Shown: piece after piece, positions 1 to 33,719 of the stretch
Position numbering within the stretch: the stretch's first letter is position 1
Layout: every line of letters starts with the position of its first letter
Assembly (NCBI GenBank): GCA_944389925.1
Contig: CALXOD010000015.1
Span: 1-33,719, forward strand
Direction of reading: 5' to 3'
Length of the DNA: 33,719 bases
From: an uncultured Victivallaceae bacterium
GTDB lineage: Bacteria; Verrucomicrobiota; Lentisphaeria; Victivallales; Victivallaceae
Notes under the pieces: model-generated
Database searches by the model: none
Told to the model about the DNA's origin: nothing
Seen by the model: only the letters and a program-made list of their open reading frames with translations
Translations under genes and position numbers: made by a program

Positions 1-662
1 TCCTTGGTATAAGCCCAGACGCCTTCTCCGGTATTGTTGTCCGTCAATGTCAGACTGAAAGTATAGGATAATTCATTGGCACGTCCATCCCGGGCGGTTT
101 GTTTGATGATGACTCCCGCCAGAGAAAGATCGTAGGCATTCACCTGACCTTTTTTCATCAGAGTCCGTTTCTTCACATTCGGATCGTGCTGGAGCTGGCG
201 TGCATCGGCGGTTGCGGAATCAATGGACTGCCCCTCCCCGGCGGCATAAGTGGTAAAACGCACCTTGCCACTGTTGAACAGCACCTCCCGAAGCCGTTCC
301 GTCATCAACTTCGCATCGATATGTTCAGAAGTATTGTTCTGGATGGTCGACAACATCAGCAGCGGCTTCATCGCGGTCAATTTTTCCCGCGTGGAGATTT
401 CCTCACCGGCCGCCTCAGCCTTTTTCATCGCCTTTTCGGCATCAATCCGATAGGCTTCCAGATATTCAGCGAACAGGGGCGAACTCAACAGGGCGTTACC
501 CGCCTCCTGGCTGATGATCACCCAGTCGGAAGAGCTCATGCGGTCCTTGTTTTTAACTGCAATGGTCGTGTCGGAAGCATCCACATATTCCGAGGATGTG
601 GCACATCCCGCCAACAAAGCCAATGCAGCGCAACCAACCGGAATCAAGGGAATCAGTTTCAT
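1..662 (-). CDS. lpoB: Penicillin-binding protein activator LpoB-type lipoprotein (3' end cut by window)
   Basis: The reading frame starts at the ATG at 662 and runs off the left edge after about 220 codons. An AGGAG at 670-674 sits 7 nt upstream of this ATG; a second ATG three bases further up is too close to it. The N-terminus is a lipoprotein signal ending in LLAGC with the lipid Cys at residue 20. The rest resembles LpoB: a segment reading SEHIDAKLMTERLREVLFNS, then a YDLSLAGVI strand, then SLTLTDNNTGEGVW near the end. E. coli LpoB is an outer-membrane lipoprotein of about 213 residues that activates the synthase PBP1B, so only a few C-terminal residues are probably missing here. It is the last visible gene of a five-gene operon, 17 nt after the ycfL-like gene. 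In E. coli ycfL also directly precedes lpoB, which supports both calls. Whether it acts on a PBP1B-like partner in this organism is inference. Confidence 0.82.
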   Translation of the reverse strand, partial: MKLIPLIPVGCAALALLAGCATSSEYVDASDTTIAVKNKDRMSSSDWVIISQEAGNALLSSPLFAEYLEAYRIDAEKAMKKAEAAGEEISTREKLTAMKPLLMLSTIQNNTSEHIDAKLMTERLREVLFNSGKVRFTTYAAGEGQSIDSATADARQLQHDPNVKKRTLMKKGQVNAYDLSLAGVIIKQTARDGRANELSYTFSLTLTDNNTGEGVWAYTK

Positions 663-679
663 CATTTTTCTCCTTTTTC

Positions 680-1144
680 TTAATCAGATTCTTTCACATT
701 CAGGATAAAATCCCGGCAATCCGGAGTAGGCGCCACCGCCTTGAAATAGACCGTTTCCCCCGGAATCACCTGCACAGTCCGCCAGGCGGAGAGCGGCGTC
801 TCCACCGTGATTCCATCGGCATTCTGCCAGGTAAATTTATAATCGACCGGATAGGGATTCTCGCCGGTCAAACTGCTCCACAGTTCGGAGAAAAAACCGG
901 TACGGACATTGGTCGCCGCCACTTCCACCACCATATTGCCGGACGCGCCGGGAGCCATCCGTACCGAACGCAGCGCCAACCGATCCCGCAGGAATCCGTC
1001 AGTCACAAAACGCTTGTCCGTAATGGTCGTCGGAGCTGCACTCTTGTCCGCGTTCTCCACGGTGTTGACGGTGTTCTGGCAACCGGCGGCCAGCAACAGC
1101 AACAGCCCGGCAACCGGAAACACGATTTTTCCAGCATGTTTCAT
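680..1144 (-). CDS. ycfL: YcfL-family (DUF1425) lipoprotein
   Basis: This 154-residue protein has a lipoprotein signal with a leucine-rich core ending in LAAGC, lipid Cys at residue 22. The mature part has the YcfL pattern: a VEVAATNVRTG strand, a VDYKFTWQNADG strand, a conserved W after PLSA, and a C-terminal VAPTP element followed by a FILNV strand. YcfL is a small periplasmic or outer-membrane lipoprotein of unknown biochemical role encoded next to lpoB in Enterobacteria. An AGGAGG at 1153-1158 lies 8 nt before the ATG and abuts the stop codon of the preceding gene, so translation is probably coupled. The family call is firm because both sequence and neighbourhood agree; no molecular function is claimed. 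Confidence 0.82.
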   Translation of the reverse strand: MKHAGKIVFPVAGLLLLLAAGCQNTVNTVENADKSAAPTTITDKRFVTDGFLRDRLALRSVRMAPGASGNMVVEVAATNVRTGFFSELWSSLTGENPYPVDYKFTWQNADGITVETPLSAWRTVQVIPGETVYFKAVAPTPDCRDFILNVKESD

Positions 1145-1158
1145 TTCATAAACCTCCT

Positions 1159-2673
1159 TTATTGGGATTTCAAACCGAATACGCGATAAGTCAACGCCGT
1201 CGCCGTGCGGCTCGGAGCGTTCACATAGACGATCGCCGAACGCGCATCCGGCGGCAAATCCACCGGAACCGGCGTCCCCCCGTCGGGGGTCAAAACCAGC
1301 TTTCGATCCGCGGGCATGGGGAACTGCGCCACCTGAAATTCCCGCGGCAGAGCTTCCCAGGTGCGGGTATCGGCAGTATTGACCGCCACCTTGTAGGCGG
1401 CCAGACCGATGGCGGTTGCCGCTCCGGCCAGCGAATCGCTTTCCGCCGCGGCACGGGTGGCAAAATAACTGCCGACCTCCTTCACCGCTGTGCTGAGCGC
1501 GATCCGGGTAATCATGCCGGGCAGACGCTCCGTATATTCCCGGGCCAGAATGCCGTCCATATCGGCAATCGTTACGGTTTCATATTCTTCTTTGCCGGCG
1601 GTAATCCGCAGCGTCCGATAAGGCGACTGATAGTATTCGCAGACAGGCCAGGAAACCGCCGCAATGGTGGCATATCCCGGGAAAACCACCGGAATGTACA
1701 AAGAAAACGGTCGGAACGCCGGTCCCCGCCCATTGGCAAAAATCACCAGCACGGTACCGCGACCGATCCTGTAGTCCAGTAGTTTCACCGCCTTGAGCTC
1801 TTCGGGAACAGCATGCCCCGCCAGATGCAAAGCAGTCGCATAATACTGTCGCGCCAGCGGATTCTCCGGCAGCGCCCGATAAAGCCGCTCGAAATCGACG
1901 ACGGCATTCTGATAATCACCATCCCGGGCATACCCGTATCCGGAGAGAAAAATAGCCAGGGGATTGAGAAATTCAGCATATCCGCGATGAGCCACTTCAC
2001 CGGTTTCTTTCACCAGTTCCGCCAGAGCGCGATTGCGCGAATCGGCCAGAATTTTTCCGGAATTGACGCCGGCGGCAGCCATGGTGTTTTTCCGGCTGGC
2101 CGCCGCAACCGCCTGTTCCTCCTTCTGAAAGAAATCTCGGTAATCGGTCATGACCCGATCCTGATTTTCCCGCAGCCGGAAAAGCTCTACGCGAAAACCT
2201 TCCTCATCTTCCCGCCCGAGATACGCCAGTGCCTTGAATACCGGCAGCAACACCCGGTCCCGGCAGAATCCCCGATACGGCAGAGCATTCGGATTGGTGA
2301 CCAGCACAGCGCTCTCCGCGCCGATTTCGCGCAGATTGACAACGGCGCGAGTATCAAAATCAGCGATCAGCTCCTCCGCCCGCCGAAAATGATCGATGCT
2401 CTGTGTATCCTGACCGGCAAGAAAGGTCAACGATCCGGCCTCCAGCCGCCACATGACTTCATCCCCGGAACCGACGGCGGAGGCGTTATACCAATGCGGT
2501 TCTTCCAGTTTTTCCTCCAGAAACGCCATGGCTTCATCCTGCCGTCCGGCCAGATAAGCGTTCATCATCGGCTCTTTCTGGCGATGTGCATTGACCAGCA
2601 CCGAGCAACCGCCGCTGGACAGCACCATCAGGCCGGTCAAACCGCACAGAACCATGTATCGGAGTCGATTCAC
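1159..2673 (-). CDS. COG3014-type exported protein, probable lipoprotein
   Basis: A 504-residue protein starting at a GTG (2673), with a GAGG about 11 nt upstream. An ATG at 2655 is possible but would remove the basic NRLR signal-peptide start. The signal ends in LSSGGC, an atypical lipobox with Cys at residue 23. Residues about 30-300 look helical and TPR-like: repeated Ala/Leu/Tyr pairs such as LAGRQDEAMAFLEEKLEE and NAVVDFERLYRALPENPLA. The C-terminal third is strand-rich, with ILAREYTERLPGMITRIALS and AYKVAVNTADTRTW. I recall the COG3014 family, which commonly sits beside YcfL and LpoB in Proteobacteria, and the layout here matches. Function is unknown; an envelope scaffold or accessory role for the neighbouring Lpo-like proteins is inference. 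Sixteen nucleotides separate it from the gene before it. Confidence 0.68.
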   Translation of the reverse strand: MNRLRYMVLCGLTGLMVLSSGGCSVLVNAHRQKEPMMNAYLAGRQDEAMAFLEEKLEEPHWYNASAVGSGDEVMWRLEAGSLTFLAGQDTQSIDHFRRAEELIADFDTRAVVNLREIGAESAVLVTNPNALPYRGFCRDRVLLPVFKALAYLGREDEEGFRVELFRLRENQDRVMTDYRDFFQKEEQAVAAASRKNTMAAAGVNSGKILADSRNRALAELVKETGEVAHRGYAEFLNPLAIFLSGYGYARDGDYQNAVVDFERLYRALPENPLARQYYATALHLAGHAVPEELKAVKLLDYRIGRGTVLVIFANGRGPAFRPFSLYIPVVFPGYATIAAVSWPVCEYYQSPYRTLRITAGKEEYETVTIADMDGILAREYTERLPGMITRIALSTAVKEVGSYFATRAAAESDSLAGAATAIGLAAYKVAVNTADTRTWEALPREFQVAQFPMPADRKLVLTPDGGTPVPVDLPPDARSAIVYVNAPSRTATALTYRVFGLKSQ

Positions 2674-2689
2674 CGGAAGTGGTTCCTCT

Positions 2690-3682
2690 TTATTTCAATT
2701 TCGGAAGAATCTTCGCCGTCACTCCGGCAAGCGTTTTGCGGATCAGGAACTTGCCGTAATCCTCCGCCGTCCAGTCCTCGGTATCATCTTCCAGATCATC
2801 GAAATCAATTTTCGACTCAAAAGGCACAGAGGCAACGACTTCTCCACTCGCTACGGCAATAATCCGGACATTGCCGGCCATATCTCCAATCCGACGCACA
2901 ACGGTCTGACGGGTGACGGCAATGGTTTCCTCTTTTGTCGTGCAGGCAAAACGCGTTATAGTCGGCTGAATCAGAAAATCAGACCGCAGTAACTCACCGA
3001 TACGCCGGAACATGGCCGGCTCCACCACATTCAAGGCATCGATCCGGTTCTTACGTAAAATCGACTCCACCGACTGCAGATTCCGGAGCCGGACACCGCC
3101 TTCCAGCAGCGCATTCTCCAACTGTACACTGAAGTCTTCCCGGAGGTATTCCGGCGCATTTTTCACCCGGATCGTCGGCACCAGCAGCGCGGACACTCCA
3201 CGTTTGCGTACCGCCGCTCCCAGGCCGATCTCCGCCAACAAATCCTGAAGCTGATCGGAAAGTTCATTCAGCGAAGCAAGAGAGACGGAGCTCTTCCGCT
3301 CCGGGTCAATCGTCCCGGTGGAGGCGTCCAGAACCATCAATGTCAACTGATAGCGGTCGCCAAATTTCGCAATAGTCGGAATCAGCAGATAGCGAACGGT
3401 CTTCAGTTCTCCCAGCCGGGCGCGCTGCGTAGAGGACAATTCCGTTAAACCGGAATCGGCAGTCAAGCCGATTTCCGTCATCATCTGCTTCAGGGCGGAA
3501 CGGGAAATCAATTCATAGTTTCCTCCCACAGAAGCTTCCAGCATCCCCCACAGGGCTTCCACCTCCTCGCTTTTGACACCGCCTTTGGCGGACGGCTCCG
3601 CAATGGCCAGTTTATCTGCGGCCGCCGCGACGCCGCACAGAATTCCCGCCAGAAGTAACGCAAGAACACATTGAATTTTCAT
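2690..3682 (-). CDS. Secreted protein with two tandem CsgG/LpoB-like units
   Basis: I chose the ATG at 3682, giving 330 residues, because it is followed at once by a Sec signal (MKIQCVLALLLAGILCG, then Ala-rich) without a lipobox Cys. An upstream in-frame extension would lie inside the preceding gene. Two similar segments follow. The first, about 30-165, reads YELISRSALKQMM, an ALG-type LGELKTVRYLLIPTI, and LTLMVLDASTGTI. The second, about 175-310, has VSALLVPTIRV, RLRNLQSVESILRKN, IGELLRSDFLIQPTI and IIAVASGEVV. This order of a YEV/R-L-IL helix, a strand ending in a 'YLL.G.I' pattern, and a D-x-x-TG turn is typical of the CsgG/LpoB nucleotide-binding-like fold. No catalytic role is evident; a periplasmic or outer-membrane accessory role is inferred from context. 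The gene is 11 nt downstream of its operon partner. Confidence 0.6.
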   Translation of the reverse strand: MKIQCVLALLLAGILCGVAAAADKLAIAEPSAKGGVKSEEVEALWGMLEASVGGNYELISRSALKQMMTEIGLTADSGLTELSSTQRARLGELKTVRYLLIPTIAKFGDRYQLTLMVLDASTGTIDPERKSSVSLASLNELSDQLQDLLAEIGLGAAVRKRGVSALLVPTIRVKNAPEYLREDFSVQLENALLEGGVRLRNLQSVESILRKNRIDALNVVEPAMFRRIGELLRSDFLIQPTITRFACTTKEETIAVTRQTVVRRIGDMAGNVRIIAVASGEVVASVPFESKIDFDDLEDDTEDWTAEDYGKFLIRKTLAGVTAKILPKLK

Positions 3683-3693
3683 GGTATCTTCCC

Positions 3694-4602
3694 TTATTTT
3701 TCCGCCTTGTCCCGAGGGGATACGACCGTCGCCTCTTTTGCCTTGTCCTCCTGTACGACCTTGCAAAGGTCTTCCGCCGCCTGCTCCAGAGCCGACTTCA
3801 TCAATGCCTGAAATACACCGTCATCCATACTGCTGCCGCTGACCGGCTGCCGCTCCTGGTAACGTCCGGTGTAGACATTGCCGTACATCATCCGCTGTCC
3901 GGAAAGATCCACCATCCGGATCAGGATATCCAGCTGATAATCGGTTGTTTTCGTGGAAACGCCATACCCCTGAAATGTTCTTTCCTGTCGCCGGATATCA
4001 GACACGGTGCCATAAATAAGATACGCCACACCGCTTTCCGCCCCCAGACGCCGGAGAAAATCCCGGGGAAAATCCGGTGCCGACGACAGCTTCTCCATGG
4101 CGGCTTCCACACTGGAAGAATCCACACAGGAAAATACTCCTGGACAGCGTCCGAGATAAGCGGCAAGATAATCAGCACCGATGACCATCGGACGGGCTTC
4201 CCCCTTCACCACTGTCCGGTAGAGTTCCAGCGCCCGAGCCCGGTCAAAGGCGTTATCTTCCGCCTGTGCCCGGCGATTTTCCGTATTCGTCCGGGTATTA
4301 TCCCAGGCGTCGATCAGCCGGACGAACCCCTGCATGATACTGTTCATGGATTTCCGGTCGGCATCGTTCAAGGTGCATTGTGCCGGGATGTCGATGGGAC
4401 GATTTTTCTGATCAAGAAAACGTTTCTGACCAACCGTGTCGATGGTGGCAAAATCCAGCACACAAACTCGGATCGGTTGAGCTCCACTTTCTCCGGAAGC
4501 GACCGAACCATTTTCCGATGGAGCATTCGAAGCAGCCCGAATCGTCATGACCGGCGCCATTAGCATTGCGAAAAGAAATGCCGCTGTTCTCATTCTGAGC
4601 AT
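3694..4602 (-). CDS. Secreted CsgG-like protein, first gene of the envelope operon
   Basis: The start is set at the ATG at 4602 because a full AGGAGG (4610-4615) lies 7 nt upstream; this gives 302 residues. The N-terminus (MLRMRTAAFLFAMLMAPVM) is a Sec signal with no lipobox. The mature protein opens with a VCVLDFATIDTVG strand, as in CsgG-type proteins. It then has a charged insertion of about 100 residues rich in Arg, Asn and Asp, and then the core again: IGADYLAAYLG, a VEAAMEKL helix, LGAESGVAYLIYGTVSDI and YQLDILIRMVDLSGQRMMYG. The C-terminus is a charged helix rich in Lys and Glu. It is first in the operon, so its product may be the most abundant. It is distantly CsgG-like at best, and pore formation is not implied. 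The family name is a fold-pattern judgement, not a search result. Confidence 0.58.
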   Translation of the reverse strand: MLRMRTAAFLFAMLMAPVMTIRAASNAPSENGSVASGESGAQPIRVCVLDFATIDTVGQKRFLDQKNRPIDIPAQCTLNDADRKSMNSIMQGFVRLIDAWDNTRTNTENRRAQAEDNAFDRARALELYRTVVKGEARPMVIGADYLAAYLGRCPGVFSCVDSSSVEAAMEKLSSAPDFPRDFLRRLGAESGVAYLIYGTVSDIRRQERTFQGYGVSTKTTDYQLDILIRMVDLSGQRMMYGNVYTGRYQERQPVSGSSMDDGVFQALMKSALEQAAEDLCKVVQEDKAKEATVVSPRDKAEK

Positions 4603-4649
4603 AATTGCACCTCCTTTGGGGGACACATATTTCTCTCGGATTTCCTATT

Positions 4650-4677
4650 AGTATACTTCTCCAGAAGGAAAATACAA
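4650..4677 (-). promoter_or_regulatory. Putative promoter of the LpoB/CsgG-like operon
   Basis: On the minus strand TATACT (4650-4655) matches the -10 consensus at five of six positions. A weak TTGTAT (4672-4677) lies 16 bp upstream. The predicted start near 4643 would give a leader of about 40 nt carrying the AGGAGG of the first gene. The surrounding 4603-4848 gap holds no gene I can support. Confidence 0.4.
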
Positions 4678-4848
4678 ATCCGGTGAAAAGAATCGTCTGG
4701 ACGGAAAATCCTCATTTTTATGAAGGCACCGCCACCAGGCCCCTCCCTACCCTGTTTCGGAAAATCGCAATTTCCATTTTCCCAAAGAATATGCTCATCC
4801 CGGGCATGAACAATCTTCCCCGGCGGCCGGCGTTCCAGTACGGAAAAC

Positions 4849-5343
4849 TCAGAGTTTTCCGCGGTGTTCCAGATGAAGTGCGGCAAGATGCACGGAGACC
4901 CGGAAACTCCATTTGAGGGCTTCGAAAAGCATCAACAGCGGATCTGCTCCCCGGGGAATGTCAAAATTCACAAACGCCGTCGCCGCCGTTTCCGGCCAAT
5001 GACATTGCTTACAATATCCGGTCAGCCGATCATCGGCATAGAGCGGAATTTTTCCGTCAAACATCCCATCCAGTGCGGGTTCGTCCATTTTTCCATTCAC
5101 GTGGCAGGTGATGAGCTCCGCAGCCTTGGCCAGTACAAAAGTGAACAGTGAAGAAATCTCATCCACGGTCAACTCATCTCCGGAAAAGGCCCGCCTCCGG
5201 CTGAGTTCTGCAATCATCCGTACAAAGAGCTTCTTCTCTTCCTCCGCCAATTCCGGAATCACCGTCAGCGGCCCCTCAAGAAAACCGTGTTCCTGCGCCG
5301 CTCCGATGATCAAAGCACCTACCGACCGGGCTGCTTCGTTCAT
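4849..5343 (-). CDS. Unknown small cytoplasmic protein with a CXXCH motif, coupled to ung
   Basis: The ATG at 5343 overlaps the TGA of ung (5340-5342) in an ATGA junction, which fixes the start and gives 164 residues. I do not recognise the family. There is no signal peptide and no membrane segment. The first 95 residues look helical, with acidic stretches (ELAEEEKKLF, GDELTVDEISSLF). Cysteines occur in LITCHVNG and in YCKQCHWPE, about 25 residues apart. The second is formally a CXXCH motif, but without an export signal a metal site or a small zinc knuckle is more plausible than haem attachment. The C-terminal part (PLLMLFEALKWSFRVSVHLAALHLEH) is an amphipathic helix rich in His. Being coupled to uracil-DNA glycosylase hints at a co-regulated role, but no function can be assigned. 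Confidence 0.7.
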   Translation of the reverse strand: MNEAARSVGALIIGAAQEHGFLEGPLTVIPELAEEEKKLFVRMIAELSRRRAFSGDELTVDEISSLFTFVLAKAAELITCHVNGKMDEPALDGMFDGKIPLYADDRLTGYCKQCHWPETAATAFVNFDIPRGADPLLMLFEALKWSFRVSVHLAALHLEHRGKL

Positions 5344-6044
5344 ATCAACTCCCACTCCGGTTGCCGGGACTTCAGACGCCAATCCACCTCGGGGCGTCCC
5401 AGTTCCCGCAAATATTGATTGGCCCGCGAAAACGGGCGACTGCCGAAAAATCCCCGATAAGCCGAAAGCGGAGAAGGATGTGCGCTTTCGATCACCCGGT
5501 GGCGTCGGAGATCAATCCATTGTTTCTTAGCCTGCGCAGCGGCTCCCCACAGGATGAACACCACCGGATTCGGTCCGCGATTGACGGCGCGCAGCACCGC
5601 GTCGGTGAGCGCCTCCCATCCGCGATTCCGATGCGAACCGGCGGCATGTGCCCGAACCGTCAGCACGCTGTTCAACAGCAGCACCCCCTGCCGCCCCCAG
5701 TCCGTAAGATCGCCTCCGGAGGGAGGCCGGATTCCCAGATCCTGCTCCAGTTCCCGGAAAATATTGCGCAAACTCGGCGGCGGCTTCACCGGCTCCGGCA
5801 CCGAAAATGCCAGCCCGTGCGCCTGCCCCTCATCATGATACGGATCCTGCCCCAGCAGCAATACCCGGACCGCCTCCGGCGGCGTCAGCTCCAGCGCGGC
5901 AAACACCCGATCTTCCGGAGGATAAACCGCTCCTGCCGCCCGTTCCGTTGCGACAAAATCCGTCAGCGCCGCCATCCGGGCCGGCTCCAGCTCGGGCATG
6001 ATCAGCGAACGCCATGCGGCAGGAATGGATTCCGGCAGTTTCAT
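5340..6044 (-). CDS. ung: Uracil-DNA glycosylase, family 1
   Basis: Removes uracil from DNA by cleaving the N-glycosidic bond, starting base-excision repair in the cytoplasm. The ATG at 6044 overlaps the aconitase stop (ATGA), giving 234 residues, against 229 in E. coli. Motif GQDPYH is at about 65-70 with the catalytic Asp67, followed by GQAHGLAFSV, the family-1 uracil-pocket region. PPSLRNIFRELEQD is the conserved Pro/Ser loop and helix. Later come GVLLLNSVLTV, with the uracil-contacting Asn, and HPSPLSAYRGF, carrying the catalytic His and the DNA-intercalation loop. All key residues are present, so an active enzyme is expected. It lies between aconitase and a small unknown gene in a tightly coupled operon. 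Confidence 0.97.
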   Translation of the reverse strand: MKLPESIPAAWRSLIMPELEPARMAALTDFVATERAAGAVYPPEDRVFAALELTPPEAVRVLLLGQDPYHDEGQAHGLAFSVPEPVKPPPSLRNIFRELEQDLGIRPPSGGDLTDWGRQGVLLLNSVLTVRAHAAGSHRNRGWEALTDAVLRAVNRGPNPVVFILWGAAAQAKKQWIDLRRHRVIESAHPSPLSAYRGFFGSRPFSRANQYLRELGRPEVDWRLKSRQPEWELI

Positions 6045-7990
6045 TGGCAATTGAGCATCCCGCCGGCAAGAATGATCCGGATGTCCTCCGCAGAAAGCCG
6101 ATGCTTCAACTCCAGCGGCCACTCCTCACCATTGGGTTTGACCACCCGGGCCATGACCGTTTTTTCCGGTGCAAGCTGCTGATGTGTATTTTCCAGAATC
6201 ACCGAATCGCCCTCGTCGATCCGGTCGTAATCCCCGGCATTGGCGAAAAACAGCGGCAGAATCCCGAAATTGACCAGATTGGCGCTGTGAATACGTTCGA
6301 TCGCCAGTGCGATCACCGCCTTCACGCCGAGATACATCGGACAGATGGCCGCATGTTCGCGACTGGAACCCTGGCCGTAACTGTCGCGTCCGACAATCAC
6401 GCCGCAGCGTCCGGCATCCCGCACCGCAGCAGCGCGTTCCGCAAAGGATGGCCGCCCCGGTTCAGTAAAGCACTCGAATGCGACTTTGGCATAAGCCGGA
6501 ATATTGCTGCGCAGTTTCAGGTGAATACCCGCCGGCATGATGTGGTCGGTGGTGATTTTATCGCCGACCTTGATCACCACCGTGCCGTCGATGCGGTCCG
6601 GCAGCGGACCGTTCACCGGCGGTTCACCGATGGTGGGCTTGCGGATGATCTCCACCGACGGATCAGCTCCTGCAGCACGGGTGATCATGTTGTCGTTGAT
6701 GAGAAAATGATCGACTTCCGCGATTTCGGGATAAGCTACTCCCAGGGTCCGGGGATCGGTAAAGACTCCGGTCAGGGCCGCGGCTACGGCGGTTTCTGGG
6801 CTGACCAGATACGCCTGATCTCCCTTGGTACCGGTACGTCCGGCGAAGTTGCGGTTGAAGGTACGAACCGTGATTGTATCCTGTGCCGGGCTCTGGCCCT
6901 GCCCGATGCACGGGCCGCAACCGGTTTCCAGAATCCGCGCTCCGGCGGCGATGATGTCAGCCAGCATCCCGTTGCGGGAGAGCATTTCCAGCACCTGGCG
7001 GCTTCCGGGCGCAATCGCCAGCGTCACCTGTGGTGGCACCCGACGCCCCTTGAGCGTCTGCGCCACCATGGCCAGATCCCGATAGGAACTGTTGGTGCAG
7101 GAACCGATAATAACCTGACCAACCTTCCGTCCGGCCAGTTCAGAAATCGGTTTGATCTGGTCGGGACTGGAGGGACAGGCGGCCAACGGCACGATCCGGT
7201 CCAGCTCGATTTCAATGACACGATCGTATTCAGCGTCGGCGTCGGCACTCAATTCCTGATAGCATTCCGCCCGCCCTTGAGCTTCCAGAAAACGTTTCGT
7301 CGCTTCGTCCGACGGGAAGATCGACGTCGTAACCCCGAGTTCTGCCCCCATATTGGTGATAGTCGCCCGCTGCGGCACCGAAAGCGACGCTACGCCAGGT
7401 CCGAAATATTCCACCACACAACCGACATTTCCCTTCGTCGTCAGAATGGAAAGCAGATGCAGAATCACATCCTTGGCCGCACACCACGGTGCGAGACGGC
7501 CGGTCAACTTGACGCCGATCACCTTCGGATACGCCAGCCGGAAAGGTTTCCCGGCCATCGCCAGCGCAACATCCAGCCCGCCGGCTCCAATTGCCATCAT
7601 GCCGATGCCGCCTCCGGTGGGAGTGTGCGAATCGGAACCGAGCAGCGTTTTGCCCGGTGCTCCGAACCGTTCCAGATGCACCTGGTGGCAGATGCCGTTA
7701 CCGGGAGCGGAAAAGGTGACTCCCTTGGCCGCCGCAACCGATTGCAGATAAAGGTGGTCATTGCGGTTCTCCGGTCCGTTCTGCATCATATTATGATCGA
7801 CGTAAGAGACAGAGAGTTCCGTTTTCACCGCCGGCACGCGCATGGCCTCCAGCTCCAGATAAGCCATGGTACCGGTAGCGTCCTGGGTCAGGGTCTGATC
7901 AATGCGGATGGAGACCGGCGAACCGGGAACTTTTTCGCCGCCGACATAATGACGGTCAATGATTTTTTGAACAACAGTACCTTTTGCCAT
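6041..7990 (-). CDS. acn: Aconitate hydratase, short Aquifex-type
   Basis: Interconverts citrate and isocitrate via cis-aconitate in the TCA cycle, using a [4Fe-4S] cluster. At 649 residues it is far shorter than AcnA or AcnB (about 850-900) and fits the compact 'Aquifex type' aconitases. The three cluster cysteines are visible: Cys298 in IGSCTN, and Cys358 and Cys361 in TGCGPCIGQG. GSDSHTPTGGG at about 118-128 is the conserved substrate-region signature. The swivel domain near the C-terminus carries GRDSYGQGSSREHA, with the catalytic Ser region. The start is the ATG at 7990 with GAGGGAG upstream. It heads a three-gene operon with ung and a small unknown protein. A related 3-isopropylmalate dehydratase would have separate large and small subunits, so aconitase is preferred. 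Confidence 0.93.
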   Translation of the reverse strand: MAKGTVVQKIIDRHYVGGEKVPGSPVSIRIDQTLTQDATGTMAYLELEAMRVPAVKTELSVSYVDHNMMQNGPENRNDHLYLQSVAAAKGVTFSAPGNGICHQVHLERFGAPGKTLLGSDSHTPTGGGIGMMAIGAGGLDVALAMAGKPFRLAYPKVIGVKLTGRLAPWCAAKDVILHLLSILTTKGNVGCVVEYFGPGVASLSVPQRATITNMGAELGVTTSIFPSDEATKRFLEAQGRAECYQELSADADAEYDRVIEIELDRIVPLAACPSSPDQIKPISELAGRKVGQVIIGSCTNSSYRDLAMVAQTLKGRRVPPQVTLAIAPGSRQVLEMLSRNGMLADIIAAGARILETGCGPCIGQGQSPAQDTITVRTFNRNFAGRTGTKGDQAYLVSPETAVAAALTGVFTDPRTLGVAYPEIAEVDHFLINDNMITRAAGADPSVEIIRKPTIGEPPVNGPLPDRIDGTVVIKVGDKITTDHIMPAGIHLKLRSNIPAYAKVAFECFTEPGRPSFAERAAAVRDAGRCGVIVGRDSYGQGSSREHAAICPMYLGVKAVIALAIERIHSANLVNFGILPLFFANAGDYDRIDEGDSVILENTHQQLAPEKTVMARVVKPNGEEWPLELKHRLSAEDIRIILAGGMLNCQ

Positions 7991-8038
7991 GATTTCCGAT
8001 GCTCCCTCGTTGTTTTTATCGAATGATCTGATCAGGAT

Positions 8039-8067
8039 AATATAACGCGGAAACCATGCGGAATCAA
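8039..8067 (-). promoter_or_regulatory. Promoter of the acn-ung operon
   Basis: On the minus strand TTGATT (8062-8067) and TATATT (8039-8044) are spaced by exactly 17 bp, a good sigma-70-type pair. The predicted start is near 8032, giving a leader of about 40 nt. It lies just downstream of the hairpin that ends the amidase gene. Confidence 0.6.
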
Positions 8068-8069
8068 CC

Positions 8070-8097
8070 GCCGCCGCAGGAAAATCCCCGCAGCGGC
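8070..8097 (-). terminator. Hairpin after the amidase gene, possible terminator
   Basis: A GC-rich inverted repeat (arms 8070-8081 and 8085-8097, two G-U pairs and one bulge) follows the amidase stop codon within 5 nt. No U-run follows it on the minus strand; the T4 run is on the plus side. It is a weak or factor-dependent terminator at best. Confidence 0.4.
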
Positions 8098-8101
8098 CTT
8101 T

Positions 8102-9049
8102 TCACTCCTGGATAGGGATCAGATTCTCGTCTTTTTCCAGCGCCGCCGCGACCTTTTTCCGGAAGTCGTCCCAGCGTTTTTCCTCCAGAATCCGATGCGG
8201 ACAGAATTTTTGAATCCAGTCATAATGCATTTTCAGATTCTCTACGGAAAGTCCATAGTGTTTAAGCAGCGAAGCGGCAAGAAGCACCGCGTTTGCCTCG
8301 GACCGCCGATACAGCCAGTCAACGTCGTCCCGGCACTGACTGCGACAGATTTCGATCCCGATGCTTTCGGAGTTACCCGGCCCCCGCGCTCCGTCGCCGG
8401 CATGCCAGCCGTGCGTATCCAGCGGCAGAATCTGCACGATTTCCCGTTCATCGACCGCATAATGGAACGATACATTGACTCCATCCCGACGAAAATCCAC
8501 CCGGTCCCGTTCCTGACGGGCGGAGAAAGGTTCTGCAGTGTTGTGGATGGTGATATAACGGACTTTCCGGAATTTTCCCGGCAGTTTGTGGCGACGGTTG
8601 TAGTCGTTGGCTTCGATCAATTTTTTCACATAAATCGGCGCCGGCTGCGGCTCCGGCGTCTCCGAAGCTTCAAAACCGGCAATTTCAGCCCGCTCCCAGT
8701 CCGGCTTGCCGGATTGAAGTACATAATACATTTCCACATCGATACCGGCTTCCAGCAGATTGACCAGCGTCGTTTCGTGATCGGCCTTGCGGGCCCAGCT
8801 GGAAATCGCCACCCGACCGTATCCGTCCCGGCTTAATGCCTCAGGAAGGTCTTCCACTCTGCCGGTCCGCCCGGTACCGAAAATCAAAAAAGTATCTCCA
8901 TTCTTTGAGGAACTGATCGTAACCGCCGCACACTCTTCCGAACGATCGGGAACCGGATCTGCCTTCGTTGCTCCGACCGTCTCCACCCCGACTGCGGCCA
9001 TCCCCGTCAGTACCGCCCCCAACATCAAACCTGCGAGCCATTGCTTCAT
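8102..9049 (-). CDS. Exported N-acetylmuramoyl-L-alanine amidase (Amidase_2)
   Basis: This 315-residue protein should cut the bond between MurNAc and L-Ala in peptidoglycan, outside the cytoplasmic membrane. It begins with a Sec signal (MKQWLAGLMLGAVLTGMAA). The catalytic domain is at about 160-305. YITIHNTA carries zinc ligand His169. GWHAGDGARGPGNSESIGIEIC is typical of the T7-lysozyme fold and is split here by recognition only. H275 in MHYDW and C283 in KFCPHR have the 8-residue spacing of the other two T7 lysozyme zinc ligands. Residues about 40-128 form a separate domain with an ExbD-like look (GDTFLIFG, VEDLPEALS, YGRVAISSWA, LLEAGIDVEMYYV), joined by a Pro-rich linker. A peptidoglycan-recycling or cell-separation role is inference. 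It is monocistronic, divergent from hrpA, with AGGGAG before the ATG. Confidence 0.88.
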   Translation of the reverse strand: MKQWLAGLMLGAVLTGMAAVGVETVGATKADPVPDRSEECAAVTISSSKNGDTFLIFGTGRTGRVEDLPEALSRDGYGRVAISSWARKADHETTLVNLLEAGIDVEMYYVLQSGKPDWERAEIAGFEASETPEPQPAPIYVKKLIEANDYNRRHKLPGKFRKVRYITIHNTAEPFSARQERDRVDFRRDGVNVSFHYAVDEREIVQILPLDTHGWHAGDGARGPGNSESIGIEICRSQCRDDVDWLYRRSEANAVLLAASLLKHYGLSVENLKMHYDWIQKFCPHRILEEKRWDDFRKKVAAALEKDENLIPIQE

Positions 9050-9161
9050 GATGAAAATCTCCCTGTTCTAATTGCAGTTCTTCCGCAATACCATACATCC
9101 GACCGGCTCTAAATGCCAGATGTACCATTGATTTTCTTTCACAGGAAGTGTACATTACCGG
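9050..9161. other. Divergent intergenic region between the amidase gene and hrpA
   Basis: These 112 bp must hold the start signals for both genes. I see only weak candidates. A TTGATT at about 9129 with a TACATT 17 bp downstream would place the start almost at the hrpA ATG, giving a near-leaderless message. No confident promoter is called. Confidence 0.35.
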
Positions 9162-12100
9162 ATGAAACAACCATCGGAACAATCAACACCCCCTCTCCAG
9201 TCAGCCCCTTCGGCTCTTCCTCCCGCCGACCGGCTGCACTGGAGCTACCCGGAAAATCTGCCCATTACCGCACGGGTCGAAGATATTAAACAGTTATGGC
9301 GGACTCATCCTGTCGTCATCATCGGCGGCGATACCGGGTCCGGAAAAACCACGCAATTACCTAAAATCGCCCTGGAACTCGGACGCGGCCGTGCCGGACG
9401 CATCGGCTGCACCCAGCCCCGCCGCCTGGCGGCCACCGCCATGGCCCGCCGGGTCGCAACTGAACTCGGCGTGGAATGTGGAGCGGAGGTGGGTTACCAG
9501 GTTCGTTTCGATGACCGGACCCGCCGCGACACGGTGGTCAAATTCATGACGGACGGCATCCTGCTGGCGGAAACCCGCCAGGACCGTAAACTCCGGCAGT
9601 ACGATACACTGATCATCGATGAAGCCCATGAACGCAGTCTCAACATTGATTTCATCCTCGGATATTTGAAAAATCTGCTGGAAGTCCGGCACGATCTGAA
9701 AATCGCCATCTCCTCGGCAACTCTGGATCTGGAGAGCTTTTCCCGTTTTTTCAACGATGCGCCGATTGTCCGGGTTGAAGGACGTGTCTTTCCGGTGGAA
9801 GATCATTTCATGGAACCGGAAAGCGCAGATGAGGAGCTGGAGGATCAGGTGGCGCGGGCGGTGGATTTCCTGAGCGGACTGGACGCACGGGGGGATATTC
9901 TGGTCTTTCTCCCCGGGGAGCGGGAAATCCGGGATTGTACGGAGCTGCTCACCGGCCGGAAACTGCCCAATACCGAAATTCTGCCGCTCTATGCCCGGCT
10001 TGCCGCCGCTGACCAGCAAAAGGTCTTCGCGCCGGGACGGCGGCGGCGTGTCATCCTGGCCACCAATGTCGCCGAAACCTCCATCACGATTCCGGGAATC
10101 CGGTTCTGTATTGATTCCGGACTGGCACGCATCAGCCGCTACAACCCGCGCAGCCGGATTCAGGAGCTGCGGATCGAAACCGTTTCCCGGGCCAGTGTCC
10201 GGCAGAGACGCGGTCGGTGCGGACGCACGGCGGACGGGATTTGCGTTCACTTGTACAGTGAAGATGACCTGGCCCGTGCTGATGAATATACGGATCCGGA
10301 AATTAAACGCACTTCCCTGGCCGGTGTCATTCTCCAGATGGCCTCACTGCGCCTGCCGCGTATCGACCGTTTCCCTTTTATTGATCCGCCGCCACCCGCA
10401 TTGATTCGGGAAGGAATGCGAACGCTCGAAGACATCCGTGCCGTGCTTCCCGGAGGACGTCTGACCGGAGAAGGCTGGAAACTGGCGGCACTCCCGATCG
10501 ACCCGCATCTGGGAAAAATGCTTGCAGCGGCGGAGAAAAACCGGGTTCTGGAAGAACTGCTGATCATCGTGGCAAGCCTCTCCATCCCCGATCCCCGGGA
10601 ACGGCCGTTGGACAAACAGCAGGCGGCGGACGATGCGCATCGGAAATTCCGGGATGAAAAATCGGATTTTCTGGCCATTCTCCATTTATGGAAACACCTG
10701 CGGGATGAACTGGGAGAAAAGCCGTCACACGGTGCCCTGCGCCGCTATTGCCGGACCAACTTTCTCAATTACAATCGAATGAACGAATGGCGCAATCTCG
10801 TCGCTGATTTGACGGAAAGCTGCGCCGAAAACGGTTGGAAACTGCCGGAAACCCGCCCTGATCCTGCAGCGGAACCGCCTTATGACGCCATTCACCGGTC
10901 GATTCTAGCGGGCATTCCGCGTCAAATCGCCCATTATGTACCGGAATATCAGTACTATCTTGGAACGGGCGGACGGAAATTCACCTTGTTTCCCGGTTCC
11001 GGACTGTTCCGCCGCCGGACACCGCCCGCCTGGCTGCTCAGTTTCGCCCTGGTGGAGACCAGCCGGGTCTATGGCCGACAGAATGCGGAAATCAAACCGG
11101 AGTATCTGGAACAGGTTGCACCGCATCTATGTGTATCCGTTTACGAAGCGCCGGCCTGGGATCCCGTCTCCGGTTTTGTTTACGCCCGGGAAAAGCTGAC
11201 TTCCGGCGGGCTGGTGATCCATCCCGGACGCCGGGTGGACTACGCCCGCAAAAATCCCAAGGAAGCCCGGGAAATTTTCATCCGTGCCGCACTGGTTCCG
11301 GGAGTGCTGACGCTCGGTACCTGGGTAACGCGTCACGCGGAAATGTTGCGCGATCTTGAGCATTTGGAGCGCAAGCTCCGCCGTCCCGGTACGGTGGTGG
11401 ATACCGAGGCGATTTTCGAACATTTTGATATGCTGCTGCCGTCGGAAATTACCTCCACCCGGGCATTGCGGGAATTGCTGCGGAAAAGTTCTGATGACTA
11501 TTCCATGAACCGCGCCGACGCGATGCAGGAACAGTATCATTCGTTTGATGAACGGGATTATCCGGATGCCCTCACCTTCTCCGGACACCGTTTTGAACTT
11601 CGTTACGAATTTGCTCCCGGCGAAGAGCATGACGGTATGACCCTGATTGTTCCGGAAGGAGAATTCGCCCTGCTGCCGGACTGGGCTGCAGACTGGCTGG
11701 TGCCGGGATACCTGGGGGAAAAGGTGGAACTTCTGCTGAAAATCCTGCCCAAGGCCGTCCGTCGCCAGCTGTCCCCGATCAGTGAACGGGCAATGGAGTT
11801 TGTGACCGCAGTCCGTTCCGGCGACGTTCTGACCGAACAGCCACTGACAGACGCACTGGCCGATTTTCTGGAGGAAAATCATGGTGTTACCGTTTCTCCG
11901 CGTGATTTCGCCGATGCCCGGCTTCCGGAGTTCCTGATCATGAAGCTGGCGGAGCTGAATGCCGACCGGAAAATCCGCACCATTCATCGAGCCATGCCGG
12001 AACGTCGCGATTCCGGTTCGCGTCTGGGGTTGTCCATCCGCGGGGTCAGTGATTTTGCCCGCAGCGGCCTTACTTCGTGGCCGGCCGATCTCGCGTTGCC

Positions 12101-12911
12101 GCTTGAAATGGAATTGCCCGGTTCCTCCGGAAAAATTGCCTGCCCGGCATTGACCGACGATGGAGAAAGTGTCGGTGTTCAACTGTTTCTTCGCCCTGCC
12201 GAAGCCGCTGCCCGGCATCGGGCCGGCCTGCTGCGACTTTTCCGACTCGGCCATGCTGATCAGGTCGGCTTTATCCGCCGCACTTTCCGGCTTTCCCGGG
12301 AAATGTTGTTAAGCTGGTTCGCCACCGACCGGGAACGGCGTTATCCGGATGAGTTGTTGAATGCCGCCATTCTTCGGGCCTTCGGAGCGGATCCTGCCGA
12401 TATCCGGGATGCCGCCGCCTATGCCGCCGCCGAACGCAATGCAGCGGAAAATCTGGGAACTGCCGCCGATGAACAGATGGCCATTCTTCAGTCGCTATAT
12501 ACTTCTTATGAGGCACTGCAAGAGCTCTGCCGCCGCTTGAAAACCAGGCATGGGGTTGATTCCCGGGATCTGCGGCAGCATCTGCAATTTCTTTTTGCTC
12601 CCGGCTTTCTGCGGCGACCGGCGGTATGGGACGAATACGCCCGCTACCTGCGTGCTGCACGGTTGCGTGCTGAACGTTTGAACAACAATCCGGGCAAGGA
12701 TGCAGAAAAATTTCAGGCCCTTGCTCCGTGGCAGGAAAAATTTGATCTGGCTCTGGCAACCGTGCCGGATCTCACCGCCGCACCGGAACTGTATGACTTC
12801 TGGCTTCTGCTGGAGGAGGCCCGAATTCAATGTTTCGCGCCGGAAATCCGTCCCCGCGAAAAATCACCACTCAACCGGCTGGAAAAAGCCTGGAACAACC
12901 TGAGGTTCTGA
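9162..12911 (+). CDS. hrpA: ATP-dependent DEAH-box RNA helicase HrpA
   Basis: At 1249 residues it matches the long bacterial HrpA (about 1300 in E. coli), a DEAH/RHA helicase acting on RNA and ribosome-associated messages. Motif I, GDTGSGKTT, is at about 56-64. TQPRRLAA is motif Ia, DEAHERS at 153-159 is Walker B, and SAT at 185-187 is motif III. TNVAETSITIPG and QRRGRCGR are motifs V and VI. The HA2/OB region follows (LPIDPHLGKML, SIPDPRERP). The long C-terminal half, including FFLF-type PGSGLFRRRTPPAWLL and LSWFATDRERRYPDE, is the HrpA-specific DUF3418-type extension that shorter HrpB lacks. The start at 9162 has only a distant AGGAAG, so its exact position is less sure. The next gene begins 3 nt after its stop and is probably co-translated. 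Confidence 0.95.
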   Translation: MKQPSEQSTPPLQSAPSALPPADRLHWSYPENLPITARVEDIKQLWRTHPVVIIGGDTGSGKTTQLPKIALELGRGRAGRIGCTQPRRLAATAMARRVATELGVECGAEVGYQVRFDDRTRRDTVVKFMTDGILLAETRQDRKLRQYDTLIIDEAHERSLNIDFILGYLKNLLEVRHDLKIAISSATLDLESFSRFFNDAPIVRVEGRVFPVEDHFMEPESADEELEDQVARAVDFLSGLDARGDILVFLPGEREIRDCTELLTGRKLPNTEILPLYARLAAADQQKVFAPGRRRRVILATNVAETSITIPGIRFCIDSGLARISRYNPRSRIQELRIETVSRASVRQRRGRCGRTADGICVHLYSEDDLARADEYTDPEIKRTSLAGVILQMASLRLPRIDRFPFIDPPPPALIREGMRTLEDIRAVLPGGRLTGEGWKLAALPIDPHLGKMLAAAEKNRVLEELLIIVASLSIPDPRERPLDKQQAADDAHRKFRDEKSDFLAILHLWKHLRDELGEKPSHGALRRYCRTNFLNYNRMNEWRNLVADLTESCAENGWKLPETRPDPAAEPPYDAIHRSILAGIPRQIAHYVPEYQYYLGTGGRKFTLFPGSGLFRRRTPPAWLLSFALVETSRVYGRQNAEIKPEYLEQVAPHLCVSVYEAPAWDPVSGFVYAREKLTSGGLVIHPGRRVDYARKNPKEAREIFIRAALVPGVLTLGTWVTRHAEMLRDLEHLERKLRRPGTVVDTEAIFEHFDMLLPSEITSTRALRELLRKSSDDYSMNRADAMQEQYHSFDERDYPDALTFSGHRFELRYEFAPGEEHDGMTLIVPEGEFALLPDWAADWLVPGYLGEKVELLLKILPKAVRRQLSPISERAMEFVTAVRSGDVLTEQPLTDALADFLEENHGVTVSPRDFADARLPEFLIMKLAELNADRKIRTIHRAMPERRDSGSRLGLSIRGVSDFARSGLTSWPADLALPLEMELPGSSGKIACPALTDDGESVGVQLFLRPAEAAARHRAGLLRLFRLGHADQVGFIRRTFRLSREMLLSWFATDRERRYPDELLNAAILRAFGADPADIRDAAAYAAAERNAAENLGTAADEQMAILQSLYTSYEALQELCRRLKTRHGVDSRDLRQHLQFLFAPGFLRRPAVWDEYARYLRAARLRAERLNNNPGKDAEKFQALAPWQEKFDLALATVPDLTAAPELYDFWLLLEEARIQCFAPEIRPREKSPLNRLEKAWNNLRF

Positions 12912-12914
12912 ATC

Positions 12915-13748
12915 ATGAAAAAACACCGTCTGCTGTATTCATCCACCTTGGTGGCAATCCTCATGTCAGCAGCCATCGCCGGCATCGCCGCCGAATCTCC
13001 GCTGCGGGGAGATGACTATGTTAAACCGCTGGAATACCGGAATAAGCATCTGGGCCCCGGTGCGGAGTACCATTATTACCTGCTGAAATCGGCTTTCGGT
13101 GCACCCCAATCTATCTCCATTGTCATTCTGGACTGGGCGAAAGACTGGCGGGCCGGCCTGCATTTCTGCGGCGAGAAACGCCGTCCCACCAGTGTTCAGG
13201 CAAAAAAAATCAATGCGGAAGTTGCGGTTAACGGCACCTATTTTGCTTTCAGCAATCCGCCGCGGGCCGTTCTGCAGTTGCGAATCGATGGCAAAACCCT
13301 GTTTCCAGCCGGGAAACGTATCGGAGCCGGATTTTTCTATTTCAACCCCGGAGAATTTCCGAAAATCAGTGCGGAATGTCCTCCGGAAGACCAGTATCAG
13401 AACATTCTGCAATCTTATCCCCTGCTCGTTGCCGATGGCAAGCCGACGAATGTCTATCCCAAACAGGGACGTAATCCGCGTACCATTCTCGGTGTCACCG
13501 CAGACAAAAAACTGGTCATCGCCGTCGTGGACGGCCGGGCGAAAGAAGCTGCCGGCTTGACCTTCCGTCAGGCTGCCGACCTGATGGTCAATCTGGGCTG
13601 CACCGATGCGCTGAATCTTGACGGCGGCGGCTCCTCCACCCTCTACCTCGAAGGGCGCGGCGTCGTCAACCACCCGTGCGACAACAAGAAGTTTGACAAT
13701 GCCGGGGAACGTCCGGTCAACGACATCGTCTATTTCGTGCGTGACTGA
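12915..13748 (+). CDS. Secreted phosphodiester glycosidase-family protein (NAGPA domain)
   Basis: A 277-residue protein with a Sec signal (MKKHRLLYSSTLVAILMSAA, cleavage near residue 26) and a PF09992-type domain. The diagnostic pieces are AVNGTYFAFSN in the first half, NPRTILGVTADKKLVIAVVDG in the middle, and DALNLDGGGSSTLYLEG near the end. The NLDGGGSST motif is the strongest family mark. In animals this domain uncovers mannose-6-phosphate on lysosomal enzymes; bacterial members act on sugar phosphodiesters or cell-wall polymers, and the substrate here is unknown. A GAGG inside the end of hrpA lies 9 nt before the ATG, so the two are translationally linked. The product should be periplasmic. 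It is followed by a strong hairpin. Confidence 0.87.
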   Translation: MKKHRLLYSSTLVAILMSAAIAGIAAESPLRGDDYVKPLEYRNKHLGPGAEYHYYLLKSAFGAPQSISIVILDWAKDWRAGLHFCGEKRRPTSVQAKKINAEVAVNGTYFAFSNPPRAVLQLRIDGKTLFPAGKRIGAGFFYFNPGEFPKISAECPPEDQYQNILQSYPLLVADGKPTNVYPKQGRNPRTILGVTADKKLVIAVVDGRAKEAAGLTFRQAADLMVNLGCTDALNLDGGGSSTLYLEGRGVVNHPCDNKKFDNAGERPVNDIVYFVRD

Positions 13749-13757
13749 ACCAGTACT

Positions 13758-13782
13758 GCCGGGGGGGGCCCCTCCCCCCGGC
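13758..13782. terminator. GC hairpin between convergent genes
   Basis: A perfect 9-bp inverted repeat (arms 13758-13766 and 13774-13782, GCCGGGGGG against CCCCCCGGC) lies 10 nt after the glycosidase stop. It separates it from the convergent membrane-protein gene. Two weaker hairpins follow at 13786-13809 and 13806-13820. No strong U-run is present, so termination on either strand is likely but not certain. Confidence 0.55.
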
Positions 13783-13836
13783 TGCTCTGCCGCCAGCGAG
13801 AAGGGCAGAACGTTATTCTGACAATACTGCCGGCGG

Positions 13837-15033
13837 TTACTCTTTGCCGGACAGTTGTTCCCGGGTGGCCAGCTGATAGGCGGTAAGCAACGCCAGCGCA
13901 AAAAACAGAATATCCATGCCGGAAAACAATCCAGCAAACACGTTCATCCGGAATGTCCGATAGAACTCTTCCAGATAAGTATGCCACACCTGCGTGTGTT
14001 CCGCCGTCATCTCCGCTTCCAAGGCTGTCAATTCCGCTTCCGGCATAGTGGAGAATTTCTTCAGGGCCAGTTTCCGCATCCGACTCTGTTCGCTGTCATA
14101 AAGCGCTATGGCCTTGTCCAGATCAGCCTCGGAAAGCGTTTCCGACTCAAACATTTCCTCCAAACGTTCCGTCGTTATTTTCGGCTGAAATTCCGCTTCT
14201 CCATACTTTTCCAGATACCAGTACGCCATCATGTCCAACCGGATGTCCCGCAATAAAGCCTCCCGTTCCGCGGGAGACAGCGCCTGGTATTTTTCCGTAG
14301 CACGCTGCCGGTATTCCCGCACAGTCTTCTCCAGAGAAGCCTCAGCTGCCTCAGCTTCGGGGCCGTCACCGTCGGCCTGTTCTTCCAATTCCTCCAGAGA
14401 AGGCAATTCCCCCTGCTCGATCATCCAGTCCGCGACCAGCAGCGCTGTCTCTTCGGTATTCTGCCGTTTTTCCAGCAGGGCAAGCATCGCCTCTACCCGC
14501 TTCACCGGCAGGATATCATAATTCCGACAGAAATATTCCGTCATAATCACTTTGCCGATCCCCAGTCCCAGAACCGCCAGCAGCAGTGCCGCAATACCGA
14601 CGCGCACGGTCCGCTCCCGGGTGGTCAGCCGAACTGCCAGCCCCACAAGTCCCCCCAAGGCCCAGGCAATCCAGCCGTATTCCGTCTCCGTCCATATCGC
14701 CAGAAGCGCCCACAACACGCCCCCAGCCAATGCTGCGCCCAACCCGACCGCCAGAGCCACTCCCAGACGGCCGACTTTTCCCGCGGCTTGAATTGTTTTC
14801 ATATTCATTCCAGATCGGCAATGTGTACCGCAATTGGTGCAAAGTACCGCCCCGGGCGCCAGCATTTCGCCGCAATGCCGGCAACGTCTCGGCGGGACAG
14901 TGGCGTTAACATTCGGCTTAACGTCTTGATTCACTCTTACTACGGCACGACATTGCGGACAAACCGGCGCCTGCGAGGATGCCACCTCCTGCTGAGTCAA
15001 CTTTGTTCCACAATAAGGACAGCGCAATTCCAT
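13837..15033 (-). CDS. Zinc-ribbon membrane protein of unknown function
   Basis: I set the start at the ATG at 15033 (398 residues), as AAGGA at 15042-15046 is 8 nt upstream; an ATG three codons earlier would overlap that site. Two Cys4 ribbons open the protein: Cys5/8/25/28 (CPYC...CPQC) and Cys51/54/65/68 (CRHC...CTNC). Three hydrophobic segments follow at about 85-160 (VALAVGLGAALAGGVLWALLA, YGWIAWALGGLVGLAV, VGIAALLLAVLGLGIG). Next is a long charged helical region of about 200 residues, rich in Glu, Ala and Leu with coiled-coil character, and one hydrophobic segment close to the C-terminus. The topology suggests cytosolic ribbons and a membrane-anchored helical domain. I do not recognise a family, and no enzyme motif is seen. 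It is 60 nt downstream of the glutaredoxin gene. Confidence 0.8.
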   Translation of the reverse strand: MELRCPYCGTKLTQQEVASSQAPVCPQCRAVVRVNQDVKPNVNATVPPRRCRHCGEMLAPGAVLCTNCGTHCRSGMNMKTIQAAGKVGRLGVALAVGLGAALAGGVLWALLAIWTETEYGWIAWALGGLVGLAVRLTTRERTVRVGIAALLLAVLGLGIGKVIMTEYFCRNYDILPVKRVEAMLALLEKRQNTEETALLVADWMIEQGELPSLEELEEQADGDGPEAEAAEASLEKTVREYRQRATEKYQALSPAEREALLRDIRLDMMAYWYLEKYGEAEFQPKITTERLEEMFESETLSEADLDKAIALYDSEQSRMRKLALKKFSTMPEAELTALEAEMTAEHTQVWHTYLEEFYRTFRMNVFAGLFSGMDILFFALALLTAYQLATREQLSGKE

Positions 15034-15093
15034 GTTTTTCATCCTTGTTGAAAGATTGACAATAGTACAACTCTATATCGACGCTTTTTCTCG

Positions 15094-15357
15094 TCAGGGA
15101 ATCAGGCCCCAATCCCGCAGCTGCCGCTCCAGGCGGTCAGCCTGAAAAACCTCACCTGCACGCCAGTGTCCCTCGTACTCCAGGGTGGGAGCCACCCAGT
15201 CGTCGCCTCCATTGACCGCAATCACCTGCTGGATTACTTCCGGAAGCTGTTCCTCTATCTCGCGGTATTCGAAAGGAATGTTCCGTTCCCGCAACCAGGC
15301 GACCGTCTGATGACAATGCGGACATACCTTCCATCCATACACGACCAATGGTTTCAT
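15094..15357 (-). CDS. Glutaredoxin-like thiol-disulfide oxidoreductase
   Basis: An 87-residue glutaredoxin-fold protein using the ATG at 15357 with GGGGAGAGAGC in front. The active site CPHC (Cys12, Cys15) follows the first strand (VVYGWKV). Then come a TVAWLRERNIPFEYREI helix-strand unit, a cis-Pro loop VAPTLEY replacing the usual TVP, and a Gly-containing HWRAGEVF segment. CPHC is common in bacterial glutaredoxin-like proteins of the NrdH/mycoredoxin class rather than the CPYC of classical glutaredoxin. It probably reduces disulfides in the cytoplasm; the partner is unknown. An in-frame GTG at 15432, preceded by a GGGGAGGTGAGG stretch, could add 25 residues, so the N-terminus is uncertain. 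It has its own promoter just downstream of the aroC terminator. Confidence 0.85.
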   Translation of the reverse strand: MKPLVVYGWKVCPHCHQTVAWLRERNIPFEYREIEEQLPEVIQQVIAVNGGDDWVAPTLEYEGHWRAGEVFQADRLERQLRDWGLIP

Positions 15358-15463
15358 GCTCTCTCCCCAGTTTTTTCCGCAAAATCCAGTTTCAACGTTC
15401 CCCTCGCAGATACTCGCTTTTTCTATTTTCACTTTCCCCCTCACCTCCCCAACGTGATAATTT

Positions 15464-15492
15464 ATTATAGGCAATTCATAAAAAAATAGCAA
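15464..15492 (-). promoter_or_regulatory. Strong promoter of the glutaredoxin gene
   Basis: On the minus strand TTGCTA (15487-15492) and a perfect TATAAT (15464-15469) are separated by 17 bp in an AT-rich patch. The start near 15457 gives a leader of about 100 nt before the ATG at 15357. This is the best -10 match in the window. Confidence 0.75.
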
Positions 15493-15512
15493 ATTTTTCA
15501 GACAGAAATAAC

Positions 15513-15539
15513 AAAAAAACCCGGCTTTCCCGCCGGGTT
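15513..15539 (-). terminator. Rho-independent terminator of argB-aroK-aroC
   Basis: On the minus strand an 8-bp stem (AACCCGGC and GCCGGGTT, arms 15532-15539 and 15518-15525) with a 6-nt loop runs into a T7 tract (15513-15519). It is 24 nt after the aroC stop and just upstream of the glutaredoxin promoter, so it cleanly separates the two units. Confidence 0.9.
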
Positions 15540-15563
15540 CATCCCTCTTGTGATCCTTGTTGC

Positions 15564-16619
15564 TCAGTAATCTCGCAACGCACGATGGCGTAAACACATA
15601 TCCATCAGCACCAATGCCGTCATTGCCTCTACGACCGGCACCAGTCGCGGACACAGGCAGGGATCGTGACGCCCGTGAATCTCCACCTCCGTCGACCGCT
15701 TGGCGATATCAACGGTCTGCTGTCGGAGTGCAATCGAGGGCGTCGGCTTCACCGGCATCCGGAACACGATTTCAGCTCCGTTGGAAATACCGCCGACAAT
15801 ACCTCCGGCATGGTTTGTCACCGGCCCCTCCGGTGACAGGGCATCGTTGTTTTCACTTCCTCGCCGATCCGCCACGGCGAATCCATCACCAAACTCAATT
15901 CCCTTGACCCCTCCCAGGGACAGCATCGCCTTGGCCAGTTCCGCATCCAGTTTGTCAAAAACCGGTTCCCCCCATCCCGCGGGAACGCCGGAAACCCGGC
16001 ACTCCACCAGCCCTCCGACACTATCCCGCGCGGCCTGCGCCGCCAGAATCGCATCCACCATCGGCCGCACTGCGTCCGGATCCGCGGTACGCACGGCATT
16101 TTTCTCAATCTCTTCCGGTACGAACCGTTCGGCCCGTACCCCCCCTAACGCCAGCGTGTGTGCCAGAATCCGCACGCCGTACTGTGCCAGAATCATTTTC
16201 GCCACCGCTCCCGCAGCCACCCGGGCGGCGGTTTCCCGTCCGGAGGAACGCCCTCCGCCCCGGTAATCCCGGAGACCATATTTCGCAAAATATCCGTAAT
16301 CCGCATGTCCCGGGCGAAATACTTCAGCCAGATTGCCGTAATCCCGGCTGCGCATGTCGGTATTGCGAATCAGCATCGCCAGCGGCGTGCCGGTACTCTT
16401 TCCCTCAAACACGCCCGAGAGGAATTCCACCCGATCCGCTTCGTTGCGCCGGGATGCCAGTTGAGACTGCCCCGGCCGACGCCGGTCCAGCTCCCGCTGC
16501 ACCACTTCTTCACTCAGCGGAATGCCCGGCACCATCCCATCGATCACCACCCCCAGGGCCGGTCCGTGTGATTCTCCGAACGTCGTAATCCGAAAGATCT
16601 CTCCGTAAGAATTATTCAT
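15564..16619 (-). CDS. aroC: Chorismate synthase
   Basis: Converts 5-enolpyruvylshikimate-3-phosphate to chorismate with reduced FMN as cofactor, the last step of the shikimate pathway. The 351 residues match the usual size. Signatures seen are GESHGPALGVVIDG near the start, RRRPGQSQLASRR, STGTPLAMLIRN, FRPGHADYGY, and DYRGGGRSSGRETAARVAAGAV. Near the end a GGIVGGISNGAEI and FRMPVKPTPSI stretch carries the FMN and substrate contacts. The ATG at 16619 overlaps the aroK TGA (ATGA), and GGGGGAAC lies just before it. This gives coupling with the preceding pathway enzyme. The gene is last in its operon and is followed by a clear terminator. Confidence 0.98.
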   Translation of the reverse strand: MNNSYGEIFRITTFGESHGPALGVVIDGMVPGIPLSEEVVQRELDRRRPGQSQLASRRNEADRVEFLSGVFEGKSTGTPLAMLIRNTDMRSRDYGNLAEVFRPGHADYGYFAKYGLRDYRGGGRSSGRETAARVAAGAVAKMILAQYGVRILAHTLALGGVRAERFVPEEIEKNAVRTADPDAVRPMVDAILAAQAARDSVGGLVECRVSGVPAGWGEPVFDKLDAELAKAMLSLGGVKGIEFGDGFAVADRRGSENNDALSPEGPVTNHAGGIVGGISNGAEIVFRMPVKPTPSIALRQQTVDIAKRSTEVEIHGRHDPCLCPRLVPVVEAMTALVLMDMCLRHRALRDY

Positions 16620-17173
16620 TGTTCCCCCAATGCCGCCGCCAGGCGCGCCGCCACCACATCTTCCGGTTCCTCTCCCCGGATCGGTACCGTCAAATCGGCA
16701 CAGTGCCGATAGAAATCCGTCCGGGCTCGATACAGTTCGGCAAAACTTTTCTCCGGATCGACCGTCCCCGCCAGAAACGGCGGCAGTCCCCCCGCAGCCA
16801 CCCGGTGAAACGCCGTATCCGCATCAATCTCCAGAAAAATACAGAATCCGATCCGATGCAGCATGTCCCGCGTAATCAACGCATTGGACGGCACTCCGCC
16901 GCCCAGTGCCGTCACCCGCCCCCCCGTTGCCGGAGCAGCCTCCGCCAACCTGGAAATGACTTCCGCTTCCAGCCGCCGGAAAAATTCTTCGCCATGACGC
17001 CGGAAAATCTCCCGGCAGCTCAACTTTTCCCCGTATCGTTCCCGATACAACGCCTCCAGCCGCTCATCCGTATCCACAAACTCCGCCCCCCGCATCCGAG
17101 CCAGACGCCGTCCGTGGGTGGATTTGCCGCAATGTTTCATGCCGCAAAGCACCAGATTGCGTTGTTCTCTCAT
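16616..17173 (-). CDS. aroK: Shikimate kinase with a divergent lid
   Basis: Phosphorylates shikimate at the 3-hydroxyl with ATP, two steps before chorismate. I chose the ATG at 17173, two nucleotides after the argB stop, giving 185 residues; a TTG at 17179 would overlap that stop. The P-loop is GMKHCGKST (11-19), unlike the common GxxGxGKS with small residues. FVDTDERLE carries the shikimate-binding Asp, FFRRLEAEVI the Arg/Glu helix, and GGGVPSN the glycine loop. The lid region reads GGLPPFLAG where most enzymes have an R-P-L-L sequence, so the usual lid Arg is absent at that place. The downstream RARTDFYRHCADLTV helix is typical. The pathway neighbour aroC makes the assignment secure despite these changes. 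Confidence 0.93.
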   Translation of the reverse strand: MREQRNLVLCGMKHCGKSTHGRRLARMRGAEFVDTDERLEALYRERYGEKLSCREIFRRHGEEFFRRLEAEVISRLAEAAPATGGRVTALGGGVPSNALITRDMLHRIGFCIFLEIDADTAFHRVAAGGLPPFLAGTVDPEKSFAELYRARTDFYRHCADLTVPIRGEEPEDVVAARLAAALGEQ

Positions 17174-17175
17174 TT

Positions 17176-18063
17176 TCAAAGTACCGAATCCGGCCGGATA
17201 ATCTGAGTGCCCACCCCGCTGTCGGTGAAAATTTCCAGCAACAGCGTGTGACGCACCCGTCCGTCAATCAAGTGCACTTTATTAATACCGGCCTGCAATG
17301 CCCGCACGCAGCTCTCAATCTTCGGCAGCATGCCGCCGGAAAGCACTTTTTCCCGGATCAATTCGGGAATTTCATCTGTACAAATGGTCGGAATCACCGT
17401 CGACTCATCGGCGGGATCGCGCATGATCCCCGGCACGTCACTGAGAAACACCAGTTTGCGCGCATGCAGCGCCGCCGCGATCCGGCAGGCAGCCACATCG
17501 GCGTTGATGTTGTAAATCTGCCCGTCTTCGCCAACTCCGAGCGGCGTCACCACCGGTGTACGTCCCGCCGCCAGCACCGCATCAATCGCAGAGGTATCCA
17601 CACCGGTAATCTCGCCCACAAATCCGATATCCTGCTTTTCGCCGCTGATCGGATCCACCGACCAGGTCCGCGCCGCCTTGAGCACCGACTTTCCGGAAAC
17701 ACCGGTAAGTTTCCCGCCGGCCTCGTTCCCCAGACGCACCAATTCGCGGTTGACGGTATTATGCAGAACATCGTCAACTACACGAATCGTTTTTTCGCAG
17801 GTATGGCGCAGACCGTTGACGAAACGCACCGGAATCTCCTGCCGCTTGAGCTCAGCGGAAATCGCCTTGCCGCCGCCGTGCACCACCACAGGACGGAACC
17901 CGATGCATTCCATCAGAACAATGTCACGCATGGTGGTCCGCACCAATTCCGGATCCTCCATCGAACTGCCGCCGAACTTGACGACGATCAACGCATTGCG
18001 GAATTTTTGAATATAGGGTAATGCTTCCGCAAGTACATCGGCTTTCTCAATATAAGACTTCAT
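17176..18063 (-). CDS. argB: Acetylglutamate kinase
   Basis: Phosphorylates N-acetyl-L-glutamate in arginine biosynthesis. The ATG at 18063 with GGAGAG in front gives 295 residues, the usual size; longer in-frame extensions lack a ribosome site and run into the hairpin upstream. The amino-acid kinase fold shows VVKFGGSSM (nucleotide-binding Lys and Gly loop), VVVHGGGKAIS, and the substrate region GLRHTCEKTIRVVDDVL and NRELV. Next are the NINADVAACRIAAAL strand-helix with the key Asn and Asp, FLSDVPGI, and GGMLPKIESCVRAL with the catalytic-region Lys. The C-terminus ends in FTDSGVGTQI, a conserved family ending. No other arginine gene is visible nearby; the gene shares its transcript with aroK and aroC. 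Confidence 0.97.
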   Translation of the reverse strand: MKSYIEKADVLAEALPYIQKFRNALIVVKFGGSSMEDPELVRTTMRDIVLMECIGFRPVVVHGGGKAISAELKRQEIPVRFVNGLRHTCEKTIRVVDDVLHNTVNRELVRLGNEAGGKLTGVSGKSVLKAARTWSVDPISGEKQDIGFVGEITGVDTSAIDAVLAAGRTPVVTPLGVGEDGQIYNINADVAACRIAAALHARKLVFLSDVPGIMRDPADESTVIPTICTDEIPELIREKVLSGGMLPKIESCVRALQAGINKVHLIDGRVRHTLLLEIFTDSGVGTQIIRPDSVL

Positions 18064-18114
18064 GGTTCTCTCCGCTCGTTCCCAATGTTTCCTGCATGTT
18101 TGCTCCATACAACA

Positions 18115-18149
18115 ACGCCGCCGACCGGCATTCACCGGAACAGCGGCGT
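18115..18149 (-). terminator. Hairpin terminator between fabH and argB
   Basis: On the minus strand the arms 18143-18149 and 18115-18121 (ACGCCGC and GCGGCGT) pair perfectly. A CCGG pair (18135-18138 with 18125-18128) extends the stem inside. A short T-rich stretch (TTGTTGT) follows. It likely ends the rpmF-plsX-fabH transcript, though some read-through into argB is possible because I see no good argB promoter. Confidence 0.65.
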
Positions 18150-18168
18150 GCTGACTTCCCATATTCTC

Positions 18169-19158
18169 TCACCGGCGAACCAACATGGCTCCCCAAGTAA
18201 GGCCGCCGCCGAATGCGGTCAGCAGAATATAGTCATCCTTGTTCACCTGTCCCCCCCGGACAATTTCATCGAGGCAGATCCCGATCGACGCCGCGGACGT
18301 ATTCCCGCAACGGTCGATATTGCAGTATACCCGGTCCCCCGGCACATCCAGCCGCTGGGCAATCGCGTCAATGATCCGGGAATTCGCCTGATGCGGAATC
18401 ACACAACGAATTTCCGAAGCGGCGACATTCGCGTTCTTCAACACCGTCCGGCAAGCTCCGACCATGCCGTTGACCGCCAGTTTGAACACATCACGCCCTT
18501 CCATGTGAATAGAATGGGCATGGTTGCGAATCGATTCCTCTGAAGCCGGACAACGGCTTCCGCCCGCCGGCATGATCAGAATATCGGTGTAATTGCCGTC
18601 CGCATGCAGGTCTGAAGCCACAAGGAAATCCGGAGAGTCCGTTCCGTCATTCGACAATACCACCGCCCCGGCTCCGTCCCCGAACAGCACACAGGTACTG
18701 CGATCTTCCCAGTTGACGATGGAGGAGAGCTTTTCCGCGCCCACCACCAGCACGTTCCGGTATTTGGCAGGACTGACCTTCATCAGCGAATAAGCTACTT
18801 CCAGCGAATACAGCAACCCGGAACAGGCCGCTTCCAAATCAAAACAGAATGCCCCCGACGCCCCCAGACGACGCTGCAGGATGCATCCCGTACTGGGGAA
18901 TACATGATCCGGCGTAATCGTTGCCACAACAATCGCATCCAGGTCTGCCCCCTCGATTCCCGCCATCTCCAGCGCCCGTTCCGCCGCCGCGTAAGCCAAA
19001 TCGGAAGTTGCCTGTTCGGGAGAAGCCAGATGGCGCTCGGAAATCCCGGTACGGGTGCGAATCCATTCGTCACTGGTATCGACCATCGCTTCCAGATCGA
19101 AATTGGACAATATTTTCTCCGGAAGATAAGAACCGGTTCCTTTGATTCTGATACCCAT
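18169..19158 (-). CDS. fabH: 3-oxoacyl-[acyl-carrier-protein] synthase III
   Basis: Condenses acetyl-CoA with malonyl-ACP to start fatty-acid synthesis. At 329 residues it is of normal length. The catalytic triad is visible: Cys112 in EAACSG, His256 in IPHQANSRI, and Asn286 in CGNTSAAS. DTSDEWIRTRTGI near the start is the CoA-binding signature, and FGDGAGAVVL is the conserved glycine loop. It uses the ATG at 19158 with AGGAG only 5 nt away and lies 9 nt after plsX, so it is co-transcribed. The order rpmF-plsX-fabH is widely conserved in bacteria and links ribosomal protein supply with membrane lipid synthesis. A hairpin terminator follows. Confidence 0.98.
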   Translation of the reverse strand: MGIRIKGTGSYLPEKILSNFDLEAMVDTSDEWIRTRTGISERHLASPEQATSDLAYAAAERALEMAGIEGADLDAIVVATITPDHVFPSTGCILQRRLGASGAFCFDLEAACSGLLYSLEVAYSLMKVSPAKYRNVLVVGAEKLSSIVNWEDRSTCVLFGDGAGAVVLSNDGTDSPDFLVASDLHADGNYTDILIMPAGGSRCPASEESIRNHAHSIHMEGRDVFKLAVNGMVGACRTVLKNANVAASEIRCVIPHQANSRIIDAIAQRLDVPGDRVYCNIDRCGNTSAASIGICLDEIVRGGQVNKDDYILLTAFGGGLTWGAMLVRR

Positions 19159-19167
19159 GAGTTCTCC

Positions 19168-20214
19168 TTATGCCGGCTCCGCCGCCTTCAGCACCTGCTC
19201 CAATTCCGGGGTTGTACTGCCGGTTTCATTAATGCGGGCCACTATCTGCTCATTCAAGCCGAATTCAATACATTCTCCAGCCACACGAATCGCGTTGCGC
19301 ACTGCGCGCGGACTGGATGAACCGTGCCCGATAATACAGATACCGTTGATTCCAAGCAACGGCGCCCCGCCGATATCTTCAGCATCGCCAAAGGCCTTCA
19401 ATTCCCGGAAGGCGCTTTTCACCATCTTCGCATTGATCATGCGCCAGGCATTTTTGGTAAAAACGCTCTTCAGCCAGAACATCGTCGACCGTGCCAGCCC
19501 TTCGCATCCCTTTAAAAACACATTGCCGGTAAAACCATCGCATACCAGCACATCAGCGGCCCGTTCAAAAATAGCATCCGCCTCCACGTTGCCGACAAAA
19601 TTCGGCAAACGTCTGTCCATCAGCGGAAAGGTGTTCTTCGTCAATTCATTACCTTTGACATCCTCTCCACCGACGCTGATCAAACCGATCCGGGGATTCT
19701 CGATTTTAAACAGATACCGCGCGTAAACTTCACCCATCAATGCGAACTGCATCAAATTCGCTTCACTGCAGTCCGTATTGGCCCCGGCATCAACCAGAAT
19801 GAAACGTCCATTCTGTGCCGGCATACTCGCCGCCAGAGCCGGTCGGTCCACCCCCGGCAAGGTACGAACCAACACCTTGGTGGCAGCCACAGCCGCACCG
19901 GTATGACCGGCACTGACCATGGCATCCACTTTCCGATCCTTCAGTAACCGGGCGCATTCGGTAATCGAACTGTGCCTTTTTCCACGCAGAGAGGTAGAAG
20001 ACAATTCCCTCATCTCCACGACTTCTTCCGCATGTACTACAGAAAGCCGCGGGTGCCCGACCAACCCGTATTTTTCCAGGTAAAACCGTAACTTGGCAGA
20101 GTGCCCAACCAACACGATTTCATAATCCGGAAAATCACAGAGGGCGATGGCTACCCCTTCGACCACCACGCCCGGCGCATAATCCCCCCCCATTGCATCG
20201 ACGGCGATTTTCAT
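19168..20214 (-). CDS. plsX: Phosphate acyltransferase PlsX
   Basis: Transfers acyl groups from acyl-ACP to phosphate, giving acyl-phosphate for the first step of phospholipid synthesis on the membrane's inner face. The 348 residues match the family (about 340-356). The opening KIAVDAMGGDYAP is diagnostic. Further marks are STSLRGKRHSSI, DAMVSAGHTGAAVA, FILVDAGANTDC, VLVCDGFTGNVFLKG and INGICIIGHGSSSPRAVRNAI. The ATG at 20214 has only a weak ribosome site (TTGG), and 23 nt separate it from rpmF, so coupling to rpmF translation is plausible. It is the middle gene of rpmF-plsX-fabH. Confidence 0.98.
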   Translation of the reverse strand: MKIAVDAMGGDYAPGVVVEGVAIALCDFPDYEIVLVGHSAKLRFYLEKYGLVGHPRLSVVHAEEVVEMRELSSTSLRGKRHSSITECARLLKDRKVDAMVSAGHTGAAVAATKVLVRTLPGVDRPALAASMPAQNGRFILVDAGANTDCSEANLMQFALMGEVYARYLFKIENPRIGLISVGGEDVKGNELTKNTFPLMDRRLPNFVGNVEADAIFERAADVLVCDGFTGNVFLKGCEGLARSTMFWLKSVFTKNAWRMINAKMVKSAFRELKAFGDAEDIGGAPLLGINGICIIGHGSSSPRAVRNAIRVAGECIEFGLNEQIVARINETGSTTPELEQVLKAAEPA

Positions 20215-20237
20215 GATTCGCCAACCAGAATTCCGGT

Positions 20238-20417
20238 TCAGTCGTTGACAGTAAGCACCTGTTTGCCGTCATACATTCCGCAGGACGGACAAACGCGATG
20301 CGGAGCGGCGGGCGCGGAGCATTTGGGACAAAAAGTAGCCTGCACACCTTCGTAACGATTGGCGGCCTTGCGCTGACGCTTCTTCATGCGGGATTGTTTT
20401 CTCTTCGGTACTGCCAT
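20238..20417 (-). CDS. rpmF: 50S ribosomal protein L32
   Basis: A 59-residue basic protein starting MAVPKRKQSRMKKRQRKA, the standard L32 N-terminus. It contains two Cys pairs (CPKC and CPSC), which make it a zinc-binding form. I chose the ATG at 20417, as AGGAG lies 9 nt upstream and the first residues then match L32; a slightly longer frame starts two codons earlier. L32 sits in the large subunit near the peptidyl-transferase region. It leads the rpmF-plsX-fabH operon. Its roughly 80-nt leader contains a small hairpin followed by a T7 run. Confidence 0.97.
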   Translation of the reverse strand: MAVPKRKQSRMKKRQRKAANRYEGVQATFCPKCSAPAAPHRVCPSCGMYDGKQVLTVND

Positions 20418-20466
20418 TTCCACAAACTCCTGAGGTTATGATTGCTGCATTCACTCATAAAAAAAT

Positions 20467-20481
20467 GCCGTCACTACCGGC
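20467..20481 (-). terminator. Small hairpin with T7 tract in the rpmF leader
   Basis: On the minus strand a 4-bp GCCG/CGGC stem with a 7-nt loop is followed within 1 nt by seven T residues (20459-20465). It lies between the rpmF promoter and its start codon. The stem is weak; it may be an attenuator or may be chance. Confidence 0.35.
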
Positions 20482-20503
20482 TTTCATCACACATAATCCG
20501 TAA

Positions 20504-20531
20504 AATATATCATAAAACACATAATTTACAA
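20504..20531 (-). promoter_or_regulatory. Promoter of rpmF-plsX-fabH
   Basis: On the minus strand TTGTAA (20526-20531) and TATATT (20504-20509) are spaced by 16 bp in an AT-rich stretch that stands out from the GC-rich surroundings. The start near 20497 gives an 80-nt leader. Confidence 0.6.
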
Positions 20532-20569
20532 GCGAAATTTCCCGATTATCCCCCCTTTTCGCCGGAACT

Positions 20570-21547
20570 TCATCCGGAAACCGAAAGATTGAGCTTTTCC
20601 ACCGATACCCCCAGGCCCTCCGTCAACATCTGCCCCAGCTCCCGTGCCAGCTGTTCCGCGCGACTGCGGGGCACCTCCAGATAGCATTCGATAAAGTCCC
20701 CGATATCCGGCAGCGACAGATACACCGGTAATCGGGCATGTGGATCCCCTCCCACCTCCCGAAAGTACCGCAGTGCCGTCATCCGGCAGCACTCCAGATG
20801 ACGCCCCAGCGCAAACAGCCGCGGCGCAAGCACCATCTCCGTCACCGGGGACACCAGGTTTTCGCCCGCCGCATAACGGTTCAGAAAACAGAACAACCGG
20901 ACACTCGGCAGAATTCTGCTCACTCCATGCAGCCGGATTACCCCGGACCGTACCAACTGCCGGGTAGCCGGCTCCAGCCCTGCTGCAATCTCCTCCGCGG
21001 AAACCGAATAAAATTCATCCAGATGTCCGCCCCCCACCGGCAGAGTGGGCACCACGGAAAGCGGTGCCGATGCTTCATAATGCCGCGCCAGCTCCACCAT
21101 CAATCCAGGCGCCGACGCCTCAATCCGCAATGTCCGCAATGCCTCCACTACCTTCCCGGCAAGAAAATCCAGATGCGCATCGGATCCGGCCATATATTTT
21201 CTCAGTACCGTTGCCACCGTGGCATTGTCGCCGCGACATTCCACCGACAACACTCCGGGCGCGCCCCGGCGAAACAGAGCAGCAACATCCGCCAGCCCGG
21301 TGTCTTCAAGAATCCGAATCACCGCCGAATCCAGTTCGCTCCTGGCAAAAACCTTTCCCGTCCGACCGCAATGTTCAAAGGCGTATTCCACCGCCAGCGC
21401 AATGTCTTCGGCAAGATAGCAATTCTCCTGCAATCCCGCCCCGAGAAAGCAGCGGATCAGCGTATTCTGGAGCTCCACAGGATCAAAATTCCGACGCTCT
21501 CCGTCCACTTCCAGCAGTACAATCGGATGATCCGGCGTCTTAATCAT
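20570..21547 (-). CDS. ATP-cone-like domain protein of unknown function beside nrdR
   Basis: A 325-residue protein I cannot assign to a known family. Residues about 8-93 read like an ATP-cone: VDGERRNFDPVELQNTLIRC, then AEDIALAVEYAF, then FARSELDSAVIRILEDTGL and ADVAALFRR. This mirrors the order in NrdR and ribonucleotide reductases (F-D-x-x-K-x-x-x-A-I, a helical pair, an I-x-x-x-V-x-x-x-L stretch, then an A-x-x-Y-R end). The usual 'V-x-K-R-D-G' reads LLEVDGE here, so the basic residues that contact the nucleotide are missing. The remaining 230 residues contain no RNR glycyl-radical or cysteine signature; some helices and the ending FIECYLEVPRSRAEQL look compact and cytosolic. It follows nrdR by 28 nt and starts at an ATG with AGGA 9 nt upstream. 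A role in dNTP-related regulation is inference from these two facts. Confidence 0.7.
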   Translation of the reverse strand: MIKTPDHPIVLLEVDGERRNFDPVELQNTLIRCFLGAGLQENCYLAEDIALAVEYAFEHCGRTGKVFARSELDSAVIRILEDTGLADVAALFRRGAPGVLSVECRGDNATVATVLRKYMAGSDAHLDFLAGKVVEALRTLRIEASAPGLMVELARHYEASAPLSVVPTLPVGGGHLDEFYSVSAEEIAAGLEPATRQLVRSGVIRLHGVSRILPSVRLFCFLNRYAAGENLVSPVTEMVLAPRLFALGRHLECCRMTALRYFREVGGDPHARLPVYLSLPDIGDFIECYLEVPRSRAEQLARELGQMLTEGLGVSVEKLNLSVSG

Positions 21548-21575
21548 ACTTCCCGTTCCTGTCTACATTCATGGT

Positions 21576-22022
21576 TCAACGCAGAGAGCGAATTTCTTCA
21601 ATAAATTCGTCCACGTCCTTGAATTTTCGATAGACCGAGGCAAAACGCACATACGCCACCTGATCCAACGCCCGCAATGCGTTCATAGTCCGGGCACCGA
21701 TTTCAGCGCTGGACACCTCCTTGTCGAAATCCCGCTGGATGGTCAGCACCAGATCCTCCACCAGTCGATCGATATCTTCCGGATTAATCGGTCGTTTGTA
21801 ACAGGCGTTCTGGATGCCGCGCCGCAATTTATCCTGGTCAAAATCCTCGCGAACGGAATTACGTTTGACCACTTTCAGGCCTTCGCGGATAATACTCTCA
21901 TAAGTAGTGAACCGGTGAGCGCATTTCAGGCATTCCCGACGCCTCCGAACCCCGGTATCATCCTTCACCGCCCGGGAATCAATCACCTTGTCTTCCAGAC
22001 AACCGCATTGAGGACAACGCAT
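21576..22022 (-). CDS. nrdR: Transcriptional repressor NrdR
   Basis: Represses ribonucleotide-reductase genes in response to dATP/ATP binding. The ATG at 22022 gives 148 residues, the family's normal size; the longer frame upstream has no support. The start MRCPQCGCLEDKVIDSR and the RRRRECLKCAHRFTTYE element form the Cys4 zinc ribbon. The ATP-cone follows with VVKRNSVREDFDQDKLRRGI, and ends VAYVRFASVYRKFKD. All canonical residues are present, unlike in the next gene. No ribonucleotide-reductase gene is in the window, so its targets must lie elsewhere. It starts 16 nt after the lipoprotein gene, with a GGAG in the gap. Confidence 0.98.
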   Translation of the reverse strand: MRCPQCGCLEDKVIDSRAVKDDTGVRRRRECLKCAHRFTTYESIIREGLKVVKRNSVREDFDQDKLRRGIQNACYKRPINPEDIDRLVEDLVLTIQRDFDKEVSSAEIGARTMNALRALDQVAYVRFASVYRKFKDVDEFIEEIRSLR

Positions 22023-22038
22023 GACGTCACCAACTCCA

Positions 22039-23085
22039 TTATTTTTCCCACAGCAATTCCAGACTGTTCCAGGGCGCAATCGCCATGCCGCCGAAAGCCG
22101 GCAATACCTGCGCCCGCTCCCGGAGATATTCAACGATCCGCACAAAATCCGCCCAGTCCCGACGGCGCAACGCCACCCGATTCTCCGAGGAATGGGCAGC
22201 CAGGTAAACCCCCATAAGTACAGAACCAGGCCGGTCACCGGATGCCTTCAACTCCTCCAGTACCGAATCGGCGTAATCAGTGGGCCGACTCCCGGTACCG
22301 ATCACCATCACAAAATCGGAAAACTCCAGAAAATCACTGATTCTGCCGCATCCCAGATCCCCGCGCACCGCCCGGTCATGATAAAACTCCGGAACCGCCA
22401 CGGTAAAACGGTGCACCGCACCGAGCGTCTGACGAAAGTCTTTCAAATCGGCCAGCAGCTGCCGCATCAGAATATCATTATCGCGCCCCGCCCCATAAGC
22501 CTTTTCGCTCCAGAGATACAAGGCATTGGAAGGCAGTTCCGGACTGGCCAGGGTAAACAGATGGATCTCCGCCGCCACCGTCACGCCGCTGAATCGCGCT
22601 CCCGGTCCGGAAAGAAAATCCACCAACTGCACTGCCGCTTCATGCAGTGGCCGCGGCACCCCGAACTTGCGCTGGAAAACATTGCCTGAACGGCGCGGGA
22701 CATAATCACGTTGCTGCAGCAGCAGTTCACATTCCACGCCCGCTGCCGTCGCCTTGCCGGCCAGATCGGCCAGTTGCTCTCCGCTTTCGGAGTGGAGTTC
22801 ATCTGTAGAAGAGAGCACCAGATAAATCCGGTTCAATCCCAGGGTCTGCACCCGTTCCACCAGTTTCTCCGGACGAGTGCGGTAAAACGCCCATACCGCC
22901 GGATACAACACCGTCCCGCGCACCGGCATCTTTCCCAGCGCAGCAGCGAATGCCGCACCCTGCGTCTGCATCGTCTGATTGATTTCCGGTACGGGGGGAA
23001 GAGGCTGCTCCCTGCCGGCACACCCGGCACACCCCAGGGCAATAGCCAGTCCGGCTGCCCCGATCCACCATTGATTTCCGTTCAT
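22039..23085 (-). CDS. Lipoprotein of unknown function, probable TIM-barrel fold
   Basis: A 348-residue protein with a lipoprotein signal; lipid Cys is either residue 19 (IALGC) or 22 (CAGC). After a Pro-rich linker the chain shows regularly spaced hydrophobic strands followed by helices: RIYLVLSS, VECELLLQQ, GVTVAAEI, FTVAVPEF, DFVMVIGTG, GSVLMGVYL, and a last GMAIAPWNSLELL. Seven or eight such units suggest a (beta/alpha)8 barrel, as in many glycoside hydrolases. The usual paired catalytic acids cannot be picked with confidence, although AAEI and VPEF each end a strand with Glu. I do not recognise the family. It is co-directional with nrdR, probably by shared transcription rather than shared function. 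Confidence 0.78.
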   Translation of the reverse strand: MNGNQWWIGAAGLAIALGCAGCAGREQPLPPVPEINQTMQTQGAAFAAALGKMPVRGTVLYPAVWAFYRTRPEKLVERVQTLGLNRIYLVLSSTDELHSESGEQLADLAGKATAAGVECELLLQQRDYVPRRSGNVFQRKFGVPRPLHEAAVQLVDFLSGPGARFSGVTVAAEIHLFTLASPELPSNALYLWSEKAYGAGRDNDILMRQLLADLKDFRQTLGAVHRFTVAVPEFYHDRAVRGDLGCGRISDFLEFSDFVMVIGTGSRPTDYADSVLEELKASGDRPGSVLMGVYLAAHSSENRVALRRRDWADFVRIVEYLRERAQVLPAFGGMAIAPWNSLELLWEK

Positions 23086-23223
23086 ATTTATTTTATTTGT
23101 CTCCGGCCCGGTCCGGGCGGTTTGTTTTTCGGTAAATTACATCGCTTTTTCGCTAAAATCAACCGGCCGGGATGAAAAATCCCCATTCGTCTCCAGCCCC
23201 TCGTCCGACCATCATCGCTCCTC

Positions 23224-23252
23224 TTGAAAAAGCTCCTCTGAACCGGTATATT
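23224..23252 (+). promoter_or_regulatory. Promoter of murJ
   Basis: TTGAAA (23224-23229) and TATATT (23247-23252) are spaced by exactly 17 bp, each matching the sigma-70 consensus at five of six positions. The start near 23259 gives a leader of about 50 nt ending in GGAGAGG before the murJ ATG. The remainder of the 23086-23307 gap holds no gene; a minus-strand promoter for the lipoprotein gene is not clear. Confidence 0.75.
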
Positions 23253-23307
23253 ATATATTCAAATTGTATAGTTCCCTGCCCCGAACAACCACAACCCGGA
23301 GAGGTCC

Positions 23308-24909
23308 ATGTCCACCCGTCAGCACCGCATTCTCAAAAGCTCCATGGGGGTTGCTTTTGCCACCCTCCTCAGCCGGCTGCTGGGACTGGTTCGTGTCATG
23401 CTCGAGGCAATGGTTCTCGGCGGCGGTGCCTTCGCCAGTGCCTGGCAGCTCGCCTTCATGGTCCCCAACCTCTTCCGCCGCCTGCTGGGAGAGGGAGCCC
23501 TCGGGACCGCGCTGATTCCAGTCATCACCCATACCGAAGCCCGTTGCGGCCTTATGCAGGTACGCCGGGATCTTTCGGTGGTTTTTGCTGCGCTGGGGGT
23601 GCTGCTGGCAGCGATCGTGGTGATTTTTTCCATCGGAGCACGGCTTCTGGTACCGTTTGTAACGACCGAATATTCCCGCATGGCCCTGCATCTGCTGCCT
23701 CTCCTTATGCCATATGCGTTATTTATCTGCCTGATCGGTGTGATCGGTGCGATTCTCAACAGCCGCCAGGTATTTTTTCTGCCGGCCCTGGGGGCGTTAT
23801 TGCTCAATTTTTTCCTGATCGGCGGGCTGGCGGCAGGATTCCTGCGACATCTGGAAGAAAACACCGATTCGCTGTGGCCGCTGCTGGAAAAGCTCTCGTT
23901 GCTGGTACTCTGTTCGGGAGCCCTCCAACTGGCTTTGATGCTCTGGCTGCTGTATCACAAGGGAGTCTTTCCGGCATTCCGGGGATTCTCTCTGCGCCAC
24001 AGCCGGGTTCTGGGGGAATTGTGGAAACTGGTACTGCCCGGCCTGATCGGCGGCGCCGCACTCCAGGTCAGTTTTGTCGTAGACCGGCTGCTGGCGGCCC
24101 AGCTGGGGCCGCAGGCGGTACCGGCCCTGACGTACACGGATCGGATCATTGACCTGCCCATCGGCATTTTCGCCCTTTCCCTCGGCTCGGTCCTGATGGC
24201 CAATATGTCACGGGCAGCGGCGCATAACGACATCACGACCATGGGAGAGGATCTGATGTTCGGATTGCGGCAGGTTTATTTTGCCTGCGTCCCGATGGCG
24301 GTATTCGTGGTGGTTTTCCGTGAACCGCTGATGCGGCTGATGTTTCTTCGCGGCAACTTCACGACGGCTGACCTCGCGGCGGCTGGATCGGTGGCCATGT
24401 TTTATGGAGCAGGCATTCCGATTTTCTGCGCCCAGAAAGTAATTCTTCCGGCATTCTACGCCCGCAAGGAGATGAAAAAACCGCTTTATGTCTCACTGCT
24501 GTGTATCACCGTCAACATTATCCTCAACCTGATTCTGATGTGGCCGCTGCGCCAGGGGGGCATTGCGCTGGCAACCCTGCTGGCGGCCCTGTTGAACAAC
24601 AGTCTACTGCTCTGGTTGCTGTATCGCGAAGGCCTGCCATACCGTCCTCGAGTTCTGGCGGCCTCCTTTGCCAGGGCTCTGGGAGCCGCTCTGCCTGCGG
24701 CAGGAGTTTTCTATCTGTATCCGACGTTGCGGGAACGTCTCACGCTGCCGATCGTGGGAGAATTGTTTGCGTTTCTGATCATACTGGGGTTATTCTGCCT
24801 CCTCTATCTGGTGTTGTGCCGGTTGTTTGGAGGCCGGGAGCCCGGAGAAATGTTGCAGATTTTCTATTCCCGGCACCGGGGGGGAAACCGGGAAACACCG
24901 GTTTCCTGA
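23308..24909 (+). CDS. murJ: Lipid II flippase MurJ
   Basis: Moves lipid-linked peptidoglycan precursor across the cytoplasmic membrane. The 533 residues form about 14 hydrophobic segments, as in the MATE/MOP-family MurJ. The N-terminus has the family signature: SSMGVAFATLLSRLLGLVR, then FMVPNLFRRLLGEGALGTALIPV. VLPGLIGGAALQVSFVVDRLLAAQL and YTDRIIDLPIGIFALSLGSVLMANMS are conserved core segments. REPLMRLMFLRGNF and IPIFCAQKVILPAFYARKEMKKPL match the later helices and loop. The ATG at 23308 follows GGAGAGG. It is 73 nt upstream of ribBA and probably shares its transcript. The family call is secure. Confidence 0.96.
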   Translation: MSTRQHRILKSSMGVAFATLLSRLLGLVRVMLEAMVLGGGAFASAWQLAFMVPNLFRRLLGEGALGTALIPVITHTEARCGLMQVRRDLSVVFAALGVLLAAIVVIFSIGARLLVPFVTTEYSRMALHLLPLLMPYALFICLIGVIGAILNSRQVFFLPALGALLLNFFLIGGLAAGFLRHLEENTDSLWPLLEKLSLLVLCSGALQLALMLWLLYHKGVFPAFRGFSLRHSRVLGELWKLVLPGLIGGAALQVSFVVDRLLAAQLGPQAVPALTYTDRIIDLPIGIFALSLGSVLMANMSRAAAHNDITTMGEDLMFGLRQVYFACVPMAVFVVVFREPLMRLMFLRGNFTTADLAAAGSVAMFYGAGIPIFCAQKVILPAFYARKEMKKPLYVSLLCITVNIILNLILMWPLRQGGIALATLLAALLNNSLLLWLLYREGLPYRPRVLAASFARALGAALPAAGVFYLYPTLRERLTLPIVGELFAFLIILGLFCLLYLVLCRLFGGREPGEMLQIFYSRHRGGNRETPVS

Positions 24910-24982
24910 TGAGAAAAACCGCGGAAAATATATTTCAGAATTATGAATTTTCATCAAACTCAGCATAAGAAAGACAAATCTC

Positions 24983-26182
24983 ATGGAACGTTTTGAATTC
25001 GATCCCGTGGAAGAGCTGATCGCTGCCATCGGCCGCGGAGAAATGGTCATCATCGCCGACGATGAAAATCGGGAAAACGAGGGAGATCTGGTAGTTGCCG
25101 CCGCCCATGCCACGCCCGCCGCCATCAACTTCATGGCAACCCATGCTCGCGGGCTGATCTGCGTGCCGCTGGACGAGGCGCGTGCCCGGGAATTGCAACT
25201 GCATACGCCGGCCTCGCTCTCGGATCCGTTCGGTACGGCCTTCACCCAGAGCGTGGACGCCCGCGGCGTCACCACTACAGGAATTTCCGCCTACGACCGT
25301 GCGGCCACTGTAGCGGCGCTGATTGATCCCGCCTCCTCACCGGGGTCGTTCACCAGCCCGGGGCACCTGTTTCCCCTGATCGCCCGCCCGGGTGGCGTCC
25401 TGCGCCGTACAGGTCACACGGAAGCGGCGGTGGATCTCGCCCGGCTGGCCGGCTTGACGCCGGCCGGAGTCATCTGTGAAATCATGAACGATGACGGTAC
25501 CATGGCCCGCCTGCCGCAACTGAATGAATTCCGCAAAAAGCACCATCTCAAATGGGGAACTGTCGCTGATCTCATCGCCTATCGTCGCCGCCATGAAGTA
25601 TTGATCACCCGGGGTGACACTGCCCGACTGCCAACGGAATTTGGTGATTTTGAAATCGTGGCTTACCGCTCCAAGGTCGACCAGCTCGAACACGTTGCAC
25701 TGGTTCACGGCAAGGTTGAAAATCAGGAAAACGTACTGGTACGCGTTCACAGCGAATGCCTGACCGGAGACGTTTTCGGTTCCCGCCGCTGCGACTGCGG
25801 CGAACAGCTGCACAATGCCATGCGCCAAATCTGCCGGAACGGCTCAGGCATCATCGTCTATCTGCGACAGGAGGGACGGGGCATCGGCATCTTCAACAAG
25901 GTCAGCGCCTACAAGCTGCAGGATGAGGGCTGCGACACCGTTGAAGCGAATGAACGGCTGGGCTTCCCCGCCGATCTGCGTGAATACGGCATCGGCGTGC
26001 AGATTCTGCTGGATCTTGGCGTCAAATCAGTCCGGCTGCTTACCAACAACCCCCGCAAACTGGTCGGTCTTTCCGGCTTCGGGCTGACGGTAACGGAGCG
26101 GGTCCCCATCGTCATTCCGCCGGGCAAGGAAAATGCGGACTATCTGCGTACCAAAAAAGAACGCATGGGGCACTTGTTCTGA
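24983..26182 (+). CDS. ribBA: Bifunctional DHBP synthase / GTP cyclohydrolase II
   Basis: Provides both entry intermediates of riboflavin synthesis, from ribulose 5-phosphate and from GTP. Residues about 1-205 are the DHBP synthase, with DDENRENEGDLV at 26-37, SVDARGVTTTGISAYDRA at about 90-107, and RTGHTEAAVDLARLAGL. Residues about 215-399 are GTP cyclohydrolase II: zinc Cys259, Cys270 and Cys272 in SECLTGDVFGSRRCDCG, then RQEGRGIGIFNK and LLTNNPRKL. Both active sites look intact. The start has only a weak AAGAAAG ribosome site. The 73-nt gap before it is too short for a typical FMN riboswitch, and none is seen. It is not next to other rib genes. Confidence 0.97.
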   Translation: MERFEFDPVEELIAAIGRGEMVIIADDENRENEGDLVVAAAHATPAAINFMATHARGLICVPLDEARARELQLHTPASLSDPFGTAFTQSVDARGVTTTGISAYDRAATVAALIDPASSPGSFTSPGHLFPLIARPGGVLRRTGHTEAAVDLARLAGLTPAGVICEIMNDDGTMARLPQLNEFRKKHHLKWGTVADLIAYRRRHEVLITRGDTARLPTEFGDFEIVAYRSKVDQLEHVALVHGKVENQENVLVRVHSECLTGDVFGSRRCDCGEQLHNAMRQICRNGSGIIVYLRQEGRGIGIFNKVSAYKLQDEGCDTVEANERLGFPADLREYGIGVQILLDLGVKSVRLLTNNPRKLVGLSGFGLTVTERVPIVIPPGKENADYLRTKKERMGHLF

Positions 26183-26220
26183 ACGTGCCTCTCCACGCGC
26201 TTGCAGGGTACTGTCCCCCC

Positions 26221-26270
26221 CTAAAAAAATATCCGCGACGTTTCCTCACTTTTCCGAGGAAACGCCGCGG
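26221..26270 (-). terminator. Rho-independent terminator of phoB-phoR
   Basis: On the minus strand a long stem (arms 26256-26270 and 26233-26247, one mismatch) with an 8-nt loop is followed by ATATTTTTTTAG (26221-26232). It lies just past the phoR stop and faces the ribBA end, so it also sits between two convergent genes. On the plus strand no T-run follows. Confidence 0.88.
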
Positions 26271-26284
26271 CTGTATATGGGTAC

Positions 26285-28069
26285 TCAAGCCTGCGGTAAC
26301 AGCAAGATGAAAGTGGAACCGAGGCCGGGAGTGCTCTGCACTTCCACGGAACCGCCATGCAACTGCATGATATGTTTCACAATAGCCAGCCCGAGACCGG
26401 TCCCGCCGGCCTTACGACTGCGCGCCTTGTCCACCCGGTAGAAACGTTCAAAAAGACGCGGCAGGTGTTCGGCGGCAATCCCACATCCGTGATCAATAAC
26501 CCGGATCTGTACCTGCCGGTCGGCGGCAGAGACTTCAATCTCCACCGGCTTGTCGGATTCGGAATACCGGATGGCATTGACGATCAGATTCATCACCGCC
26601 TGTTCCAGCATCTGCCGGTCCGCCAGGACCTCGGCTCCGCCTGAACGATCCCGAAACTGCAGCTCCATACCGCAGCTGGCGGCACGCGCCCGCAGTAATT
26701 CCACCGCGCTCGCCGCCGGATCCGCCGCAACAATCCGCACGAAATCCCGTTCTGGACCGGCACTGCGCCGTTCCAGTTCAGAAAGCGCCAGAATATCCTG
26801 TACCAGCGCATTCAACCGCTCCGTGTGGGCGGAAAGAATCTGGAGGAAATGCCGGGCAGCCTCCGGATCCTCCAGCGCGCCGTCCTGCAAGGTTTCCACT
26901 GCCCCCCGAATCACGGTCAACGGCGTTTTGATCTCATGGGAGACATTGGCAACAAAATCACGCCGGTAATTTTCCAACAGCCGCACCTGGGTCAAATCGT
27001 AAATGACCAGCAACAGGCCGGAAATCTCTCCGCTGTTCCAACTCAACCGGGTAGCGCGCACCCGCAGATGCCGCTCCCCGGAAGGCAGCGACAAAGTCAA
27101 TTCGGTTTCGTCCGGGTGGAACAGATCGTTCCGCACGGAGCAGATGAAATCTTCAAACGCCCGATGTCGGACCAACCCCGCGAGTGTCCCTTGCGGATGC
27201 GGAGAGGCCAGTTCAAAAATCCGACAGGCAGCGGCATTGATGTCGATAATTTCCCCCTCCATATCCAGCATGACCACCCCTTCGGACAGAGAGGAAAAAA
27301 TGGCATCCCGTTCACTCTTTTCACGGGAAATCTGTGCAATACGGGCCTTCAGCTGTTCCGCCATCTCATTGAGGGCCAGCGCCAGATCCCGGATGGCACC
27401 GCGCGCAGGCACCGGCAGGCGCGATTCGAGATTCCCCGAAGCGATCTGTCCGGCTGCCATCCGCAATTTTCCCACAGGTCGCGTCACCAGAATCACAATG
27501 AGATAACTGAAAACCACGGCGGCCAGGACCGTCAATCCTACGGCGACCAGCAAATCGCGCCGGGCCTGCGTCATGACATTGTCAATTTTTTCCAGCGACA
27601 ATGCGGTCCGGACAACATACTGACGATCCGCAACCAGCAGCGGCACCGAACAATACAGCATCCGACGTCCCAGCGTGGTACTGTAACGAAGCGTGGTATG
27701 AAAGCGTTTTCCCGCGGCAAAAGCCTTCAGACTCTCGGCAATTTCAGGGCGGTCCTGATGATTGTCCATGCGGTCCGGAGCCTCGTCGGTATCGGCAACG
27801 ACTTTCCCGGCGGCATCAATAATGGTAATACGTGTATCAATGTTACGGCCATTGGCGCGGAACCGCAGCTGCAGACTTTCCGGAGAATCATTCAACAGTG
27901 CCTCCCGGCAATACGGCAACAGCAGTTCGGTCCGGATGGCCAGGTCGTGCTCCACCTGTTCCAGATACACCTGACTGATGGAACGGGACTGGTGCCAGAA
28001 AACGCCAAGCACAATCAGCAACAGCACCAGAGATCCCAGCGGGATCGCGTGAAGAAATTTATTTTTCAT
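26285..28069 (-). CDS. phoR: Sensor histidine kinase, PhoR-like
   Basis: A 594-residue membrane kinase that probably phosphorylates the response regulator encoded just before it. I chose the ATG at 28069, as GAGG lies 9 nt upstream, rather than a TTG overlapping the preceding stop. Order of parts: a membrane helix at about 8-26; an extracytoplasmic sensor at about 28-168 with DTRITIIDAAGKVVADT, as in single-Cache folds; a second helix at 173-195; HAMP from about 196; PAS from about 255 (GVVMLDMEGEIIDINAA); HisKA with His378 in VSHEIKTPL; then an ATPase domain with N, G1 and G2 boxes (NLIVNAIRYS, DHGCGIA, GGTGLGLAIVKHI). The PAS-HisKA form fits PhoR. Phosphate sensing is not proven because no pst or phoU gene is near. 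Confidence 0.92.
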   Translation of the reverse strand: MKNKFLHAIPLGSLVLLLIVLGVFWHQSRSISQVYLEQVEHDLAIRTELLLPYCREALLNDSPESLQLRFRANGRNIDTRITIIDAAGKVVADTDEAPDRMDNHQDRPEIAESLKAFAAGKRFHTTLRYSTTLGRRMLYCSVPLLVADRQYVVRTALSLEKIDNVMTQARRDLLVAVGLTVLAAVVFSYLIVILVTRPVGKLRMAAGQIASGNLESRLPVPARGAIRDLALALNEMAEQLKARIAQISREKSERDAIFSSLSEGVVMLDMEGEIIDINAAACRIFELASPHPQGTLAGLVRHRAFEDFICSVRNDLFHPDETELTLSLPSGERHLRVRATRLSWNSGEISGLLLVIYDLTQVRLLENYRRDFVANVSHEIKTPLTVIRGAVETLQDGALEDPEAARHFLQILSAHTERLNALVQDILALSELERRSAGPERDFVRIVAADPAASAVELLRARAASCGMELQFRDRSGGAEVLADRQMLEQAVMNLIVNAIRYSESDKPVEIEVSAADRQVQIRVIDHGCGIAAEHLPRLFERFYRVDKARSRKAGGTGLGLAIVKHIMQLHGGSVEVQSTPGLGSTFILLLPQA

Positions 28070-28080
28070 AAAATGATTCC

Positions 28081-28773
28081 TCAATCCGGATTAAAACGGT
28101 AGCCGACACCGCGCACAGTTTCAATCGCATCCCCGTAATCACCGAGCTTGCGGCGCAGATTGACCATCTGCACATCGACGGCCCTTTCCGTTACCGGATA
28201 ATCCTCGCCCTTAACCTCATTGACAATCTGGTTGCGCGTATAAACCCAGCCGGGCCGGCGAGCCAGCAAATACAGGATTTCGAACTCGGAATAAGTCAAT
28301 GACAACAACATATCACCGAGCCGCGCCTCGCGTGTACCACGGTTCATATACAGCCCCCCCCGCCGAAGCGTCCCCTCATCCGCCTCAGCGACACTCTGCC
28401 GCCGTCGGAGCACAGCATGGATTCTCGCCACCAGCACCTTGGGACTGAAAGGCTTCGGCAGATAATCGTCGGCCCCCATTTCCAAACCGACCACGATATC
28501 GGACTCCTCTCCTCTGGCGGTCAGCATGATAATCGGAATCGACGCCGTCACCGGATCCGCCTTCAACCGCCGGCAAACCGTCAATCCATCAATCCCCGGC
28601 AGCATCAGATCCAGCAGAATCAGATCCGGGGTGAATTCCCTGACCGCACGCAGCCCGAGTTCGCCGGACTCGCAACTGCGGATCTTGGTGTAACCGTCCC
28701 GCTCCAGGTTGTAGCGGATCAGTTCCTGAATGGCTTCCTCATCTTCGATGATGAGAATTTTTTCCTTGTTCAT
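28081..28773 (-). CDS. phoB: Response regulator, PhoB/OmpR family
   Basis: A 230-residue DNA-binding regulator. The ATG at 28773 follows AAAGGA; the longer frame upstream lacks support. The receiver (1-120) has acidic residues Glu10/Asp11, the phosphorylated Asp55 in LILLDLMLPG, a Thr in IIMLTARGEE, and Lys in DYLPKPFSP. The C-terminal winged helix shows LSLTYSEFEILYLLARRPG, NQIVNEVKG, ERAVDVQMVNLRRKLG and VRGVGYRF, all typical of PhoB/OmpR proteins. The gene precedes phoR by 11 nt. Its promoter region carries direct repeats that may be its own binding site. Confidence 0.93.
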   Translation of the reverse strand: MNKEKILIIEDEEAIQELIRYNLERDGYTKIRSCESGELGLRAVREFTPDLILLDLMLPGIDGLTVCRRLKADPVTASIPIIMLTARGEESDIVVGLEMGADDYLPKPFSPKVLVARIHAVLRRRQSVAEADEGTLRRGGLYMNRGTREARLGDMLLSLTYSEFEILYLLARRPGWVYTRNQIVNEVKGEDYPVTERAVDVQMVNLRRKLGDYGDAIETVRGVGYRFNPD

Positions 28774-28836
28774 GCAATTCCTTTCCCGGTCCGGACGGCA
28801 CACCCGCAGCCGTTCCCGAGGCCGAATCCTGTAAAA

Positions 28837-28865
28837 ACTATAGTGCCAATAACGTTCAAAATCAA
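28837..28865 (-). promoter_or_regulatory. Promoter of phoB-phoR
   Basis: On the minus strand TTGATT (28860-28865) and TATAGT (28837-28842) are spaced by 17 bp. Immediately upstream lie the direct repeats at 28876-28911. The predicted leader is about 60 nt. Confidence 0.6.
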
Positions 28866-28875
28866 CTTTTTCCCG

Positions 28876-28911
28876 GTTAGGATTCCGTTAGAGTTCCATT
28901 GACATTTGACA
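28876..28911. repeat. Direct repeats between phoB and the lyase gene, putative regulator site
   Basis: Two 11-bp units, GTTAGGATTCC (28876-28886) and GTTAGAGTTCC (28887-28897), agree at nine positions. They are followed by a 13-bp stretch holding two perfect TTGACA hexamers 7 bp apart (28899-28904 and 28906-28911). The 11-bp period, about one helical turn, is what PhoB-type dimers recognise. No exact Pho-box consensus is present. Confidence 0.45.
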
Positions 28912-28976
28912 AACTCCTGTTTTCACGCCATTTTATGCAAATGTTTCCGATTTTTAACGTCAAAATAAGGACGAAC

Positions 28977-31733
28977 ATGCTGAAAAAACTTCTATTTACC
29001 CTGTCGTTGCCGTGTCTTCTGGTGCCGTTCCCAACAGGTGCGGCGGAATCCTCTCCGGAACGGGAAGCGAAACAGTTCTATCGCAATTTTGATTTACGCG
29101 ACCACGAAAAACCGGCCCCGCTGCAACCACCCTTCACCCTCGGTCCTGCGGAAGTCGCCGCCGCCAGAAAAAATCTGGAACGCTACCCCTGGGCACGCAA
29201 ACTGCTGGCCTCCCTCCGCCGCCAGGCAGATGACCTGCTGGCAATTCCAGTTGACCGCCTTCCCTGGCACATTCCGGATGAACCGGGCGCTTCCTGTTGC
29301 TGCCCCGCCTGCGGCCAGGTACCGGAAGTCGCCTGGCGCGGCCCCCGGAACAATGACGGCCACCGGTTGTTGTGTGCGGACTGCGGCACGGTTTTTCCCA
29401 ATCCCGATTACCCGGAGGACAAGACCTTTCAACTGAAACTGGCCAACGGTCGGAAGCTGACGCTTCATTATTATGAGGGCAAATCAATCAAGCTCAATGA
29501 GGGCAAGCGGTACTTCATCTCCGGCGTGATCCGCGAACGGCGCACGCGGATACTGATTGACAAACTTCCGGCCCTGAGCGCTCTGTATGCCCTGGAGGGA
29601 GATCGAAAAATTGCCCAGCAGGCGCGAAATATTCTGCTGCGTTTCGCCGAAGTCTATCCCGGTTACCCCCCCCGGCTGCGCAACAGTTATTACAGTCGTT
29701 ACGGGAAAAACCCCATCGAAGGAAAATTCTACCGCTGGAAATTCGGTGACAGCCAGTATATGGTCAAAATGGCCACCCTTTACGATGTCACCCGCCACAG
29801 TGATGTCTATACTGATGAAGACCGGGTCAAAATCGAAAACGGACTGTTCCGGGAATACAAACGCATGATGGTGGCCTTCCCCCCATGGCGGGATCTGACC
29901 AACTCTCTTCCTTATGGTTACGCCGGCATGGCGCACGTCGGTCGCCTGCTCGGGGACCACGAAATGATCGCCTGGGTGGTCTCCGGTCCGCAAAGCCTGG
30001 AAAATTTCATGGCTGCCTGGTTTCACCGGGACGGCTTCTGGCATGAAGATACTTGTTCCTATCAGAATATGACATTGGGCAGCATGCATCTCATCCTGAC
30101 AGCTCTGGCAGGGTACAGCGATCCGGCGGATTACCAGGGAAAAGACCGGTTTGACCGCCTTGACCCTGCCGCCAGCGTACCGATGCTGGGGAAGGCTTAC
30201 GTGGCACAGTTTCATGCACGCATGCCGGACGGAGCATTGCCGGCCTTGAACGACAGCATTGCTTATTTCCAGTTCCGGCTGCGTTATGCCGAACACGCCT
30301 GGCGTTACTTCCGGCTGCCGGAGGCAAAAGCCATTCTGGATTACGCGCAAAAAGACGGCGAAAAACAATCCGGTTCTCTGGAAGAATTGTTCCGCGACCC
30401 CCCGGAAAGCGACGTGACCGCCCCCGCCCCCCTGCCCGCGTTTGTCGACCGCAGCCGTATCATGCCCGGTCCCCGCTGGATGATCCTCTGGGGCAGCAGT
30501 GGTCCCCAGGGGAGCGCGCTGGTGCTGGACAATGGCGAAAATACCGTCTGGCACGTGCATAACAGCTCTCTGAACTTCCTCTATTTCGACTACGGGCGAG
30601 AGCTGGTAACCGACATGGGGTATCTGAGCGCGCAGCATCAGTTGACCCCCTTCAACAAATCTCCGATCGCGCATCAGACGGTACTTGTGGACGGAGTACC
30701 GCATACCCGAGCTCCTGATCGTTGCGTGGAGTCGGATTTTTTTGCCGGCAAAGATACCCCGATTCAAGCGGTCCGGGGACATGCGCCAAATGTGTATCCG
30801 GAGGTAACCAGCCGGTTTGAACGGACCCTGTTCTATGTCAACCGGGGCCCGGGACAGCGTTACGCGGTGGATTTCTTCGAGGTACAAGGCGGCAAAAGTC
30901 ATCTCTATGTATTTCACGCTGTAGGCGAGGATTTCCGGACACCGGAGCTGCCGTTGAAAAAATTTGATCTGCAAACTCTGGGAGACAAGAGCATCGGGAC
31001 CCCCTTCCTGACGGATGGGCGCTCCGCTCCTGTGACCGGACCTCAGAACTTCATCTGGTACGATGATACGAAAGACGGTATCGGTACAGTTTTCCGACTG
31101 CCCAAAAACTGGACAGGCGAGTTTTTGACGGCTCGGGCGCCAGGCAACCGGGATTTTCACAAACCTCTTTCTGATAAAAAAATGCATCTGCTCATGCTGC
31201 GCCGCCAGGGACCGGAAAACTGCTTTGCCGGTGTTCTGGAGGGATTCTCCGGAGCGCCTACGCCACGAGAAGTGGAACTATTTCCGGCGCAGAACGGTCG
31301 GGCGCTCCGGGTGGTCAGCCCAGAGAGAACCGAATGGTTTTTCTCCAGCAATGGTCAGGGGCCCCTTACCTGCGCCGCCCTTCCGGGAATGGAAATGCGC
31401 GCCCGGGCGGGAGCTGTCATACTGGAAAAAGGCATCGTCAAAGAATTGTTTGTCGTCGGCGGCACGATCCGTTGCGGCGGGAAAGAGCTTGCCGCCCCGG
31501 AAATCACGGGACATATCACCGCGTTTGATGAAAAAGCCCGTACCATCACTCTGGATCAGGAGCTGCCGGAGTCAGCGGTCAAAGAGTATTTGTACCTTCC
31601 GGCATACCGGGACGGTTTTTACCGTATAGAAGCAGTCAACGGAAAAACGGTAACGCTTACGGACACCGCCCCCTATCACATGAAGCCGCAAGATACGTTC
31701 CACTTGATCCCCAGCGCCTTCCGCAACTACTGA
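28977..31733 (+). CDS. Secreted heparinase II/III-type polysaccharide lyase
   Basis: A 918-residue exported protein. The ATG at 28977 is preferred because AAGGA lies 5 nt upstream and the Sec signal (MLKKLLFTLSLPCLLVPF) starts there; a frame from a TTG at 28899 would bury it. After the signal comes a short CxxC ribbon at about 105-140 (CCPAC...CADC, then FPNPDYP). Then an all-helical toroid-like domain follows (SYYSRYGKNP, GDSQYMVKMATLYD, SLPYGYAGMAHVG, DGFWHEDTCSYQNMTLGSMH). From about residue 480 there is a strand-rich sandwich with DNGENTVWHVHNSSLNFLYFD. This matches (alpha/alpha)-barrel plus beta-sandwich lyases of acidic polysaccharides. The Tyr, His and Trp residues fit a lyase site, but I cannot name the substrate. 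A hairpin follows. The family is common in Lentisphaerota. Confidence 0.82.
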   Translation: MLKKLLFTLSLPCLLVPFPTGAAESSPEREAKQFYRNFDLRDHEKPAPLQPPFTLGPAEVAAARKNLERYPWARKLLASLRRQADDLLAIPVDRLPWHIPDEPGASCCCPACGQVPEVAWRGPRNNDGHRLLCADCGTVFPNPDYPEDKTFQLKLANGRKLTLHYYEGKSIKLNEGKRYFISGVIRERRTRILIDKLPALSALYALEGDRKIAQQARNILLRFAEVYPGYPPRLRNSYYSRYGKNPIEGKFYRWKFGDSQYMVKMATLYDVTRHSDVYTDEDRVKIENGLFREYKRMMVAFPPWRDLTNSLPYGYAGMAHVGRLLGDHEMIAWVVSGPQSLENFMAAWFHRDGFWHEDTCSYQNMTLGSMHLILTALAGYSDPADYQGKDRFDRLDPAASVPMLGKAYVAQFHARMPDGALPALNDSIAYFQFRLRYAEHAWRYFRLPEAKAILDYAQKDGEKQSGSLEELFRDPPESDVTAPAPLPAFVDRSRIMPGPRWMILWGSSGPQGSALVLDNGENTVWHVHNSSLNFLYFDYGRELVTDMGYLSAQHQLTPFNKSPIAHQTVLVDGVPHTRAPDRCVESDFFAGKDTPIQAVRGHAPNVYPEVTSRFERTLFYVNRGPGQRYAVDFFEVQGGKSHLYVFHAVGEDFRTPELPLKKFDLQTLGDKSIGTPFLTDGRSAPVTGPQNFIWYDDTKDGIGTVFRLPKNWTGEFLTARAPGNRDFHKPLSDKKMHLLMLRRQGPENCFAGVLEGFSGAPTPREVELFPAQNGRALRVVSPERTEWFFSSNGQGPLTCAALPGMEMRARAGAVILEKGIVKELFVVGGTIRCGGKELAAPEITGHITAFDEKARTITLDQELPESAVKEYLYLPAYRDGFYRIEAVNGKTVTLTDTAPYHMKPQDTFHLIPSAFRNY

Positions 31734-31755
31734 CGGTTCTGCCGTCAAAAAAAAT

Positions 31756-31789
31756 GGGCAGAAAAGACTTTTTCAGGTCTTTTCTGCCC
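31756..31789. terminator. Bidirectional terminator between the lyase gene and cysS
   Basis: A perfect 13-bp stem (31756-31768 with 31777-31789, GGGCAGAAAAGAC) has an 8-nt loop. On the minus strand it runs into ATTTTTTTTG, a strong T8 tail for cysS. On the plus strand only GTTTCC follows, so it is weaker for the lyase gene. Confidence 0.88.
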
Positions 31790-31830
31790 GTTTCCATTGG
31801 CTCCCGGCCGTTCCGCCGACTGCCGAAAAT

Positions 31831-33255
31831 TCAGAGTTTCTTCAACCGGAAAGCCCCTCCCGGCACATCTTCCACCAGATATCCGGCCTTTTTAATCTCA
31901 TCGCGGAGCCGGTCGGATTCGGCAAAGTTTTTTGCCTTCCGTGCAGCCTGACGCGCCTCCGCCCAGGCGGTTACCTCCGGCGGGATTCCGGCACTGCTCA
32001 ACCGTTCCGCAGCGTGATCCACATCCAGACAGCCGAAAATCCGGTCGAAACGCCGCAACAGAGCCACTACCTGCCTCGCGCCAGCCGCGTCAAGATTGTT
32101 TTCATCCAACATCCGGTTAGCGCCTTTCAGCAATTCAAACAGTGCGGCATTTGCCCCGGAAATATTCAGGTCATCGGCGATACCATTCTCAAAAGTTTCC
32201 TGTGCGGAGCGCAGCAGCATCTCCACGGCGGCAGTATCACCACCCGCTGCCATAGCCCCTTCCAGCCGGCTTACCAGTTCATCCACGCGCCGTAAGGTTT
32301 CTCTCGCCTGCTCCAGGCCCTCAAAGGTGAAATTCAGCTTTTTACGGTAATGCGTTCCGATCAGTACCAGTCGGATCTCCCGCCCCGAATATCCGCGTGC
32401 CAGAAGATCACGCAACGTATAGAAGTTGCCCAGCGACTTCGACATCTTGTCGCCGTCCACCATCAAATGAGCGCAATGCAGCCAGTAGTTCACCCACTGG
32501 TGTCCGGTTGCCGCCTCGCTCTGGGCGATCTCATCTTCATGATGCGGAAACATATTATCGATGCCGCCGGTATGGATATCAAAAGACTCGCCCAGATATT
32601 TCATACTCATGGCGCTGCATTCGATGTGCCAACCGGGGCGCCCCGGCCCCCAGGGGCTGTCCCACCAGACATCCCCGTCTGCCTCGTCGCGCGCCTTCCA
32701 CAAAGCGAAGTCGGCCACCGCGTCCTTGGCATACTCATCGTTTTTAATCCGGACCCCGGAACGCTGATTTTCCCGATCGATCCGGGCCAGCTTGCCGTAT
32801 TCCGGAAAACGATCGATGGAAAAATAGACACACCCGTCTTCCGCCTGATACGCGCAGCCTTTGCGGAACAGCGTTTCGATGAGCGCAATCATTTCGGGAA
32901 TATGATCGGTGGCGGCGGGATACACCTCTGCCGGTTCGATATTCAAAGTTTTAAGATCTTCGAAAAAAGCCTGTTTATAGCGGGCGGTAAAATCCCGGAG
33001 CGCCATACCGGCGGCACGGGAATCCCGGATGGTTTTATCATCCACGTCGGTCAGGTTCATAACCTGCGTGACTTTGTAGCCGAAATACTCCAGCGTCCGC
33101 CGCAGCAAATCCTCGAAAGCATATGCGCGAAAATTGCCGATATGGGCAAAATTATAAACGGTCGGCCCACAGGTATACATTTTCACCTGCTGCGCTTCAA
33201 TGGGGCGGAATACCTCATTCCGGCGACTGAGCGTATTGAAAAAAGAGACTTCCAT
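31831..33255 (-). CDS. cysS: Cysteinyl-tRNA synthetase
   Basis: Charges tRNA-Cys with cysteine in the cytoplasm. The ATG at 33255 has AGGA 9 nt upstream, giving 474 residues, close to the 461 of E. coli; a TTG two codons earlier is unlikely. Class I signatures are present: FAHIGN at 36-41 and DKMSKSLGN. Zinc ligands fit Cys29 in [10 protein letters not shown], Cys in GWHIECSAM, and the His/Glu in FPHHEDE. The C-terminal helical domain for the anticodon is complete. No T-box leader is seen in the 216-bp gap before it. It is a single-gene unit ending in the bidirectional terminator. Confidence 0.98.
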
Positions 33256-33471
33256 GAGCAATCATCCTGCTGATATATACGTATAAGTCAAAACTCGTTT
33301 GCATAATGTAGCGGAAAAATCTGCAAATGCAAAGCGGAAGTGGATTTTTCCCCATTCGACCATATTCCCCCCTCGTATCATGTAACGCATGGAACCGGAG
33401 AAAAAATCGGATTCTTCCTGGTTCACTACTGGAAAACCGAAAAATTGGGTATATAGTATGGAAACACTGCC
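33256..33471. other. Intergenic region between cysS and tRNA-Ser
   Basis: This 216-bp gap contains no gene I can support. It should carry the cysS start signals on the minus strand; a TTGACT at about 33288 is visible but has no convincing -10 at normal spacing. The right end carries the tRNA promoter. Confidence 0.5.
33452..33457 (+). promoter_or_regulatory. Putative -10 element of the tRNA-Ser gene
   Basis: TATAGT lies 14 bp before the first tRNA base, giving a short precursor leader. The -35 region 17 bp upstream is weak (CTGGAA), so this is tentative. Confidence 0.4.
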
Positions 33472-33561
33472 GGAGAGATGGCTGAGTGGTCGAAGGCGAC
33501 GGTCTCGAAAATCGTTGTACGGGCAACTGTACCGAGGGTTCGAATCCCTCTCTCTCCGCCA
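33472..33561 (+). tRNA. tRNA-Ser (anticodon CGA)
   Basis: A complete 90-nt class II tRNA. The acceptor arms GGAGAGA and TCTCTCC pair fully, followed by G and an encoded CCA. The D-arm reads GCTGAGTGGTCGAAGGC. The anticodon loop CTCGAAA, between ACGGT and ATCGT, gives anticodon CGA for UCG codons. A long variable arm (GTAC around GGGCAACT) is typical of serine tRNAs. The T-arm is GAGGG TTCGAAT CCCTC. Downstream sequence is T-rich (TTTATTTTTCCCC), which may help termination. The gene is free-standing on the plus strand. Confidence 0.97.
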
Positions 33562-33615
33562 TTTATTTTTCCCCTTCCGATTTCTGGTAAAAAGAGAATC
33601 TTTTATTCAAAAGCG

Positions 33616-33719
33616 CTAAAAGTCGTTGGCGTAAAGGGATTTGCGCAAATTGATGAGGTGTGTTTGAAACACACTCAGAATCTGAAAAAAGGCCTTTTTC
33701 AGAGGAAAATCACGACTCC
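33616..33719 (-). CDS. Possible C-terminal fragment of an unidentified protein at the right edge
   Basis: On the minus strand a frame is open from the window end for 33 codons to a TAG at 33616-33618. It reads from a SRDFPLKKAFFQILS start region to LINLRKSLYANDF. The mix of hydrophobic and basic residues looks protein-like. The DNA is clearly more AT-rich than the rest of the window. It could be the end of a transposase or other mobile gene next to the tRNA, but the piece is too short to identify. The opposite strand is also open here, so it may be chance; two hairpins (33658-33674 and 33681-33703) lie within it. Confidence 0.3.
   Translation of the reverse strand, partial: SRDFPLKKAFFQILSVFQTHLINLRKSLYANDF

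Follow-up and report, generated by a model that had tools for sequence, protein, structure and literature searches.

ATP-cones, the master switch in the making of DNA precursors, have mostly been described within ribonucleotide reductases (RNRs) or within NrdR, which itself controls this synthesis. They have reportedly also been moved to NrdB, a precedent for a cone placed away from the catalytic subunit. NrdR oligomers form by contacts among its ATP-cones, and in the S. coelicolor protein the inner nucleotide is contacted by K50, R51 and E56, the outer by K62 (PMC9110341). Here we describe a protein of 325 residues encoded beside nrdR in a window of 33,719 nucleotides, the whole stretch of DNA that was analysed, from an uncultured Victivallaceae bacterium of the class Lentisphaeria. 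The protein is previously undescribed, and the literature that we covered, which was partial, yielded nothing on stand-alone ATP-cones or on ATP-cones in Lentisphaeria.

Features of the nrdR locus and of the 325-residue protein, in window coordinates
Feature	Coordinates	Strand	Basis
Gene of the 325-residue protein (free-standing degenerate ATP-cone)	20570..21547	-	ORF; coding 20573-21547, stop at 20570
ATP-cone fold (beta-hairpin and four helices), residues 8-95	21263..21526	-	AF2 model, PDB matches, PF03477 in relatives
E13-V14 codons, at the positions of the NrdR K50-R51 pair	21506..21511	-	Alignment and homologue counts
Putative degenerate second ATP-cone, without beta-hairpin, residues ~100-165	21053..21250	-	hhalign against two-cone class III RNRs
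Linker and conserved C-terminal region, residues 166-325	20573..21052	-	Without significant match
nrdR (zinc ribbon and ATP-cone)	21576..22022	-	TIGR00244 175.9 bits, PF03477 80.4 bits, PF22811 69 bits
Predicted lipoprotein, 348 aa	22039..23085	-	ORF; 16 nt upstream of nrdR

At the locus, nrdR lies upstream of the 325-residue gene and is separated from it by 28 nt (21548-21575), in agreement with the spacing given in the sequence-only reading. Because the two gaps measure 16 and 28 nt, the lipoprotein gene, nrdR and the 325-residue gene appear to form a single transcription unit, likely with the lipoprotein gene first. The predicted lipoprotein has no match in a Pfam search; a similar-looking, Cys-containing lipoprotein-like ORF is also found upstream of nrdR at three other loci (L175-L177). 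NrdR boxes were found at up to three mismatches neither in the window nor at nrdJ. Upstream of nrdJ in the same genome (L058:100-180), the palindrome-like stretches gcaatatacagtattgc and taccatatatagtac, whose centres are about 31 bp apart, resemble an NrdR box pair, yet have more than three mismatches to the consensus.

Residues 9-94 of the protein fit the ATP-cone pattern of NrdR (VVKRNSVREDFDQDKL in NrdR versus VLLEVDGERRNFDPVEL here). By itself, the window protein gives no match to PF03477 in a Pfam search; 17 of 29 of its relatives match this profile (best E value 4e-6), and in whole-genome scans relatives exceed its curated cut-off of 25.8 bits (G171, 42.9 bits; G093, 35.5; G263, 34.6; G025, 31.9), with the top score having an E value of 2e-10 in its own genome. 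Profile-profile comparisons of this first cone return E values of 9e-10 against one-cone NrdD and 6e-6 against the neighbouring NrdRs, at alignment depths that differ. The AF2 model of residues 1-100 (pLDDT 77, pTM 0.68) displays the hairpin and four helices, and nearly everything that it resembles in the PDB is an ATP-cone, the best Foldseek matches being those from NrdR and from class I and class III reductases (E values 0.003 and above, probability 1.00). Structural alignment of the same model with VIA-align gave Z 12.1 for NrdR 9a6n_B (87 aligned residues, 3.2 A), Z 11.5 for the class III RNR 9d3x_A (98 aligned, 3.5 A) and Z 11.0 for the class I RNR 5im3_B (92 aligned, 3.1 A); the full-length model, built from three near-identical sequences, is unreliable (pLDDT 36). 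Judged across the protein family, the N-terminal ~95 residues are an ATP-cone. The initial proposal of a free-standing ATP-cone-like protein, which a lack of any ATP-cone profile match would have overturned, is thus borne out by PF03477 in the relatives, by the profile-profile comparison and by the fold obtained when the protein is modelled alone.

The protein differs from each of the described cone-bearing systems. It shares with the PF03477 domain the beta-hairpin and four helices, the DG turn, the F/D after the hairpin and the helix pattern; however, it is free-standing, lacks the conserved K50, R51, E56 and K62, and has a degraded second cone and a region of 160 residues after the cone. 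With NrdR (TIGR00244), the product of the adjacent gene in most lineages, it has the ATP-cone fold in common, whereas the zinc ribbon, and hence any known DNA-binding part, is absent and the nucleotide contacts are lost. The cone starts the protein directly, and neither TIGR00244 nor any other NCBIfam or Pfam family matches it. The two-cone class III NrdDs (the 915-residue L102 and its relatives) share the succession of cone 1 and cone 2, but the 325-residue protein is devoid of the NrdD barrel, the glycyl radical domain and the hairpin of cone 2; Pfam and NCBIfam searches detect no RNR catalytic barrel (PF02867, PF13597) in it. The model of residues 1-100 also matches 5olk (Z 10.3), the ATP-cone-bearing NrdB of Leeuwenhoekiella blandensis. 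In both proteins the cone is located away from the catalytic subunit; there, however, it controls activity as a fusion to the radical subunit, whereas here it is free-standing and without the contacts.

The four nucleotide-contacting residues of S. coelicolor NrdR, K50, R51, E56 and K62, align with E13, V14, R19 and E25 of the 325-residue protein. The NrdR of the window retains the equivalents of all four, and K50 and K62 are invariant in 37 neighbouring NrdRs. Among 78 homologues of the 325-residue protein, the K50 position is occupied by D/E in 40 and by K/R in 6, the R51 position by K/R in 2, and no homologue (0/78) has K/R at both, which confirms the replacement of the K-R pair first noticed in the window protein. 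When the cone positions are ranked by variability across the 78 homologues, these four lie at the 69th-94th percentile, and conservation within the cone is chiefly that of the hydrophobic core. The plain reading of these alignments is that the cone fold is retained and that canonical nucleotide sensing has probably been lost.

Two-cone class III reductases of ~900-970 residues are found in some genomes of the class (L102, L119-L138); genomes of family f9 (G111, G180) instead have, at a comparable length of 967-982 residues, a PF02867-type reductase. It had been stated that the other 230 residues of the protein match no RNR signature, and this holds for residues 166-325 but not for residues ~100-165, which match cone 2 of the two-cone NrdDs in hhalign (E value 7.4e-7; 1.6e-7 for the far subset), with none of 147 column shuffles reaching the far-subset score. 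No profile-profile match is obtained between this region and one-cone NrdD. Residues 1-100 match cone 1 of the two-cone NrdDs with an E value of 1.5e-6, and the 325-residue family aligns with the N-terminal half of these enzymes over 304 columns (E value 4.5e-10); the iterated family profile was built without L102, which is an NrdD. Residues 166-325, for which profile comparisons give no significant match, show a weak colinearity with the first part of the NrdD barrel (E values 0.04-0.29), the score being reached by 0 of 150 shuffles for the far subset, 7 of 150 for the whole family and 40 of 150 for the near subset; this is no more than suggestive of homology between the C-terminal region and the barrel. 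Together, the second-cone match, which is short and weak, and the colinearity lead us to favour descent of the protein from a two-cone RNR as its probable origin.

Within the family to which the window belongs, 72 of 78 genomes carry a homologue, including all 36 of high quality. Across 388 genomes of the phylum, homologues are confined to the class Lentisphaeria, save for one weak match in G347 (E value 9.5e-5, in a 647-aa frame). With the iterated profile, nearly every genome examined in the class yields a homologue; in ten that were first missed, profile searching finds it at the nrdR locus. The family is near-universal in Lentisphaeria. In two genomes of family f4 that are 80-88% complete (G385, G388), NrdR and the homologue both go undetected and an NrdD-length cone protein is present.

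We propose, with a probability of roughly 45%, that the 325-residue protein is an RNR-derived regulatory module, free-standing and nucleotide-blind, which would work by protein contact in the control of dNTP supply. Its source would be the regulatory N terminus of a two-cone class III, NrdD-like RNR, and its parts would be a complete nucleotide-blind cone (residues 8-95), a further degraded cone (~100-165) and the conserved C-terminal region (166-325). The protein itself would be unresponsive to ATP and dATP and would make protein-protein contacts through the cone surface and the C-terminal region. In most lineages it may be expressed together with nrdR, and it may have a role in dNTP supply or in the coupling of dNTP supply to replication, the candidate partners being the ribonucleotide reductase of the cell or a replication protein. 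A related version, which we regard as somewhat unlikely, would make it a class-wide double-cone regulator, the severed regulatory half of an RNR, that acts independently of NrdR and controls NrdJ/NrdD or dNTP-replication coupling by contact.

The reductases of the carrier genomes bear on whether the protein is instead a trans-acting activity subunit, that is, a separated cone region that would dock onto an RNR, the cone-less class II NrdJ included. In the genome of the window, a single RNR was found, a class II NrdJ of 764 residues without a cone, and NrdR is the sole protein scoring as an ATP-cone; G117, which lacks NrdR, likewise combines a class II NrdJ with the absence of any cone-bearing RNR. 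Both genomes would suit docking in trans, as would the resemblance of the family to the regulatory half of an RNR and the precedent of ATP-cones transferred to NrdB. Other carriers have NrdJ only, NrdD only or both, so the protein is not tied to one reductase class; this variation, which would be odd for a subunit dedicated to a single RNR, also weighs against our own proposal. Against docking in trans, the protein is equally conserved where the only detected RNRs are NrdDs with cones of their own, its cone is without effector contacts, and an RNR gene adjoins it at none of the loci examined. We consider an activity subunit a reasonable rival, but an unlikely one.

The surroundings of the gene concern a further alternative, raised in the sequence-only reading, by which the degenerate cone would enter NrdR oligomers as a partner or decoy and alter their DNA binding. 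In 65 of 130 genomes the 325-residue gene immediately follows the 3' end of nrdR in the same orientation, and in 11 of the 130 one gene of ~1.9 kb (a ClC-type channel by sequence) separates the two; neighbour clustering reveals no conserved neighbour besides nrdR across the class. The linkage to nrdR is thus conserved across the class in the 130 genomes surveyed, contrary to what would be seen if homologues never neighboured nrdR. This gene order is in keeping with a partner or decoy, as is the oligomerisation of NrdR cones (PMC9110341), given that a nucleotide-blind cone could poison or tune the oligomers. Against it, eight genomes carry the 325-residue protein without a TIGR00244 NrdR (G117, G105, G263, G359, G394, G348, G016, G370), of which G117 is 95% and G105 96% complete. 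Five to six of the eight keep the gene in the same syntenic place (genus g35, family f3 and perhaps f17). In genus g35 the channel and the 325-residue gene keep their order although nrdR is missing; in G105 and G117 the gene sits between ymdB-like and cysS-like genes, the corresponding place in G171 being cysS-nrdR-325-residue gene; and in G370 it comes after a ymdB-like gene (ymdB-like and cysS-like genes are named from sequence). The genomes are mostly incomplete assemblies of many contigs, and single absences of NrdR could be gaps; overall, gaps are unlikely because three g35 and two f3 genomes agree, with synteny retained. In addition, G117, G359 and G394 have no other protein matching PF03477, genera g14 and g18 have NrdR but carry the gene unlinked from it, and cone 1 appears nearer to the cones of RNRs than to those of NrdR. 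Since the 325-residue protein survives where NrdR has been lost, NrdR is not its sole essential partner. Acting as an NrdR decoy cannot be its only role, and the eight NrdR-less carriers, three of them devoid of any other ATP-cone, speak against such a function as the main and obligatory one; a partner or decoy that enters NrdR oligomers is, in our view, distinctly doubtful. At six loci (L066, L173, L174, L067, L068, L093), nrdR is missing with the 325-residue gene in place, an apparent selective loss of nrdR.

The idea of a new dNTP sensor also fares poorly: a pocket reshaped for another ligand, such as a nucleotide monophosphate, a dinucleotide or a cofactor, would accord with the retained fold, with the F at the F58-type pocket-lining position in 54 of the 78 homologues and with the frequently acidic K50 position, which could reflect a new specificity, but the contact positions vary more than most others in the cone and no new conserved pocket residue is seen, making this reading improbable. 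A phage or plasmid origin is rejected, no relatives having been found in the viral contigs and plasmids searched; a pseudogene is rejected by intact ORFs throughout the class, and a chance resemblance to the ATP-cone by profile, fold and conservation. Weak single matches to DUF7712, an integron integrase (Pfam/NCBIfam) and PDE8A were taken as chance.

A class-wide cone protein without nucleotide-sensing residues suggests that a cone can be purely a protein-contact module. Under the preferred reading, that of an RNR-derived module working by contact, the 325-residue gene would be a definite place to seek hidden dNTP control in a little-studied group, and its survival after NrdR loss makes the question directly testable. 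In keeping with a role in coupling to replication, the homologue is situated upstream of dnaN-recF-like genes (named from sequence) on the same strand in four g14 genomes (L159-L162); at L097 it faces a convergent dUTPase-like gene.
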